Shown here in pieces: positions 1 through 64,000 of a stretch of DNA of 64,000 nucleotides. The notes beneath the pieces were generated by a model. That model ran no database searches and was not told the origin of the DNA. It saw only the letters and a program-made list of their open reading frames with translations. The stretch spans positions 1-64,000 of the forward strand of contig NZ_QNGB01000016.1 in assembly GCF_003298505.1 (NCBI RefSeq), read 5' to 3'. Numbering within the stretch: position 1 is the first letter of the stretch; the number at the start of each line of letters is the position of its first letter. Origin of the DNA: Roseovarius sp. TE539. GTDB lineage: Bacteria; Pseudomonadota; Alphaproteobacteria; Rhodobacterales; Rhodobacteraceae. The translations under genes were made by a program, and so were the position numbers.

Positions 1-871
1 TTCGACGGGGCTCCGCCCGTTCAGGGCTGGATTGGTCCACCGGACCAATCCCGAGACGCCCTTCACCCCAACACCGTTGATGGCGCGTGCCCGGGAAGAC
101 CTCGTCGAGCGCCTTCCAGAACCCCATGGCCCCGTCGCCGACGGCGATCTCCGGCGGAACCGCAAGGCCGCGCTTCTTGATGTCGACCAGCAACTCGCGC
201 CAGCTCTGCGCGCTCTCGCGCACGCCGACCTGGAAGCCCACCAGCTCCTTCTTGCCCTCGGGCGTGGCCCCGAGAATGACCAGCATGCACTCGGCCTGGG
301 CCTCCATGCGGGCCTGCAGATACACGCCATCCGCCCAGATGTAGGCGTACCGGCGCGCCGAGAGATCGCGGTGTTGCCAGCGGTCGTACTCCTGCTTCCA
401 CTCCCCGGTCAGGCGCGAGATCACACTGGGCGACAGGTTCGGCGCATCCTTGCCCAGAATCGCGGCCAGCGCCTCCTGGAAGTCCCCCGTCGAGATGCCG
501 CGCAGATAAAGCACGGGCAGCAGGGCATCGAGGCTGCGCGAGCGTCGCGCCCATTTCGGCAGGATCGCAGAGGTGAAGCGGATCTTCCTCTCCGCCGGGG
601 CATCGGTGGCGCGGTCGCGCACCTTCGGGCGCTGCACGTCGAGCGCGCCGATCCCGGTCTGGATGCTGCGCTCCGGCCCGAAACCGTGCCGCACAACCCG
701 CTGACGACCGTCCGGCAGGACCTCTTCGGCATGCTGCGCGACGAAGGCGTCAGCCTCTGCGCGAAGTGCAGCGGCCAGCATCCGTCGCGCCCCGTCACGG
801 GCGATCTCGGTCAGCGGGTCATCCACAGAGTCCGGCTGACGCAGGGCAATGATCTCTGTATCGTTCTTCAT
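1..871 (-). pseudogene. IS256/mutator-family transposase, truncated
   Basis: The frame opens at an ATG at 871 (MKNDTEII) and stays open to the window edge, about 290 codons. The first part reads as an IS256-type transposase. Two acidic active-site regions are visible, one around WADGVYLQARM (about 320-355) and one around VGDGAMGFW (about 125-140), followed by the family motif GTRHQRCW. After that motif, at about position 75, homology stops abruptly. The remaining codons come from a palindromic GC-rich repeat (29-51), so the third catalytic residue and the C-terminal domain are missing. The element is therefore probably dead, unless the real continuation lies beyond the edge. An inverted repeat (GGCGTATCG at 872-880, CGATACGCC at 921-929) lies just upstream of the start codon. 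Confidence 0.75.
29..51. repeat. Palindromic repeat replacing the transposase C-terminus
   Basis: Perfect 10-base arms GGATTGGTCC / GGACCAATCC are separated by three bases. The palindrome sits exactly where the transposase reading frame loses its homology. It looks like a dispersed REP-like palindrome of this bacterial group, but only one copy is seen here, so that label is an inference. Confidence 0.5.
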
Positions 872-972
872 GGCGTATCGTTCCTCTTATGGAAGTTCTG
901 GCAGGCTTGATCACCCGCCACGATACGCCGCCTTCTCAAACCGCGTCACCCATTTCCCGCCATAGCTCTTTT
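872..972. mobile_element. Right flank/terminal region of the IS256-type element
   Basis: This is the non-coding strip between the transposase start codon and the stop codon of the neighbouring oxidoreductase at 974. It holds the GGCGTATCG/CGATACGCC inverted repeat and a GC-rich end ending near TTTCCCGCCATAGCTC. The true terminal inverted repeat cannot be proved because the other end of the element is not in the window. The insertion lies within a few bases of the oxidoreductase stop codon. Confidence 0.4.
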
Positions 973-973
973 G

Positions 974-1996
974 TCAGCAACCAGCCGTACAACCATAGTT
1001 CGGTTCGACGGCAGTCCCGGTATTGGCGGATTGCGCACAGGCGAGTGCGATGGCGAGCGCCGCGCGGCCATCTTGCGCTGTGGCAGATGGCGCGCGGTCT
1101 TCGGTTACGGCCTGATGGAATTCATCCAAGGCATTGTAGAAAGACTGATCAAAACGCTCCAGAAAGAAGTGTTTGAGCGGTTCGCGCGCCACGGTTCTGG
1201 CCTTGTTCCAGCGCACCAGATTGTCGTCGCGGTGATTGAGCGTCTGCACCATGCCCTTGTCGCCAAAGGCTTCAAGCCGCTGGTCGAACCCGTAAGCGCA
1301 GGCGCGGGAATTGTTGATATGAAGCAGCGCGCCCGAGGGCATTTTCAGCGTGGTCATGGTCATGTCGAAATCGCCCTCGGCGCCGATCCGGTCGTCGAAC
1401 ATGCAGGATCCGGCGGCCATGACCTCGGCCGGGCGTTCGCCCGCGATCCAGCAGAGCAGGTCGATATCGTGGATCGCGGCATCAACGAAATACCCCCCCG
1501 AGACGCACACATATTCAATGGGCGGCGGGCTGGGCTCGCGCGACCAGCTCATCAGCATGTTGAGCCGCCCGACCTCGCCGCGCGTCACGGCGTCGCGCAG
1601 GGCGGCATTGTCCGGATCAAAGCGCCGGTTGAACCCCAGCATGAAAGGCACGGGATAGGCGTGCAATGCGCTCATGGCGCGGTCCACCCGCTCCAGAGAC
1701 TGGTCCAGCGGCTTCTCGCAATAGATCGGCTTGCCCGCGCGGGCTGCGGCCTCGATGTAATCCACATGGGTGTCGGTCGGCGTGGCGATCACCACCGCAT
1801 CCACTGCCGGATCGGCCAGCACCGCGTCCAGGTCATCCATCGCGCGCCCGCCATACTGCTCGGCGGCCTTGGTGGCCGAGCTCATGCGCGGGTTGTAGAT
1901 GACCTCAAGCCGAAGGCCGGGATGGGCGCCTATCTTGGGCCCATAGACATGGGCCATGCGGCCGGTGCCCATCAGGGCCAGTCCAAGCGTCTGCAT
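974..1996 (-). CDS. Gfo/Idh/MocA-family oxidoreductase (inositol 2-dehydrogenase-like)
   Basis: A 340-aa NAD(P)-dependent dehydrogenase, probably acting on a cyclitol or sugar in the cytoplasm. The N-terminal Rossmann fold shows GTGRMAHVY, the family motif CEKPL is at about residue 95, and the C-terminal domain carries the catalytic-type HDID segment (AAIHDIDLL). It resembles the protein at 6765-7769 throughout (shared GFNRRFDP and HINNSR), so the two are paralogues. The ATG at 1996 overlaps the TGA of the upstream GMC gene, and AAGGAG lies 8 bases upstream. A GTG at 1999 is the alternative start. It is the second gene of a two-gene operon. The C-terminus (CTAGC) is unusual and ends beside the IS element. 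Confidence 0.85.
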   Translation of the reverse strand: MQTLGLALMGTGRMAHVYGPKIGAHPGLRLEVIYNPRMSSATKAAEQYGGRAMDDLDAVLADPAVDAVVIATPTDTHVDYIEAAARAGKPIYCEKPLDQSLERVDRAMSALHAYPVPFMLGFNRRFDPDNAALRDAVTRGEVGRLNMLMSWSREPSPPPIEYVCVSGGYFVDAAIHDIDLLCWIAGERPAEVMAAGSCMFDDRIGAEGDFDMTMTTLKMPSGALLHINNSRACAYGFDQRLEAFGDKGMVQTLNHRDDNLVRWNKARTVAREPLKHFFLERFDQSFYNALDEFHQAVTEDRAPSATAQDGRAALAIALACAQSANTGTAVEPNYGCTAGC

Positions 1997-3597
1997 CACG
2001 CGTACTCCTTGGCGTCTTCGAGGATCAGGGCCGCGGCCTTCTCGCCGATCATGATCGAGGCCGCGTTGGTGTTGCCGGTGACGATGCGCGGCATGATCGA
2101 GGCATCGGCCACGCGCAGCCCCTTGATACCGTGAACCTTTAGGCGCGGATCGACCACGGCATCTTCGCCGACACCCATCTTGCAGGTGCCGACCGGGTGC
2201 AGCAGGGACAACCCGTTTGAGCGGCAGTATTCCAGCAACTCATCCTTGGATTGCACATCCTTTCCCGGCGAGATCTCGTAATCCACGCAGTCCGACATCG
2301 GCGCCGTGGCGGCGATCTTCCTTCCGAATTGCAAACCGGCGATCGCGGCGCGCCGATCTGCGTCTTCCGAGAAGAAATTGAATTGGATCTCCGGCTGATC
2401 CGTGGGAGCCGGGCCGGAGATCCTGACACGCCCGCGGGAGTTCGGGCGCATGTGTTCGGCAAGAATGGTGAAGCCCGAGAAGGGATGCGGCTTGAGATGT
2501 TCATCGGTACACCAGGCCATGAAAGTGACCATCATGTCGGGGCGGTCCACTTCCGGACCGGAGCAGATGAAGGTATTGGAGTAATTGCCATTATCGGCAA
2601 ACGGACCGGTGCGGAAGATCAGGTGCCGCAAGAGCTGCAAGCCGCCCTTGATCTTGTTGTTGTAAAGGTCGTTCACCGTGGAATGCACAGTCGAGCGATA
2701 CTCTGCCCCGATGCCGAAATGGTCTTGCAGGTTCTCGCCCACGCCTTGCAGGTCGTGTTCAACCTCGATCCCGTGATCTTGCAGAAGCGCCCCGGGGCCG
2801 ATGCCGGAGAGTTGCAGGAGCTGCGGTGAATTGAACGTGCCGCCGCTCAGTATGATCTCGCGCCGCGCTCGGGCCTCATGCGTGCCGCGCCGGTCGGACC
2901 AGCGCACGCCGGTCGCGCGCTTTCCCTCCAGCGTGATGCGCTGCACCATGGCGTTCAGTGTCAGGTCGATGTTCTTTTTGGCGGCCCCGCGCAGGTAGCC
3001 CGCCGCCGTGCTCCAGCGCATGCCCTTCTTCGTCGTGGTCTGGACATAGCCGGTGCCCGCCTGCTGGGCGCCGTTGAAATCGTCATTGCGCGGCACGCCG
3101 AGCGCCTCGGAGGCCGCGTGAAACGCCTCGCCGAGCGCATGTTCGGTGCGGATATCCGACACCGCGACCGGCCCGCCGGTGCCGTGGAAGTCATCCGCCC
3201 CGCGCTCCTGATCCTCGCAGGACTTGAAATAGGGCAGCACGCCGTCCCAGCCCCAGCCGGTGCACCCCGCCGCTTCCCAGCCGTCGAAATCCTGCGGCTG
3301 GCCGCGCATGTAGATCATCCCGTTGATGGAGCCCGTCCCGCCCAGCACCTTGCCGCGCGGCTGAAAGAGGCGGCGATGGTTCAGATGCGGCTCTGGCGCG
3401 CTTTCATAGCACCAGTTCACCGAGCGGTTGGCATAGAGCATCGAATAGCCGAGCGGGATATGGATGAACGGGTTGCGGTCCTTTCCGCCGGCTTCCAGAA
3501 GCAGGACGCTGTGCCCGGTCTCGGCCAGCCGGCCGGCCACCGCACAGCCCGCAGAGCCTGCCCCGATCACGATGTAGTCGTATTCCGCTTGCGCCAT
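1996..3597 (-). CDS. GMC-family FAD oxidoreductase (choline/alcohol dehydrogenase-like)
   Basis: A 533-aa flavoprotein. The N-terminal ADP-binding motif is IGAGSAGCAVAG (residues about 9-20), GMC signature regions include GGTGSINGM and GGTFNSPQLLQLSG, and the C-terminal active-site region has LLHPVGTCKMG with HPVG histidine and then NTNAASIMIGEKAA. Family members oxidise alcohols such as choline or polyols; the substrate here is unknown. Start: the ATG at 3597 is preceded by AAGGAGG (about 3602-3608). The frame is open further upstream to 4041, but that extension has no family resemblance. It leads the operon with the dehydrogenase at 974-1996, and an operator-like site lies at 3657-3671. Confidence 0.88.
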   Translation of the reverse strand: MAQAEYDYIVIGAGSAGCAVAGRLAETGHSVLLLEAGGKDRNPFIHIPLGYSMLYANRSVNWCYESAPEPHLNHRRLFQPRGKVLGGTGSINGMIYMRGQPQDFDGWEAAGCTGWGWDGVLPYFKSCEDQERGADDFHGTGGPVAVSDIRTEHALGEAFHAASEALGVPRNDDFNGAQQAGTGYVQTTTKKGMRWSTAAGYLRGAAKKNIDLTLNAMVQRITLEGKRATGVRWSDRRGTHEARARREIILSGGTFNSPQLLQLSGIGPGALLQDHGIEVEHDLQGVGENLQDHFGIGAEYRSTVHSTVNDLYNNKIKGGLQLLRHLIFRTGPFADNGNYSNTFICSGPEVDRPDMMVTFMAWCTDEHLKPHPFSGFTILAEHMRPNSRGRVRISGPAPTDQPEIQFNFFSEDADRRAAIAGLQFGRKIAATAPMSDCVDYEISPGKDVQSKDELLEYCRSNGLSLLHPVGTCKMGVGEDAVVDPRLKVHGIKGLRVADASIMPRIVTGNTNAASIMIGEKAAALILEDAKEYA

Positions 3598-3656
3598 CCG
3601 GTCCTCCTTGGTTGCCAGAGACTGCCGGAGGGCGGCGGCCCTTTGAATGATTAAAG

Positions 3657-3671
3657 TGTCAGGTCTGGACA
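3657..3671. promoter_or_regulatory. Operator-like inverted repeat, site 1 (GMC operon)
   Basis: TGTCAG-GTC-TGGACA, the first of four related sites (consensus TGTCCA-N3-TGGACA). It lies 60 bases upstream of the GMC gene and is the copy closest to that divergent promoter. Confidence 0.55.
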
Positions 3672-3699
3672 GAATCCCGGTCGCAGGTTCGGGCGCGAC

Positions 3700-3714
3700 A
3701 TTCCAGATTGGACA
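3700..3714. promoter_or_regulatory. Operator-like inverted repeat, site 2
   Basis: ATTCCA-GAT-TGGACA, 31 bases upstream of the Gfo/Idh/MocA gene at 3746. With site 1 it places one copy before each gene of the divergent pair. The right half TGGACA is identical in all four copies. Confidence 0.6.
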
Positions 3715-3745
3715 TGTGGCATGGACCGAAGAGGAGAACAGGAGC

Positions 3746-4861
3746 ATGAACAAGCCAGAAATCGGCATCGGACTTGTGGGATCGGGGTTCATGGGGCGTT
3801 GCCACGCCAATGCGTTCCGTTCGGTTCCGGGGCTGTTCGAGGTGCCCACCGAGCCGCGGTTGACCATGCTTGCCGAAGCAAGCGACGATCTGGCAGCCAG
3901 GGCGGCGCAGGCGCTCGGCTTTGCGCGCGGCACAGGCGACTGGCAGGCGCTGGTCAGCGATAACGAAGTGGATATCGTGGCGATCACCGCGCCCAATTTG
4001 CTGCATGCGCCAATTGCCCATGCGGCCATCGCGGCGGGCAAGACGGTCTATTGCGAAAAGCCGCTCTCGACCACGGCGGCGCTGGCGCTCGAGATGACCG
4101 AGGCGGCGGAGGCGGCGGGCGTGGTCACGCTTGTGGGCTTCAACTTCCTGCGCAATCCCATGATCAAGCTGGCGCGCGAGATCATCGAAAGCGGCGAGAT
4201 CGGGGATATCACCGGCTTTCGCGGCCGCCATGCGGAAAACTACATGGCCGACGCCGAGGTGCCGCATTCTTTCCGGACCGATCCGCAGGGCGGCGGGGCG
4301 GTGGCCGATATCGGCAGCCATATCATTTCCATGGCGCGCTACCTGATTGGCCCGATGGCCGAGGTCCAGGCGGAGTGCCGGACGATCCACGCCGCCCGGC
4401 CCGTAGCGCCCGGCGCGTTCGAGCGTGCCCCGGTAGAGGTGGATGACATGACCCACGCGCTGGTGCGCTTTGGAAACGGGGTGAGCGGCAGCCTCGAGGC
4501 CAACTGGGCCGCGACCGCCCGCACCATGGACCTGTCATGGGAGATCACCGGAACCAAGGGAGCGCTCGCCTTTACGCAGGAGCGGATGAACGAGTTGGAG
4601 CTTTGGTCCGGCGCGGCGGGGCGCAGCGGGTATACGCGGATCGAATCCGGCCCGGCCCATCCGCCCTATGGCCAGTTCTGCCCCGCGCCGGGGCATCATC
4701 TGGGGTTCACTGACCTCAAGGTGATCGAGGTGGCCGAATTGCTCGCCGCACATGCTGGCGGCGCGTCCTGCGGCCCGGACTTTCGCGAGGCCTACGAGGT
4801 GCAGCGCACTGTCGAGGCAATGCAGGCGTCACATGCCAAGCGGCAGTGGGTGGCGCTGTGA
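3746..4861 (+). CDS. Gfo/Idh/MocA-family oxidoreductase
   Basis: A 371-aa NAD(P)-dependent dehydrogenase. The N-terminal nucleotide-binding motif is GLVGSGFMG, CEKPLS follows at about residue 100, and the C-terminal domain has the VADIGSHIISMARYL segment, with His in the usual catalytic neighbourhood. It is more distant from the two inositol-dehydrogenase-like paralogues in this window and has a long insertion before the last third. Start ATG at 3746 with GGAG upstream; an open in-frame extension to 3647 covers the operator sites and is rejected. It is monocistronic: it ends two bases before the stop of the convergent regulator gene. The substrate is probably a sugar, sugar acid or cyclitol related to the island's transported compound. 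Confidence 0.85.
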   Translation: MNKPEIGIGLVGSGFMGRCHANAFRSVPGLFEVPTEPRLTMLAEASDDLAARAAQALGFARGTGDWQALVSDNEVDIVAITAPNLLHAPIAHAAIAAGKTVYCEKPLSTTAALALEMTEAAEAAGVVTLVGFNFLRNPMIKLAREIIESGEIGDITGFRGRHAENYMADAEVPHSFRTDPQGGGAVADIGSHIISMARYLIGPMAEVQAECRTIHAARPVAPGAFERAPVEVDDMTHALVRFGNGVSGSLEANWAATARTMDLSWEITGTKGALAFTQERMNELELWSGAAGRSGYTRIESGPAHPPYGQFCPAPGHHLGFTDLKVIEVAELLAAHAGGASCGPDFREAYEVQRTVEAMQASHAKRQWVAL

Positions 4862-4863
4862 GC

Positions 4864-6633
4864 CTATAGGCCCATGGCCCGCTCGCAGCGCGCCTGGGCG
4901 TCGCGCAGGGCGGCCGCGGGCTTCTTGTTGCGCAAAAGCATGGTGTGGATTTCCTCGCCCAGGATGCGGACCAGCGTGTTGAATTGCGGCACGGCGGGGC
5001 GTGCCCAGGTCTGAAGCTGGCCGGCGCGCGCCATCTGGTCCACGGTGGCGATGACGGGGCGGCCATGGGCCACGACCGGGTCGTTGCAAACGCTGAAACG
5101 CGAACTCACGAGGCTGCCATTTTCGATGTAGAGTTTCGTGGCTGCAGCCGAGGTCAGGGTGCGCGCGGCCTTGGTCACGTCATCGATCCGGGCGGATTTG
5201 AGGTTGGATGGCAGGCAGATGTTCCATCCGCCCAGCGGCGCGCTGCGCGGAATGTCCGGCGCCGTGGGATGCGGCAGGTAGCCCGTGCGCCCGTAGCCGG
5301 GAGAATCCGGCTGGCTCTCGATCATTGGCAGGATCTGGGTGTAGCTATAGGCCATTGCCGCGTGGCCATCGGCATAACATCGGGCACGCTCGTACCATGA
5401 CATCTGAAGCACGTTGGCCGGCGACCAGGAGAGCAGCTCGACAAGGAACTCCGCTGCCTCCAACGCCTCGGGGCTGTCGAGCATCGGGATGAGCTCTTCA
5501 CCGGCAAGCTGTTGGTCGTGGAAGCCCTTGCCCACGCGCCGCAGCTTGAGGACGGGCTGGCCGAAATCCGCCATCAGCATCATGAAACTCGTGCCCACCG
5601 GCGTGCCGCGCGCGCCGTTCCAGCAGATACCGCTGAGGCCGCGCGCAGACCCGTGCAGCCGGCGCGCAAAGTCCAACACCTCGCTGAGACGCTGCGGTGG
5701 CTCCAGTCCGTTTTGCTCAAAAATATCAGTGCGGTAGAGGAATAGTTCCGGCGTGGTCTGGACCGGTATGCCGTAAAGCGCATCACCGCGCTGCACGGTG
5801 GAAAGCGCCTCTGGATGGAAATCCATCAGGTCGCGCGCCTCACCCTCGTCAAGCATCTGGACAGGGCGAATGGCCTCGGCCTGGATCATTTCTTCCATCC
5901 AGCAGACATCGCAGGTGACCAGATCATATCGCGATTGGGCGCGCCCGGCATTGTCGAGGATCTCCTGATGCAGCCGATCAATGCTGAGCGCCCGAACTTC
6001 AATCTCAGTTCCGAAATGCATCTCGAACTGGCGTTTGAGCTTCTGCATCGCCATGAAACCCGCATCAGCGTGCAGAAGGACACGCAAACCGCCGGGCAGA
6101 TCGAGCTTGCTGGGCATAACCGGCAGCGGGGCGACGGCCGCGGTGGCCAGGTAGGATGCGCCAAAGAAATAGTCGGTGTCCTCCGACAGGCCGAACGCCG
6201 TCCCCAGCAACGATTTTACCCGACGCAGGTAGTTGACCCACGCGGCGATCATCTGCCGCGTCGGATGCAGCGAGAAGGTCTTTCCGGTGCGGGTGCGGGG
6301 GCGTTTGACGATCAGCCCGTTCTCGACCATTTCCTCGATCAACCGATGGGCCGTACCGCGCGCCAGGCCTGAGCCGTCTATCAGCGATGACGGTGTCTCC
6401 AGCCGGCCGTGAAGATGCGAGCGCATGAGTTGAACCATGATCGGCACTTCACGTGCGGGCATGCCCAACAGCAGCGAGTCCTGGGTCTCCGTCATGAAGC
6501 GGCTGACAAAATCGAGAAACCGCTCCAACTCATGCGCCGACATTTCGTTGAAGAAGCTCCCGGTGCCGGCCGGAGGCGGTGTTTCGGATTCCAGTCTTGT
6601 CATTTCTGCTTTTCTGACCGCGCGTTCTAACAT
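4864..6633 (-). CDS. Regulator: winged-helix DNA-binding part fused to a solute-binding-protein-like domain
   Basis: About 589 aa from the ATG at 6633. Other possible starts are ATG 6603 and GTG 6672; none has an ideal ribosome site. There is no signal peptide, so it should be cytoplasmic. The N-terminal part (roughly residues 30-140) contains a helix-turn-helix/wing pattern: SSLIDGSGLARGTAHRLIEEM, with the wing around KRPRTRTGKTFSL. From about residue 185 to the end the protein reads like a family-1 extracellular sugar-binding protein (LRVLLHADAGF, YDLVTCDVCWMEEM, YGIPVQTTPELFLYRTDIFE, FMMLMADFGQP, GGWNICLP). Inferred role: a one-component sensor in which a maltose-binding-protein fold binds the sugar and controls DNA binding. 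It faces the inositol-dehydrogenase/ABC operon, with an operator-like site between them. Confidence 0.75.
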   Translation of the reverse strand: MLERAVRKAEMTRLESETPPPAGTGSFFNEMSAHELERFLDFVSRFMTETQDSLLLGMPAREVPIMVQLMRSHLHGRLETPSSLIDGSGLARGTAHRLIEEMVENGLIVKRPRTRTGKTFSLHPTRQMIAAWVNYLRRVKSLLGTAFGLSEDTDYFFGASYLATAAVAPLPVMPSKLDLPGGLRVLLHADAGFMAMQKLKRQFEMHFGTEIEVRALSIDRLHQEILDNAGRAQSRYDLVTCDVCWMEEMIQAEAIRPVQMLDEGEARDLMDFHPEALSTVQRGDALYGIPVQTTPELFLYRTDIFEQNGLEPPQRLSEVLDFARRLHGSARGLSGICWNGARGTPVGTSFMMLMADFGQPVLKLRRVGKGFHDQQLAGEELIPMLDSPEALEAAEFLVELLSWSPANVLQMSWYERARCYADGHAAMAYSYTQILPMIESQPDSPGYGRTGYLPHPTAPDIPRSAPLGGWNICLPSNLKSARIDDVTKAARTLTSAAATKLYIENGSLVSSRFSVCNDPVVAHGRPVIATVDQMARAGQLQTWARPAVPQFNTLVRILGEEIHTMLLRNKKPAAALRDAQARCERAMGL

Positions 6634-6681
6634 CTCCCGTTCAAGAATAACGCAGCCGGACCCGTCTGGCACGGTGCAAGA

Positions 6682-6696
6682 ATTCCAATCTGGACA
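6682..6696. promoter_or_regulatory. Operator-like inverted repeat, site 3
   Basis: ATTCCA-ATC-TGGACA lies between the regulator gene (minus strand) and the dehydrogenase/ABC operon at 6765. The central triplet is the reverse complement of GAT in sites 2 and 4. This position would allow autoregulation and control of the transport operon. It lies only about 10 bases from the GTG at 6672, which argues against that codon as the regulator start. Confidence 0.6.
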
Positions 6697-6764
6697 AACC
6701 GGGCGTTGAGGCTGGCGGCATTGCGGGCAATGCTGGCGAAAATTGAAGGCGCAAGGAGGATCAT

Positions 6765-7769
6765 ATGCTGCGTTTCGGGATCATAGGGACCGGTCGCATC
6801 GGGGACATGCATGCGCGACTGGTCGCCTTGCAGCCCGATGCCTCCGTGACCTGGTGCTTCGATGTTTATGAAGAAAGCGCCGGGGCCACCGCCGCGGCTG
6901 TCGGTGCCCGTGCGACGACGGATCTCGATGCTTTGCTGGGTGCGGAGGATGTCGATGCCGTGCTGATCGCGTCGCCAACCAACACGCATGTCGAGATGAT
7001 TCTGCGCTCGGCCGAGGCCGGCAAGCCGATCCTGTGCGAGAAGCCAATCGACGTGAACATCGACAAGGTCGAAGAATGCAAGGAGAAGCTCAGGGCCTTC
7101 GACGTTCCGCTACAACTGGGCTTCAACCGGCGGTTCGACCCGAGCCATGCCGGGGTGCAGCAGGCCGTCGCGCGCGGGGATTTGGGCGACCTGGAGCTGC
7201 TGATCATCACCAGCCGCGACCCGGGCCCGCCGCCGCCGCGCCCGATCCTCGAGGCTTGTGGCGGGCTGTTCCGCGACACCACCATCCACGACATGGACAT
7301 GGCCCGTTTTGTCATGGGGGAAGACCCGGTGGAGGTGTTTACCATGGCGGCCAACCGGGTGGACCCGGTCTTTGCCGAATTGAACGATGTGGACACGGCC
7401 ATGGTCGTGATGCGCGGCGCATCCGGCGCGCTGTGCCATATCAACAACTCACGGCGCACCAACTATGGCTACGACCAGCGAGTCGAGGCCTTTGGTGCGC
7501 AAGGCATGGTGCGCTCGAACAATCAACGCCCGTCTGAGGTGTCGCGCTATGGTGCGGGCGGCACGGCGACGCGCGATGAGCTGCTTTATTTTTTCATCGA
7601 ACGATACCGCGCGGCCTATGAGGCGGAAATTCGTGACTTCATCGACCAGGTGACGGCCGGAAAGCCGCCCAACGTCACCTTTGAAGACGGCCGGCGCGCG
7701 CTCCTGCTCTCTGAGGCGGCGCTGAAATCCTATGAAATCAACAAGCCGGTGGAGGTGGATTACACATGA
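6765..7769 (+). CDS. Inositol 2-dehydrogenase-like Gfo/Idh/MocA oxidoreductase
   Basis: A 334-aa NAD-dependent dehydrogenase of the IolG type. It shows GIIGTGRIGDMH at the N-terminus, CEKPID at about residue 95, LGFNRRFDPSH, and the catalytic-type segment TTIHDMDMARFV. The known family reaction is oxidation of myo-inositol or another cyclitol to an inosose; the actual substrate is not proved. AAGGAGG sits about 6 bases before the ATG. First gene of an operon with an SDR (4-base overlap) and a sugar ABC importer. Paralogue of the gene at 974-1996. Confidence 0.88.
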   Translation: MLRFGIIGTGRIGDMHARLVALQPDASVTWCFDVYEESAGATAAAVGARATTDLDALLGAEDVDAVLIASPTNTHVEMILRSAEAGKPILCEKPIDVNIDKVEECKEKLRAFDVPLQLGFNRRFDPSHAGVQQAVARGDLGDLELLIITSRDPGPPPPRPILEACGGLFRDTTIHDMDMARFVMGEDPVEVFTMAANRVDPVFAELNDVDTAMVVMRGASGALCHINNSRRTNYGYDQRVEAFGAQGMVRSNNQRPSEVSRYGAGGTATRDELLYFFIERYRAAYEAEIRDFIDQVTAGKPPNVTFEDGRRALLLSEAALKSYEINKPVEVDYT

Positions 7770-8641
7770 CGGATTATGAAAGCCCGTATGGAAATGCCGC
7801 CTATCGCGCGGCCTCTGACAGTGACGTGACGTTGGATCGGCAATTTGAAGACAAGGTAGCAGTGGTCACGGGCTCGACCCAGGGGCTCGGGCTTACTGCG
7901 GTCAAGCTCATGCTGCGGCGCGGGCTCAAGGGCGCGCTGATCATGGGCCGCAAGGAGGCCGAGGGCAAGGCCGCCGCAGAGGCCCTGAGCACGCCGGAGC
8001 AGCGCGTCGTCTATCATCAGGCCGACCTGACCGATCTGGGTGATTGCACGTCGGTGCATGAGCGCGCCATTCAGGAATTCGGCAGCTACGACATCCTGGT
8101 CAATTCCGCCGGCATCACGGATCGCGGCGGCATTCTGGATGGCGATGCGGCGCTGTGGGAGCGCACCTTCGCGATCAATGCGCGCGCACCGTTCTTCCTG
8201 ATGCAGAATGCAGCCAACCATTGGCGCGATGTGGGCAAGCCGGGAACCGTGGTCAATGTGGCGACGGTCACCGCCCATGGCGGTGTTCCGTTCCTGACCG
8301 TTTATGCCGCGTCCAAAGCGGCGCTGGTGGCCACCACCAAGAACGCGGCCTTCTCGCTGATGCGCGACGGTATCCGGGTCAACGCCTTGGCCATCGGATG
8401 GATGGACACCCCGGCAGAAGACATCACGCAGAAGACCTATCACGACATGCCCGATGGTTGGCAGAAGGAGGCCGGGGCAAAACTGCCGGCCGGGCGGCTG
8501 CTCGACATGAACGAGGTGGCGCGCTGGATCGCCCATCTGGCCAGCGACGAATCCGGCATCATGACCGGATCGATTCTCGATTTCGATCAGGGGATTATCG
8601 GCTGCTACGAGGCCACGCCCCTGCCCGGGAAACTGCCGTGA
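7766..8641 (+). CDS. SDR-family oxidoreductase
   Basis: A 291-aa short-chain dehydrogenase. A cofactor motif VVTGSTQGLGL lies near residue 33 after an unusual 25-residue N-terminal extension. NSAG is present, and the catalytic Tyr/Lys pair is in VYAASKAAL. The C-terminal part ends in SGSILDFDQGIIG-type sequence (residues TGSILDFDQ). The ATG overlaps the stop of the upstream dehydrogenase as ATGA, so the two are probably translationally coupled and act on the same sugar or cyclitol. The serine before the Tyr-Lys pair appears replaced in VATVTAHGG, where many SDRs have a Ser/Thr; the threonine may serve instead. Confidence 0.85.
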   Translation: MTDYESPYGNAAYRAASDSDVTLDRQFEDKVAVVTGSTQGLGLTAVKLMLRRGLKGALIMGRKEAEGKAAAEALSTPEQRVVYHQADLTDLGDCTSVHERAIQEFGSYDILVNSAGITDRGGILDGDAALWERTFAINARAPFFLMQNAANHWRDVGKPGTVVNVATVTAHGGVPFLTVYAASKAALVATTKNAAFSLMRDGIRVNALAIGWMDTPAEDITQKTYHDMPDGWQKEAGAKLPAGRLLDMNEVARWIAHLASDESGIMTGSILDFDQGIIGCYEATPLPGKLP

Positions 8642-8654
8642 TCGGGTCGGGCCT

Positions 8655-8669
8655 GTTCCAGATTGGACA
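8655..8669. promoter_or_regulatory. Operator-like inverted repeat, site 4
   Basis: GTTCCA-GAT-TGGACA lies 13 bases after the SDR stop and 147 bases before the substrate-binding-protein gene. It suggests an internal regulated promoter for the transporter genes within the 174-base gap. Confidence 0.58.
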
Positions 8670-8815
8670 GAAAGCGAGGCGACGGGCTGAGGCCGGACGG
8701 ATACCCTCTGAGGAGTGATACCAGTGTGGAACAAATTCACGGAGTGCCGTCAGACGGACGGCAAATGAACCGGACTGACACAAGCAAGGTCAGTGCATTC
8801 AAGGGAGGAAACAAA

Positions 8816-9901
8816 ATGACCATCATAAAAAGATTCACAGAAACCAGCACCCTGGCGGCCATCGCGCTGACCGGGTTCGCGGCTGCCCCCGCGGCTTCGG
8901 AAGAGGCAAGCATCTTCTTCATGCTGCCGAACTCCACCACCATCCGCTTCGAGCGTCGCGACGCGCCGCTTTACGTGGCGGCCATGGAAGAGCGGATGCC
9001 CGGCGCCACCGTGACCGTTCAGAACGGCGAAGGCGACCCGGAGCGCCAGCAACGGCTGGTCGAGGATGCACTGGCACAGGGCGCGGATCTGATCGTCTAT
9101 ACCTCGTCAGACGCAAATCTCGCCGCAGGGGCTCTGAAAGCGGCCGAAGAGGCCGGCGTGCCGGTCCTTCTGTACGAACATGACGCGATCGGCGGCAAGG
9201 CCAAGGCGCATGTCCTGTTCAACGCCCGCGCCGTGGGCCAGGCCCAGGGCAAGCGCGCCGCCGAGCTGATCGAGGCGATGCCCGAAGGCACTGTCAAGCT
9301 CACGCGGGTCAAGGGCAACCAGGGCGAATACGGCACCACGCAGTATGAGCTGGGCCAGAACGAATATCTGGATCCATTGATCGAATCGGGCCGCGTCGAG
9401 GTCGTCTGCGAGGATTTCACCCCCAACTGGGACCCGGTCAAGGCGCAATCATTCGCCGAGAACTGCCTGACCCGGACGGGGGGCGATGTGGACATGTTCC
9501 TTGGCATGAATGACGGCACCACCGGCGGATCGGTCGGGGCGCTGATCAGCCAGGGCTTCCAGAAAGGCGAGGTTGTCGTGACGGGCGGGCAGGATGCCAC
9601 CATCGAGGCGGTGCAGTTCGTCGTTCAGGGCTGGCAGGACAACACCATCTTCAAGGACCTGCGGGTGATGGCCGAGGCCGCCGCCGATGTGTCGGTGGAC
9701 ATCCTGAAGGGCGAAGAGCTCTCGGAGGCCTGGATCAACGATAGCGTCAACAACGAATACATGGATATTCCCGCCGCCTTCCTGCCGGTGGAAAACGTGA
9801 CCATCGACAACGTCTCCACCGTGATCGAAGCTGGCCTTTATACTTGGGAAGAGGTCTGCAAGGGCGCCGAAGGCACCCGGGTTTGCCAGGACAACATGTA
9901 A
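8816..9901 (+). CDS. Sugar ABC transporter substrate-binding protein (XylF/FrcB type)
   Basis: 361 aa. The N-terminal signal peptide has a Lys/Arg start, a hydrophobic core LAAIALTGFAA and probable cleavage after APAASEE/A. The mature part is a type-I periplasmic binding fold: IFFMLPNSTTIRFERRD, LVEDALAQGADLIVY, GVPVLLYEHDA, and MNDGTTGG for the hinge/ligand region. GGGAGGA lies about 6 bases before the ATG. It should capture the island's sugar or cyclitol in the periplasm and deliver it to the permease encoded two genes later. The frame continues upstream to 8663, but that part has no signal-peptide logic and is rejected. Confidence 0.88.
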   Translation: MTIIKRFTETSTLAAIALTGFAAAPAASEEASIFFMLPNSTTIRFERRDAPLYVAAMEERMPGATVTVQNGEGDPERQQRLVEDALAQGADLIVYTSSDANLAAGALKAAEEAGVPVLLYEHDAIGGKAKAHVLFNARAVGQAQGKRAAELIEAMPEGTVKLTRVKGNQGEYGTTQYELGQNEYLDPLIESGRVEVVCEDFTPNWDPVKAQSFAENCLTRTGGDVDMFLGMNDGTTGGSVGALISQGFQKGEVVVTGGQDATIEAVQFVVQGWQDNTIFKDLRVMAEAAADVSVDILKGEELSEAWINDSVNNEYMDIPAAFLPVENVTIDNVSTVIEAGLYTWEEVCKGAEGTRVCQDNM

Positions 9902-9974
9902 CCGGCACATCCCGAGCGAACGCGGTGTCGGCGGTCATGGCCGCCGGCACTCACTCTTACCAGGGGCGAAACAG

Positions 9975-10739
9975 ATGACAGAACCCATCCTCCGCTTGCG
10001 CGGCATCACCAAGCATTTCGGCAACGTCAAGGCGCTGACAGATGTTTCGCTCGACCTGGAGCCCGGCAAGGTCGTGGCGCTCGTGGGCGACAACGGGGCC
10101 GGAAAATCGACACTGGTCAAGGTGATGGCGGGCGCGCACCGGCCCGACAGGGGCGAATACCTGTTCGAAGGGCGCAAGGTCGAGGGGGCGACCCCGGCCA
10201 GCGTGGCGGATATGGGCGTGCAAACGGTCTATCAGGATCTCGCCTTGTGCAACAATCTCGACGCGGTGCAGAACCTCTTTCTGGGGCGTGAGCTGACCGG
10301 CCCGTGGTGGACCGGCTTTCGTGTGACCCGCGCCTCGGCCGAGAAAAAGGCCAAGGACGTGCTCAGGCGCATGCGGCTCGACTCGATTTCGCTCAGCCGT
10401 AACGTGGGGGCCATGTCCGGCGGTCAGCGTCAGAACATCGCCATCGCCCGCTCGATCCTTTGGGAACCCAAGGTTGTCCTGCTGGATGAACCCACGGCGG
10501 CGCTGAGCCATTCGGCGGCGGAGCAGGTTGGCAGCCTGGTGCGCGAACTGGCCTCGCACGGGCTGGCGGTTCTGGTGATCAGCCACGACATTCATCACTT
10601 CGTGCTGGACAATACCGACCGGATCGAGGTGCTGCGGCTGGGGCGCAACGCAGGCAGTTTCAACTCCAGGGACGTGACCGGCGAACAGGTGGTCAACGTG
10701 ATGGTCGGCGGCGACGAAACCGTCAACATGGCCGGATGA
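9975..10739 (+). CDS. Sugar ABC transporter ATP-binding protein
   Basis: 254 aa with one nucleotide-binding domain: Walker A GDNGAGKST (residues about 36-44), signature MSGGQRQNIAIARS, Walker B VVLLDEPTAAL, and switch His in VISHDIHH. A single domain is typical of FrcA-type carbohydrate importers, whereas RbsA and XylG carry two, so it probably works as a homodimer. It lies between the binding-protein and permease genes in one operon (74 and 13 bases of spacing). Confidence 0.9.
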   Translation: MTEPILRLRGITKHFGNVKALTDVSLDLEPGKVVALVGDNGAGKSTLVKVMAGAHRPDRGEYLFEGRKVEGATPASVADMGVQTVYQDLALCNNLDAVQNLFLGRELTGPWWTGFRVTRASAEKKAKDVLRRMRLDSISLSRNVGAMSGGQRQNIAIARSILWEPKVVLLDEPTAALSHSAAEQVGSLVRELASHGLAVLVISHDIHHFVLDNTDRIEVLRLGRNAGSFNSRDVTGEQVVNVMVGGDETVNMAG

Positions 10740-10752
10740 GGTAGGCAATCCG

Positions 10753-11955
10753 ATGACAGCTACAACAACACCCAACACAACCGCACAGGCAAAACGGGGC
10801 CTGACCGAGCGTCTGGGCAACGAATTGCGCTTTGTCCCCGTGGCGCTGGGACTGGTCGCGCTGTTTCTCTTTTTCGCGACGCAATCCGATGTCTTCCTGA
10901 CCAGCCGCAACCTCAACAACCTGCTGATCCAGTCCACCGTGACCGGGATCATCGCGCTGGGTCTGGTCTTTGTCCTGCTCACCGGCGAGATCGACCTGTC
11001 AGTGGCCGCGACATCCGGCGTCGCGTCGGTGTTCATGGCCAAGATGGTGGTGGATGCCGGGCTACCGATCCCGCTTGCCATCCTTCTCGGCGTCGGGGCT
11101 GGGTTGCTCATCGGGGCCATATCCGCGCGATGGATCACCCTGATCGGCGTGCCGTCCTTCGTGGTCACGTTGGGCGTCGGGCTCCTGCTCAACGGTGTAC
11201 AACTGTTGCTCCTGCCCAATACCGGGCGCTACAACCTGCTCAATACAGGGGTCGAGGATCTGGCCGCGACCTATGTGTCAGGGCTGGGCGCGTGGGCGCT
11301 GGTGCTGATCGCGATCGCGCTCTTTGCGCTGATCCGGCTGACCACGTTCCGCTCACGGCAGCGCGCGGGCCTGCCCGCCTCGCTGGGCGGGGGCGTGCTC
11401 TTTCCGGTGGCGATTGTCGGCGGGGTGCTGATCGGCTTGCTCATGTTCCTCGAAAACCAGCGCGGCTTGCCGATGCCGGTGATACTGTTCATCGGCTTGC
11501 TTGGCGTCATGTCCTATATAGCCCATGAAACCCGCTTCGGCACCTATCTCTATGCCATCGGCGACAATGCCGAGGCCGCCCGGCGCGCCGGTGTCAAGGT
11601 GGACAGGATCAAGATCACCGCCTTCGCCATCGCCGGCGGCATGGCGGCCTTTGGCGGCATCCTGTCGGCCTCGCGCATTCTCGGCGTCTCGGTCTCCTCC
11701 GGCGGCGGGGTCGGCGGCGGCGCGTTGCTTCTTGAAAGCATCGCCGCCGCCGTCATTGGAGGGGTATCTCTCTTTGGCGGGCGCGGTATGGTGATTGGCG
11801 CGCTTTTCGGGGCGCTGATTATCGGAACCGTGTCCAACGGTCTCAACCTGATGGGCGTGGCCAACGAGGCACGGCTGATTGTGACCGGCCTGTTGCTGGT
11901 CCTGGCCGTTTCCATTGACCGCGGGATCGAGAAAATCGCCGGTCCGGCCGGGTAG
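10753..11955 (+). CDS. Sugar ABC transporter permease (XylH/FrcC type)
   Basis: A 400-aa inner-membrane protein with about ten hydrophobic segments, starting at PVALGLVALFLFFATQS. It contains the branched-chain/monosaccharide permease motif LTGEIDLSVAATSG and the C-terminal loop GGGVGGGALLLESIAAAVIGG. The length fits XylH-type permeases (about 390-430 aa) rather than RbsC (about 320). It is the last gene of the operon; two hairpins follow at 12018-12083. Confidence 0.9.
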   Translation: MTATTTPNTTAQAKRGLTERLGNELRFVPVALGLVALFLFFATQSDVFLTSRNLNNLLIQSTVTGIIALGLVFVLLTGEIDLSVAATSGVASVFMAKMVVDAGLPIPLAILLGVGAGLLIGAISARWITLIGVPSFVVTLGVGLLLNGVQLLLLPNTGRYNLLNTGVEDLAATYVSGLGAWALVLIAIALFALIRLTTFRSRQRAGLPASLGGGVLFPVAIVGGVLIGLLMFLENQRGLPMPVILFIGLLGVMSYIAHETRFGTYLYAIGDNAEAARRAGVKVDRIKITAFAIAGGMAAFGGILSASRILGVSVSSGGGVGGGALLLESIAAAVIGGVSLFGGRGMVIGALFGALIIGTVSNGLNLMGVANEARLIVTGLLLVLAVSIDRGIEKIAGPAG

Positions 11956-12017
11956 CCCAGCCGCGCAGATTATCTGATGACCCTGTTTGCAGCACTGTTC
12001 TGATTTTGCTCTCGCCG

Positions 12018-12046
12018 GACGCGTGCAGCCATTACCTGCACGCGTC
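12018..12046. terminator. Strong hairpin after the ABC permease
   Basis: Perfect 11-base arms GACGCGTGCAG / CTGCACGCGTC with a 7-base loop, 63 bases after the permease stop. There is no T-run after the stem, so it may be a Rho-assisted terminator or a 3'-end stabiliser rather than a classical intrinsic terminator. Confidence 0.5.
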
Positions 12047-12061
12047 GTTCAGACTGGCATG

Positions 12062-12083
12062 GAAACACCGTGCAAGGTGTTTC
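12062..12083. terminator. Second hairpin between permease and IS630 remnant
   Basis: Perfect 8-base arms GAAACACC / GGTGTTTC around a 6-base loop. It lies 16 bases after the first hairpin and 28 bases before the IS remnant. It could be a further termination structure for the sugar operon. Confidence 0.35.
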
Positions 12084-12110
12084 GGATATTCCTCACCAAC
12101 GCCACTGCAT

Positions 12111-12578
12111 TAGAGCAATTTCCGATCAATCTGCATCGTATCCGCAGGCGGCGAAGTAGTTCTCGCATTCTTGCGGTGTGAAGCAGTCGACAAGCTCGCC
12201 GATCATATCCCAGAGCCCCGTCACCGTTCGCACGGCAGCCTTGCGGAGCAACGCCTTGAGTTTGGAGAAGGCCATTTCGATGGGGTTTAAGTCGGGGCTG
12301 CGGGATCGCATATCGCCACCCTGCGGCTTCGGCGCGAAGGACCCCGTGGAGCGCCGCTCGTTGTCCCAGCGGATTGCCGTCGAGGGCGCGACCCCGTACT
12401 GCGCGGCCGCAGCACGCCGGCTCCGGCCGGTATCAATCGCCGCGATCACCCGTTCCCTCAGGTCCATGGAGAGTGGTTTGCCCATTGCTGCCCCCAAAAT
12501 CTGCCTCGGGGTCAGTGAATCAAACCTTCGGCCCGTTGGGAATCCCAAATCGATTCAGGTCGTTGGGAAAATGCTCTA
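12111..12578 (-). mobile_element. Internally deleted IS630-type element, MITE-like
   Basis: A 468-base element bounded by TA dinucleotides (12111-12112 and 12577-12578), the known IS630/Tc1 target duplication. The ends form imperfect terminal inverted repeats: left TAGAGCAATTTCC followed further in by CTG-ATCG, and right (reverse complement) TAGAGCATTTTCC followed by CTG-ATCG at the same spacing. Inside is a transposase remnant without a catalytic core. Such a derivative could move only with a transposase supplied in trans. Confidence 0.75.
12126..12485 (-). pseudogene. IS630-family transposase with the catalytic core deleted
   Basis: From the ATG at 12485 the frame encodes an N-terminal helix-turn-helix (MGKPLSMDLRERV, then RRAAAAQYGVAPSTAIRW). 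Right after PKPQGGD it jumps to the C-terminal motif SPDLNPIEMAFSKLK and the normal C-terminus. The intervening DDE domain, roughly 120-150 codons in intact relatives, is absent while the frame is kept. The product of about 119 aa could still bind DNA but cannot catalyse transposition. Confidence 0.8.
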
Positions 12579-12785
12579 ACTACTCGGGCGGCCGCTTTCC
12601 GGTACGCCGCATCAAGTAACCGAAATGGATACACCTCGGGCATCTATGCCCGCAATGGTATGTAGCGGGGAACGGCACTGCATCTTGCGGCGGCGGGCCG
12701 CGGTCCGGTGTCAGAAAACGACCTCCGGGGAGAACCGGCTGAAGCGCTCGAAATCCCAGTTCTTTCTTCGGTTTCCGGCCGCCAT
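12579..12785. other. Gap between IS630 remnant and rnc
   Basis: 207 bases with no convincing gene. A small hairpin GGGCAT-CT-ATGCCC lies at 12638-12651 and could end the lepB-rnc transcript. In many alphaproteobacteria era follows rnc directly; no era sequence is present here. Confidence 0.5.
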
Positions 12786-13469
12786 TCACCCGTCCTCGAC
12801 CCGGGCCAAGAGAGCCCGGGCGGCGGCCTGTTCGGCCTGGCGCTTCGATCCAGCGGTCGCAGCCTCCGCGGTGCAGTCGGGCAGCCGCGCCTCGATGGTG
12901 AAACGCGGGGCGTGATCGGGGCCGCTGCGCGCCGTCTCAACGTATTCCGGCGGCGCCATTCCGCGGGCCTGCGCCCATTCCTGAAGCGCCGTCTTGGCGT
13001 CACGGGCATCGCGCTCGACCGTGCCGATCCTTGCCCCCCAGAGGCCAAGCACCGTGTCCCGCGCTGCCGAGAATCCTGCATCCAGATAAACGGCGGCGAT
13101 CACCGCCTCCATCGCGTCACCCAGGAGCGCCTGCTTGCGTCGCCCCCCGGAGATCATCTCGGACCGGCCCAGCTTGAGCACCGCTCCAAGGTCGATCTCG
13201 CGCGCGACCTCGGCGCAGGCTTCCTTGCGCACCAGCGCGTTGAACCTCGGGGCAAGCTGACCCTCCGCGGCGAAGCGGTCCCGTTCCAGCAGGGCCTCGG
13301 CCATGACCAGGCCAAGAACCCGGTCCCCGAGGAATTCCAGCCTCTGGTTGTCGTTTCGCGTGGGCGAGGACATGGAGGCGTGGGTTACGGCCTCGATCAG
13401 CAGGTCCGGCCGCGAAAAGCTGTGACCAAGGCGGCCCTCGAAGGCTTTCAACTCAGCCGATAATTTCAA
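12786..13469 (-). CDS. rnc: Ribonuclease III
   Basis: A 227-aa double-strand-specific endoribonuclease for rRNA and mRNA processing. The N-terminal catalytic domain carries the signature [12 protein letters not shown] and a second acidic region, [16 protein letters not shown]. The C-terminal double-stranded-RNA-binding domain runs from about residue 155 ([12 protein letters not shown]) to the end. The likely start is TTG at 13469, giving [10 protein letters not shown] and overlapping the lepB stop as TTGA; an in-frame TTG at 13502 would add 11 residues inside lepB. It is coupled to lepB. Confidence 0.93.
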
Positions 13470-14302
13470 TCCAGCCTCTCGAAGAATCGCCCGCCGCGCC
13501 AAGTCCAGAAAAACAGCATCGAGCGCCCCGCCGACGAGAAGATCACCCGGTTGGCCCGCCCGATCAGGTTCTCGTAAGGCACGAACCCGACACCCCCGAC
13601 GGTCTGGGGAAAGCGGGAATCGGTGGAATTGTCACGATTGTCGCCCATGAAGAAATAGTGCCCCGGCGGCACCCGGAAAACCGGCGTATTGTCCGAACTC
13701 TGCAGCGCGATGTCGAGGATATTGTGCGAGCGCCCGTTGGGCAGCGTTTCGATGAAGCGCGATTTCTCACAGATGGCCCCCTGCCCGACGACCCCGTTCT
13801 CGCAACGCGGGCGCACGCCCAGTGGCCCCTGCCGCGCGAAAACCTCTTCGAAAGTGCCGGCGGGCTCGATGCCGACCGGGGTACCGTTTATGTGCAACAC
13901 GCTGTCCCTGACCTGAACCCGGTCACCCGGCATGCCGACAACGCGCTTGATGAAATCGGTGCCCTGCACGGGGTGGCGGAAGACGATGATATCGCCGCGT
14001 TCAGGTTCCGACCCGATGATGCGGGTGTTGTCGCCGTCAAGAAAAGCGCAGATGTCGGCGGCGTCGATGTCGATGCCCAGGGCCCCGATACGGATGGTCG
14101 GACAAGATGCGTAGGAATAGCCATATGCCATCTTGTTGACGAACAGGAAATCGCCCACCAGAAGCGTATCCTTCATCGAGCCGGAGGGGATCCAGAACGG
14201 CTGAAAGAGGACGGTGCGAAAGATCCCCGCGATCAGCAGCGCGTAGACTACCGTCTTGATCGTCTCTATGACGGCATTGCTTTTCTTGGATTCACTGGCC
14301 AT
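13466..14302 (-). CDS. lepB: Signal peptidase I
   Basis: A 278-aa inner-membrane serine protease that removes signal peptides from exported proteins. One N-terminal membrane segment ([16 protein letters not shown]) is followed by the catalytic Ser in PSGSMKDTL and the general-base Lys in [13 protein letters not shown] late conserved box, [11 protein letters not shown], is also present. Together with rnc it forms a coupled pair, and acpS lies 73 bases upstream on the same strand. Confidence 0.95.
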
Positions 14303-14374
14303 CGGGATCTCCGGCTGCAGGGGTTCGCGCGCTTCATGGGCGGGTGGCGCGCGGGTGTCAAGCGGCGTGGGGAT

Positions 14375-14779
14375 TCAGCCGGTGGCACGCCGCGCCTCGA
14401 TCAGCACGAAGGCCTGTGCCCAGGGGTGATCGTCGGTCAGGGTGACATGGATCACGGCGACATGCCCTTGCGGCGTCATTTCAGCCAGCCGGTCGGCGGC
14501 CCAGCCTGTCACATGCATGCGCGGCTGGCCGGTATGAACGTTGCTGACCGCCATATCCTTCCAGGCGATGCCCATGCGCAGCCCGGTGCCGAGCGCCTTC
14601 GAGCACGCCTCCTTGGCGGCCCAGCGTTTTGCGTATGTGCCGGCCACGTCCATCCGGCGTTCGGCCTTGCGCTGCTCGACCTCGGTAAAGACACGGTTGC
14701 GGAAGCGGTCGCCGAAGCGGTCCAGTGTGCCCTGAATCCGCTCGATATTGGCAAGGTCAGTGCCGATGCCAAGGATCAT
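14375..14779 (-). CDS. acpS: Holo-[acyl-carrier-protein] synthase
   Basis: A 134-aa phosphopantetheinyl transferase that activates acyl carrier protein. The metal-binding motif [11 protein letters not shown] is at the N-terminus, and [15 protein letters not shown] is the second family signature. The chosen ATG at 14779 gives MILGIGTDL, as in relatives; an in-frame start three codons upstream (14788) is possible. Confidence 0.94.
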
Positions 14780-14795
14780 GCCGGTCACTCCATCG

Positions 14796-16250
14796 TCAGG
14801 TGGCTATCATCGGGAAGGCTACACCCAGGGCCCATGCCAGCACCAGCCCAAGGCCGAAACCCGCCGCCAGCGGTCCGGACCGGGCGGCCGAGACTCGTCC
14901 CATCACCCCGAAAGTAAGGTAGAACAGCACGATGACCGGTGCGATCATCACGAGGAAAAACAACCTTTCCGGATCGAGCGCCACCGCTGCCGCGAGCGAC
15001 CCCAGGAAGGCAAGCCGCGCCGTCAATCTTTGCCAAAACGGACCGCCCAGGGCCAGCCAGCTGTCGGCCAGCATGAACGGCACCGCACCAAGGCAAAGGG
15101 CAAGGATGATCCAGACACGGGCGTTGACGGGCACGAAATTGGCGCCGTAACGATCCAGAGCCACCCCGAAAACCCCGAGCCCCCAGACCACCAGCAACCC
15201 GGCTGCAAGCGGCACGAGAGCGCCCGGGCGCCGTCCGGACAGCCAGAGCAACGCGCCCTGCAAGATACCGTAAAACCCCAGATGCAGGGCCAGGTAATCG
15301 GCCACGAGCACTGGCAGAAGGCGGGTATCGACCGGCACCGCAAGCAGCGGTGCAACCACCGCGGGGATCAGCGTCACGACTGCAAAGCGTCCCGGTGGCA
15401 GGATGCCCTCCGGCACTGCGCTGCGTGGAAGAAGACCGGCCACCGGCGCGAAGAGCACCGTGATCGCGGCCAGCAGCGTCAGCAGTGCCCAGCCCGTGGC
15501 GGGAACCCGAACGCGGCTGTCGCGGCCATGAAAGCCGTCTATCCACGCCAATGCGGCCCGTTGGGCCACCCTTGAGTGGAGGATCGCCACGTGTTCGACC
15601 GCCGGCGCCAGAACAGCGCGACGGCGATTGCCATTCTCGGCATCGACTGTCTGGCCCATGCGGGCGGCCGGGTCTGCCATGCGCAGCACCTTGCCGGCGA
15701 ATTCAGCGAGGCTGGGCTCCCATTCGCCGGCAACCAGAAGAAGATCCGCCGGATGCGTGGCCGTGATCGCCCGCGAGAAGCCCGAAAGCAGCACCATCGG
15801 GCCGATGCCTTCGGTCACTTCGGCGGCACGCACCAGCACATCCGATGCCATGGAATGCCCCAGCAAGGCCACCGGACCTCCGTCATTCTGCCGCGCCATC
15901 GAGATCACCCGCCGGGTCTGATCCACCAGATGGCGCGTGGTACCGTCGATCGAGCTCAGGTCGCCGCGCATCGGAGACGGGTGCCGGCCATGCCCCTGGA
16001 AATCGAAGCTGTAGACAACATACCCGGCCCGGGCCAGGGTCAGCCCGTAGGCCTGCATCATCTGCCGCGACCCGGCAAAACCGTGGGCAATCACCACGGG
16101 CGGGCCGCCGCGCCCGTCGCTCATCCGGGTCACGGGCGTCTGGCCATTGCGCAACTCGGTCATTGCGATGCCGTCGCGGGCCCCTTCAAGCACCCAGAGC
16201 GACCACAGCGCCAACGCCAGCGCGCCAAGGGCGATCACGATGCGCCGCAT
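14796..16250 (-). CDS. Alpha/beta hydrolase fused to a multi-spanning membrane domain
   Basis: 484 aa. An N-terminal hydrophobic anchor ([17 protein letters not shown]) is followed by an alpha/beta hydrolase domain at about residues 35-250 with [10 protein letters not shown] (oxyanion region) and the nucleophile elbow GHSMAS. From about residue 255 to the end come eight or so hydrophobic segments. The hydrolase part would lie on one face of the inner membrane. The substrate is unknown; candidates are lipids or esters. It starts a run leading to acpS and lepB (16-base gap to acpS). Confidence 0.7.
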
Positions 16251-16286
16251 ACCCGCCTACCTAGCCCGGAAACAGGAGCGCGGGTT

Positions 16287-16724
16287 TCATTCCACCTCGC
16301 CCCGGCTGCGCATCAGGCTGAGCTGGTTGCCGGCGCCGATGCCCAGGAACAGACGGTTGCAGATCAGGTAGCCTGCGCCGTACAGACCGAGAAGGACGAT
16401 GAACTGCTGCGAAGGAAACGGAGCGATGGCAAGCCTGCCGAAAACCGGCAGCAACGGCGCCGCCAGATAGGCCAGAGCCACGTTCAACCCGATCGCGATC
16501 GCCGTCGCGATCCAGGTGAAATTCCACGCTTCGCCAACCCCTGGCCTTACCTTGCACCGCTTCGCGTGATGCTGGCCCTCCACGAGTGCCGCAATCATCG
16601 CCGGTACCATGAGCTGCGCCGAGGATCCCAGAACCGAATCCATCGTCGCATTCAGCACAGACACAAGAATCCCTGCCCCGATCGCGACAGCGAGAAACAC
16701 GCCGGTATAACGAAGGTAATTCAT
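16287..16724 (-). CDS. Small four-segment membrane protein
   Basis: 145 aa with four hydrophobic stretches ([63 protein letters not shown]). The layout recalls the small ABZJ_00895-type membrane proteins, but that assignment is tentative and the function is unknown. The ATG overlaps the pdxJ stop by four bases, so it is co-translated with pdxJ. Confidence 0.7.
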
Positions 16725-17491
16725 ACGGCCGACCGTTGCCGCGGGCCGCGGGCCGCGTCCATGAGGCGGCGCATCTCGGCAATGGCTGGCACGAGGCCGC
16801 GGAAGATCGCCTCGCCGATAATGAAGTGACCGATATTGAGTTCACGCAACTCCGGAAAGGCGGCGACCGGCGTGACGGTATCGTAGGTCAGGCCATGTCC
16901 GGCATGGACCTCGAGCCCGAGCGAATGGGCATAGGCCGACATTTCCCGCAAGCATGCCAACTCGCGGTCGCGGTCTTCTTCACGGCCTTCGGCATGGGCG
17001 TCGCAATAGGCTCCGGTATGCAGTTCGATCACCTGCGCGCCGATCCGGTGGGCCGCCTCGACCTGCCGATTGTCGGCAGCGATGAAGATCGACACCCGGC
17101 AACCGGCATCGCGCAGGGGGGCGATGAAATGGGCCAACCGGTTTTCCTCGCGTGCAACCTCGAGACCGCCTTCCGTGGTACGTTCCTCGCGCTTCTCGGG
17201 GACAATGCAAACGGCATGCGGCCGGTGCCGAAGGGCGATTTGCTGCATCTCTGCCGTCGCGGCCATCTCGAAATTCAGCGGCACACCCAGGCTGTCCATA
17301 AGACCCTCGATATCGGCGTCCGAAATATGGCGACGGTCCTCGCGCAGATGCGCGGTGATGCCGTCGGCGCCCGCCTCTTCGGCCAGTTTAGCCGCCCTGA
17401 GGGGATCCGGGTAGTTGCCGCCACGGGCGTTGCGAACGGTCGCCACATGATCAATGTTCACACCCAGGCGAAGTTCCGTTTCAGCGGTCAT
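16721..17491 (-). CDS. pdxJ: Pyridoxine 5'-phosphate synthase
   Basis: A 256-aa cytoplasmic TIM-barrel enzyme that condenses 1-deoxyxylulose 5-phosphate with 3-amino-2-oxopropyl phosphate in vitamin B6 synthesis. Family motifs: [16 protein letters not shown] near the N-terminus, HLREDRRHI, catalytic Glu in NFEMAAT, and [11 protein letters not shown] for phosphate binding. The ATG at 17491 is chosen because AAAGGA is 8 bases upstream; the ATG at 17500 is too close to that site. Confidence 0.95.
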
Positions 17492-17504
17492 CGCAGGCAT
17501 CCTT

Positions 17505-18200
17505 TCATTGCTTCGAGTCGGGATCAGAGTAGTCGCCTTCGTTCCCCGCGTCAGCCTTCGTGCCGGCTTTTTCCTTCAGAGTCTTCAGCGCTTCCCACTT
17601 GGCCCTGAGCACCCCGCGCCGACGGTTCTGGTACGCCTGTATCAGTGGAAGACTGATGTAGTAGCAAATGAGCCCGCAGACGATCCCGGGTATGATGCCC
17701 CCGATCATGTAAGGAAAGAAGATGTCCTCGTAGAACCCGCTGAGATTGCTCCAGTCGGCACGGTCGTCGGTGAACAGGGCCCAGATATTGGCGTTGATGT
17801 TATGCCAGGCCTCGGCAAAGCTGTGCCCGAGCGTCTGGTGTAGCTCAGCGTCCTTCGGCCCGCGCAGCCCGAGGAGAAAATACCCGGTGTTGATCGACAG
17901 CACCCCGATGGGCACGAAGGTCAGTGGATTTCCAAAGAACGTCGCCAGGATCGACGCGACGACATTACCCCGAATCAGCCACGCCACCAGCGCGGCACCA
18001 AAGAAATGAAGGCCGAAGAAGGGCGAAAACGTCACGAACACACCCGCGAAGATACCGCGCGCGATCCGGTGCGGCGGATCGGGAAGGCGGCGAACGCGGT
18101 GCTTGATATAGTGGAAGGCACGGCCCCAGCCGCCTTTCGGCCATAGAAAGCCCGCCACGATCTTCCAAAGTGGGCGTCTGTCTCGGCGTTTGAAGACCAC
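17505..18200 (-). CDS. DUF2062-domain membrane protein
   Basis: About 231 aa from the GTG at 18200 ([12 protein letters not shown]), where the upstream AGGAAG overlaps the rsh stop. A GTG at 18230 is an alternative. The conserved DUF2062 core is visible: [17 protein letters not shown], then [19 protein letters not shown] and a C-terminal membrane segment ([19 protein letters not shown]). The tail is charged. Biochemical role unknown. It lies directly between rsh and pdxJ, a common arrangement in this group. Confidence 0.8.
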
Positions 18201-18210
18201 CTCGTGCTTC

Positions 18211-20367
18211 CTACTTCCTGAAGGCGGCACTGCCCGTGTCGCACGACGAGTCGCGGTGCCGATTCACCTCGGCCACATCGCTTTCGGCATCCAGCGCCGA
18301 CATGACACTGTGCAGATGTTCTGCATCGCGCAGTTGCACGTCAACGATCAGGCGGTAGAAATCGGGTTTGCGGTCAAGGAACGTCAGGTTCGAAATATTG
18401 GCGCGGCGTTCTCCGATCAAGGTGCAGATGCGGCCTAGGACGCCGGCGTCGTTGCCAATGGTCACATCGAGCGACACGTCGTAGACTGCAGGATGCAGTC
18501 CGGAGTGCCAGTGCAGGTCAAGCCAGCGCTCCGGCTGATCCTCGTAGGTGCTCAGCGCCGCGCAGTCGATGGCATGAACAACGACGCCGCGGCCGCGCCA
18601 GGTGATGCCCACGATCCTCTCGCCCGGCAGCGGTTGGCAACAGCGGGCACGGTCAAAACGCTGGTCGGGGCCAAGGCCGATCACCGCGCGCTCCCGTCGG
18701 ACTTCCTCGCCCTCGGCGGGCCGGACATCGGGGTAAACCGCGCCCAGCACGTCCTGACCGGTCAGTTCGGCACTGCCCAGGCGGGCCAGAACCTCGTCGC
18801 GATCCGCTAGGCGGAGGGTGCGCGCGGCCCGTTCGAGCGCCTTGTCCGTGGCGCGCTTGCCCACATGTTCAAAAGCCGATCGGGCCAATTCCCGGCCAAG
18901 GCGCACGTAACGGTCACGGTCCAGTTCGCGCAGGGCACGACGGATCGCCGCCTTGGCCTTGCCGGTTGTGGCGATGTCCAGCCAGGTGGCCTGGGGCGTC
19001 TGGCCGTCGGCGGTGATGACCTCGACGGACTGGCCATTCTTGACCCGCGTCCAGAGCGGCACCCGCATTCCGTCGACCTTTGCGCCGACCGTGGCATTGC
19101 CGATCCGCGTGTGTATGGCATAGGCGAAATCAATAGGTGTCGCACCACGCGGCAGCTTGACGACATCGCCCTTGGGCGTGAAACAGAAAACCTTGTCGGC
19201 ATACATTTCCAGCTTCACGGCCTCGAGAAACTCGTCATGATCTTCCTCGGCGTCGAACTGTTCGGTCAACGAGGAAATCCATTTCGCCGGGTCAACCGCG
19301 AAGGGGTTCTCGCTTCGCACCCCGTCGCGGTACGACCAGTGCGCGGCGACGCCGGTTTCGGCCACGTCATGCATCTGGCGGGTACGGATCTGCACCTCCA
19401 CGCGCTTGCCGTCGCGGCCCGAAACGGTGGTGTGGATCGACCGGTAACCGTTTGATTTGGGCTGGCTGATGTAATCCTTGAACCGGCCCGGCACAGCGCG
19501 CCACCGTTGGTGGATGGCGCCCAGCACCGCGTAGCAATCATTTTCCGAGCCCGTGACGATCCGGAACCCGTAGATGTCGGACAGCCGGGAAAAGCCCATT
19601 TCCTTTTCCTGCATCTTGCGCCAGATCGAATAGGGCTTCTTGGCGCGGCCCAGGACCTCGGCCTCTATCCCGACCTTGTCCAGTTCCTTGCGCATGTCGC
19701 CGGTGATGCGGTCGATCACGTCGCCGGCTTCTTTCTGCAGGGTGATGAACCGCCGGATAATCGAGGCGCGTGCATCCGGGTTCAGGACGCGAAAGGCCAG
19801 ATCCTCAAGTTCCTCGCGCATCCATTGCATGCCCATCCGGCCGGCCAGCGGGGCGTAGATATCCATCGTTTCACGCGCTTTTCGCACCTGCTTTTCCGGG
19901 CGCATGGCCTTGATCGTGCGCATGTTGTGAAGACGATCGGCCAGCTTCACGAGGATCACCCGCAGATCCTTTGACATCGCCATGAAAAGCTTGCGGAAAT
20001 TCTCGGCCTGCTGGGTTTCCGTACTGGAAAGCTGCAGATTGGTCAGCTTGGTGACACCGTCGACAAGATCGGCGATCTCGCCACCGAAGCGGTTTTCAAT
20101 TTCGGAATACGAGGCACGCGTATCCTCAATCGTGTCATGCAGGAGCGCCGTGATGATGGTGGCATCGTCCAGCCGCTGTTCGGCCAGAACCGCGGCAACC
20201 GCGACGGGATGGCTGAAATACGCCTCGCCGGAATGGCGGTACTGGCCCTTGTGCATCTCTCGGCCGTAGTCATAGGCGGCACGGATCAGCGCCTCGTCGG
20301 TCCGGGGGTTGTAGGCGCGGACAAGGCGGATCAGGTCTTCGACGGCGATCATACCTTCCGCGCCCAT
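18211..20367 (-). CDS. rsh: Bifunctional (p)ppGpp synthetase/hydrolase
   Basis: 718 aa. It makes and degrades the alarmone (p)ppGpp in the stringent response. The domain order is complete: HD hydrolase (YFSHPVAV, then LLHDTIEDT), synthetase (RLHNMRTIKAM, EVQIRTRQMHDVAETG), TGS (DVVKLPRGATPIDFAYAIHT) and a C-terminal ACT domain (DVTIGNDAGVLGRICTLIGE). The HD residues and the synthetase signature look intact. Start 20367 gives 718 aa; ATG 20352 (MIAVEDL) is also plausible. Fifteen bases separate it from rpoZ upstream, a common alphaproteobacterial pair. Confidence 0.95.
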   Translation of the reverse strand: MGAEGMIAVEDLIRLVRAYNPRTDEALIRAAYDYGREMHKGQYRHSGEAYFSHPVAVAAVLAEQRLDDATIITALLHDTIEDTRASYSEIENRFGGEIADLVDGVTKLTNLQLSSTETQQAENFRKLFMAMSKDLRVILVKLADRLHNMRTIKAMRPEKQVRKARETMDIYAPLAGRMGMQWMREELEDLAFRVLNPDARASIIRRFITLQKEAGDVIDRITGDMRKELDKVGIEAEVLGRAKKPYSIWRKMQEKEMGFSRLSDIYGFRIVTGSENDCYAVLGAIHQRWRAVPGRFKDYISQPKSNGYRSIHTTVSGRDGKRVEVQIRTRQMHDVAETGVAAHWSYRDGVRSENPFAVDPAKWISSLTEQFDAEEDHDEFLEAVKLEMYADKVFCFTPKGDVVKLPRGATPIDFAYAIHTRIGNATVGAKVDGMRVPLWTRVKNGQSVEVITADGQTPQATWLDIATTGKAKAAIRRALRELDRDRYVRLGRELARSAFEHVGKRATDKALERAARTLRLADRDEVLARLGSAELTGQDVLGAVYPDVRPAEGEEVRRERAVIGLGPDQRFDRARCCQPLPGERIVGITWRGRGVVVHAIDCAALSTYEDQPERWLDLHWHSGLHPAVYDVSLDVTIGNDAGVLGRICTLIGERRANISNLTFLDRKPDFYRLIVDVQLRDAEHLHSVMSALDAESDVAEVNRHRDSSCDTGSAAFRK

Positions 20368-20382
20368 GCGTGCCGTCCCGGT

Positions 20383-20739
20383 TCAGCTCTCTCCCTGGGC
20401 TTCCATAAGGGCGCGCAGGAGTTTTTCCTCGGACATGTCGTCTTCGGCCGGCTTGTCGGCTTCGCCGCCGCCCATCAACAGGGCCATCGAGTCCTCTTCC
20501 GGCTCGTCCACTTCGATCTGTGTCTGGTTCGATTCGATCAGACGTTCGCGCAGATCGTCGGCGGATTGCGTTTCCTCGGCAATCTCGCGCAGGGCGACGA
20601 CCGGGTTCTTGTCGTTGTCGCGGTCCACCGTCAGGGGCGCCCCCGCAGAAATCTCGCGCGCCCGGTGGGCGGCAAGCATGACGAGGTCAAAACGGTTGGG
20701 AACCTTGTCGACGCAATCTTCTGTTGTAACGCGGGCCAT
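20383..20739 (-). CDS. rpoZ: RNA polymerase omega subunit
   Basis: 118 aa. The N-terminal conserved part [20 protein letters not shown] and AAHRAREI are typical of omega, which assists assembly of the RNA polymerase core. The C-terminal half is acidic ([22 protein letters not shown]), as in other Rhodobacterales. It is directly upstream of rsh. Confidence 0.95.
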
Positions 20740-20845
20740 CGGACCTCCGGCAGGTCAGTCGGTGAATTGTCAGAGGTCGGATACCTAAGCCCTCGGACCG
20801 GGATTTACAAGCAGAGAATGGGCCCGTTGCGACAGTGCACGGATG

Positions 20846-21433
20846 CTACAGCGGCACAACCCCGTCAACGCTTTCGTCCGGCAGGTCCGCAAGCATGTCG
20901 CCCACGGTCCGCCCGGTGAGCGGATGCGTCCAGCCGGGGGCGATATCAGCCAGCGGTACCAGGACGAAGGCGCGGTCCTGCAACCGGGGATGCGGCAGGA
21001 TCAGGGTTTCCGGCGTGATCCGGGTCTGGTCTTCCGCCGGCAGGCAGCGCCATCGCGCCTGCGTCGCGGCGTCCGGCAACACGGCAGCCCCAGCGGCGAT
21101 CATGTCCAGGTCGAGGGTCCGGCGTCCCCACCGTTCGGCCCGGACACGATGGAAATCGGCTTCCACCCGGTGCAGCAATGCCAGCATTCGGGCGGGATCG
21201 GACGGCCCCTCCAGCCGCGCCGCGGCATTGACGTAATCCGGTCCGGCGCCGGGTGGAAAACAGGGGGTTCTGTAGAAACGGCTGATCGCGCTCACGGTGA
21301 CCCCCAAGGCGGTCAGCGCAGCCAGGGCGGCCCGCAATGTGGCCTCCGGTGCTCCTGCGGAAGATGGCAGATTGGCGCCGAGCGCGATCAGGAAATCTTG
21401 ATCATTCGTCAAAGTTGCACCGCGTTTCACCAA
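20846..21433 (-). CDS. folK: 2-amino-4-hydroxy-6-hydroxymethyldihydropteridine pyrophosphokinase
   Basis: 195 aa. Transfers pyrophosphate from ATP to 6-hydroxymethyl-dihydropterin in folate synthesis. Motifs: IALGANLPSSAGAPE at the start, YRTPCFPP, YVNAAARLEG, the signature RWGRRTLDLDMI, and HPRLQDRAFVLVPLADI. The start is uncertain: the GTG or ATG near 21433 gives a short extra N-terminus before the conserved DFLIALGANL. Divergent from the NYN-domain gene. Confidence 0.92.
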   Translation of the reverse strand: MVKRGATLTNDQDFLIALGANLPSSAGAPEATLRAALAALTALGVTVSAISRFYRTPCFPPGAGPDYVNAAARLEGPSDPARMLALLHRVEADFHRVRAERWGRRTLDLDMIAAGAAVLPDAATQARWRCLPAEDQTRITPETLILPHPRLQDRAFVLVPLADIAPGWTHPLTGRTVGDMLADLPDESVDGVVPL

Positions 21434-21551
21434 AGCTGTGGGCCTTGCCGCCGGATGGCAGACATTCTAGTATTCCAGGGCTCGTGCGGCGTTCCTACCA
21501 CTCACACTCACGGAAAGCACGGGTACGCATTTGGGCTTGAAAGGACATTTG

Positions 21552-22121
21552 ATGTTTTACAAGGACGAACGGCTGGCGCTGTTCATAGACGGGTCGAATC
21601 TGTATGCCGCCGGCAAGTCCCTGGGCTTTGACATAGACTACAAGTTGCTGAGGACCGAATTCATGCGCCGCGGCAAGCTGCTCAGGGCGTTCTACTACAC
21701 TGCGCTGCTGGAAAACGACGAGTATTCGCCGATTCGCCCGCTGGTGGACTGGCTGCATTACAATGGCTATTCCATGGTCACCAAGCCGGCACGCGAGTAC
21801 ACTGACAGTCAGGGCCGGCGCAAGGTCAAGGGCAACATGGACATCGAGCTTGCGGTGGACGCGATGGAACTGGCCCCCAAGGTCGAACATATCGTCCTGT
21901 TTTCCGGCGACGGTGATTTCAGACCACTGGTCGAAAGCCTGCAGCGGCAGGGCGTGCGCGTGTCGGTGGTGTCCACCATCCGCAGCCAGCCGCCGATGAT
22001 TTCGGACGATCTGCGCCGGCAAGCCGACAATTTCATCGAACTTGACGACCTCAAGGAGGTCATCGGCCGCCCCCCGCGCGATCCGGCGCAGGACCGGGAA
22101 ACGGCACAGTCACGCCAGTGA
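21552..22121 (+). CDS. NYN-domain (LabA/DUF88-type) putative ribonuclease
   Basis: 189 aa. An N-terminal PIN-like NYN nuclease fold: [12 protein letters not shown] with a metal-binding Asp, [12 protein letters not shown], and [16 protein letters not shown] with the second acidic pair. Relatives act on RNA, but the substrate here is unknown. AAAGGA lies about 7 bases before the ATG at 21552, favouring it over an upstream in-frame codon at 21531. It lies between folK and ispH. Confidence 0.85.
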
Positions 22122-22191
22122 CAAGGGGCGCGCCGGGGTGGACGCGGGGCGGCATGGGCCTTATTTCCGGGGCATTGGCCCAGGAGAAGAC

Positions 22192-23142
22192 ATGACCCGA
22201 CCACCGCTCACACTTTATCTCGCGGCCCCGCGCGGCTTCTGCGCGGGCGTGGATCGCGCCATCAAGATTGTTGAAATGGCCCTCGGAAAATGGGGCGCCC
22301 CGGTCTATGTTCGTCACGAGATTGTCCACAACAAATACGTGGTGGACGACCTTCGCGCCAAGGGCGCGGTTTTCGTTGAGGACCTCTCGGATTGCCCGGA
22401 CGACCGTCCGGTGATCTTTTCCGCGCACGGGGTGCCCAAGGCTGTCCCCGCCGAGGCGCAGCGCCGCGAGATGATCTATGTGGATGCCACCTGCCCGCTG
22501 GTTTCCAAGGTCCATATCGAGGCCGAGCGTCACCACCAGGACGGGTTGCAGATCATCATGATCGGGCATGCCGGCCACCCCGAGACGGTCGGGACCATGG
22601 GGCAGCTTCCCGAGGGCGAAGTTCTTCTGGTCGAAACGGTCGACGACGTGGACAGGCTCGAGGTGCGCGCCCCCGAAAAGCTCGCCTTCGTCACGCAGAC
22701 GACGCTTTCGGTGGATGACACGGCCGAGGTTGTGGCCGCGCTCCAGGCCCGGTTCCCGGCTATCAGGGGCCCCCACAAAGAAGACATCTGTTACGCGACC
22801 ACCAACCGCCAGGAGGCGGTCAAGGCGATGGCCGCCAAGGTGGATGCGATGCTCGTGGTCGGGGCACCGAACTCTTCCAATTCCCGCCGCCTGGTCGAGG
22901 TCGGGGCAAAGGCGGGCTGCGGATATTCCCAGCTTGTCCAGCGCGCGGAAGACATCGACTGGCGCGCACTGGAAGGCGCCAGGAGCATCGGCCTCACCGC
23001 CGGGGCCTCGGCTCCCGAAGTGTTGGTGGATGAAGTGGTCACGGCCCTCGAGGCACGCTACGATCTGACGGTCGAAACCGTCGAGACCGCACAGGAAAAC
23101 GTGGAATTCAAGGTGCCGCGCGTGATGCGCGCGCCGGCCTGA
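22192..23142 (+). CDS. ispH: 4-hydroxy-3-methylbut-2-enyl diphosphate reductase
   Basis: 316 aa. Last step of the MEP isoprenoid pathway, giving IPP and DMAPP. The three cluster-binding cysteines are in [21 protein letters not shown] and [11 protein letters not shown]. The conserved [27 protein letters not shown] and [11 protein letters not shown] motifs are present. CAGGAGAAG lies just before the ATG at 22192. An open in-frame extension to 22042 runs inside the previous gene and is not family-like. Confidence 0.96.
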
Positions 23143-23763
23143 ACCGGGCAGCGGGCACGACATGCCGGGTGACGGCCTTGACCCCGGACAACGGAATACC
23201 GCAGCCGGCAGGAGAGCGCAGGGAGCGGGGTTTGCAACGATGGGCCGACGTCCCGAAAGCCGCCGTTCAGGCCAAACGCAGCGATGATGCCTTGAGCCCG
23301 GAGTGGACGGTCGAGAGTCACGACCGAACCGCGTATCGACGGGCCGCGGTGCGGCGATCCGACGGCAGGACGGCGCGCTTTATCCCGGCTAATCCGGACG
23401 ATATGAGGTCGTTGCGCCTGACCCGGCCATATCGCCGTGCCGGGGGGCGGCCCGGCGATGCGCGGCGGCTTCGCCTTGAATCCGCGCAGGGAAAATGTGC
23501 GCTCCATCCGCGCTTCGGTCACTCGACCTACCAAGCGCGAAGCTCCGTCCTGACCAGCCGGTCCGCAAGGCGCCATGTCCGCCCCGGGGCTGACTGCGGT
23601 CTTTGCCATGAGCTGTGCGAACGGCAGGAAATTCCACATTGCGAACCCGTCTCTTCGGGGCGGCATGCCCAGGACGGGGTGGCGCGTGCGATCGGCGAAG
23701 GACGGCACGGGCCGGCCCATTCCGCCCTTGCCACGCCATGCCCTTCACGCCATGTTGCCGCGC
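23143..23763. other. 620-base gap without a convincing gene
   Basis: Long open frames exist on both strands, but none reads like a protein family, and their composition is that of GC-rich non-coding DNA. The middle part (about 23230-23400 and 23560-23730) resembles degenerate sequence of the kind found as dispersed intergenic repeats in this group; this is an impression only. No clear terminator or RNA gene was seen. Confidence 0.4.
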
Positions 23764-24216
23764 ATGATAATCCCGCGCCCTGCCCTCGTCCTCGGATTTG
23801 CCGGCCTGATCCCGTTTTTCTGGGGGGCGGTCACGGTGCTGGTACCCGACCTTGCCTTCTGGACCGTGAAGACGATCGGGCCGCGCTTTTCCGGGCCCTA
23901 TGTGATGCTGTTTTACGGGGCGATCATCCTTTCGTTCATGTCCGGCGTGCTCTGGGGGTTCGCGACACGGCTCGACGGCGCTCAGGCCGGTGCGGGCTAC
24001 ACGCTGTCGGTGATCCCGGCGCTCTGGGCCTTCTTCATGACCGGCGGGGGCCCTGCCGGGGCCGGTGTCTCGCTTATGGCGGGCTTTGCGGGGCTCTTGG
24101 TGCTTGACTGGTTCTTCTGGCGCAACGGGGCCGCGCCGATCTGGTGGCTGGCGCTGCGGCTGCCGCTGACGCTGGCGGTGCTGGCCTGCCTGGCGATCGG
24201 GGTGATCTTCGCATGA
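23764..24216 (+). CDS. DUF3429-type membrane protein
   Basis: 150 aa with about five hydrophobic segments: PALVLGFAGLIPFFWGA at the N-terminus, VMLFYGAIILSFMSGVLWGF as the characteristic centre, then VIPALWAFFM, LLVLDWFFWR and PLTLAVLACLAIGVIF. The central FMSGVLWG pattern fits DUF3429 proteins. Function unknown. ATG at 23764 (an ATG 12 bases upstream is possible). Its stop overlaps the methyltransferase start as ATGA. Confidence 0.75.
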   Translation: MIIPRPALVLGFAGLIPFFWGAVTVLVPDLAFWTVKTIGPRFSGPYVMLFYGAIILSFMSGVLWGFATRLDGAQAGAGYTLSVIPALWAFFMTGGGPAGAGVSLMAGFAGLLVLDWFFWRNGAAPIWWLALRLPLTLAVLACLAIGVIFA

Positions 24217-24806
24217 GTGACGCGCGAACGCTTGCGGTCTACAACCGCCAGTCCGACGCATATGCCGCGATGATGGACCGCGAGGCCGCCGGCGACCCGA
24301 TGATCGGGCGCTTCATCGCCGCCTGCCCCGCGGGCGGGCGGGTGCTTGACCTGGGCTGCGGGGCGGGGCACTACGCCCTGCGCATGGCCGAGGCCGGCCT
24401 GCAGGTCTGGGCCCTCGACGCGGCCGAGGCGATGGTGGAACGCACCGCCAAGCTGCCCGGCGTTTCGGCCCGGCTGGGACGGTTCGAGGACCTTGACGAA
24501 CGCGATGCCTATGACGGGGTCTGGGCCTATTTCAGCCTCCTGCACGCCCCGCGCGGGGACATGCCGGACCACCTGGCGCGGATCGCCACGGCGCTAAGGC
24601 CGGGCGGCGTGCTGTTTCTCGGGCTCAAGCGCGGCAGCGGCGGCGGCCGGGACCGGCTGGACCGCCATTACGAGTACTATGAACGCGAGGAGCTGGAACG
24701 CCTGCTGACCGGGGCGGGCCTGCGCCCGGGCGATTGCTGGTTCGGCACCGCCGAGGGCATGGCCGGCCACCCCGAGGGCTGGATCGTGATGGCCGCCCAT
24801 GGCTGA
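24213..24806 (+). CDS. Class I SAM-dependent methyltransferase
   Basis: 197 aa. S-adenosylmethionine-binding motif I is [19 protein letters not shown], followed by ALDAAEAM (motif II region) and a [11 protein letters not shown] post-motif. The target is unknown. The arrangement resembles the small methyltransferases of the UbiE/Tam group. Overlaps DUF3429 upstream by 4 bases and rnhA downstream by 8 bases. Confidence 0.8.
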
Positions 24807-25281
24807 GCTGCGCGCCTATACCGACGGTGCCTGTTCCGGTAACCCCGGCCCCGGAGGCTGGGGCGTGCTGTTGCAGGCCACGCAGGACGGCACGGTGGTG
24901 AAGGAACGCGAACTCTCCGGCGGCGAGGCGGCGACCACCAACAACCGGATGGAACTGCTTGCGGCGATCAACGCGCTCGAGGCACTTTCGAAACCCAGCC
25001 GGATCACCATCGTCACCGACAGCGCCTACGTGAAGAACGGTGTCACCGGCTGGATCCACGGCTGGAAACGGAACGGCTGGAAGACCTCCGCGAAAAAGCC
25101 GGTGAAAAATGTCGAGCTCTGGCAGCGGCTGGACGAGGCGCAAGCGCGCCACGACGTGACCTGGGAATGGGTCAAGGGCCATGCCGGCCACCCCGAGAAC
25201 GAGCGCGCCGATGAGTTGGCACGCGCGGGCATGGCCCCTTTCAAGCCGGACACCGCAGGGTCCGCATCGGGCCGAGGGTGA
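24799..25281 (+). CDS. rnhA: Ribonuclease HI
   Basis: A 160-aa enzyme that cleaves the RNA strand of RNA-DNA hybrids. Active-site residues are visible: Asp in [15 protein letters not shown], Glu in [11 protein letters not shown], Asp in [11 protein letters not shown], and the last Asp in [12 protein letters not shown] after the flexible-loop histidine (KGHAGH). Also present is the basic handle GWKRNGWKT. The start overlaps the methyltransferase stop. Confidence 0.95.
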
Positions 25282-25323
25282 TACCTACGGAGACGGCTGG
25301 CCCGAAACAACCGCCGAGCGCAA

Positions 25324-25569
25324 TTATTTCCTTTGATCACTCGTGAAGGTCTGCCAGACCCATATAAGCAGGACAGCACCCAGAACCGCCCCGACAAGCC
25401 CGCCCAGGAATCCGACCACCGACAGCAGGATCCGCAGCGCCAGACCGGCGATCACGGCGCCCGCAATGCCGATGGCGACGGTGGCGATCATACCTGTTTC
25501 AAGTTTCATCAGGCGGGTTGCCAGAAACCCGGCCACGGCCCCGACAATGACGAGATAGACAACGTCCAT
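25324..25569 (-). CDS. Small glycine-rich membrane protein (GlsB/YeaQ/YmgE-like)
   Basis: 81 aa with two or three hydrophobic stretches: VVYLVIVGAVAGFLATRL, then IATVAIGIAGAVIAGLAL and VGFLGGLVGAVLGAVLLIWVW. The GAVAGFLA and GIAGAVIAG spacing is that of transglycosylase-associated/YeaQ proteins. Exact function unknown. Last gene of the def-fmt run, convergent with rnhA. Confidence 0.7.
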   Translation of the reverse strand: MDVVYLVIVGAVAGFLATRLMKLETGMIATVAIGIAGAVIAGLALRILLSVVGFLGGLVGAVLGAVLLIWVWQTFTSDQRK

Positions 25570-25578
25570 GCCCGAACT

Positions 25579-25821
25579 CTATCTGCGCCGACGCCAATGC
25601 GTGGGCACGATGATCAGCGCCCCCACCGAAGACAGCACCGCGTCGATCCCCGGCGTGCCGATGCGCAGGCCGAACATGATGCGCAGGAAATAAAAGAGGA
25701 ACGCCCCGCCCACGCAAATCACGATGGACGCGACATAGCCGTTGCGGGTGAACCCGGTGCGTTCACTGGCATAGCCGACGATCCCGGCAATCACCACCGT
25801 TCCGATCAGCACTGGAAACAT
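25579..25821 (-). CDS. Small membrane protein
   Basis: 80 aa with three predicted segments (VLIGTVVIAGIVGYASE, IVICVGGAFLFYFLRIMFG, GIDAVLSSVGALIIV) and a basic tail HWRRRR. It resembles the adjacent YeaQ-like protein in size and layout, and may be a diverged copy. Function unknown. It sits 9 bases upstream of that gene and 27 bases after fmt. Confidence 0.65.
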   Translation of the reverse strand: MFPVLIGTVVIAGIVGYASERTGFTRNGYVASIVICVGGAFLFYFLRIMFGLRIGTPGIDAVLSSVGALIIVPTHWRRRR

Positions 25822-25848
25822 CCGCTTTTCCCTTTCCTGCCCGCGCCG

Positions 25849-26754
25849 TCAGAGAACCGTGCCGGCGGGCAGGTCCAGCCCGCGCATGAACTCCTGCGCA
25901 TCCTGCGCCCGGCCACCAGCCCGTTGCAAGCGCAAAAGCCGGACCGCCCCGGTGCCACAGGCCACTGTCGGCTTGTCATCAAGCACCTCGCCGGGATTGC
26001 CGTGACCCGGCGCGAGTGCGGAGGCCAGCAGCTTCACCCTCTGACCGTCGATCTCCGTCCAGGCGCCGGGAAAGGGCGACAGGGCGCGAATCTTCGCATC
26101 GACCCGCGTCGCCGGCGCGCTCCAGTCAATCCGTGCCTCGGACTTATCGATCTTGGCGGCGTAGGTCGCGCCCGCCTCGGGCTGGGTTTCGGGGCGCAGG
26201 TTATCAATATATTTCAGTGCCTCGATGATCAGCTGCGCACCCATCCGCGCCAACCGGTCATGCAGCGTCAGGGCCGTGTCCTGCGCGGTGATCGGGGTGG
26301 CCCGGCGCAGCAGCACAGGCCCCGTGTCCAGCCCCGCCTCCATACGCATGATGCAAACGCCGGTTTCGGAATCTCCGGCCATGATCGCGCGCTGGATGGG
26401 CGCCGCCCCACGCCAGCGCGGCAAAAGGGAGGCATGGATATTCAGGCACCCGTGCCGTGGCGCATCAAGAACCGGCCGCGGCAGAAGCAACCCGTAGGCC
26501 ACCACCACCGCCACATCTGCATCAAGCGCGGCGAACTCCGCCTGTTCCGCCGCCCCTTTAAGGCTTTCGGGATGACGGACCGGCAGGTTCAGTTCCGTGG
26601 CGCGGTCCTGCACCGGTGAGGGACGGGGTTTCTTGCCGCGGCCCGCCGGGCGCGGCGGCTGGCAGTATACCGCAGCGATCTCGTGCCCCGCACCGACCAG
26701 CGCATCGAGCGCCGGGACCGAGAAGTCGGGCGTACCCATGAAGATCACGCGCAT
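25849..26754 (-). CDS. fmt: Methionyl-tRNA formyltransferase
   Basis: A 301-aa enzyme that formylates initiator methionyl-tRNA using 10-formyl-THF. It starts [16 protein letters not shown]. The catalytic region is [18 protein letters not shown], with the conserved Asn and His, followed by [18 protein letters not shown]-terminal tRNA-binding domain follows. It lies in the usual def-fmt neighbourhood, 4 bases after the degenerate deformylase paralogue. Confidence 0.95.
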
Positions 26755-26758
26755 CCAT

Positions 26759-27256
26759 TCATCCTGTTACCTTACGGGCCTTCCTGAGCAGAATGTCACG
26801 CTTGACCTTGCTGAGCCGGTCGAAGTACATCCGCCCGTCCAGATGGTCGACCTGGTGCTGCACGCTGGTTGCCCAGAGCCCGGTGAATTCACGCTCTTCG
26901 ATTTCGCCACAGGCGTTGAGGAACCGCACGGTGACGGCGCGGGGCCGTTCGATCCGGGCCGATACGCCGGGCAGGTTGGGGCTTGCCTCCTCATGCGGGC
27001 GCAGGGTGACACTGGAGTGCAGGATCTCCGGGTTGGCCATGCGCACGGCCTGACCGCGCCCATCACTGGCATCGACCACGGCAAGGCGGCTCAACTCGCC
27101 GATCTGCGGTGCTGCCAGCCCCACGCCCGGCATCGCCTCCATCGTGTCGATCATGTCCCGCCAGATCCCGAGAACGGTATTGCTGATGGTGTCCACTGCC
27201 ACAGCCCGGCTTCTGAGGCGACGGTCGGGCCAGGGAATGCAGCGGCGCACAGTCAT
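26759..27256 (-). CDS. Degenerate peptide-deformylase paralogue
   Basis: 165 aa from the ATG at 27256. Fold motif 1 is kept ([11 protein letters not shown]). Motif 2, normally EGCLS with the metal-binding Cys, reads EASPNLPG. Motif 3, normally HExDH, reads QHQVDHLDG, so the catalytic Glu is Gln although both His remain. Deformylase activity is therefore doubtful. It may be a regulatory or chaperone-like relative, or may use a different chemistry. It lies between the normal def (7 bases upstream) and fmt (4 bases downstream), so it is co-expressed. Confidence 0.8.
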
Positions 27257-27263
27257 TGCCCGG

Positions 27264-27782
27264 TCACGCGCGCGCCTTCTCACGCTTGAGCTTGGCCATT
27301 TTACGGGTGATCATCTGACGCTTCATCGCGCCGAGGTAGTCGATGAAAAGCCTGCCGTTCAAGTGGTCGATCTCATGCTGCACACATGTGGCCCACAGGC
27401 CGTCGAATTCCGCCTCCCGCTCGTTGCCGCTTGTATCAATCCAGCGGACCTGCACCGAGGCCGGCCGCGTGACGTCCGCAAAATGCTCGGGGATGGAAAG
27501 GCAGCCTTCCTCGTAGACGTTGAGCTCGTCGCTGCGCGCGACGATTTCCGGGTTGAACATGACCATCGGGTGCGGCGTGGCCTCTTCGGTCTTTTCGCAA
27601 TCCAGGACGATCAGGCGCTCCGGCACACCCACCTGCGGCGCGGCAAGGCCGATGCCGGGGGCGTCATACATCGTCTCCAGCATGTCCTCGGCCAGCTTCA
27701 GCCGTGCCTCGCTCAGGTCGCTGACAGGGGCGCAAACCTTCTTCAGGCGGGGATCAGGATGCAGGACAATGGGCCGTTTCAT
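27264..27782 (-). CDS. def: Peptide deformylase
   Basis: A 172-aa metalloenzyme that removes the N-formyl group from nascent proteins. All three motifs are intact: GIGLAAPQVG, EEGCLSIP (metal Cys) and QHEIDHLNG (two His and the catalytic Glu). It starts the minus-strand run def, def-like, fmt, and two small membrane proteins. Confidence 0.96.
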   Translation of the reverse strand: MKRPIVLHPDPRLKKVCAPVSDLSEARLKLAEDMLETMYDAPGIGLAAPQVGVPERLIVLDCEKTEEATPHPMVMFNPEIVARSDELNVYEEGCLSIPEHFADVTRPASVQVRWIDTSGNEREAEFDGLWATCVQHEIDHLNGRLFIDYLGAMKRQMITRKMAKLKREKARA

Positions 27783-27877
27783 GAGAATGATTTAGGACAT
27801 GGCGGCGCCGACCGCAACGCCCCTTGCACATGAGGCCCGATCCGGTAGCGTGCGCACCGAATAACGCGGAGGCAAGC

Positions 27878-29050
27878 ATGGATTTCGACCAGATCATCGA
27901 CCGGCGTGGCCATCTGTCCAACAAGTGGGACAAGATGGAGGAGGTATACGGCGTTTCCCCCGATGACGGGCTGGCGATGTGGGTGGCCGACATGGATTTC
28001 CGCTCGCCCGAGTGTGTGCAGGACGCGGTGCGCCAGAAACTCGCGCATGGCTTCTATGGATATCTGGGGGATTACGGGCCTTACAAGGACGCAATTGCGT
28101 GGTGGATGAAGAACCGCCATGGCTGGACGGTCGAGCATGACTGGATCCTCACCGCAAGCGGGCTGTGCAACGGGCTCGGCCTGACCCTGGACGCCCTGAC
28201 CGCAGAGGGGGATGGCGTGATCCTCTTCACACCCGTCTACCACGCCTTCGCGCGGGTGATCCGGTCCGCGGGGCGCGAAGTGGTGGAATGCCCGCTGGCG
28301 CTGAACGATGGACGCTACGAGATGGATTTCGATCATTACGACAACCTGCTGTCAGGGCACGAGCGCATGGTTGTCCTGTGTTCGCCGCATAATCCCGGTG
28401 GCCGGGTCTGGACCCTTGAAGAACTGCGCGCCGTGGCCGATTTCTGCCGCCGGCACGACTTGCTGCTGGTTTCGGACGAGGTGCATCAGGATCTCGTATT
28501 CGGCGACAACCGGCACCTGCCGATGCCGCTGGCCGATCCCGGAATTACCGACCGGCTGATCATGCTGACGGCGCCCTCCAAGACCTTCAATATCGCCGGG
28601 GCGCATTGCGGGCAGGTCATCGTGCAGGCTGAGCCCCTGCGCCGCAAGATCAAGGCACGCATGGCGGCGCTGTCCACGGCCATCCATGATTTCGGTGTTG
28701 CCATGACGACCGGCGCCTACAGCCCGGAAGGGGCGGCCTGGGTGGATGAGCTGGTGGTTTATCTCGACGGGAACCGGAGGCTGTTCGACGAAGGCGTCAA
28801 CGCCATTCCCGGCGTCGTATCAATGCCGATGGAATCGACCTATCTTTCATGGGTTGATTTCGCGGGAACCGGCATGAGCCCGGAGGAAATCAAGACACGC
28901 GTCAACCGCGATGCACGGATCGCGGTGAATTACGGCGCCACCTTCGGGAGCGGCGGCGAGACATTCCTGCGGTTCAACATCGGGATGCCGCGGGCGCAGA
29001 TCGCCGAGGCAGTTTCCCGCCTTCAGGCAGCGTTCTCGGATTTGCAGTAA
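27878..29050 (+). CDS. PatB/MalY-type pyridoxal-phosphate C-S lyase/aminotransferase
   Basis: 390 aa. Fold-type I PLP enzyme: FDQIIDRRGHLSNKWDKM is the typical start, MWVADMDF follows, then SPHNPGGRVW, SDEVHQDLVF and the PLP-binding Lys in APSKTFNIAG. Relatives cleave cystathionine or other beta-C-S bonds. GGAGG lies about 6 bases before the ATG at 27878; the frame is open upstream to 27824. Divergent from def. Convergent with the hypothetical gene at 29072. Confidence 0.87.
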   Translation: MDFDQIIDRRGHLSNKWDKMEEVYGVSPDDGLAMWVADMDFRSPECVQDAVRQKLAHGFYGYLGDYGPYKDAIAWWMKNRHGWTVEHDWILTASGLCNGLGLTLDALTAEGDGVILFTPVYHAFARVIRSAGREVVECPLALNDGRYEMDFDHYDNLLSGHERMVVLCSPHNPGGRVWTLEELRAVADFCRRHDLLLVSDEVHQDLVFGDNRHLPMPLADPGITDRLIMLTAPSKTFNIAGAHCGQVIVQAEPLRRKIKARMAALSTAIHDFGVAMTTGAYSPEGAAWVDELVVYLDGNRRLFDEGVNAIPGVVSMPMESTYLSWVDFAGTGMSPEEIKTRVNRDARIAVNYGATFGSGGETFLRFNIGMPRAQIAEAVSRLQAAFSDLQ

Positions 29051-29071
29051 CGCAAAGGACGCAGAACGGGC

Positions 29072-29422
29072 TCAGCCCTTCCCCAACAGGGCAACCGGCG
29101 CGTTCATTGGCCGCTCGAAATCGAGTGGCTGTTCCGCCGTCGCTTCCGTGGTGCGCTTGTATTCGAAACGGATTTCGCCCGCTTCTTCCTCGGAGGCGAC
29201 GATCAGGCAGTTGGACAGGTGCTGGCTGCCCTCATGCATCTCGACCAGGCCACGCAGATGCGGCGCCGTATCCGCATCGAGGGCAAAACCGCCGTCCCAG
29301 GATCGCAGGACGCGATAGACCTCGTCGCCGGCATGGATCCGCAGACGGCTCTTGCGGCGCAGATCACGCTTGCGTGCGGCGTCAAGCCCGGCCTGCACCT
29401 CGTCAGGAAGAAATGTCGTCAT
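29072..29422 (-). CDS. Conserved-looking hypothetical protein
   Basis: 116 aa from the ATG at 29422. Soluble, with a basic N-terminal helix (ARKRDLRRKSRLRI), an aromatic centre (DEVYRVLRSWDGGFAL) and LRGLVEMHEGSQHLSNCLIV followed by FEYKRTT. No recognised domain. It reads as a real protein and ends 21 bases from the patB-like stop. Function unknown. Confidence 0.6.
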   Translation of the reverse strand: MTTFLPDEVQAGLDAARKRDLRRKSRLRIHAGDEVYRVLRSWDGGFALDADTAPHLRGLVEMHEGSQHLSNCLIVASEEEAGEIRFEYKRTTEATAEQPLDFERPMNAPVALLGKG

Positions 29423-29507
29423 CGCCGCGCCTCCGCAAGCATATATCGGCAGGATCTGACACGCATTTGTTTCGATCAAGTGAATGCGCATGCATTTTTT
29501 CGAAAAG

Positions 29508-30281
29508 TCACTCTTTTACAACCGCTTTCGGGCGCAAGACATGAGGCGCCGCGGGATCATAGAGGGCACTGTCGCGGAAATCCGGGATTTCCCCCAATAC
29601 AGGGCCAACCAGCGTCAGAGCGGTACGTGTGATCTTCGCGGCACGGACCTTCGCCTGAATATCGGTCAGTGTCCCGCGAATGAACATCTCGTCCGGCCAG
29701 CCCACGCGATAGGCCACCACAACCGGGCAGTCGGGGCCATAATGCGGTGTCAGCACACGCTGGATTTCACGGAGGTTGCGAACGCCGAGATGAATGGCGA
29801 GCGTTGCGCCCGAGCGGGCAAAAACCTCCAGCTTCTCGCGCGGTGGCATGGACGTCGACTTCATCGACACCCGCGTAAGCACGATGGACTGGGCCACCTC
29901 GGGCACGGTCAACTCCTGGCCGAGCGCGGCGGCCGCGGCGGCATAAGCGGGAACACCGGGTATTATCGCGTACTCGATATCGTCGGCGCGCAGCCGACGG
30001 ATCTGTTCTGCAATCGCGCCGTAAAGTGACGGGTCGCCGGAATGCACGCGCGCCACATCCTCGCCACGCCGGTGCGCCGCCACGATCTCGGCATGCGTTT
30101 CCTCCAGCGTCATCGGGGCCGTGTCACGCACCAAGGCGCCGGGTGGCGCGCAAGCCACCACCTCGGGCGGCACCAGAGACCCCGCGTAAAGGCAGACCGG
30201 GCAGGCGCCGATGAGCCGCTCTGCCTTCCTTGTCAGAAGCTCCGGGTCACCCGGCCCGGCACCGATGAAATAGACGGTCAT
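29508..30281 (-). CDS. cobM: Precorrin-4 C11-methyltransferase
   Basis: 257 aa. SAM-dependent methyltransferase of the corrin pathway that methylates C-11. It starts MTVYFIGAGPGDPELLT, with VARVHSGDPSLYGA, YAIIPGVPAYAAAAA and a LAIHLGVRNL segment. The ATG at 30281 is chosen because the GAGPGDPEL motif is normally near residue 8; the frame continues upstream to 30362 within the cobJ tail. It is the last gene of the minus-strand cob run. Confidence 0.93.
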   Translation of the reverse strand: MTVYFIGAGPGDPELLTRKAERLIGACPVCLYAGSLVPPEVVACAPPGALVRDTAPMTLEETHAEIVAAHRRGEDVARVHSGDPSLYGAIAEQIRRLRADDIEYAIIPGVPAYAAAAAALGQELTVPEVAQSIVLTRVSMKSTSMPPREKLEVFARSGATLAIHLGVRNLREIQRVLTPHYGPDCPVVVAYRVGWPDEMFIRGTLTDIQAKVRAAKITRTALTLVGPVLGEIPDFRDSALYDPAAPHVLRPKAVVKE

Positions 30282-30333
30282 GTCACAGCCTCTCGTCCGT
30301 TGTTCCCGAATATCCTGATCACGGCGGAACACT

Positions 30334-32142
30334 TCATTCCTTGGCCCGCACGGCAAGATCACCGTCTATCTTGCGCGCATAGCCACGCGGCGTGAACATG
30401 CGCGGCCCCTCGCCCAGTTCGGCAAGGCGCGAATTGCTCGACCCGACCAGCACCACGGTAAGCATGTCCACCTCATCGACCTCCAGCGCATCGAGGCGCC
30501 GGTAACAAAGATGTTCTTCTGCCCGCCCCAGCGAGGTTGCCAGCATCACCGGAGTGTCCGGCGGGCGATGCTGCAGCAGGATGTCCCGAGCCTCGGCCAG
30601 GAGGGTCCGCCGGGTCCGGGAAACGGGGTTGTAGAAGGCGATCACGAAATCCCCCTCGGCCGCGGCCTTGAGACGCGACAGGATGTCCGCGCGCGGAGTC
30701 AGAAGATCGCTCAGGGAGATGGTGCAGAAATCGTGGCCGAGTGGTGCACCGGCCCGCGCCGCCGCGGCCTGCAGCGCCGATACACCCGGCGAGCACACCA
30801 CCTCGGTGCGGCGTGCCGCGTCGCTGACGCCGTGTTCGCCGGGGCCCCGATCCAGCAATTCGAAAACCAGCGCGCCCATGGCGTAAATTCCGGCATCCCC
30901 CGAACAGACAAGCGCGACATTGCGGCCCTGTCCGGCCTGTTCCAGCGCATAGCGGCAGCGTGCCTCCTCGCCGCCCAGAGGGAAATCCGACCGCGCCTTG
31001 CCCGCCGCGAGCGGCCCGAGCAGATCTAAGTAAAGCCCGTATCCGACAAGCTCATCGGCCTCCGCGACAAGCGCCGAGACTTCGGGCGTGCGCCAGCCGG
31101 CCTGCCCCGGACCGATCCCGACGACACTCAGCTTCCCGCGTCCGCGCCCCGGCACCGCGGCAAGCGGCGCCGAAGCACGTCCCACGGCGCAGGTCGCGTT
31201 GGCGGTCTTGCGCTTTTCGATCGCCAGTTCGCCGCCGCCAGCCAGCGCCGCGCCTTCGGCGACGCCATGACAGCCAACCTCGGCAAAGACCACATCCGAC
31301 GGGTTGGCGAGCCGCGCACTCTGCGCTTCCAGTTCCTCCGCACTGAAGAGCCGCAGAGGCACTTCGAGCCGCGCCGCGAGCTGGATGACTGCCGGTTCGT
31401 CGGCCTTGAGCTCGATTGTTGTCACGCAGGCCACCGCACCGCGTGCGATGCCGGCTTCGGCGAGGGTCGATTTCACGAGGCCCCAGAGCTCTTCGGGATC
31501 GGCATCGCGGGCGCATCCCACCCCCAGCACGAATTGCTGAGGATGATAGACGAGGCGCTTGTCGCCCCCCTGCACGGGCGCCTCGGTGACCACCAGTTCG
31601 ACCGCTGCATCCGCGTCCTCGGCCAGTTCGAAGATATTCTCGCCCGTGACACGCGCACCCTCACCGGCCAGAAGGGCCGCCATCGCCGTCCTGGCATCTT
31701 CCGGGTTGGCAAGGCGATAGCCCGCCGGCGGCTCATCGAGCGCGATGCCGACCGAAACGTCTCCCGCGGTGGTCACCGCCGCCGCAGCCTCCAGCCCGGT
31801 GGCGATGCGCCGGGCCAGCCGGTTGGCCCCGCGATGCCCGCCGAGCAACGGGACCACGACCGACCCGTCATCGGAGATCGAAACAACCGGCGGCTCAGTG
31901 CGCTTGTCGCCCAGCATCGGCGCGACCGCCCGGATCAGGATCCCGCTGGCACAAACGCCCACCACCGGAACACCGGCGGCAAAAAGTCCACGCACATGTT
32001 CCAGCGCGTTGGCGAAGGTGGCATCGGCGCGTTCAACCCGTTTCTCGCGGCCATGCACCTGCGCCCCGATCATGCCGGCAACACGATGCGCGGTCACCTC
32101 ACCCGAGCGCGAGAGCGCCAGAACAACCGGCGTTACAGCCAT
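30334..32142 (-). CDS. cobJ: CbiG-CobJ fusion protein
   Basis: 602 aa. The first about 335 residues are CbiG-like (VGVCASGILIRAVAPML, then LLGGHRGANRLARRIA, and a C-terminal CobE-like part with VGVGCARDADPEELW), a protein that opens the delta-lactone of cobalt-precorrin-5A in the anaerobic route. Residues about 340-600 are precorrin-3B C17-methyltransferase (LSVVGIGPGQAGWRT, VALVCSGDAGIYAMG, FVIAFYNPVSRTR). The two activities act near one another on the macrocycle. The start overlaps cobI by 10 bases. Confidence 0.9.
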   Translation of the reverse strand: MAVTPVVLALSRSGEVTAHRVAGMIGAQVHGREKRVERADATFANALEHVRGLFAAGVPVVGVCASGILIRAVAPMLGDKRTEPPVVSISDDGSVVVPLLGGHRGANRLARRIATGLEAAAAVTTAGDVSVGIALDEPPAGYRLANPEDARTAMAALLAGEGARVTGENIFELAEDADAAVELVVTEAPVQGGDKRLVYHPQQFVLGVGCARDADPEELWGLVKSTLAEAGIARGAVACVTTIELKADEPAVIQLAARLEVPLRLFSAEELEAQSARLANPSDVVFAEVGCHGVAEGAALAGGGELAIEKRKTANATCAVGRASAPLAAVPGRGRGKLSVVGIGPGQAGWRTPEVSALVAEADELVGYGLYLDLLGPLAAGKARSDFPLGGEEARCRYALEQAGQGRNVALVCSGDAGIYAMGALVFELLDRGPGEHGVSDAARRTEVVCSPGVSALQAAAARAGAPLGHDFCTISLSDLLTPRADILSRLKAAAEGDFVIAFYNPVSRTRRTLLAEARDILLQHRPPDTPVMLATSLGRAEEHLCYRRLDALEVDEVDMLTVVLVGSSNSRLAELGEGPRMFTPRGYARKIDGDLAVRAKE

Positions 32143-32834
32143 GGGTCAGTCCCTTTCGTCAGAAGTATCATCGAGAAATAGGGCGCCTTTTCAGGGGCTT
32201 CGGCCAGTGGGCAAACAAGTTCCGAGGAAAGGCTGGCGCGTTCGACATAGACCGCACGGCGCGTCAGGCCAAGAGCGTCGATCACGGCCCGGACCTTCGC
32301 CAGATGGCGGCCGACCTTCATGATCGCCACGCTTTCCGCGCCTTCGATCCGGTCACGCAGTTCCGGCTCCGGCAGCGGACCGGGCAGCACTGTCAACCGC
32401 TCGTTGCGAGCTGTCAGCGGCACTCCGGCCGCGGCCGCACATGTGGTCACGGATGTCACGCCGGGCACCACCTCGACCGGATAGCGGGTGCTGAGCCGGG
32501 CGAAGAGATACATGAAGGAGCCGTAAAAGAACGGATCCCCCTCGCAAAGGCAGATCACGTCGCGCCCCGTGTCCAGAGCTTCGGCAATCCGTTCGGCGCC
32601 CGCGTCGTACGCAACCTGCGCCGGCCCGCGCTCGGTGGTCATCGGCACGTCGAGCACGATTTCCCTTGCGGCTCGCGGAATTAGTTCGGCGGCAATGGAA
32701 CGGGCGAAGCTTTCCGCACCGGCAAGCGCGGGATAGGCCACTACTTTGGCCCCGGAAATCAACCGATGCGCCCTGAGCGTCATCAGTTCGGGATCACCGG
32801 GCCCGACGCCGACGCCATAAAGCACCCCGCTCAA
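32133..32834 (-). CDS. cobI: Precorrin-2 C20-methyltransferase
   Basis: 233 aa. Uses SAM to methylate C-20 of precorrin-2 or its cobalt form. It starts YGVGVGPGDPELMTLRA, followed by ICLCEGDPFFYGSFMYL and VVPGVTSVTTCAAAA. The start codon is TTG at 32834, overlapping the stop of a 22-codon frame as TTGA, with AAGGGG about 8 bases upstream. Confidence 0.93.
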   Translation of the reverse strand: MSGVLYGVGVGPGDPELMTLRAHRLISGAKVVAYPALAGAESFARSIAAELIPRAAREIVLDVPMTTERGPAQVAYDAGAERIAEALDTGRDVICLCEGDPFFYGSFMYLFARLSTRYPVEVVPGVTSVTTCAAAAGVPLTARNERLTVLPGPLPEPELRDRIEGAESVAIMKVGRHLAKVRAVIDALGLTRRAVYVERASLSSELVCPLAEAPEKAPYFSMILLTKGTDPWL

Positions 32835-32899
32835 GACATACGCCCCTTTCGGCTTCTTCCGGTCAGTATTGCCACCGGATTGATTCCCGCTTCCGTCAT
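32831..32899 (-). CDS. Possible 22-residue coupled small ORF
   Basis: Its ATG (32899) overlaps the cobL stop as ATGA, and its TGA overlaps the cobI TTG start as TTGA. The peptide is small and basic at its end (TGRSRKGRMS). No homology is recognised. It may be a translational-coupling leader that carries ribosomes from cobL to cobI, or chance. Confidence 0.35.
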   Translation of the reverse strand: MTEAGINPVAILTGRSRKGRMS

Positions 32900-34098
32900 C
32901 GCTTGACCAGGCTCCATTGCGTGACCGGCATCATCGGGCGCCAGCCGGTCAGCCCGCCAACCGGCACGGCGCGGCTGACCTGCATCCTGACCAGATCGCC
33001 GCCATGACGTGCATGCAGGTCCAGCAGCACGGCCTCGCTTTCCAGCGTCACGGCATTGCATACAAGCCGGCCCAGCGGGCGCAGCGCGGCCCAGGCCGCA
33101 TCGAACGTGTCCGGCGCCAGACCACCCCCGATGAAGACCGCATCCGGTGCCTCAAGCCCCTTGAGGGCGGCGGGTGCCCGGCCATCAACCAGATCCAGTT
33201 TCGGAACCCCGAGGGCAAGCGCGTTCGCCGCCGCCATGGCGCGGCGATCGGCCCGCGGTTCAATTCCCACCGCGCGGGCATCGCGCGCGCCGCGCATCCA
33301 TTCCACCGCGATTGACCCGCACCCGGCCCCGATATCCCAGAGGAGCGCCCCGCGCATCGGCATGAGCCTGGCCAGTGTGGCGGCGCGAACCTCCCGCTTG
33401 GTCATGGTTCCGTCATGTTCGAACAGACCGTCATCCAGGCCCGGCACCCGCGAAGAAACCACCGCGTCCGGCCCGGCGACACACTCCACCGCCAGGGTGT
33501 TGAAGGCAGGCACCTCTTGAGACCAGCTTTCGGCCAGCCCGTCGAACCGCGCCTCGTCCGGCCCGCCCATTGCGGCCAGGACCGTCATCCGGGATTCCCC
33601 GAAGCCCCGGCTTTCCAGGAATTCGGCGATCCGTGCGGGCGTGTCTTCTCCCGTCGTAAGGATCAGGAGCCTCGCCCGCGGCTGTACGAAGGCGATCATC
33701 TGTTCGACGGGACGTCCATGCACGGTCAGCGTCTCGACATCCGGCAACGACCAGCCCATCCGCGCGGCGGCAAGCTGAAACGCCGAAACCTGCGGATGAT
33801 AGATGATCTCGGCGGGGTCGATGGCACGCCCGATACGGGCGCCGACGGAAAACCACAGCGGGTCTCCGGTGGCCAGCACCACCACTCTCCGGCCTCGCAT
33901 GGACCGCAACATTTCGATCAGTGCGTCGAATGGCGACGGCCACGCCACGCGTTCGGCGTGCAGGCTGTCGGACAACCGGTGATGACGATCTCCGCCGACG
34001 ATGACCTCGGCGGCCTCGACGATCGCACGGGTCGCCGGCAGAAGCCCGTCCATGCCGTCCTCGCCGATGCCGACGATATGCAGCCAGGGTTCAGCCAC
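32896..34098 (-). CDS. cobL: Precorrin-6Y C5,15-methyltransferase (decarboxylating)
   Basis: 400 aa, two fused halves. The N-terminal CbiE-like methyltransferase shows LHIVGIGEDGMDGL and VVVLATGDPLWF. The C-terminal CbiT-like half has the SAM motif LLWDIGAGCGSIAVEW and AVGIEPRADR, with VFIGGGL. It methylates C-5 and C-15 and decarboxylates the acetate side chain at C-12. Full CobL length. Confidence 0.93.
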   Translation of the reverse strand: MAEPWLHIVGIGEDGMDGLLPATRAIVEAAEVIVGGDRHHRLSDSLHAERVAWPSPFDALIEMLRSMRGRRVVVLATGDPLWFSVGARIGRAIDPAEIIYHPQVSAFQLAAARMGWSLPDVETLTVHGRPVEQMIAFVQPRARLLILTTGEDTPARIAEFLESRGFGESRMTVLAAMGGPDEARFDGLAESWSQEVPAFNTLAVECVAGPDAVVSSRVPGLDDGLFEHDGTMTKREVRAATLARLMPMRGALLWDIGAGCGSIAVEWMRGARDARAVGIEPRADRRAMAAANALALGVPKLDLVDGRAPAALKGLEAPDAVFIGGGLAPDTFDAAWAALRPLGRLVCNAVTLESEAVLLDLHARHGGDLVRMQVSRAVPVGGLTGWRPMMPVTQWSLVKR

Positions 34099-34164
34099 CG
34101 CTCTCCCCTCCCTTGCGTGCGGGGTTCGCGAGGCGCGCCTGCAAGGGCGCGACGAGCACGGCCC

Positions 34165-34803
34165 TCACGCGTCCGCCTCCCGCAAACCCGCGGCCAAGGC
34201 GTTGACAGCCGCCGATGTCATGGCCGAGCCGCCCCGCCGCCCGCGCAGCGCTATGAACTCGCAGCCGCGAGGATCAGAAGCCAGTTCCGCCTTCGACTCC
34301 GCCGCACCCACGAAACCGACGGGAAATCCCAATATCAATGCAGGTTTCGGCGCGCCGGCCTCGAGGCGTTCAAGCAGGTGGAAAAGCGCTGTCGGAGCAT
34401 TCCCGATCGCCACGACCGCCCCTTCGAGACGGTCCGTCCACAGTTCCACCGCCGCGGCCGAGCGGGTGTTTCCGATCTGCCGTGCCAGCCCGGGCACGGC
34501 CGGATCGTTCAGGGTCACTATCACCGCGTTGTCACGTGGCAAGTGCCGGCGGATGATACCGGCCGCCACCATCTCGCAGTCACACAGTACGGGGGCCCCC
34601 GAGTCGAGGGCGGCGCGGCCCGCCGAAGAGGCATTGTCGGAGAACGCGAGCCGGTCCGCGACGTCGATCATCCCGCAGGCATGGATGATGCGGATCGCCA
34701 GCGCCTCCATGCCCGGGGTGAACCGCGACAGGCGCGCCTCCCGGCGGACGGTGGCAAAACTTTCGGCATAGATGGCCGAGGGGTTTTTCTCATAGGGACG
34801 CAC
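34165..34803 (-). CDS. cobH: Precorrin-8X methylmutase
   Basis: 212 aa. Moves a methyl group from C-11 to C-12 to give hydrogenobyrinate. It starts with YEKNPSAIYAESFATV; the catalytic His is likely in RIIHACGMID; LILGFPVGFVGAAESK and GRRGGSAM are family features. Start GTG at 34803 with AAAGG about 7 bases upstream; the frame is open far upstream but that part overlaps cbiX. Confidence 0.92.
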   Translation of the reverse strand: MRPYEKNPSAIYAESFATVRREARLSRFTPGMEALAIRIIHACGMIDVADRLAFSDNASSAGRAALDSGAPVLCDCEMVAAGIIRRHLPRDNAVIVTLNDPAVPGLARQIGNTRSAAAVELWTDRLEGAVVAIGNAPTALFHLLERLEAGAPKPALILGFPVGFVGAAESKAELASDPRGCEFIALRGRRGGSAMTSAAVNALAAGLREADA

Positions 34804-34876
34804 GATCGGACCTTTGCGATGACCGCAGCCGCCGGCAGTGTCCGGCGGGGGTGTTTCCGGCACCAATAAGAACGGC

Positions 34877-36112
34877 TCAGGGACGCCCGCCACGCGCGCT
34901 TTCCGGGCCCAGGGGGTGATCGGCGTGCGGGTACTCTGCATGGTGGTGATGATGGTGATCGTCCCCGTGGTCATGACCATGGTGATGATGGTGGTGGTGG
35001 CGGTGCTGATCCTGCAGCTCCAGCCGGCACAGCCCGGTGCAGAAAGTGGTGCACAGGGTGCAATCCTCGACATTGGAGCCCGGCGCGCTGGCCCCCTGGC
35101 CCTCCACATGGTGGTGGTGACTTTCCTGGACCGCACCCACCTCCGCTTCGAAACCAAGCACCTGTGTGCGGTACTTGCACATGACGCAGGTCGGCGGCGG
35201 CACATCACTGAAGGCCGGGTGGCCGGCACCCTTCTCGGCCGCGATTGCAGCACGCTGTTCCGGCGTTATCCGGCGTGCATCCTGTCCTTCGACGGCCAGG
35301 ATCTGGGTCCGGTACTGGCAGGTACCGCAGTTGGGCGGCGGGTTGGCACCAGCCTGTTCGCTCACCCGTTCCGCGAATGTCTCAAGAACTTTTGGGTGAT
35401 CGCCAAGGTAGCCCGCCTTGACGAATTCGATCTCCGGGTGCGCGCAGGCCACCTGATCGGTGAAGCCGTAGATCCGGTCGATCAGGATCCCCGAAAACAG
35501 GAAGTAGGGGAACACCATCACGCGCTTGTAGCCAAGCCGCGCCACGTGCTGCAGGCAGGGTTCGACCAGCGGGAAGGTGACACCGGAGTATCCCACCTCG
35601 CACCAGCCGAAGCCCATGCCTTCCTGCAGCAGGCGGGCGATCTTGGCGACGTTGGCGTTGGCGTCCGGGTCGGACGCGCCACGACCGATCACCACGAGGC
35701 AGGTGTCATGCAGGCTGACCTGACCGCTCGCGGCGTTCGCGCGGTCCAGCGCCTCTTGCACCCGGGCACCGGCGGCGGCGATCATCTTGGGGTCTACACC
35801 AAGTTCGCGGCCATATGACACCTCGATCCCGTGGGTTGCCGCGTAGGTGTTGAGAACGGTCGGGATATCGTTCTTGGAGTGCATCGCCGCAAACAGCATT
35901 CCGGGCACCGCGAAAATACGATCGCAACCCCGGTCACGGAGCTTGTCCAGACCATCGCGGATGACGGGATTGGCAAATTCCAGGTAGCCGTATTCCATCT
36001 CCCAGTCCGCGGGGAGGTAGGGAGGCAGCTTTTGAGCAAGGCTCGCGAACTCATCGACTGCCGACTGGCTGCGCGAGCCGTGGCCGCAGATCATCACACC
36101 GGTCCGGGCCAT
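34877..36112 (-). CDS. cbiX: CbiX-type cobaltochelatase with Cys-repeat and His-rich tail
   Basis: 411 aa from the ATG at 36112 (GGAGG 8 bases upstream). The N-terminal two thirds are CbiX-like: GVMICGHGSRS, AVPGMLFAAMHSKNDIP with the metal His, VVIGRGASDP and FPYFLFSGILIDRI. Then come two similar units, CGTCQYRTQIL and CVMCKYRTQVL, a dense cysteine cluster CTLCTTFCTGLC, and a histidine run that fills most of the last 45 residues. Family members insert cobalt into sirohydrochlorin; His-rich and Fe-S versions are known. The tail may buffer cobalt. It overlaps no gene but lies 4 bases after a small membrane-protein gene. Confidence 0.88.
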   Translation of the reverse strand: MARTGVMICGHGSRSQSAVDEFASLAQKLPPYLPADWEMEYGYLEFANPVIRDGLDKLRDRGCDRIFAVPGMLFAAMHSKNDIPTVLNTYAATHGIEVSYGRELGVDPKMIAAAGARVQEALDRANAASGQVSLHDTCLVVIGRGASDPDANANVAKIARLLQEGMGFGWCEVGYSGVTFPLVEPCLQHVARLGYKRVMVFPYFLFSGILIDRIYGFTDQVACAHPEIEFVKAGYLGDHPKVLETFAERVSEQAGANPPPNCGTCQYRTQILAVEGQDARRITPEQRAAIAAEKGAGHPAFSDVPPPTCVMCKYRTQVLGFEAEVGAVQESHHHHVEGQGASAPGSNVEDCTLCTTFCTGLCRLELQDQHRHHHHHHHGHDHGDDHHHHHHAEYPHADHPLGPESARGGRP

Positions 36113-36116
36113 TCGC

Positions 36117-36341
36117 TCAGGCCTCCGCGGCGTCGTCTTCGACCGGATCGGCTTCGGCCTGCTCCGTGTCGTCTTCGCCCCTGCGTCCCCGAAGCCCGGC
36201 CCATAGCCCGATCGCGATCGCCGCGCCGATCGCTGCCGCACCCAGCCAGTGACCGTGGCCGGCAGCCTCTGCAAGGTGGCCGGGATGCGCTTGGGCCGCT
36301 CCGGCGCCAAGCAAGGCGGTGAGTGCAACGAATGGTCTCAT
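36117..36341 (-). CDS. Small DUF6732-like exported/membrane protein
   Basis: 74 aa. N-terminal signal-like segment FVALTALLGAGAAQAHPGHLA with a cleavage-like AQA/H, histidines at the new N-terminus (HPGHLAEAAGHGH), one membrane segment (LGAAAIGAAIAIGLWAGL) and an acidic tail. The histidines at the membrane face could bind a metal such as cobalt; this is an inference from position before cbiX. GGGGA lies about 6 bases before the ATG at 36341. Confidence 0.65.
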   Translation of the reverse strand: MRPFVALTALLGAGAAQAHPGHLAEAAGHGHWLGAAAIGAAIAIGLWAGLRGRRGEDDTEQAEADPVEDDAAEA

Positions 36342-36645
36342 GACGGTTTCCCCTGTCTTCATGTCGCTCGGCGGAAAGGGGAAAGAGCGGGCGCACCCGG
36401 CATCTGACGATGTGGTCCGACGGCCCCCGGCATGGGTCGGCCCGTTCCACGCACCTTTCCGGCCCCGTCCGTGGGGCATCGTCCGCCTTCTGTATAGACG
36501 TCCTGCACCTGCGCTGCAAACAGAGAAACGCCCGAAACGCCGCGGTTTCCGACATGTGCGGCCGTGCACGCGCCCTGCGCGGCACCGGGCATTCAACCAA
36601 GGCTTCCACGAGACTAGGTAAGACGCCGAACAAGGAGGCTCCGAA
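36342..36645. other. 304-base divergent region before cob genes and GST
   Basis: No gene is seen. On the minus strand the DNA upstream of the cbiX operon is GC-rich with several short stems, for example GCCCC-ACGGAC-GGGGC and CCGAC/GTCGG around a GC loop. The standard cobalamin-riboswitch B12 box was not found. It should contain promoters for both directions. Confidence 0.4.
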
Positions 36646-37632
36646 ATGGGAAGACTGGTCGACGGCGAATGGCATGACGAATGGTACGACACCGCATCCA
36701 CCGGCGGGAAGTTCGTGCGTGACACCTCGAAATTCCGCAATTGGATCACCGCGGACGGCAGAGCCGGACCAAGCGGCGAGGGCGGCTTCCAGGCCGCCAC
36801 GGGGCGTTACCATCTCTACGTTGCCCTGGCGTGCCCGTGGGCGCATCGCACCCTGATCTTCCGGCAACTCAAGGGACTCGTGGATCACATCGGTGTTTCG
36901 GTCGTGCATCCCGACATGATGTCCGATGGCTGGGAGTTCCGCACCGATTACCCGGGGGCGACAGGGGATCTGCTATACGGTGTGCCTTATGCACGGGATA
37001 TCTACCTCAAGGCCGACCCCGGCATTTCCGGCCGGGTAACGGTGCCGATCCTGTGGGATCGGGAGCGCGAAACCATCGTCTCGAACGAATCCGCCGAGAT
37101 CATCCGCATGTTCAACAAGGCTTTCGACGGGATTACCGGCAACGGTGACGATTATTACCCCGCCGCGTATCGCGACGAGATCGAGGCGGTCAACGCACGC
37201 ATCTACGACACCGTCAACAACGGCGTCTACAAGGCCGGTTTCGCCACCTCTCAGGACGCCTACGAAAAGGCGGTATACCCGCTTTTCGAAAGCCTCGACT
37301 GGCTGGAGGCGCGACTTGCGGACCGGCGTTACCTGATCGGCGACACGATCACCGAGGCCGACTGGCGGCTTTTCACCACGCTGGTGCGCTTCGACAAGGT
37401 CTACCACCTCCATTTCAAGTGCAACCGGCGGCGGATCGTCGATTATCCCAACCTGTGGGGGTATCTGCGCGAGCTTTATCAATGGCCGGGCGTGGCCAGG
37501 ACGGTGGATTTCGATCACATCGTGCGTCACTACCATTACAGCCACGATACCGTGAACCCGCACCGCATCATCCCGATCAACCCGGTGCCGGATTTCACGG
37601 CGCCGCACGGGCGCGAAAGCATCGCGGTTTGA
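36646..37632 (+). CDS. Glutathionyl-hydroquinone reductase-like (Xi-class GST)
   Basis: 328 aa. The thioredoxin-like domain has the catalytic Cys63 in ACPWAHR. The substrate-side WDRERETIVSNESAEIIRMFN and the C-terminal helical domain (EADWRLFTTLVRFD) are YqjG/ECM4-like. Known members reduce glutathionyl-hydroquinones. CAAGGAGG is just upstream of the ATG. It is inserted between the two cobalamin transcription units with no obvious functional link. Confidence 0.9.
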   Translation: MGRLVDGEWHDEWYDTASTGGKFVRDTSKFRNWITADGRAGPSGEGGFQAATGRYHLYVALACPWAHRTLIFRQLKGLVDHIGVSVVHPDMMSDGWEFRTDYPGATGDLLYGVPYARDIYLKADPGISGRVTVPILWDRERETIVSNESAEIIRMFNKAFDGITGNGDDYYPAAYRDEIEAVNARIYDTVNNGVYKAGFATSQDAYEKAVYPLFESLDWLEARLADRRYLIGDTITEADWRLFTTLVRFDKVYHLHFKCNRRRIVDYPNLWGYLRELYQWPGVARTVDFDHIVRHYHYSHDTVNPHRIIPINPVPDFTAPHGRESIAV

Positions 37633-37667
37633 GGGCCTGGCGCGGGATGCGTCTGCGACGTGGCGAA

Positions 37668-37720
37668 GCCGCTTGCCCTGCCCTGCAATTTCCGTTTCAT
37701 AGAACCAGACAGCAAGCGGC
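37668..37720 (+). other. Inverted repeat in the leader of the DUF1636-cobC-cobD unit
   Basis: Perfect 9-base arms GCCGCTTGC (37668-37676) and GCAAGCGGC (37712-37720) with a 35-base loop. The second arm ends 8 bases before the ATG of the DUF1636 gene and would fold over its ribosome site. This could be a leader control element or a terminator of the GST gene. Confidence 0.35.
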
Positions 37721-37728
37721 GAGGGCAC

Positions 37729-38109
37729 ATGACAACCTGGATCACCATCTGCGACACATGCAAACGTGACGACTGGGACGAAAACACCCATGAGCGGACG
37801 CATGGCGAAGAGATGGCCGAACTGGTCGAACGGCACGCCGGGGGCCGCAACGTCCGCACGCGGAGGGTGTCTTGCCTGATGGGCTGCAAACATGGCTGCA
37901 ACGTGGCCGTGCAGGCGAATGGCAAGCTGGCCTATACGCTTGGGCGCTTCGCCCCGGCTGAAGAGGCGGCGCGCGCCATAGTCGACTACGCCGAGATGCA
38001 TGCCGCAAGCGAGACAGGCCGCGTTCCGTTCCGCGACTGGCCGCAGGGCGTCAAGGGCCATTTTGTCACCCGCCATCCGCCCCTTCCGTCCGAGGATGAC
38101 AAGGATTGA
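37729..38109 (+). CDS. DUF1636 family metal/Fe-S-binding protein
   Basis: 126 aa. Four conserved cysteines: ICDTCKR near the N-terminus (CxxC) and SCLMGCKHGCNVA in the middle. The spacing recalls thioredoxin-like [2Fe-2S] ferredoxins. The family is commonly found beside cobalamin genes, suggesting an electron-transfer or metal role in corrin synthesis, but this is unproved. It is co-translated with cobC: its TGA overlaps the cobC TTG start. Confidence 0.8.
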   Translation: MTTWITICDTCKRDDWDENTHERTHGEEMAELVERHAGGRNVRTRRVSCLMGCKHGCNVAVQANGKLAYTLGRFAPAEEAARAIVDYAEMHAASETGRVPFRDWPQGVKGHFVTRHPPLPSEDDKD

Positions 38110-39041
38110 CCGGTACGCGCGACCATGGTGGAAACCTTGATGCCGCCATTTCACGCCACGGCGGCAGCCGGGAAGGCTGGATCGACCTTTCCACCGGGAT
38201 AAACCCGGTTCCTTATCCGATTCCGAATCTGCCCGATGGTGTGTGGTCCGCGTTGCCGGATGCAAATGAACAATCGGCGCTGGAGCGTGCTGCGCGCGCA
38301 CACTGGACCATCCCCGAAGACGCCGCGCTCCTGGCCGCTCCGGGGGCCTCGGCGCTGATCGCGAAATTGCCGGGCCTCAGGCCCGCGGGGCGCGTTCACA
38401 TTCCCGCCCCCACCTATAACGAGCACGCCGCCGCGTTTGCCGCTCACGGCTGGGCGAAGTCCGACAAGGCGCCGGATGCGCGGGTCATCGTGCATCCCAA
38501 CAATCCCACGGGGCACTGGTACACGCGCAGTGACCTGACCGCACCCTTCACGGTGATCGACGAAAGTTTCGCCGATGTCGCGCCCGACCGGTCACTGATC
38601 GGCAACGCCGAGCGGCCCGGCATCGTCGTGATCAAGAGCTTTGGCAAGTTCTGGGGTCTGGCTGGTCTCCGGCTGGGCTTCGCCATCGGCCCGCCGGACC
38701 TGATCGGTCCGTTGGCCACGATGCTGGGGCCGTGGCCGGTGTCCGGTCCGGCGCTGAGAATCGGCACCGTGGCCCTTGCCGACGATGAATGGTCAAAATC
38801 CACGCGCACGCGGTTGAACGAGGATGCAGCCCGGCTTGATGCATTGATGGGCCGGGCCGGCGCACGCTGCATGGGGGGCACATCCCTGTTTCGACTCTAT
38901 GATGTGACCGATGCCGGCGCATGGCAGGAACGGCTGGCGCGCCATCATGTTTGGACCCGGATCTTTCCGTGGTCGGACAGCCTGATCCGGCTGGGCCTGC
39001 CGGCCCCGGGTGATTGGGCACGTCTGGAGGCGGCGATATGA
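38106..39041 (+). CDS. cobC: Cobalamin aminotransferase-like enzyme CobC (threonine-phosphate decarboxylase type)
   Basis: 311 aa. PLP-dependent fold-type [36 protein letters not shown], and the PLP Lys in [17 protein letters not shown]. It makes the aminopropanol-phosphate precursor for the lower ligand. The start is TTG at 38106 within TTGA, so it relies on coupling to DUF1636. Its stop overlaps cobD as ATGA. Confidence 0.9.
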
Positions 39042-39952
39042 GCGCCGCCGCAATTCTCGCCGGTGCCCTGCTGCTGGACGCCGCCCTTGGCGAACCTCGT
39101 TGGCTCTGGGACCGGGTGATGCATCCCGCGGTGCTGATGGGCCGGGCGGTGGAGCTTGCGGATTCACGGCTCAACACCGGCGACAACAGGACGCTCAGGG
39201 GGGGCGTCGCGATGGCGGCGCTCGGCGTGGTGGCGGTTTTTCTCGGGGCGGTGCTGAGCGTCGGCGGCTGGCCGGTAGAGATGATCCTGGCGGCGGTGCT
39301 GATCTCTCAGCGTTCACTGGTCGATCATGTGCGCGCCGTGGCACAGGCCCTTCGTATTTCGGTGGGCGACGCGCGGATCGCGGTGTCCCGGATCGTGGGG
39401 CGCGACACTGCGGAAATGGATGCGCCATCCATCGCCCGCGCGGCAATCGAATCGGCAGCGGAAAACCTCAGCGACGGCGTCATCGCCCCGGCGTTCTGGT
39501 TCCTGGTCGGCGGTTTGCCGGGGTTGCTTCTCTACAAGATCACCAACACCGCAGACAGCATGATCGGCTACCGGACCGACCGCCACCGCGATTTCGGCTG
39601 GGCCGCGGCGCGGTTCGACGACCTTCTCAACTTGATCCCGGCACGGCTGACCGCGGTGCTTGTCGCCGCCGTTCACGGAAGATGGCGCGACCTGCCCGCG
39701 ATTGCAGAGGATGCGCGCCTGCACCGGTCCCCGAACGCGGGTTGGCCCGAGGCGGCGATGGCCCGGGCGCTTGGCGTGGCCCTGTCGGGGCCACGTGCCT
39801 ATGACGGCCGTTTGCGGGATTACCCGTTCGTCAATGAAACGGGGGAGAAACGCATTGGCGCAAATTCCGTGGACGCGGCCTGCAAGGCGCTGTGGCGCGG
39901 TTGGGGGGCAGCACTCGGGCTGGTGGTCCTGGGAGGGGTCCTGTTCGCGTAG
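39038..39952 (+). CDS. cobD: Adenosylcobinamide-phosphate synthase
   Basis: 304-aa integral membrane protein (CbiB/CobD) that attaches aminopropanol to adenosylcobyric acid. Motifs: [65 protein letters not shown]. The ATG at 39038 overlaps cobC's TGA. Last gene of the DUF1636-cobC-cobD unit. Confidence 0.92.
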
Positions 39953-40042
39953 CCGACTGGTCCGGCGCAGCCCGAAAACCCTTTCCAAGCCATGCTCTGC
40001 CGAATTAATGTCGTGCCGAAGACTTTTCGAAATGAGGGTTTC

Positions 40043-41224
40043 ATGCGTTTGATCAGTTTCGCTGCCGCGCTCGCATGCGCTATGCAGACCGCCACGCCCG
40101 CACAGGCACAACCCGCCTGCGGTGGCAATTTCCGGAGTTTTGTAGAGGACTTGAAACAGGAGGCCATTTCACGCGGCCATGCCAGCAGCACCGTCAACAG
40201 GTTCTTCGCCCCGGTGCAGCGTGATCCGGCGGTGATCCAGGCTGATCGCCGGCAAGGTGTGTTCCGGAAGTCATTCACGGAATTCGCCCGCCACCTGATA
40301 AGCCCCAACCGCCTCAATACCGGGCGCGCGAAGGCCGATCAGTACGCGCCGGTGTTTGACCGGATCGAGCGCGAATATGGCGTCAGCCGTGGTGTTCTTC
40401 TGGCATTCTGGGCGTTCGAAACGGATTTCGGCGGTTTTCAGGGCAATTTCAACACTCTGAATGCGCTGGTGACACTCTCGCATGACTGCCGGCGGCCACA
40501 GCTTTTCCGGCCGCAGGTCTTCGCCGCGCTGGAACTTTACGAACGGGGCAATTTCAGCCCTGCCAACACGACCGGAGCCTGGGCGGGCGAGATCGGCATG
40601 GTGCAGATGCTGCCCGAGGATATCCTGACCAACGGCATCGACGGGGACGGAGATGGAAAGGTTTCGCTGAAGACCTCGGCAGTGGATGCGCTGATGTCGG
40701 GCGCAAACATGCTGCGCGATCTGGGCTGGCGCGCGGGCGAACCCTGGCTACAGGAGGTTATCGTGCCCGCCGATCTGGACTGGTCGAGGACGGGACTGCG
40801 AACAACGATGACCGCATCTGACTGGGAACGGCGAGGAGTGCGCCCGCGGCACGGATCGATAACCGGACACCTGCCCGCCAACATCATCCTGCCCGAGGGG
40901 CATCGCGGGCCGGCCTTCATCGCCTATCCCAATTTCCGTGTATTCTTCGAATGGAACCAGAGCTTCACATATGTCCTGACCGCTGCCTATTTCGCCAACA
41001 GGCTGGAAGGGGCGCCGGTTTTCGACGCGGGCAATCCCGCGCCGGGCCTGAGCGGGCCACAGATGAAACAGCTTCAGCGCAAGTTGCAGGCGCGCGGTTA
41101 TGACGTCGGAAAGATCGACGGTATCCTCGGCGCCGGAACCCGCGCGGCGGTTCAGGACATGCAGCAAAGATTGGGACTACCCGCCGATGCCTGGCCGACA
41201 CAGGGCCTTCTCGGGCGGTTGTGA
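40043..41224 (+). CDS. Lytic murein transglycosylase (MltB-like) with peptidoglycan-binding domain
   Basis: 393 aa. Signal peptide (FAAALACAMQTATPAQAQ). The SLT-type catalytic domain has the probable catalytic Glu in FWAFETDFGGFQG and GEIGMVQMLPEDIL. A C-terminal peptidoglycan-binding domain (about residue 335 on: MKQLQRKLQARGYDVGKIDGIL, GAGTRAAV) follows. It should act in the periplasm on the cell wall. ATG at 40043; an open frame extends upstream to 39992. Confidence 0.9.
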   Translation: MRLISFAAALACAMQTATPAQAQPACGGNFRSFVEDLKQEAISRGHASSTVNRFFAPVQRDPAVIQADRRQGVFRKSFTEFARHLISPNRLNTGRAKADQYAPVFDRIEREYGVSRGVLLAFWAFETDFGGFQGNFNTLNALVTLSHDCRRPQLFRPQVFAALELYERGNFSPANTTGAWAGEIGMVQMLPEDILTNGIDGDGDGKVSLKTSAVDALMSGANMLRDLGWRAGEPWLQEVIVPADLDWSRTGLRTTMTASDWERRGVRPRHGSITGHLPANIILPEGHRGPAFIAYPNFRVFFEWNQSFTYVLTAAYFANRLEGAPVFDAGNPAPGLSGPQMKQLQRKLQARGYDVGKIDGILGAGTRAAVQDMQQRLGLPADAWPTQGLLGRL

Positions 41225-41447
41225 TCCCCGGCCAACGCGAAACATGATCCGGCCGCGCATGGCGACGTCAGGTCCGACAACGGCAAACACCCCGAAACGC
41301 TCTCGAAGCCTGAGGGGGATGCAGACCTGCCGGAGCCGGCAAACCCTTCATGTCCTCGTCTGGAATGCACATCTTACAAAAGCGACTCCGCGGCCCCATA
41401 TCATTACCAGTGGCGGGACATTCTTCGCCAGAGAAAGGCACCATTCA

Positions 41448-41639
41448 ATGACCATGTTTTCCATGAAGCCACAATTCGACCTTGCCGAATTCCTATCGGT
41501 GCCGGCACCCGTCGGTGCCGCAAGATCGCGCGGGGCAAGGCGCCGCGGAATGCGGTTCCAATCCGCCACGCCATCGGGCGCTGCCACCGCCCCCGAGCCA
41601 TCCACGGATGAGCATTCGCCGGATGAGCAGCAAAAGTGA
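41448..41639 (+). CDS. Possible small hypothetical protein
   Basis: 63 aa from the ATG at 41448, with AAAGG about 8 bases upstream. The product is basic in the middle and rich in Pro/Glu/Asp at the end (PEPSTDEHSPDEQQK). No recognised domain. It may be real but could be chance; the gap from 41225 to 41872 has no other gene. Confidence 0.35.
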   Translation: MTMFSMKPQFDLAEFLSVPAPVGAARSRGARRRGMRFQSATPSGAATAPEPSTDEHSPDEQQK

Positions 41640-41769
41640 GCGCATGATCCTGTAACGTGTCACGGCTGCATCCGGGCCCGAGTGTTCTGGCGCGGCTTTC
41701 ATTCCGGCACACGGGGTTCTCTCAGAAAACTGGCTGATTGCACCAAACGTTACGCTGGTTTCGGGTGTC

Positions 41770-41801
41770 GGCCGGCTTCGGCAATCAATCCGAAGCCGGC
41801 C
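41770..41801. terminator. Strong hairpin at the end of the CoA operon
   Basis: Perfect 12-base arms GGCCGGCTTCGG / CCGAAGCCGGCC with an 8-base loop, 71 bases beyond the acyl-CoA dehydrogenase stop at 41873 on the minus strand. Only the stem is strong; no T-run follows, so termination may need Rho. It is well placed to end a transcript of more than 15 kb. Confidence 0.6.
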
Positions 41802-41872
41802 AAGCCCGTCTGGCGAGCTCTCCCTCGGGGTTTGACGTTGCGTTGCCGGCTTTGGCGGTCTCGCCGGTCCGC

Positions 41873-43066
41873 TCAAGTCCCCTCCTGCGCCTTGGTCCAG
41901 CCGCGCTTGATCCGCTTGGCCAGGCTCCACTTGTGCACCTCGGTGGGACCGTCGTAGATCCGGAAAGCACGAATTTCGCGGAAGACCTGCTCCACGATGC
42001 TGTCTCTTGTCACACCGCGTCCGCCCATCACCTGCACGCAACGGTCGGCAATGCGCATCAGCGCCTCGGAAACGGCGACCTTGGTCATCGAACTTTCCGC
42101 GGTGCCCTGCGCCCCTGTATCCAGAACCTCGGCGCACCAATAGATCATCTGCTCCGCCTGCCGCAGGTCGATCTGGTTCTCTGCCAACATGAAGCCGACA
42201 CCCTCGTGATCGATAAGCGGCTTGCCGAAGGCCATGCGCCGGTTGGCATAGTCTGTCGCGATCTCGTGGGCGCGCAGGCAAGCCCCGAGCCAGCGCATGC
42301 AATGGGTCAGGCGGGCCGGCGCCAGCCGCACCTGGGCATAACGAAATCCCTCACCGCTTTCGCCAAGCATGCGATCGGCGGGCACGCGCAGGTTGTCGAT
42401 GGTGATCTCGGCATGGCCGCCGGGCATCGAACTGTCAATTGTGTCCATGACCCTTTCCGTCCGAATGGCGGGGTCCGGCAGATCGACGAGAAACATGCAG
42501 GCGCCGTCCTCGGATTTGGCCATCACGATGCCAAGCCCTGCACCCTCGGCCCCCGTGATGTAGGTCTTGCGTCCATCTATCACCCAATGGTTGCCATCGG
42601 GCCGGCAGGTCGTCCGCATCATCATCGGGTCCGAGCCGGCCCCGTTCTCCTCGGCGGGTTCGGTCATGAAGAAGGCCGACCGCATCTCGCCGCGCACCAG
42701 CGGCTTGAGGAAACGATCCTTCATCTCCGGTGAAGCCACCTGCCCCAGCAGGAACATATTGCCCTCATCCGGCGCGTTCGTGTTGACCGCGACAGGGCCC
42801 AACGGTGACAGGCCCGAGCGGATCAGTACCGCCGCCGTTTCAAGGTGTGTCAGGTGATCCCCATCGGAGGGAATATGCGGCGTCATCACGCCCGAATCGC
42901 GCGCCAGGCCGCGCAATTCCTTCACCAGCTCCTCGGACGGCCCGTGCTCGCCGCAGCGCGGATCCTTCTCATGGGGCGCGACGGTCTCTCGAACGAAGGT
43001 TTCGACCCGCGCGGCAATCTCGAGGGCGCGGTCGGAGATTCGGGTATTGTCGAGGGCATGGGTCAT
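41873..43066 (-). CDS. Acyl-CoA dehydrogenase (ACAD10/11-like)
   Basis: 397 aa, flavin-dependent alpha,beta-dehydrogenation of an acyl-CoA. Motifs: FFMTEPAEENGAGSDP (FAD loop), WVIDGRKTYITGAEGA, VMGGRGVTRDS and the C-terminal IYDGPTEVHKWSLAKRI. The IYDGP-EVHKW ending resembles the ACAD10/11 and LvaC group linked to 4-hydroxyacyl-CoA breakdown. It is the last gene of the operon; its ATG overlaps the preceding SDR stop by 4 bases. Confidence 0.88.
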   Translation of the reverse strand: MTHALDNTRISDRALEIAARVETFVRETVAPHEKDPRCGEHGPSEELVKELRGLARDSGVMTPHIPSDGDHLTHLETAAVLIRSGLSPLGPVAVNTNAPDEGNMFLLGQVASPEMKDRFLKPLVRGEMRSAFFMTEPAEENGAGSDPMMMRTTCRPDGNHWVIDGRKTYITGAEGAGLGIVMAKSEDGACMFLVDLPDPAIRTERVMDTIDSSMPGGHAEITIDNLRVPADRMLGESGEGFRYAQVRLAPARLTHCMRWLGACLRAHEIATDYANRRMAFGKPLIDHEGVGFMLAENQIDLRQAEQMIYWCAEVLDTGAQGTAESSMTKVAVSEALMRIADRCVQVMGGRGVTRDSIVEQVFREIRAFRIYDGPTEVHKWSLAKRIKRGWTKAQEGT

Positions 43067-43824
43067 TTTGGTGCCATCCTGATTGCGCCGTCCAGGCGGA
43101 TCGTCTCGCCATTCAGCATTGGGTTGTCGATTATCGACGCCACCAGCGCCGCGAATTCGGCCGGGGCACCCAGCCGGTTGGGAAAGGGAACCTGCGCACC
43201 GAGGCTGTCCTGCGCCTCCTGTGGCAATCCCTCGAGCATCGGCGTCAGGAAAAGGCCGGGCGCGATGGTCATCACACGAATGCCGTGGCGTGCGAGTTCA
43301 CGTGCCACCGGCAGCGTCAGCCCGGCCACGCCGCCTTTCGAAGCCGAGTAGGCGGCCTGTCCGATCTGGCCTTCGAAGGCCGCGACCGAGGCGGTGTTGA
43401 TGATTACACCCCCCTCCTCGCCGAGCCGGTCCGCGCCATGCAGGGCAGCGGCAAATTTCGACAGCACGTTGAATGTGCCAATCAGGTTGATTTGCACGAC
43501 CTTTGAAAATTCCGCCAGCGGCATTGCCGCGCCATCGCGCGAGACGACCTTCCCCGGCGGGCCGATTCCGGCGCAATTGACAAGGATCCGCGCCTTGCCA
43601 TGCATTCCTTCGGCCTTGGCGATGGCGGCCTCGACAGCCGCCTCGTCGGTCACGTCCAATTTGATGAATGCCGCGCCCGTCTGCCGCGCTTTTGCCTCAC
43701 CGGCTTCTTCGTTCATGTCGAAGATCGTTATTCTCGCGCCCGCCTGCGCAAGCATGTCCACGGCCGCGCCGCCGAGGCCGGAAGCCCCGCCGGTCACGAT
43801 CGCCGCCAATCCGTCAATCTGCAT
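43063..43824 (-). CDS. SDR-family 3-hydroxyacyl-CoA dehydrogenase-like
   Basis: 253 aa. NAD-binding AIVTGGASGLGGAAV, LVNCAGIG, and catalytic YSASKGGVAGL. The sequence layout (MQIDGLAAIVTGGASGLG, ending in GAIRMAPK) is that of type-2 3-hydroxyacyl-CoA dehydrogenases (HSD10-like), which oxidise 2-methyl-3-hydroxyacyl-CoA and related compounds. Fourteen bases downstream of a crotonase and overlapping the last acyl-CoA dehydrogenase. Confidence 0.87.
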   Translation of the reverse strand: MQIDGLAAIVTGGASGLGGAAVDMLAQAGARITIFDMNEEAGEAKARQTGAAFIKLDVTDEAAVEAAIAKAEGMHGKARILVNCAGIGPPGKVVSRDGAAMPLAEFSKVVQINLIGTFNVLSKFAAALHGADRLGEEGGVIINTASVAAFEGQIGQAAYSASKGGVAGLTLPVARELARHGIRVMTIAPGLFLTPMLEGLPQEAQDSLGAQVPFPNRLGAPAEFAALVASIIDNPMLNGETIRLDGAIRMAPK

Positions 43825-43838
43825 TTGATTCTCCCAGT

Positions 43839-44609
43839 TCAGTCGCGGTGAAACCGCGGTTTGCGTTTTTCAAGGAAGGCGGCCATGCCCTCCTCGCGAT
43901 CAGGACGTGCGAAGAGCGCCTGGAATGCCCGGCGTTCGAACAACAGCCCCTCGGAAAGCGGGCTTTCCTCGGCTCGTGCGACAGCCTCGCGCGCGATACG
44001 TGCGGCCTGCCGGGACTGCCCGGCGATGGTGTGTGCCGCCTCCATAGCGGTTTCCAATACCTTTTCATCCGGGACGACGCGCGCCACCAGCCCAGAGGCA
44101 AGCGCCTCGTCGGCATCCATCAGCCGACCTGTCAGGTGCAGATCGGCAGAACGCGCCCGGCCGATCATTCTGGTCATCCTCTGAGTGCCGCCCATCCCCG
44201 CGATGATGCCCAGCTTGATTTCCGGCTGGCCGAACCGGGCTCCCTGCCCCGCGATGGCGAAATCGCACATCATCATGATTTCGCAGCCACCGCCAAGCGC
44301 GTAACCGTTGACGGCCGCCACTTTCGGGGTGCGGACCTGCGCGAAACGTTCCCAGATCGAGAAGAAATCGCGCTCCACAACGTCATCGGCGCTCATCGCC
44401 GACATTTCCGCAATGTCGGCCCCTGCGGCGAAGACCTTCTCGCTGCCAGACAGGAGGATGCAGCCCACGGCTTCATCCCGGGCCGCCGCTTCCGCCGCCG
44501 CGACCACTTCCTGCGCGAGCTTCGCGTTGAGCGCGTTCAGTTGATCGGGACGGTTCAGCCGGATCACCGTCACGCGCCCCTCTTTCGTCACTTCGATCGT
44601 TTCGTTCAT
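43839..44609 (-). CDS. Enoyl-CoA hydratase/isomerase (crotonase)
   Basis: 256 aa. Oxyanion-hole regions SGSEKVFAAGADI and GYALGGGCEIMM. The first catalytic Glu lies in GQPEIKLGIIAGMGGTQRM; the position of the second reads SADLHLTG, so Glu is replaced by Asp. It ends EGMAAFLEKRKPRF. The ATG at 44609 shares bases with the TGA of the preceding MaoC gene; a GTG at 44612 is an alternative. Confidence 0.88.
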   Translation of the reverse strand: MNETIEVTKEGRVTVIRLNRPDQLNALNAKLAQEVVAAAEAAARDEAVGCILLSGSEKVFAAGADIAEMSAMSADDVVERDFFSIWERFAQVRTPKVAAVNGYALGGGCEIMMMCDFAIAGQGARFGQPEIKLGIIAGMGGTQRMTRMIGRARSADLHLTGRLMDADEALASGLVARVVPDEKVLETAMEAAHTIAGQSRQAARIAREAVARAEESPLSEGLLFERRAFQALFARPDREEGMAAFLEKRKPRFHRD

Positions 44610-45481
44610 CACATGCCCCTTTCCAGTTTCGTGCTCTCCAAGGCCGCCGCGATGTCGTTCCCGGGCCCGGGAGCGAGCCGTATCCGCCCCGCATCAAGGG
44701 CGCGCCGGCCCTCGACGGTCGCGCTAAAACGATAGCCCTCCGGCGTATCCCAGCGGTCCACTCGAAGCCTCTCTCCGGGGCGGACGAAACCGGTGAAGCG
44801 GCACTCCATCTCAACGATCCGGTCCATTTCATCCGGGCATAGCAGGCGGCAGACATGTCCCATGCTGGCCAGACCATGAAGCACCGGCCCGTCAAACCCG
44901 GCGCGGCGAGCAGCCGCCGGATCGTAATGCAGCGGATTCGGATCTCCCGACAAACGATAAATCAGAGCCGCGCGCGGATCGGTCGGCACCTGCACCCGCA
45001 TGTCGGGCGCCCGGTCCGGCATCGGTTCGGGGGCCGGTGGCGGCACCTGCGGCCCACCCAGCCCACCATCGGCCAGACAGAAAGCCGTCTGCACGACCGT
45101 CGCGACATCTCGCCCCTGCACGTCCGTGATCGTCCGCGTGCTTTCGATCAACGCGCCCCGCCCTGCGCCCTTGTCATGAATCGCGGTGATGCGCGGCCGG
45201 GCGCACAACTCTCCTTCCACCGGCAGGGGCCGATGAAGCGTGAATCGTTCCGCAGCATGTACGACACGGGCATGATCCAGCCCGGTCCGCAGGTCGCGGT
45301 ACCAAAAGCCCGGATAAGCAAGCGTAACCGCCATCGACGGAATCGGCCTCAGTCGATCTTCGATCACAAGATCAAGTTCCTCCGCACCCACACCGAGGGC
45401 ATACAGGATCGTGTCCCGGCGTGTAAGGTGCTGCACGGTTTCGGGGAACTCCAGTGCCATCAGATCGTCGTAACGGCTCAT
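44609..45481 (-). CDS. MaoC-like (double hot-dog) acyl-CoA hydratase
   Basis: 290 aa. Two hot-dog halves: an N-terminal half with YALGVG and a C-terminal half with YRLSGDPNPLHYDPAAARRAGFDGPVLHGLASMGH, the hydratase-2 motif with catalytic Asp and His. It should hydrate 2-enoyl-CoA to 3R-hydroxyacyl-CoA. The start overlaps the quinone-reductase-like gene by 4 bases. Confidence 0.87.
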   Translation of the reverse strand: MSRYDDLMALEFPETVQHLTRRDTILYALGVGAEELDLVIEDRLRPIPSMAVTLAYPGFWYRDLRTGLDHARVVHAAERFTLHRPLPVEGELCARPRITAIHDKGAGRGALIESTRTITDVQGRDVATVVQTAFCLADGGLGGPQVPPPAPEPMPDRAPDMRVQVPTDPRAALIYRLSGDPNPLHYDPAAARRAGFDGPVLHGLASMGHVCRLLCPDEMDRIVEMECRFTGFVRPGERLRVDRWDTPEGYRFSATVEGRRALDAGRIRLAPGPGNDIAAALESTKLERGM

Positions 45482-46473
45482 GGGGTCACCAACACCTTGC
45501 CGGTGACCCCGCGCGCAGACAGCGCCGCGATTGCCTCGCCGGCGCTGTCGAGCCGATAGCGCGCATGGATATGCGGGGCGATCCGTCCGTCCGCGACCAA
45601 CGCCAGAAGCCGGTCCATTGCGGCGGCGTGGGCGGCCGGATCGCGCTTGATCGCTGCCCCCCAGAAAATGCCGCGGATATCACAGGATTTGAGCAGCGGG
45701 AGGTTCGCCGGGATCTGCGCGATCCCGGCCGGAAAGCCGACGATCAGAAGCCGCCCGCCCCACCCCATGCAGCGCAGGGCGGGTTCGGTGTAGCCCCCGC
45801 CAACCGCGTCCAGCACAATATCGGCCCCATTTTCACCGACAACCTGTTTGAGTTGCCCCCCAAAAGCCTTCTGGGCCTCGCGGTCCATTTCACCCGAGGA
45901 ATAAACGATCCCCTCGGTCGCGCCATGCCCGCGGGCCAGGCCCACCTTCTCCTCGGTGCTAGCGCAGGCGACGACCCTCGCGCAAAGCGCGTGTGCCAGT
46001 TCGACCGCCGCAAGACCGACACCGCCGGCAGCGCCCAGCACCACCACCGTTTCACCGGCCACGAGGTCACCCCGGCTTTCGAGGGCATAAAGCGCCGTGC
46101 CATAAGTCATCTGCAACGCCGCAGCGGCCTCGTCACTTACAGCGTCAGGAAGACGATGGCACTCGGCGGCGGGCAGGCAGACATGCTCCGCCATGGCGCC
46201 CCACATCGGCAGCGCCATGACCCGGTCACCCGGGGCAAACCCGTCCACGCCCTCGCCCACCGCGTCTATCACTCCGGCAAATTCGGCCCCCGGGGCGAAA
46301 GGCCTGTCGGGCCGGAACTGGTACTTGTCCTGGATGATGAGAGTGTCAGGGAAGTTCACCCCGACTGCCGAGACGGCCACACGCACCTCGCCGGCAACGG
46401 GTTCGGGGACGGGTAGATCCCGCAGGGTCAGTGTTTCGGGGCCTCCGGGGGCCTCGCTCAGAATTGCCTTCAT
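45478..46473 (-). CDS. NADPH:quinone reductase-like MDR oxidoreductase
   Basis: 331 aa. Medium-chain dehydrogenase without the zinc-cysteine loop. N-terminal GroES-like domain (GVNFPDTLIIQDKYQFRP) and nucleotide domain with VVVLGAAGGVGLAAVELA. GGAAGGAAG is about 6 bases upstream of the ATG at 46473; an in-frame codon at 46557 is less likely. Possible role: reduction of an enoyl-CoA or quinone intermediate. It follows a 243-base gap after the SDR. Confidence 0.85.
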   Translation of the reverse strand: MKAILSEAPGGPETLTLRDLPVPEPVAGEVRVAVSAVGVNFPDTLIIQDKYQFRPDRPFAPGAEFAGVIDAVGEGVDGFAPGDRVMALPMWGAMAEHVCLPAAECHRLPDAVSDEAAAALQMTYGTALYALESRGDLVAGETVVVLGAAGGVGLAAVELAHALCARVVACASTEEKVGLARGHGATEGIVYSSGEMDREAQKAFGGQLKQVVGENGADIVLDAVGGGYTEPALRCMGWGGRLLIVGFPAGIAQIPANLPLLKSCDIRGIFWGAAIKRDPAAHAAAMDRLLALVADGRIAPHIHARYRLDSAGEAIAALSARGVTGKVLVTP

Positions 46474-46716
46474 GACTTGCTTCCTTCCCGTCATCTGGTG
46501 CCGCACGACATCGCCGTCTCCGGTCATCGGAAAACGGCGATCGACGCATTCGTTCAAATAGCAAGGCAGGCTTTGATTGCTCGCACACAGGAGTAACCGT
46601 GTCAGCCTGCGCCAACAACTCCGTATGCTGAAGAATCAGCGTTGCGGATCTCGTCGTGCGAAGGCCATGCGAGTCCGACGCGCCTACCAGATCCTGCTTT
46701 ACCTCCATTCTGCGCA

Positions 46717-47514
46717 CTATCGAGAAACCCGGACTGCGCGGCCGAGGGCAAATCCGGCGTCGACGGTCATCATCTGGCCCGTCATCATCCTTGCATCCAG
46801 CGCCAGAAATACGGCCGCATCAGCAATGTCATCGGGCTTCGAAACCGTTTCGAGCGCGGAGGCGGCTGCAAAATTGTCTCGCACTTCCTCGTAGGCGTCC
46901 TGGGTCATTCCATTGAGGAACCATCCCGAGGCGATCATCCCTGGCAGCACCGCGTTCACGCGCACGTTGGGCGCCAGTATGCGGGCAAGTGCGAGGGTAA
47001 GGCTGTTGAGGGCGCCCTTGGAGGCGATATAAGCCAGCGAAGAGCCGTTGCCATTCTGTCCTGCAATCGATGAAATGTTGACGACCGATCCGGCACCGGA
47101 GCGGACGAGGTGTGGTGCCGCTGCACGCGCCAACTGGTAAGGTCCCAGAGTATTGACCGCAAATACGCGCTGGAAATCCTCGGCATTCTGGGCCTCGAGG
47201 TCGCTGAGCCGGGTGAACTGCGTCATACCGGCACTACAGATCAACACGTCAAGCCGACCGCCCACCTCGACGGCGCGGGCCACCATGGCGCGGCAATCTT
47301 CGTCGCCCGCAACATCGCCCTTCACCGTCCAGGCCCGGGATCCCGCCTCCCGGCAGGCGGCGGCGACAGTTTCGGCTTCCTCGGCGCTGCTACGGTAATT
47401 GATCAAAACCCGGCAACCGCGCGACGCCAACAAAAGCGCGGTCGCGGCGCCGACACCGGTTGCGGCACCCGAAACAAGGGCAACCGGGGCTGCAGGATCA
47501 TCGGTCATGTTCAC
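46717..47514 (-). CDS. SDR-family oxidoreductase
   Basis: 265 aa. Cofactor motif VALVSGAATGVGAAT, CSAGMT, then NISSIAG and the catalytic YIASKGALNSL. FabG-like length and layout. The ATG overlaps livF's stop by four bases, so it is part of the operon. The substrate is unknown. Confidence 0.85.
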   Translation of the reverse strand: MNMTDDPAAPVALVSGAATGVGAATALLLASRGCRVLINYRSSAEEAETVAAACREAGSRAWTVKGDVAGDEDCRAMVARAVEVGGRLDVLICSAGMTQFTRLSDLEAQNAEDFQRVFAVNTLGPYQLARAAAPHLVRSGAGSVVNISSIAGQNGNGSSLAYIASKGALNSLTLALARILAPNVRVNAVLPGMIASGWFLNGMTQDAYEEVRDNFAAASALETVSKPDDIADAAVFLALDARMMTGQMMTVDAGFALGRAVRVSR

Positions 47515-48227
47515 AGTCCCATGTATGCGGCCCGGATCGCCGGATCATCCGCCAGTTCTGACGACGGCGCGGCGCGCACGATCTGGCCGTGATCGAGAAC
47601 GTAGGCCCGGTCCGACACCTCCAGCGCCTCGGCGACGTTCTGTTCGACCAGCAGCACTGTCAGCCCCTTCTTGCCGGCCAGCGATCGGACGAGTTCGAAG
47701 ACTTCGTGGACCAGTTTGGGAGAGAGACCGACCGACGGCTCGTCGAGCATGATCAGTTGAGGCTGGCTCATGACGGCACGGGCGACGGCGCACATCTGCC
47801 GCTCACCACCCGAGAGCAACCCGGCGAGTTGGTTCTGCCTTTTCCCCAGGATCGGGAAAAGCTGCATGACCTCGTCCAGCCCGCGCGTGAACTCGGGTGT
47901 CCCCCGCTTGCAGAATCCGCCAACCTCGAGGTTTTCGCGCACTGTCATGAACGGAAAGAGCCGGCCGCCCTCCGGCACGAGTGTCAGACCCTTGGAGGGC
48001 AGCTTGTGGGCCGGAATGCGCGCAATGTCTTCGTCGCCCAGCTTGATGCTGCCCGAGCGCGGCGGGACAACTCCGGCGATGGTGTTGAGAAGCGTTGTCT
48101 TGCCGGCACCGTTGGCACCCACGACGGCAATGATCTCGCCCGCCTCGGCGTTGAAGCTGACACCTTCCAACACGCTGGCCTCGCCGTAGCCGCTGTTCAA
48201 GTCGGTGACTTCCAGGGAAACACTCAT
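47511..48227 (-). CDS. livF: Branched-chain amino-acid-type ABC ATP-binding protein
   Basis: 238 aa. Walker A GANGAGKTTLLNTIAG, signature LLSGGERQMCAVARA, Walker B LIMLDEPSVGLSP. LivF pattern. The gene overlaps livG by 4 bases and the following SDR by 4 bases. It powers uptake with livG; in this setting the cargo is more likely an aromatic or branched organic acid than an amino acid. Confidence 0.93.
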   Translation of the reverse strand: MSVSLEVTDLNSGYGEASVLEGVSFNAEAGEIIAVVGANGAGKTTLLNTIAGVVPPRSGSIKLGDEDIARIPAHKLPSKGLTLVPEGGRLFPFMTVRENLEVGGFCKRGTPEFTRGLDEVMQLFPILGKRQNQLAGLLSGGERQMCAVARAVMSQPQLIMLDEPSVGLSPKLVHEVFELVRSLAGKKGLTVLLVEQNVAEALEVSDRAYVLDHGQIVRAAPSSELADDPAIRAAYMGL

Positions 48228-48952
48228 GCCGATTTCCTCCCCAGATAGGCTTCCATGACGTCGGGGTCAGACAAGACCTCCTCGGGGGTGCCATCGGCGA
48301 TGAGCTGCCCGAAATCCATGACGATCACCCGGTTCTCGAAGGCACGCACCACTTTCAGATTATGCTCGATGACCAACACCGTAAGACCGTCGGCATGCAG
48401 CTTGCGGACCAGTTCGATGACACTTTCGACTTCCTTCTGGTTCAGCCCTGCCATGACCTCGTCGAGAAGCAGAACAGAGCAGTCCAACGCCAGGGCACGC
48501 GCGATTTCCAGCCGGCGTCTTTCCGACAGAGTAAGGATGCCTGCCTTCACGTCTGCACGGTGCGCCAGCCCGACCATGTCGAGAATCTCCATGGCGTACT
48601 CGGAGGCCTCGGCGAGGGAACGACGGTGCAGGAAGGCGCCTACCATCGCGTTCTCAAGGGCTGTAAGGGAGGTGAGCGTCTTGGAAATCTGGAACGTACG
48701 GCCAAACCCGATCTGTGCCCGCTCCTGCGGTGCCAGTGCGGAGATGTCTTCGCCGCGAAACACCACCTCGCCGGAAGTGGGCTGGAGCTGCCCGGTCAGA
48801 AGGTTGAAGAGGGTGGTCTTCCCGGCTCCGTTCGGCCCGATGATCGACAACAGGTCGCCCTTCTGCAGGTCGAAGGACATGTCCCCCACCGCCACGAGCC
48901 CGCCGAAATGCATCGTCAGGTTCTGGACCGACAGAATAATCTGCTCATTCAT
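48224..48952 (-). CDS. livG: Branched-chain amino-acid-type ABC ATP-binding protein
   Basis: 242 aa. Walker A GPNGAGKTTLFNLLTG and Walker B SVLLLDEVMAGL. The signature reads LTLSERRRLEIARAL, without the usual Gly-Gly; LivG proteins often have a shifted version (LSYGQQRRLE), so this is an extreme form. Overlaps livM by 8 bases and livF by 4 bases. Confidence 0.92.
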   Translation of the reverse strand: MNEQIILSVQNLTMHFGGLVAVGDMSFDLQKGDLLSIIGPNGAGKTTLFNLLTGQLQPTSGEVVFRGEDISALAPQERAQIGFGRTFQISKTLTSLTALENAMVGAFLHRRSLAEASEYAMEILDMVGLAHRADVKAGILTLSERRRLEIARALALDCSVLLLDEVMAGLNQKEVESVIELVRKLHADGLTVLVIEHNLKVVRAFENRVIVMDFGQLIADGTPEEVLSDPDVMEAYLGRKSA

Positions 48953-49988
48953 TCTTCGTCCTCCGGTATCTGGCCCACAATGCCTGTCCAGCCCCGACCA
49001 CGCCGCGCCGCATGAACAGCGAGAAGATGACCAGCAGCGCGCCTAGGATCAGCAGGTTCGCGCCAGGCAGCATGCCCCCGAGTGTGGCACGAAGGTGGAA
49101 CTCCAGCGGAATGATCAGAAGCGCGCCCGCGAGCGGACCGTAGAGCGTTCCGACACCACCGATGAGCGCGATCAGCAGGAATTTCACACCAATGTCCTGA
49201 ATGCTCAGAAGGGTCGGCGGATCGACGAAGCGCAGGTACATCGCGAAAAGCGAGCCGCCGATTCCGGTCAGTGCCGCACTTACCGCCATGCCCGACAGTT
49301 TGACCCGCAGAACGTCGATCCCGGCGGCGCGCGCGGCGTCCTCGTCGATATGCACAGCCTGAAGATAGTAGCCCAGGCGGCTTCTCAGGACCATGGCGCC
49401 GACCACGAGACAAACGATCAGGAAACCCAGCATGAGCACCGCGTAAGGCAGGCGACTCGTGAAGACCATGTTGGCCAGGCCAGCATTGAACGGAAGCATC
49501 ATTCCCCGCGGGCCACCCGTCAGCGTATCGAAATAGTTGGCCAGAACCAGAGCCACTTCGTTCAGCGCGAGCGTCGCAATGGCAAAGAACGGCCCCTTCA
49601 GCCGGAATGTCGGCCAAGAGACCAGTACCGCCACCAGCATCGCTAGAATCATCGCTGGGATCAACGACAGCCAAGGCGATATCTGCCAATGGAAATAGAG
49701 ATTGGCCGTGGTATACCCACCGATGGCGAAGAAAACCCCGTGCCCGAGGGAGAACTGCCCCCCGAAACCGCCGATGATATTCCAGCTCGAGGCAAGCGCC
49801 CCGAAAAGGAATGTGTAGGCCATTATGTTGAGAATGAACGGATCACCTTGCCAGAAGGTGATCGCAGCTCCGAACACGGCGGCAATCGCGGCGATGCGGC
49901 CCAGTTCGGTGCGCAATCTGGTCACGTGCGGCGAGCTGCGGCCCGGCGCGGCCGGTGCACCCGCTTCTTGTTGATCAATCTTGCTCAC
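48945..49988 (-). CDS. livM: Branched-chain amino-acid-type ABC permease
   Basis: 347-aa membrane protein with about nine hydrophobic segments; LivM motif SSWNIIGGFGGQFSLGHGVFFAIGGYTTA and IGGVGTLYGPLAGALLI. The likely start is GTG at 49988, overlapping livH by 14 bases; the frame is open to 50030. The N-terminus has a charged cytoplasmic lead of about 40 residues. Confidence 0.9.
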   Translation of the reverse strand: MSKIDQQEAGAPAAPGRSSPHVTRLRTELGRIAAIAAVFGAAITFWQGDPFILNIMAYTFLFGALASSWNIIGGFGGQFSLGHGVFFAIGGYTTANLYFHWQISPWLSLIPAMILAMLVAVLVSWPTFRLKGPFFAIATLALNEVALVLANYFDTLTGGPRGMMLPFNAGLANMVFTSRLPYAVLMLGFLIVCLVVGAMVLRSRLGYYLQAVHIDEDAARAAGIDVLRVKLSGMAVSAALTGIGGSLFAMYLRFVDPPTLLSIQDIGVKFLLIALIGGVGTLYGPLAGALLIIPLEFHLRATLGGMLPGANLLILGALLVIFSLFMRRGVVGAGQALWARYRRTKNE

Positions 49989-50865
49989 GAAGCCCCATCT
50001 CCTCTGCTCCGGCGATGCCGAACAGGCCACCGGGACGAACGATCAGTACAATGATGAAAATCAGGAACCAGATGGCGTGCTTGAGCGCAGGGTCGAAATA
50101 GTAGCCGGCGAAGGCTTCTACGAGACCAATGATGAAGCCACCGAAAAACGCACCCCAGACGCTTCCCAACCCACCGAGCACGACCACCGCGAAGGCAGCA
50201 AGTATGAAGTTTCCGCCGATCTGTGGCGACAGGGTGTATATGGGCGCCAGCATTACACCGGCCAGCCCGGCCAGCGCCGCGCCCGCACCGAAGGTGAGCA
50301 TGAACGCCAATTCGACGTTGATGCCCATCAGTCGTGCCGAGCGTCGGTCTTGCGTCACGGCACGAACGGCCTTGCCGGGCATGGTGTGCGTTACGAACCA
50401 GTTCAGGCCGAGCGCAACGACGATGACCGCGATCAGCACAATCAGGCGGGGCAAGCTGACATTGATCTCGCCCATCGTGATGACAGCCGATGACGCCGCC
50501 GACCGCACCGAGTATCCCGTACCGCCTGTAATCGCGAGAACGAGGTTCTGGAAGAACATAAGCAGCCCGAAGGTCGCAAAGATCTGCATGAATGGCTCAT
50601 TCTGAAGCGGTTGCAGGATGAAGCGCTGTAGCACCACTCCGAGCAGGAAGAGCAGGGGCACGACAATGATCGAGGAGAGATAGGGATCAAGCCCCAGGAA
50701 AAACCACGAAAGATAAGCCCCGTACATCCCCAGCATCACCAGTTCACCCTGGGAGAAGTTGACGATGCGGATGACACCGAAGATCAGGTTCAATCCCATG
50801 CTGACGAGGCCGTAAATGCCGCCCAGCAGGAGCCCGACGATGACGATGTTCAAGAAGGAAAGCAT
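49975..50865 (-). CDS. livH: Branched-chain amino-acid-type ABC permease
   Basis: 296-aa inner-membrane protein. Typical LivH start LLLGGIYGLVSMGLNLIFGVIRIVNFSQGELVMLGMYGAY and C-terminal VVLGGLGSVWGAFFGGFIIGLVEAFAGYY. Forms the channel with LivM. It lies 69 bases after the binding-protein gene. Confidence 0.93.
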   Translation of the reverse strand: MLSFLNIVIVGLLLGGIYGLVSMGLNLIFGVIRIVNFSQGELVMLGMYGAYLSWFFLGLDPYLSSIIVVPLLFLLGVVLQRFILQPLQNEPFMQIFATFGLLMFFQNLVLAITGGTGYSVRSAASSAVITMGEINVSLPRLIVLIAVIVVALGLNWFVTHTMPGKAVRAVTQDRRSARLMGINVELAFMLTFGAGAALAGLAGVMLAPIYTLSPQIGGNFILAAFAVVVLGGLGSVWGAFFGGFIIGLVEAFAGYYFDPALKHAIWFLIFIIVLIVRPGGLFGIAGAEEMGLREQD

Positions 50866-50934
50866 TGTTCTTCACCGGTTGTTGAAGGTGGGCCGGCAGC
50901 GGCGGTTCCGCCGCTGCCGGCGGGAAAGGACCGG

Positions 50935-52158
50935 TCAGTTTCCAATCCCGAGCATTTGGGATCCCTGGGCTGCCACTTCCGGGAACACCGTAACCTGGTT
51001 GCCGCCCTGCCATTGGATCACGGTGGGATGGGCGCGCACGTTTTGCTTGTTGTCGTTGAAATCGACACCGAAACCGGTCTCGTAGGTTCCTTCAGGTTTC
51101 TCCATTTTCGGGAGAGCCTCCGCGACGGCTGCAGGATCGGCGTTGCCGGCCTCGTTCACAGTTTCGGCCATTATCTTCATGCCCACGAAGGCCGCCATGC
51201 TCTGAGGGGCGACCGGATCCTGGTCGAACTTTGCGCGGTAAGCCTCAAGATAGGCATCGGAGCCCGGACCGAATTCCTCGGACACATCCGGCCGGGGATA
51301 AGAGACCACGAGCAGCCCTTCGACACCTTCTTCCCCCAGAGCTTCGAGTGTTTCATTGGTATCGCCTGTACCCACGAAGACCTTGACTGGCGGATCGAAG
51401 CGTTGGTTCTCGGCTGTGCGCAGCAGGAGATTGCTGTCGGGCACATAGCCCGTCTGAAGCCAGATATCGGGTTCGGCATCCTTCGCACGCAGCACCGAGT
51501 CGGTCAGGTCGATTGACTTGTAGCTGTGTGCGCCAACGCCGAGGACCTGTACGCCGGCCTCCTCTAGCTGCTCCTTCTGGTACTCGGCGATCGAGGAACC
51601 GTAAACAGACTCCTCATGCTCGATCCAGACCTTGAGATCCGACGGCGCCTTTCCAAGCTTTCCTGCAAGGCTGTCGAGGATCAGGTCAACGGAAACCTGT
51701 GCAAAGCTGACGGAATAGGGACCGGACCGCACGAAGTTCGGCAGACCGCGCTCTGTCAGAACCGATGCCAGTGCATTGGTATCCCAGTAGAGCTTGTTGT
51801 AGTTCAGCGCGGTTTCCGACGCGGCGCCGGCAACGGAGCTGAGATAGGTCCCGATCAAGACGTCCACGTTATCCCGGGTGGCCAACTGCTCGACCGCGCT
51901 GATACCCTCCTGCGGGTTCGTGGCATTGCCTTTCACGATCTCGACTGTCTTGCCGAGAACTCCGCCATTCTCGTTGATCGCGTCCGCCGCCAACTCGTAG
52001 CCACGTGTGACCTCGTTACCGTAAAGCGCAAGCGGACCCGAGTACGGATTGATCGCGCCCACCTTGAAAGTCTCCTGCGCCGAAACCGCTCCGGCGGCAA
52101 AGATGGAGGCCGTCACCGCGGCTCCCATCAGAGTACGTCTGGTCAATGTGTTGTTCAT
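50935..52158 (-). CDS. Liv-type ABC substrate-binding protein
   Basis: 407 aa. The N-terminal signal with twin arginine (NTLTRRTLMGAAVTASIFAAG) suggests Sec or Tat export, with cleavage near VSAQE. The mature protein is a LivK/amide-type binding fold (KVGAINPYSGPLALYGNE, VDVLIGTYLSSVAGAASE, ILGVGAHSYKS-like). Start ATG at 52158 fits GGAGGA 6 bases upstream; ATG 52164 is too close. The likely cargo is a carboxylated compound, not necessarily an amino acid. Confidence 0.88.
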   Translation of the reverse strand: MNNTLTRRTLMGAAVTASIFAAGAVSAQETFKVGAINPYSGPLALYGNEVTRGYELAADAINENGGVLGKTVEIVKGNATNPQEGISAVEQLATRDNVDVLIGTYLSSVAGAASETALNYNKLYWDTNALASVLTERGLPNFVRSGPYSVSFAQVSVDLILDSLAGKLGKAPSDLKVWIEHEESVYGSSIAEYQKEQLEEAGVQVLGVGAHSYKSIDLTDSVLRAKDAEPDIWLQTGYVPDSNLLLRTAENQRFDPPVKVFVGTGDTNETLEALGEEGVEGLLVVSYPRPDVSEEFGPGSDAYLEAYRAKFDQDPVAPQSMAAFVGMKIMAETVNEAGNADPAAVAEALPKMEKPEGTYETGFGVDFNDNKQNVRAHPTVIQWQGGNQVTVFPEVAAQGSQMLGIGN

Positions 52159-52221
52159 TGTCATTCCTCCCTATGGTGCCCTCTGAAGGGCGCACGCCAC
52201 GGTTCGTCCCGGCAACGTTTG

Positions 52222-52611
52222 CTAGGTCAGTTCGAACCTTGGCAGTTTTCGCCCCATGTCCTCCTGGAAACAGAGGGCGACACGCCTGCCGACGATGTCT
52301 TCGCCTTCAGGAATTTCGATTATGTTGGTGGTCATGCGGGGGCCCTCATCAAGATCGACAAGCGCCACGTTGTAGGGGACGCGATCCTTGAACCTCGGGT
52401 CGAAGGCCACATGGAAAACGACCCAGCTCACAACCGTCGCCCGGCCGCTGGCCTCCTGGCGATCATGGTTCGTGGACCAGCAGGCCGGACACTCGTGCCG
52501 CGCGGGCAACCAGGCATGACCGCAATCCGAGCACCGCTGAAAGGTCAGCCGCCCCTCTTCGAGCGCGGCGACATGGGCCTCTTGCGGTGTCTGGGGTCCG
52601 GCAGAGTTCAT
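52222..52611 (-). CDS. DUF35 (zinc-ribbon/OB-fold) acyl-CoA-associated protein
   Basis: 129 aa. A rubredoxin-like zinc ribbon with two Cys pairs (QRCSDCGHAWLPARHECPAC) followed by an OB-fold C-terminal half with VVSWVVFHVAFDPRF and PYNVALVDLDEGPRM. Such proteins pair with thiolase-like lipid-transfer proteins to form two-subunit enzymes. The ATG overlaps the thiolase-like gene's stop by 4 bases. Confidence 0.88.
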   Translation of the reverse strand: MNSAGPQTPQEAHVAALEEGRLTFQRCSDCGHAWLPARHECPACWSTNHDRQEASGRATVVSWVVFHVAFDPRFKDRVPYNVALVDLDEGPRMTTNIIEIPEGEDIVGRRVALCFQEDMGRKLPRFELT

Positions 52612-53732
52612 TGGCCGAGGATCAGCGTGGAGTGCGTGTGCATGATCCCTCCCTGATTGCTGACGATGCATTTCTTCGCGTCCTTGACCTGACTGGTCGA
52701 GGTCCCACGCATCTGACGAACACCCTCCAGAACCAATTGCAGCCCCGGCATGCCGGTTTCGCTGAGAAGACCGCCGGATGTATTGAGAGGCAACGCCCCG
52801 TCGCACAGGAAGCCCCCGGAACGCGCGAGATCGGCAAGCTCACTACGGGTGCCGAACCCGTAGGATTCCAGCGTCATGGCAACCGTGATCGTGAAGCAGT
52901 CATATATCTGCGCGCAGTCCATGTCCTTCGGGGAAAGACCGGCCATATGGAAGGCGGTTTCGGCCGACACGTCTGCGCGGGTCTGTGTCAGGTCATGCCG
53001 CAGTGTCACGTCGGACGAACTGTTGCCCTGTCCGAAGCCCAGCACCGGTACCGGCGCCGCCACACCGAGGTCACGCGCGCGCCTTTGCGACATCACCACC
53101 ACCGCCGCGCCGGCATCGGAAATCAAGCAGCAGTCGTCGCGCCGAAGGGGCTCCACGACCCAAGCCGCGTTGTCATATTTGCCGGCATCGAGCGGCAGTT
53201 TGAGTTGTGCTTCCGGGTTCGATGCCCCATGGGCGCGACACGCGATCGCGATCTCGCGGAACAGGTCGAATGCCCCGGGGAACTCATGCGCGTAACGCCG
53301 TGCGATCAGCGCATACCCCGCGACAACGCTGGACCACCCGAAATCCGCAGCATCGCCCCAGGATTTCTCGTAGGCTTGGCGGGTTCCGGTCTTGGGATTA
53401 TCTGCCAGCGAGACAAGCACCACATCGCACTGGCCCGCCTCGATCGCCATAGAGGCCAACGCGATCATCGAGATGTTGGAAGCCCCACCCTGATCGAAAA
53501 CGCCACCGAAGCGGGGCTCCAGTCCCATCGCCTCCGCCAGTGTTTGGCCATACATCATCTCGACGCGCGAGGTGGGAACCTTGACAAGCAAGCCGTCAAC
53601 GGCGTCCTTTTCAACGCCTGCGTCAGTCAGCGCATTACCGCAGGCCTCGATGTTCATGGAAACGGTCGAACGCCCCGGGAGCTTGCCAAAGGCCGTCTGA
53701 CCGATCCCCGCTATGACCGAATTCGCGCCCAT
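52608..53732 (-). CDS. Thiolase-like (SCP-x/Ltp2-type) protein, probable aldolase subunit
   Basis: 374 aa with the thiolase fold. The nucleophilic Cys region reads DQGGASNISM with Gly/Ala in place of Cys, the HDCF motif reads IYDCFTITVA, and the GHP motif reads GMPGLQ. All three usual catalytic residues are thus replaced. In steroid side-chain degradation the same set of losses occurs in Ltp2, which with a DUF35 partner is a retro-aldolase on CoA thioesters. A DUF35 gene is translationally coupled here. The substrate is unknown. Confidence 0.82.
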   Translation of the reverse strand: MGANSVIAGIGQTAFGKLPGRSTVSMNIEACGNALTDAGVEKDAVDGLLVKVPTSRVEMMYGQTLAEAMGLEPRFGGVFDQGGASNISMIALASMAIEAGQCDVVLVSLADNPKTGTRQAYEKSWGDAADFGWSSVVAGYALIARRYAHEFPGAFDLFREIAIACRAHGASNPEAQLKLPLDAGKYDNAAWVVEPLRRDDCCLISDAGAAVVVMSQRRARDLGVAAPVPVLGFGQGNSSSDVTLRHDLTQTRADVSAETAFHMAGLSPKDMDCAQIYDCFTITVAMTLESYGFGTRSELADLARSGGFLCDGALPLNTSGGLLSETGMPGLQLVLEGVRQMRGTSTSQVKDAKKCIVSNQGGIMHTHSTLILGQ

Positions 53733-54928
53733 CAGATCGCCCCCGTGTCCTTGAGTTCCTGGAACTCCTCTTCGTCAAGGCCAAGCCAGTCCTTGTAAAC
53801 GGCAGCATTATCGGCCCCAAGTTGCTTCGATGGATTGAGATCCTCACGGGCTTCGCCGTCATAGCGCATCGGCGAGGCCGGCAATACAAGATCGCCCAGA
53901 AGCGGGTGATGCACTTCGCGCAGCATGCCGCGCGCATGCATGTGCGGGTCATGCACCACCTCGCCCAGATCGCGGACCTGAGCACAGGGCACCCTGTGTG
54001 CCTTGAGCTTCTCGTCAAGTTCGGACCGTGTGAACTGACGCGTCCAGGCGGTGATCGTCTCGTCGACAAAGTCGATGTTCTCGACACGCGCCTTTAAGCT
54101 GCCCAGTCGCGGGTCATCGTCTAGGTCCTCGCGGCCCATCGCCTTGAGAAGAGACGCCCAGTGAGTCTCGGAAACGCAAATCAGTGCAAGGTATCCGTCT
54201 GATGCCTCATAGACATTGTAGGGCGCCTCGGCCATGCCGGAGTGCCGGTTCCCCGTGCGCGGCGTCGCCTCCTCACCGCCGCCGAAATGCAGCCCAAGCG
54301 CGGAAGAAAGCGAAGCGTAAACCGAGTCGTACATCGAGACTTCGACAAATCGGCCCTTCCCGGTGCGCTCACGATCGTAAAGCGCGGTCGCGATTGCGCC
54401 GTACAGGTGCACGCCGCCGAAAAAATCCGCGACCGCGGGGCCGGCCTTTACCGGCGGGCGATCAGGATACCCCGTGGTGGCCATGATCCCGGACATGGCC
54501 TGGATCGTCAGGTCCATTGCGGGAAAATCGCGGTAGGGGCCGGACCGGCCATAACCGGTGCCAGCCGCATAGATAAGGCGCGGATTGGCCTCCATCAGCC
54601 TTTCCGCGCCCAGTTCGAGGCGTTCCATGACACCCGGGGCGAAATTCTCCACCACGACGTCGGCGCGCTCGATCATGCGCAGCGCGATATCGTGTCCGGC
54701 CCGGGATTTCAGGTCTAGAGTCACGAATTCCTTGTTGGAGTTCAGCATCGCGAACGGCACCATAGCCCCGCCGACTTCGCCACGGCGACGCATGTTCTCG
54801 CCGCTCTTCGGCTCTATCTTGATGACACGGGCGCCGGCCATCGCCATCAGGAACGTGGCGTAAGGCCCGTTATAGATCTGGCCCAGGTCAATCACGGTCA
54901 CGCCGTCGAGGGGAAGCCGCTGCGCCAT
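53732..54928 (-). CDS. CaiB/BaiF family III CoA-transferase
   Basis: 398 aa. Start MAQRLPLDGVTVIDLGQIYNGPYATFLMA. Catalytic Asp probably in GPAVADFFGG. Features GENMRRRGEVGGAM and DVVVENFAPGVMERLGL-like segment. Moves CoA between an acyl-CoA and a free acid; it could activate the imported substrate. The ATG at 54928 is preferred to the TTG at 54934 because GGGA precedes it. It follows the crotonase by 2 bases. Confidence 0.9.
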   Translation of the reverse strand: MAQRLPLDGVTVIDLGQIYNGPYATFLMAMAGARVIKIEPKSGENMRRRGEVGGAMVPFAMLNSNKEFVTLDLKSRAGHDIALRMIERADVVVENFAPGVMERLELGAERLMEANPRLIYAAGTGYGRSGPYRDFPAMDLTIQAMSGIMATTGYPDRPPVKAGPAVADFFGGVHLYGAIATALYDRERTGKGRFVEVSMYDSVYASLSSALGLHFGGGEEATPRTGNRHSGMAEAPYNVYEASDGYLALICVSETHWASLLKAMGREDLDDDPRLGSLKARVENIDFVDETITAWTRQFTRSELDEKLKAHRVPCAQVRDLGEVVHDPHMHARGMLREVHHPLLGDLVLPASPMRYDGEAREDLNPSKQLGADNAAVYKDWLGLDEEEFQELKDTGAI

Positions 54929-54930
54929 GA

Positions 54931-55704
54931 TCAACGTCCCTTGAATGCGGGCGGCCGCTTTTCTGAAAACGCTTTCGGCCCTTCCTCTGCATCCTCCGAG
55001 AACATCAGGAGCCGGTTGACAACCTGCTCCATCCGAAGGCCCGCCGACAGCGGCATCTCGCGCGCCCGCACGGCGAGTTCCTTGGCGGCCTGAGTTGCCA
55101 GCGGTGCGTTGCCGGCTATTCTGGCCGCCAGTTTCCGCGCCTCGTCCAGCAGCCGTTCAGCAGGCACCACACGGTTGACCAGCCCCCAGTGCGCGGCCGT
55201 CTCGGCATCCATGGATTCGCCGGTTAGCAGCATTTCCATGCCGATCGCGTACGGCACCTGCGACAGAACCCTCTGCGTGCCACCGTTTCCGGCGATCACG
55301 CCGCGCTTGACCTCCGCAAGCGAAAATGTGGCATGCGGCGCCGCGAGGCGAATATCGGTTCCGAGCAGCAAGGTCATGCCGCCGCCAAGGCAATAGCCGT
55401 TGACGGCGGCGATGACCGGCTTCCATACCTCAAGACCTCGGTTGAGAAGCTGGTCCTTCTGGGTCAGCCACATCTCTTCCAGACCCGGCGGCGCGCCAAC
55501 GAAGCTCTTGATGTCGGCACCGGTGGTAAAAGACCGTTCACCCGCGCCGGTGATGATGGCAACGCGGACCCCGTCATCGTCACGAACCCGTTTCCAGGCG
55601 TCGGACAGCCCGCTGTAATGCTCGGCATCCATTGCATTCAGCTTTTCGGGCCGATTGATGGTGATTGTGGCAACGCCAGCGTCGAGGGTGAAATCGACAG
55701 ACAC
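54931..55704 (-). CDS. Enoyl-CoA hydratase/isomerase (crotonase)
   Basis: 257 aa. Oxyanion-hole regions GAGERSFTTGADIKSF and GYCLGGGMTLLL. Both catalytic-type Glu are present (LAEVKRGVIAGNGGTQRV and AIGMEMLLTG). It ends GPKAFSEKRPPAFKGR. Separated by 3 bases from the acyl-CoA dehydrogenase upstream. It probably hydrates the enoyl-CoA that the dehydrogenase produces. Confidence 0.9.
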   Translation of the reverse strand: MSVDFTLDAGVATITINRPEKLNAMDAEHYSGLSDAWKRVRDDDGVRVAIITGAGERSFTTGADIKSFVGAPPGLEEMWLTQKDQLLNRGLEVWKPVIAAVNGYCLGGGMTLLLGTDIRLAAPHATFSLAEVKRGVIAGNGGTQRVLSQVPYAIGMEMLLTGESMDAETAAHWGLVNRVVPAERLLDEARKLAARIAGNAPLATQAAKELAVRAREMPLSAGLRMEQVVNRLLMFSEDAEEGPKAFSEKRPPAFKGR

Positions 55705-55707
55705 GTT

Positions 55708-56916
55708 TCAGCCTCCCTGTGCGCGGCGGTTGGGGCTGCCAAGGAGATCCCGTGCCACAACCATCCGGTGTACTTCCGATGGCCCTTCGCCGATTCGCTT
55801 GATCCGCATTTCGCGGTACCAGCGTTCGAGCGGCACTTCGCAAGCCACCCCCATACCGCCATGAATCTGCATGCAGCGATCCACGATGCGGCCGGCGGTC
55901 TCGGTTGCGAACACCTTGCAAATCGATGCGTCCACCTTGATGTCGCGCCCCATGTCCGCGCGCCACGCGGCCTGGTAGACGAGCAGCTTGGCCGCCCTGA
56001 GCTCGATTTCGCTGTCGGCGATCATCCACTGGATCGCCTGCTTGTCGGCCAGCGGGGACTTGAAGGCATAACGCTCCTTCGACCACTCGATCGCCATCCG
56101 CAGTGCCGCATCGGCGATACCGAGTGTCGCCGCGGCGTAAGGAACGCGACCATGAACCAACCAGGTCTCGGCCAGCTTGAAGCCCTCGCCCTCCTCGCCG
56201 ATCCGGTTCTCGGCAGGCACCCGGACATCGGTGAAAGACAATTCATACGGCGAATAGGAGCGGATCACGGGTATGGGCGTGAGCGTCAGGCCGGGGGTGT
56301 CGGTTTCGACAATGAACGCGGAGATGTTGCCGCGATCCTTTTCGGCCCCCGTGCGCGCGAAAACGACGCCCCACTTCGCCTGGCTGGCGCCGGAAATCCA
56401 CACCTTCGTACCGTTGAGCACGTAGTCGTCGCCGTCCCGAACCGCGCGCGTCTGGATGGAGCGCGCCGGATCCGAACCGCCAGAGGGTTCGGAAATTGCC
56501 ACGAAACATTTGTCGCCGCTTTCAACGACCGGGTCCGCGTATCTGCGAATCTGCTGCGGAGTGCCTTTGTAGATGATGTTGGGCGGATCAAAGCCGAAAG
56601 CGCCTCCAGCGGGTATGTATGCCCCCATGCGGCACTGAGAAGACTCTTCCGCTACGACACACTGGGCCAGGAGATTCAGCCCCGCACCACCGTGTTCTGC
56701 AGGTGTCTGGACATTCCACAGGCCAAGCGCTCTTGCTTCTTTCTGAAGCCGCTGCAGCACATCGGGCGGGAAAGTATAAGCGTCGTATTCCAGCTTCTCT
56801 TCTTCGGGCAAGACCCATTCCTTCATGAACCGCCGTGCGGTTTCACGCAGCATCTGGAACTCTTCCGGCATCTCCCAGGAACCAAGCGCCATGTCACCGC
56901 CAGCCAATTTGTCCAT
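55708..56916 (-). CDS. Acyl-CoA dehydrogenase
   Basis: 402 aa. Start ATG at 56916 with GAGAGG upstream. FAD loop [28 protein letters not shown], ending in IGEGPSEVHRMVVARDLL. First gene of the 16-gene minus-strand operon that reaches 41873, and divergent from the hyuA/hyuB genes. It opens the beta-oxidation part of the pathway. Confidence 0.9.
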   Translation of the reverse strand: MDKLAGGDMALGSWEMPEEFQMLRETARRFMKEWVLPEEEKLEYDAYTFPPDVLQRLQKEARALGLWNVQTPAEHGGAGLNLLAQCVVAEESSQCRMGAYIPAGGAFGFDPPNIIYKGTPQQIRRYADPVVESGDKCFVAISEPSGGSDPARSIQTRAVRDGDDYVLNGTKVWISGASQAKWGVVFARTGAEKDRGNISAFIVETDTPGLTLTPIPVIRSYSPYELSFTDVRVPAENRIGEEGEGFKLAETWLVHGRVPYAAATLGIADAALRMAIEWSKERYAFKSPLADKQAIQWMIADSEIELRAAKLLVYQAAWRADMGRDIKVDASICKVFATETAGRIVDRCMQIHGGMGVACEVPLERWYREMRIKRIGEGPSEVHRMVVARDLLGSPNRRAQGG

Positions 56917-57001
56917 ATGAAACGCCTCTCCTCGATTTCGCTCTCGGAAGTTGCACCCGTGTCACACCAAACATTGCGAACAAGGCTTCACCTGTCAATA
57001 A

Positions 57002-57012
57002 ATTATCTGACC
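57002..57012. promoter_or_regulatory. Putative GntR site A
   Basis: ATTATCTGACC in the AT-rich divergent promoter region between the CoA operon and hyuA. It is one of two direct copies 26 bases apart, and matches sites near the GntR gene. Confidence 0.4.
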
Positions 57013-57027
57013 TTTTCATTTTATTTA

Positions 57028-57038
57028 TTTATCAGACC
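57028..57038. promoter_or_regulatory. Putative GntR site B
   Basis: TTTATCAGACC, second copy in the divergent region. It shares eight or nine of eleven positions with site A and with the sites at 62421 and 63652. Confidence 0.4.
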
Positions 57039-57220
57039 ATTCTTCTTGACCCGAAATTCTCACGCTGATTAATGTTGGCGGCGTGGTAACTGGAAAGGAG
57101 CTGGTGCCGCCGTGGCAGCGGCGGCATGCCGGATGTGGCAAAGCCAATTTTGACATGGCAGCGACTGACCGGAGGGCCCGCACCCGATCACGCGCGAGAC
57201 GTATGAAAGAGGAGACGGAT

Positions 57221-59242
57221 GTGTCAGACGTTGTTGGAATCGATGTCGGGGGAACCTTTACCGATCTCTTCTATTCGCGGGATGGTATTCACGCCGAACG
57301 CATCTGCAAGGTCCCGTCAACGCCGCACGATCCTTCGGTCGGCCTGCTAGACGCCCTGAATGCGGCGGAAGTTCCCGCGAAGGATCTGGATCTCATACTG
57401 CACGGCACCACGATCGCGACGAATGCGGTGATCGAGCGGGTAGGCGCGAAATGCGGCCTGGTCACAACAAAAGGGTTTCGCGACGTTCTCGAACTCGGCC
57501 GCCGGGACCGGCCGGATTTCTACGGATTGACCGGCAAGCAGAATCCGCTGATTCCCCGCAACCTGAGGCTGGAGGTTGACGAGCGGACCACCTTCAACGG
57601 CGAGGTCGTGCGAGATGTCGACAAGGCCGAGGTGGCGGCGCTGGCTGAAATTCTGAAAGCCGAGGATGTCGGCGCCATTGTCGTGTCCTTTCTTCACTCC
57701 TACGCAAACCCTGCCAACGAGGATCGGGTCGCCGAACTTCTGCGGCTGTTCAACCCGGAATGGGAGATCGTGACCTCGGCCTCGATCAATCGCGAGTATT
57801 ACGAGTTCGAACGCACCAGCACGGCGACAATCCAGGCTTTCCTGCAACCGCTCATCAAAGGCTATTCGGAAAAACTACTCAAGCGGCTTTCCGATTGGGG
57901 GTTCGATCGCCAGACCCTCGTGATGCAGTCGAACGGCGGCCTGGTTCCGGCCTCGCATCTGGGTCAGCATGCAGCGCAGATCGTCCGGTCCGGTCCGGCG
58001 GCCGGCGTGACCGCGGCCGCGAGGATCGCCTCCGAGGCGGGATTCGACCGGGCCATCACCGGCGACATGGGCGGCACAAGCTACGACGTGGCCGTCGTCA
58101 TTGACGGAGAACCCGAGATTACGCCGGCAACGAACCTGGATTTCCGCCTGCCGCTGCGCGTATCGATGATCAACGTGCATACGATCGGCGCCGGCGGCGG
58201 CTCCATCGCCAATGTCGATCGCGCGGGCATCCTCACGGTCGGTCCGCGCTCCGCCCGGGCACGACCCGGTCCTGTCTGCTTCGGCTTCGGTGGCACCGAG
58301 CCCACGGTGACGGACGCAAATGTCGTGCTGGCGCGGATAAATGCGCATGATCCGATCGGGCTCACGGACCTCGACCAACTCGATGTCGACGCCGCGCGCA
58401 CCGCGATCGGCAAGCTTGGCGACAAACTGGGGCTGTCTGTGGAAGAAACAGCCGAGGCCATACTGGCGATCGTCAACCAGAACATGGCGGGGCGCACACG
58501 GCTCCTGTCGATCGAGAGAGGATACGACCCAAGGGATTTCGCCCTTGTGATCTTCGGCGGCGCAGGGCCTTTGCACGGGGCCGCAATCATCCGCGAGGTC
58601 GGCATAAAGACAATGATCGTTCCGCCTGCCCCCGGCGTGCTCTGTGCCATGGGATGCGTTGTTGCGGATGTGCGCTATGACGTCTCGCAAACCGTGGCCC
58701 GTGCAACATCGGACATCGAAACCGGCGAGCTCGACGACCGGATGAACGAGCAGGAGTTGGAAGGCCGCCGAAAGCTGGAGGAGAGCGGGGTTGCCGTGAA
58801 GACGACCCTGGTGCGTCACTACGCCGAGATGGCGTACCGGGGCCAGATTCATGCGTTGCGCGTCGCGATCGAAAAGGGCTGGGACACCAACCGTATCGAC
58901 GCCGCCTTCGATGAGGCCTATCGGGCCGAGTACGGCAACACGCTCGGGGAAATTTCCACCACTATCGTCAGCCTTCGCACGGTTGTCGAGGGACAGCGCG
59001 AGCACGAGAAACGCACCCTCCCCGAGCCGGCGCGGTTGCCGCCGCCCGCGCCATACGACCGCCGACAGGTCCATTTCACGAAATGGTGGGACACGCCCAT
59101 CTACAAGCGCGATACATTGTACCCGGGCACCGTGATCGAAGGTCCCTGCATCGTCGAGCAGCCCGACACGACGATTATCATCGAGCCGGGCATGTCCGGC
59201 CGGATCGACGCATTTGAAAACATTCTGGTGGAGGTCGCCTGA
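57221..59242 (+). CDS. Hydantoinase/oxoprolinase subunit A
   Basis: 673 aa. ATP-binding actin-like N-terminus VVGIDVGGTFTDLFYSRDG, then DLILHGTTIATNAVIE, AITGDMGGTSYDVAVVIDG and IVEQPDTTIIIEPG near the C-terminus. The family includes N-methylhydantoinase, 5-oxoprolinase and acetone/acetophenone carboxylases. The chosen start is GTG at 57221, with AGAGGAG about 7 bases upstream; an ATG at 57203 is possible. Overlaps the B subunit as TGATG. Confidence 0.9.
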   Translation: MSDVVGIDVGGTFTDLFYSRDGIHAERICKVPSTPHDPSVGLLDALNAAEVPAKDLDLILHGTTIATNAVIERVGAKCGLVTTKGFRDVLELGRRDRPDFYGLTGKQNPLIPRNLRLEVDERTTFNGEVVRDVDKAEVAALAEILKAEDVGAIVVSFLHSYANPANEDRVAELLRLFNPEWEIVTSASINREYYEFERTSTATIQAFLQPLIKGYSEKLLKRLSDWGFDRQTLVMQSNGGLVPASHLGQHAAQIVRSGPAAGVTAAARIASEAGFDRAITGDMGGTSYDVAVVIDGEPEITPATNLDFRLPLRVSMINVHTIGAGGGSIANVDRAGILTVGPRSARARPGPVCFGFGGTEPTVTDANVVLARINAHDPIGLTDLDQLDVDAARTAIGKLGDKLGLSVEETAEAILAIVNQNMAGRTRLLSIERGYDPRDFALVIFGGAGPLHGAAIIREVGIKTMIVPPAPGVLCAMGCVVADVRYDVSQTVARATSDIETGELDDRMNEQELEGRRKLEESGVAVKTTLVRHYAEMAYRGQIHALRVAIEKGWDTNRIDAAFDEAYRAEYGNTLGEISTTIVSLRTVVEGQREHEKRTLPEPARLPPPAPYDRRQVHFTKWWDTPIYKRDTLYPGTVIEGPCIVEQPDTTIIIEPGMSGRIDAFENILVEVA

Positions 59243-60990
59243 TGGATCCCGTCACACTTGCCGTCGTACGCGGAGCGATGGAACAGATCGCCGACGAAAT
59301 GGACCTCCACCTGATCCACGCCGCCATCTCACCGATCATCTCTGAAACCAACGATTGCGCACATGGCATCTTCCTGCCGAATAGTGGCGAGACCATCGCG
59401 CAAGGGCGGTTCGGCCTGCCTGTATTCCTGGCCAACATGCAGTTCACGGTTCAGAACCTGATCACCCATGTCGAAGGCAAAGGCGGGTTCAAACCCGGAG
59501 ACGTATGGATCCTGAACGATCCGTACCGGTGCGGCACACACCTGCAAGACGTGGTTCTTGTCGCGCCGCATTTCGTCAACGGCGAACTCTTTGCGCTTCT
59601 GGCGAGCACCGGTCACTGGATGGATATCGGCGGCAGTGTTCCCGGCGGCTGGGCCCCGGCAGCACTGGATATCCATACCGAGGGCATAATCATCCCACCT
59701 GTCCGACTCTATCACGAAGGCCAGCTCAACGAAGGGCTTGTCTCGATGTTTACCGGCAATGTCCGACTTCCGACCCAGATCGAGGGCGACCTCTTCGCGA
59801 TGTCCAATGTCTTTCATGTCGGCCGGCGCGGGCTGGATGCTCTGGTGCAGCGCTACGGCAAGGACATGCTGGGCGAATGCATCAGCGAATTGAACGACCG
59901 TTCCGAACAGCAGATGCGGAGCTACATCAGCGAAATCCCGAATGGCGTCTACCACGCCGAGGATTTCATGGACAATGACGGCATCGTCGACTCCCCGATC
60001 AAGATCGCGCTGAAACTCACGGTGGAAGACAGCTCTCTGCATTTCGATTTCACCGGCAGCGATCCGGCGGCGCGCGGCCCGCTGAACCTCGCCCGCTCGA
60101 CCACGCAATCGACCTGCTTCATCGCGCTCAAGCACATATTCGCGGACGTGCCCGTCAACGGCGGCGCCTTCCGCCCTACCAGTTTCGACATCACCGAAGG
60201 CTCGGTCATCTCGGCCGCCTACCCCTCACCGGTCTCGGGCTACCTTGAACCCATCGGCAGGGTCTTCGATACTGTCATCGGCGCGTTGGCCCAGGCGATC
60301 CCGGACCGAACGCCCGCACCGGCCTTCGGCACCGTGGGCGTGGTGACGGCCGGCGGCAAACACCCGGATACCGATGATTACTTCGTCGCGGTTTTCCCCT
60401 ATCCCGGCGGTTATGGCGGCCATTCGAAAGGCGACGGCCTGGTCCACGGAACCCCACCCGTTTCAATGGCAAACTTCATGTCCATCGAAGCGTCCGAACA
60501 CCGCTACCCCCTTGAATTCGAAGAGTTCGCCCTCCGAGAAGATTCCGGCGGGCCGGGGCGCTTCCGCGGCGGCTGCGGCACGCAATACCGGTTCCGGGCG
60601 TTGTCGGAGTTTGTCATCTCGGTTCTGGGCGACCGGCAGGATCACCGGCCATTCGGCATTGCAGGCGGCGGGCCGGCCGCGCCTAGCGTCGTCCGGCTCG
60701 GACTCGGCGGTGAGGAAAAGATACCGCCGATGCGCTCCAAGCTCGAAAAGCAGAAGCTGATGCCAGGGGACTCGCTCTTCGCGGCAACCCCCGGTGGTGG
60801 CGGGTTCGGCGACCCGAACGATCGCCCCTTCGATGCCATTCAAGAGGATCTCGACCTCGGCTACATCTCGCGTGAAACGGCTGAATCTTCATATGGCGTG
60901 GTAGTGTGCGAAGAAAGGCATGCCGGGCGGAAACGCCTTGTCATCGATGTCGACGCAAGCAAGGTAAAACGGCGCAAGACCTGTGCCTGA
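59242..60990 (+). CDS. Hydantoinase/oxoprolinase subunit B
   Basis: 582 aa. Typical start MDPVTLAVVRGAMEQIADEMDLHLIHAAISPI, DCAHGIF, then the motif NDPYRCGTHLQD, where family members usually have Gly in place of Cys. TGSDPAARGPLN, GYLEPIGRVFDTVIGAL and RGGCGTQYRF are also present. Works as a complex with the A subunit in ATP-dependent opening or carboxylation of a ring or ketone. It is convergent with the second CaiB gene. Confidence 0.9.
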   Translation: MDPVTLAVVRGAMEQIADEMDLHLIHAAISPIISETNDCAHGIFLPNSGETIAQGRFGLPVFLANMQFTVQNLITHVEGKGGFKPGDVWILNDPYRCGTHLQDVVLVAPHFVNGELFALLASTGHWMDIGGSVPGGWAPAALDIHTEGIIIPPVRLYHEGQLNEGLVSMFTGNVRLPTQIEGDLFAMSNVFHVGRRGLDALVQRYGKDMLGECISELNDRSEQQMRSYISEIPNGVYHAEDFMDNDGIVDSPIKIALKLTVEDSSLHFDFTGSDPAARGPLNLARSTTQSTCFIALKHIFADVPVNGGAFRPTSFDITEGSVISAAYPSPVSGYLEPIGRVFDTVIGALAQAIPDRTPAPAFGTVGVVTAGGKHPDTDDYFVAVFPYPGGYGGHSKGDGLVHGTPPVSMANFMSIEASEHRYPLEFEEFALREDSGGPGRFRGGCGTQYRFRALSEFVISVLGDRQDHRPFGIAGGGPAAPSVVRLGLGGEEKIPPMRSKLEKQKLMPGDSLFAATPGGGGFGDPNDRPFDAIQEDLDLGYISRETAESSYGVVVCEERHAGRKRLVIDVDASKVKRRKTCA

Positions 60991-61104
60991 GGCCGCTTCC
61001 GAAACGCCGGCCCCAAGGTGCGCTCATGTCACGGCCTCCTGACCGATCGGGTGGGCATTTTTCCATAATCCAACCCATTTGCCAACGGTGGCTGGCAGCA
61101 ACCT

Positions 61105-62406
61105 TCAGTCTGTCTTTTGCGGCGCATCGAATGCACCACTCTCGGATAGCGCGTCGAGGCGTGCGGCGTCGTAACCCAACATCCCCTTGAGGACGGTTTC
61201 CGCGTCCGCATTCAGGCGCGGAGCGGGGACCGGTTCGGCGACTGGAGTTTCCGAGAACCGAAAGGGCGAGGCGATGTTGGGCACCTCGCCGCCTTCGTCA
61301 CGGGCGATCCTTGTCACCAGGGATCGTTCCCGGGCGAGCGGCGCATCCAGCGCCTCTCCCACTGTCCGCACCGCCCCAATCGGCACCCGGCCCTCGAAGG
61401 CCTTTCTTAACCAGTGATCCCGTGGGCGGGACAGGAAGATTTCCGCGATCAACCCCATCAGCGCGTCGCGGTTACGATTGCGCGCGCGGTTGTCGGCATA
61501 GTCCGGGTGCTCGACCAGGTCCGGACGGTCGAGCACGTGCTCGGCAAGCGCCACCCATGATCGCTGGGAGCCGCAACTTACATAGATCGCGCCGCCTTCC
61601 GCGGTCTCGAACATTCCGATCGGCGTGGCAACCGGCGCCGTATTGCCCTGGCGCACGGGATCTTCTCCACTGGCAAGGTAATTCATCGGTTGGTACCCCA
61701 GCAGCGTGACCGCCGTGTCGAACATCGAAACCTCGACATATTGTCCGACGCCCAGCCGTTCCCGTGCCACCAGTGCGCCAAGGACGGCCGATGTCGCGTT
61801 CATTGAGGTCGCTATGTCGACAACCGGGCTTCCGGTTCGCATCGGAAGCCTGTCGGGCTCGCCGGTGAGCGATGCAAACCCGCTTTCGGCCTGAAAAACC
61901 GAGTCGAAGCCGGGCTGACCCGCATAACTGCTATCGGATCCGTACGCCGTGATCGCACAATAGATCAGGTCGGGCCGAACCGCCTTGAGGCTGTCATAAT
62001 CCAGCCCGAGGCGTGACATGACCCCGGGCGAGAAATTCTCGACAATCACATCGGCCGCGGCGACAAGGTCCATCACCACAGAAACGCCGCCTTGGCTCGC
62101 CAGGTTGAGGCAGAGGCTTTTCTTGTTACGATTTAGCCCGATGAAATACGGCGCCTCACCATCCACGTCCGGCGGCTGGAAACTTCGCGTTTCGTCGCCC
62201 GTTCCAACCGCTTCTATCTTGATGACCTCGGCGCCCATATCCGCAAGCGTTTGCGTGCACCAGGGTCCGGCAAGATAACGGGTGAAATCCAGGATGCGCA
62301 GCCCGGCAAGCGCCAGTGGCGCCCCAGAGGGGCGCGGCGTGTGGAATGGAAATGACTTGTATGGCGGTTGTTCCGGCATGGCCTCGCCCTGTGTTCCGTT
62401 CAACAT
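61105..62406 (-). CDS. CaiB/BaiF family III CoA-transferase
   Basis: 433 aa, second CoA-transferase of the region. Motifs LAGLRILDFTRYLAGPWCTQTLADMGAEVIKIE, FIGLNRNKKSLCLNL, VENFSPGVMSRLGLDYD; catalytic Asp probably in GSPVVDIATSMNATS. Start ATG at 62406 (an alternative ATG lies at 62379). Monocistronic and divergent from the GntR gene, whose operator-like site lies directly upstream. Confidence 0.9.
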   Translation of the reverse strand: MLNGTQGEAMPEQPPYKSFPFHTPRPSGAPLALAGLRILDFTRYLAGPWCTQTLADMGAEVIKIEAVGTGDETRSFQPPDVDGEAPYFIGLNRNKKSLCLNLASQGGVSVVMDLVAAADVIVENFSPGVMSRLGLDYDSLKAVRPDLIYCAITAYGSDSSYAGQPGFDSVFQAESGFASLTGEPDRLPMRTGSPVVDIATSMNATSAVLGALVARERLGVGQYVEVSMFDTAVTLLGYQPMNYLASGEDPVRQGNTAPVATPIGMFETAEGGAIYVSCGSQRSWVALAEHVLDRPDLVEHPDYADNRARNRNRDALMGLIAEIFLSRPRDHWLRKAFEGRVPIGAVRTVGEALDAPLARERSLVTRIARDEGGEVPNIASPFRFSETPVAEPVPAPRLNADAETVLKGMLGYDAARLDALSESGAFDAPQKTD

Positions 62407-62420
62407 GCGTCCCGCTTTTT

Positions 62421-62431
62421 GGTCTAATCAT
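62421..62431. promoter_or_regulatory. Putative GntR site C
   Basis: Reverse complement reads ATGATTAGACC. It is 15 bases upstream of the CaiB ATG (62406) in the GntR/CaiB divergent region. The 195-base region is AT-rich. Confidence 0.4.
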
Positions 62432-62601
62432 ATTACTTTAAATTTGACAACGGAACAGACATTGTTTTTGCTGGTGGCATTGAGGTGTCGCTGCACGATA
62501 CGTGAATATTGAATTCTGACAGAAATTTCTGTTTATCGCAGCGCATGTCCAGAGGGTGCAACGGCATCGGTATGCCGCAAGGACGAAAGGCGAACGCAGC
62601 C

Positions 62602-63348
62602 ATGAACAGCAAACTCGGTTCGGATCTTGGCGACGCGGTAGGCATCGCGCCGATCTCGGTGCCGAAAGCCTCGGACATCCTCGCCGACCGATTGCGCGAT
62701 CTTATCCTGAGCGGATCGGTCAAACCCGGTGAGTCCCTGCCCTCGGAGCGCGATCTTGTATCAACCTCCGGCCTGAGCCGATCCTCGGTGCGTGACGCGT
62801 TGCGGATTCTCGAGGTGGAGGGCCTTATCGCGACGCGGCCCGGCCGCTCCGGTGGATCGATCGTTCAACGCCCGGACAGGCAATCGGTCGCCCGCCCAAT
62901 GGAGCTTTTCGTCAAGAGCCACGAAATTCACCTGGAGTCCCTTCTTGACTGCCGTCTCGCGGTCGAGCCGTTTCTGGCAGCACGGGCCGCGACACACCAC
63001 ACCGACGAAGAGCTTGCGGACATCCGCAGAATTCACGAGAAGTTCCTCGCGACCACGGACAACCTTGCGGAATACAAGAAACTGAACCTCGAATGGCACC
63101 TTGCGATCGCGCGCTCGAGCCACAATGAGCTTCTGATCGCACTGATGGAAGCCATCTCGCACCCCATCCACGAAGCCGCCGGCTATCGCGAGGTGACAAC
63201 CGAACAGATCAGGGCCGAAGCGAAGAAGGCTCATTGCGCCATTCTCGAAGCCATCGAGGAACGGAACCCGGAACTTGCGCATAACCGCATGGCAAAGCAC
63301 CTTGGCGCCTACATGGACGTTGCGCGGACGATTCCGAACAGCGAATAG
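62602..63348 (+). CDS. GntR-family (FadR/FCD) transcriptional regulator
   Basis: 248 aa. N-terminal winged helix (ILADRLRDLILSGSVKPGESLPSERDLV, with the recognition helix in SRSSVRDALRILEVEGL). C-terminal all-helical FCD domain (RLAVEPFLAARAA, LNLEWHLAIARSSHNELLIALM, KAHCAILEAIEERNPELAHNRM) with metal/ligand His residues. FCD members bind acidic metabolites or acyl-CoA. Likely controls the divergent CaiB gene and perhaps the HyuA/CoA operon. Start ATG 62602. Confidence 0.9.
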   Translation: MNSKLGSDLGDAVGIAPISVPKASDILADRLRDLILSGSVKPGESLPSERDLVSTSGLSRSSVRDALRILEVEGLIATRPGRSGGSIVQRPDRQSVARPMELFVKSHEIHLESLLDCRLAVEPFLAARAATHHTDEELADIRRIHEKFLATTDNLAEYKKLNLEWHLAIARSSHNELLIALMEAISHPIHEAAGYREVTTEQIRAEAKKAHCAILEAIEERNPELAHNRMAKHLGAYMDVARTIPNSE

Positions 63349-63651
63349 ACCGATCGGCCGGCCCGTCTGACTGGCATTTGACACCAAATTCCGAACGGAA
63401 ACAAAGAAACTCGAGTGTCTTACCCCTTTTCCGGGGAACAAGTTGTCGAGCATCCATGCACCATAAGGCCCGGCTCGAACCGCGGGGTACGCCGCTCAGT
63501 GAAGGCGGCCACACCTTCCGTACTGCCGGGATGCGGCAGCCGGCCTGCCCTCGATTGTCCGTAAAGCCATGGTGCGCCTCTCTTTGCAGTTTTCCGGGAA
63601 CCACACCGGGCCCACGCAAGCGGTCAATGTTTTAATGATTGACTAATTTTA
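63349..63651. other. 303-base gap with no intact gene
   Basis: The region between the GntR stop and the next operator-like site contains a decayed crotonase C-terminus on the minus strand (next entry). The upstream half is otherwise unremarkable. Confidence 0.45.
63420..63527 (-). pseudogene. Relic of an enoyl-CoA hydratase C-terminus
   Basis: One minus-strand frame reads GSTEGVAAFTERRTPRFEPG and ends 15 residues later at a TAA (63420-63422). The EGVAAF-E-RR-PRF pattern is the usual end of a crotonase (compare EGMAAFLEKRKPRF at 43.85 kb). No upstream crotonase sequence remains in this frame. It may be debris of a crotonase gene lost from the cluster. The match is short and could be chance. 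Confidence 0.4.
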
Positions 63652-63662
63652 ATTATCGAACC
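63652..63662. promoter_or_regulatory. Putative GntR site D
   Basis: ATTATCGAACC, 45 bases before the GTG of the partial kinase gene. It matches site A at nine of eleven positions. A similar ATGATTGAC lies just upstream. Confidence 0.38.
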
Positions 63663-63707
63663 TATTGTTGAGCCAATTTTCTTCAGCAGAAACGAAAGGC
63701 CTGCAGA

Positions 63708-64000
63708 GTGACATCGTTAAGGCGACCGGAACACAGCCTTGACGCCGGCAAACGCGACCGGCGGCTGCGATCGCGGCTGACTGATCTCAATGGCCCCGTC
63801 CGGATCAGGCGCATCAGCGGCGGGCAATCCGATGCGACCGATTTTGTCAGCTACGACACGCGTGAGCTGGTTCTGAGGCGAAAGCCGGAGGGAAGGATTC
63901 TGCCCTCCGCTCATGCCCTAGACCCGGAGTTCCGCGTTCAGAAGGCTTTGGCAGAAAAAACGGTACGCACCCCGCGCCGGGCCGAGCGCGGCGCCCGCGA
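63708..64000 (+). CDS. Aminoglycoside-phosphotransferase (APH) family kinase, 5' part
   Basis: About 97 codons from a GTG at 63708 (GAAAGG about 6 bases upstream) run off the window. The N-terminal kinase lobe is recognisable: IRRISGGQSDATDFVSYD (nucleotide-loop region), ELVLRRKPEGRILPSAHA and FRVQKALAEK. This matches the bacterial ACAD10/11-type or LvaA-like kinases that phosphorylate 4-hydroxyacyl-CoA. The catalytic HxD region lies beyond the window. The last 12 visible codons (TVRTPRRAERGAR) look less typical. Confidence 0.72.
   Translation, partial: MTSLRRPEHSLDAGKRDRRLRSRLTDLNGPVRIRRISGGQSDATDFVSYDTRELVLRRKPEGRILPSAHALDPEFRVQKALAEKTVRTPRRAERGAR

Follow-up and report, generated by a model that had tools for sequence, protein, structure and literature searches.

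The window, by which we mean the whole 64-kb stretch of DNA analysed here, contains an island of dehydrogenase and sugar-type transporter genes (Table 1). Within it, and on the minus strand, lies a gene whose product we read as a regulator of polyol or cyclitol uptake and oxidation genes. Divergent from this gene lie those for a Gfo/Idh/MocA dehydrogenase, an SDR oxidoreductase and the parts of a transporter, namely binding protein, ATPase and permease (6765–11955), in keeping with an earlier sequence-only reading that had the regulator facing the transporter operon. A type I binding fold serves the island's transporter, whereas its presumed regulator has the type II fold.

Table 1 Genes, protein domains and operator-like sites of the island (window coordinates)
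Feature	Position	Strand	Basis and remarks
Gfo/Idh/MocA dehydrogenase, inositol 2-dehydrogenase-like	974..1999	minus	TIGR04380, 359.7 bits (cut-off 355)
GMC oxidoreductase	1996..3597	minus	
Operator-like site TCCAGATTGGA	3702..3712		Between divergent GMC and Gfo/Idh genes; exact match
Gfo/Idh/MocA dehydrogenase, levoglucosan-dehydrogenase-like below cut-off	3746..4861	plus	301 bits (cut-off 650)
Regulator gene	4864..6633	minus	589 aa plus stop; ATG at 6633; relatives align over full length
Maltose-binding-protein-like domain (type II, family 1), about residues 180–587	4873..6096	minus	Pfam SBP_bac_8/SBP_bac_1; PDB 5iai
Predicted winged helix, about residues 59–124	6262..6459	minus	AlphaFold2; Pfam HTH_IclR (80–111); residue conservation
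Operator-like site TCCAATCTGGA	6684..6694		Regulator/Gfo/Idh intergenic region; exact; kept in window and 7 orthologues; 17-bp form 6681–6697
Gfo/Idh/MocA dehydrogenase, inositol 2-dehydrogenase-like	6765..7769	plus	TIGR04380, 400 bits (cut-off 355)
SDR oxidoreductase	7766..8641	plus	
Operator-like site TCCAGATTGGA	8657..8667		Between SDR and transporter binding-protein genes; exact match
Type I binding protein, Peripla_BP_4, XylF-like below cut-off	8816..9901	plus	Start read from sequence
ABC ATPase, sugar type, single domain	9975..10739	plus	
Sugar-type ABC permease, BPD_transp_2, GguB-like below cut-off	10753..11955	plus	

Beyond the genes of the table, the sequence reads like an IS256-type transposase at positions 1–900 (minus strand, at the contig end) and like a fragment of an IS630-type transposase at 12126–12548 (minus strand), both on reading of the translations. 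The position of the island (974–11955) between these two readings suggests that it may have moved recently.

In the window protein, residues 197–518 match the Pfam profiles SBP_bac_8 (E 4.6e-14) and SBP_bac_1 (E 9.2e-13), both past cut-off, whilst residues 80–111 match HTH_IclR just below it (E 1.8e-4; 21.7 bits against a cut-off of 22). An AlphaFold2 model of the protein, built on an alignment of 81 rows of which five are plain binding proteins added for depth, has a pLDDT of 87.1 and a pTM of 0.83, with both domains at high confidence; an earlier model from six sequences (pLDDT 45) was discarded except as the first hint of a winged helix. The predicted helices 59–74, 81–88 and 92–104 and strands 108–112 and 120–124 follow the winged-helix order, and helix 126–147 and a low-confidence linker (150–164) join this part to the solute-binding domain. 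The best PDB structural match among those listed is 5iai (Foldseek, VIA-align; Z 47.3, rmsd 2.2, 394 residues aligned), followed by 1eu8 (Z 42.2) and 4rya (Z 40.7), with the fold spanning residues 174–589 or so. By profile the closest solved sequences are again 5iai (259 bits), which we take to hold ribitol, and 4rya (235 bits), named as a sorbitol-binding protein. The regulator is thus predicted to combine the SBP_bac_1/SBP_bac_8 profile with the type II fold of family-1 sugar solute-binding proteins, and the claim that the 400 residues after the N-terminal part resemble such a protein is upheld by a complete maltose-binding-protein-type domain.

The evidence for the N-terminal part is of a different kind. 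A fold search with the whole model returned binding-protein folds alone among the matches listed, the large domain filling the list; the case for the winged helix is therefore built on predicted secondary structure and on HMM matches that are weak. SBP_bac_1 is matched by all 81 alignment rows, and several winged-helix models match weakly, MarR_2 in 16 of 81 rows and HTH_IclR in 9 of 81 (E ≤ 0.01; five of the rows being plain binding proteins). The best PDB profile match of this part is a SlyA-like MarR protein (E 0.0042). The helix-turn-helix and wing that had been proposed within the first 140 residues are therefore recovered in the prediction, at about residues 59–124, but their description as MarR/GntR-like holds only as far as the winged helix itself: models of the IclR, MarR and other types all match weakly, and assignment to MarR or GntR is at most tentative.

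The export signal typical of family-1 sugar solute-binding proteins was not found by N-terminal hydropathy, upstream extension included. The highest 15-residue hydropathy in the first 60 residues is 1.17, with nothing resembling a signal peptide, and when the protein is read from an in-frame upstream extension the maximum over the first 100 residues is 0.61; for comparison, the island's own secreted binding protein, of type I, reaches 1.77. The absence of a signal peptide, already proposed from the sequence, thus holds even when the start is placed further upstream.

The protein belongs to a sizeable family. Its own genome encodes a second member (L018, 44% identity). Matches at E ≤ 0.001 occur in 17 of 60 genomes (full-length in five, own genome counted), at E ≤ 1e-30 in 9 of 385 genomes of a class-wide sample (eight full-length) and at E ≤ 1e-60 in 174 of 390 Rhodobacterales genomes. 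At least 77 of these 390, the own genome included, have a match over both parts, as counted from the matches listed, and one further genome (G767) has the family member in two adjoining pieces; the weaker Rhodobacterales matches listed are confined to the binding domain, and most fall in ORFs about 430–540 aa long. Of 356 relatives found in genome contigs by tblastn (E ≤ 1e-3), the best 80 were retained, and their hosts include Rhodobacteraceae, Rhizobiales, other Alphaproteobacteria, Halomonas/Vreelandella, Marinobacterium and two Granulosicoccaceae bins. The same architecture therefore recurs in other genomes, in Rhizobiales, Halomonas and Marinobacterium as well as in Rhodobacterales; a search of viral contigs for relatives found none. 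In all, 86 loci were read, two of which (L021 and L077) end at contig ends; the frame is uninterrupted in 85, the exception being L063. Three distant members (L106, L107 and L108; 28–29% identity) come from small alphaproteobacterial genomes of about 1.4 Mb.

The genes around the regulator vary across these loci. All island neighbours are kept in L025, L026 and L027, and two are visible on the short contig of L021; L022–L024 keep the other side of the island without the Gfo/Idh–transporter side. In the wider family, where gene names were assigned by reading the sequences, an SDR group is present at 50 loci, and two ORF groups that read as full-length sugar-type ATPases are present at 36 and 23. 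Other regulators are few among the 45 largest ORF groups listed: IclR-like in eight loci and LacI-like in four, the names again by reading. Several Nioella/Marivita-type islands (L022–L026, L061 and L085) contain a second family member, for example at 17660–19342 on the minus strand of L026; these second members share 35–36% identity with the window protein, except in L085, where the figure is 43%. In several of them a further sugar-type transporter lies between the two family members, a middle block that is absent from the window island and from L027.

Conservation extends over both parts of the protein. In 83 aligned sequences T94, R97, R111, G117, K118, H123 and P124, which fall in the predicted recognition helix and wing, are at 100%, and with S121 included the set is conserved at 99–100%. 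Thirteen residues of the binding domain are likewise at 100%: W245, P290, Q292, P295, E296, N339, R342, G343, T344, W413, R416, G468 and G469. In the wider set of 81 rows, with distant and plain relatives, most invariant residues drop to 90% or more, or below. The binding-domain residues bear on the idea that the protein regulates transcription through DNA binding but uses its binding-protein domain for dimerisation or for docking on another protein, such as the transporter, with no small-molecule ligand. A binding-protein domain lacking a signal peptide, and so outside its usual compartment, would fit such a role; against this, the same residues do not vary among the 83 sequences, although these come from very different loci, which suggests that a ligand-binding site has been kept. 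We regard the docking role as unlikely.

Further clues to function come from intergenic DNA. In eight of eight intergenic regions aligned (the window and seven orthologous loci) the block TTTGTCCA-NNN-TGGAATT is kept, with the inverted repeat TCCA-N3-TGGA at its core. The window holds three exact copies of the core, against 0.95 expected (three or more were seen in 8 of 100 shuffles), and all three fall within short intergenic regions of the island. The sequence-only reading had spoken of four sites, giving no positions; three exact copies are what the 64-kb window contains. When the 17-bp form was sought in the window with up to three mismatches, 12 places were found against 11.45 expected, that is, no enrichment. 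In L025, L026 and L027 a site lies about 2.0–2.2 kb away from the start of the regulator, on the side where the window has its copy ahead of the transporter binding-protein gene, and L022–L024, which are without the Gfo/Idh–transporter side, retain the site ahead of the regulator.

Across the family, the DNA around the regulator start was searched from 350 bp ahead of the matched region to 60 bp within it. TCCA-N3-TGGA is present there in 40 of 84 loci, whereas 200 dinucleotide shuffles gave 0.81 on average and never more than 4; the 40 include the eight window-clade loci, and in L047 and L073 the site is just inside the matched region. It is found in a single Halomonas/Marinobacterium-type locus out of 27 (L073), compared with 39 of the 57 others, a group that contains the site-positive Granulosicoccaceae loci L028 and L030 and in which 18 loci are without it. 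Counted at ORF starts, the strict site is near those of 30 of 80 members of the regulator group, 12 of 22 and 5 of 15 in two transporter binding-protein groups and 10 of 54 in the SDR group, compared with 6 of 485 ungrouped ORFs. A count of 8 of 20 for ORF cluster 9 is inflated by regulator coding sequence: matches about 1376 and 1509 bases past the start of the regulator match, which lie inside the coding region at corresponding positions in several loci, were put down to coding coincidence. The flanks of the core differ between groups: in the window clade all eight sites have G before the core and A after it, whilst the other loci have A before it in 28 of 37 and T or C after it in 33 of 37. 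The intergenic region between the paralogue L018 and a divergent sugar-type transporter operon contains ATCCAATTTGGAT. The pattern WTCCANNNTGGAW, which does not fit the three island sites because their flanks differ, occurs at seven places in the own genome, one of them at a family member, and the reversed control pattern at two; of the seven places two were examined. One place in the own genome, C10:35827, lies inside a long ORF that reads as cobN-like and was taken as chance. Taken together, these sites make it appear, on sequence evidence, that the family recognises a single conserved DNA site located next to genes for sugar or polyol uptake. A sigma-70 scan of 3560–8850 found no promoter-like site, and repression or activation consequently cannot be argued from promoter overlap.

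In the Halomonas-type loci, 17 of 21 aligned regions carry a variant, TCCAATCTGGTCA, ahead of the SDR gene. A pattern derived from it, and set after most of its matches were known, was run over 555 kb and matches a single place in each of 23 Halomonas/Marinobacterium-type loci out of 28; the sites lie 2.7–2.95 kb from the regulator start (4.3 kb in L065), and the two Marinobacterium loci are without one. Palindromes upstream of 20 Halomonas/Marinobacterium regulators revealed no shared repeat. Many of the Halomonas and Marinobacterium loci (L034, L038 and L040–L072) are, by reading, close to genes for maleylacetate reductase, intradiol dioxygenase, amidohydrolase and nitroreductase, a mix that is unusual for a sugar-type transporter locus.

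That TCCA-N3-TGGA also stands ahead of transporter genes, and not just the regulator gene, might mean that it is the operator of some other regulator acting on the same transport genes. We think this very unlikely: the site tracks the regulator gene through loci with different neighbours, no other regulator-like group is common among the 45 largest ORF groups listed, and both the flanking bases and the recognition-helix sequence differ between the window clade and the other loci. An ordinary secreted solute-binding protein with a wrongly called N terminus is a disfavoured reading and to our minds virtually out of the question. In its favour, the C-terminal 400 residues look typical of such proteins, matches confined to the binding domain are common in Rhodobacterales (most in those shorter ORFs) and 4 of 84 relatives show a hydrophobic stretch above 1.6 ahead of the winged helix, in a stop-to-stop frame that may not be coding there. 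Against it, the N-terminal part is conserved among relatives with a winged helix predicted there, the frame is unbroken through the match at every locus except L063, and the window protein is without a signal-like stretch even in the upstream in-frame extension.

The HMMs, the structure model, family conservation and the operator-like site all speak for a cytoplasmic protein in which a predicted winged helix is coupled to a maltose-binding-protein-like sensor. We hold it highly probable that this protein is a one-component regulator, with its winged helix at TCCA-N3-TGGA and its cytoplasmic flytrap sensing a polyol or cyclitol or an oxidised product. In such a regulator the N-terminal winged helix would bind the inverted repeat, probably as a dimer, in three target regions: the one its own gene shares with the divergent transporter operon, the one separating the GMC gene from its Gfo/Idh neighbour, and the one preceding the transporter binding-protein gene. 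The C-terminal sugar ABC solute-binding domain, free of a signal peptide, would remain in the cytoplasm, where binding of an imported polyol or cyclitol, or of a dehydrogenase product, would make it open or close, and this movement would alter DNA binding and so repress or activate the island genes. Binding to TCCA-N3-TGGA, binding as a dimer, the ligand class and allostery are what we infer; polyol or cyclitol as the ligand class is a guess drawn from the closest binding proteins (5iai and 4rya) and the many dehydrogenase genes nearby.

With less assurance, we lean towards a broader reading in which the window protein represents a widespread and so far undescribed proteobacterial regulator family that arose when a winged helix became joined to a polyol-type CUT1 solute-binding protein, with a cytoplasmic flytrap that reads imported polyols or cyclitols, and a shared operator, TCCA-N3-TGGA, through which transporters with type I binding proteins are controlled. 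Narrow literature searches found no published description of this family. Were the broader reading true, it would add a further natural path from transport binding protein to gene switch, here with a domain of the maltose-binding-protein type, to those taken by LacI (type I fold) and by SgrR and LysR (other type II domains). With a candidate operator known for the family, DNA binding, ligand and allostery become directly testable. Public annotation probably labels family members as extracellular solute-binding proteins, to judge from the Pfam matches, a name under which regulators of sugar and polyol use may go unnoticed in Rhodobacterales and Halomonas. The family also offers a natural template for biosensors; designed fusions of periplasmic binding proteins with DNA-binding domains have been described (PMC6079105).

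How does this arrangement compare with known proteins? The solved structures 5iai, 1eu8 and 4rya share the family-1 fold but are transporter subunits, whereas the regulator adds a winged helix and is without a signal peptide. LacI/GalR proteins are regulators that use a transporter-type binding protein of the type I fold as sensor; the likeness is one of sensor logic, since LacI differs in both fold and helix-turn-helix. Neither the LacI helix-turn-helix nor the type I fold was matched by the window protein or the 81 rows, and the sensor fold matches type II proteins. LysR-type regulators come closer, with an N-terminal winged helix and a type II periplasmic fold as sensor, but theirs is a shorter two-lobed domain, and the LysR helix-turn-helix and substrate-binding models found no match in the window protein or the 81 rows. 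With IclR and MarR proteins the likeness is confined to the weak winged-helix matches: the IclR effector domain was not matched in the window protein or the 81 rows, where the C-terminal part is a solute-binding domain, and MarR proteins are short and without a separate sensor domain. SgrR_N, the helix-turn-helix model of the SgrR family, and SBP_bac_5 went unmatched both in the window protein (E ≤ 1) and across the 81 rows (13 families, E ≤ 0.01).

The nearest parallel in plan is nevertheless SgrR of E. coli, which regulates itself and sgrS (PMC13060122, PMC4021124), and its V. cholerae homologue DsvR, which has an N-terminal helix-turn-helix and a C-terminal SBP_bac5 domain (PMC13060122). 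They have in common with the present family an N-terminal helix-turn-helix and a C-terminal solute-binding domain that is not exported (a prediction in our case), and differ in that DsvR carries SBP_bac5 whereas the present family carries SBP_bac_1/8 beside sugar-type ABC transporter genes. The fusion had been called unusual from the sequence; the contrast with the type I fold of LacI stands, but precedent is not lacking, as SgrR and DsvR already join a helix-turn-helix to a solute-binding domain. The plan itself is thus known from SgrR and DsvR, and the new element is the family-1 sugar-binding sensor.
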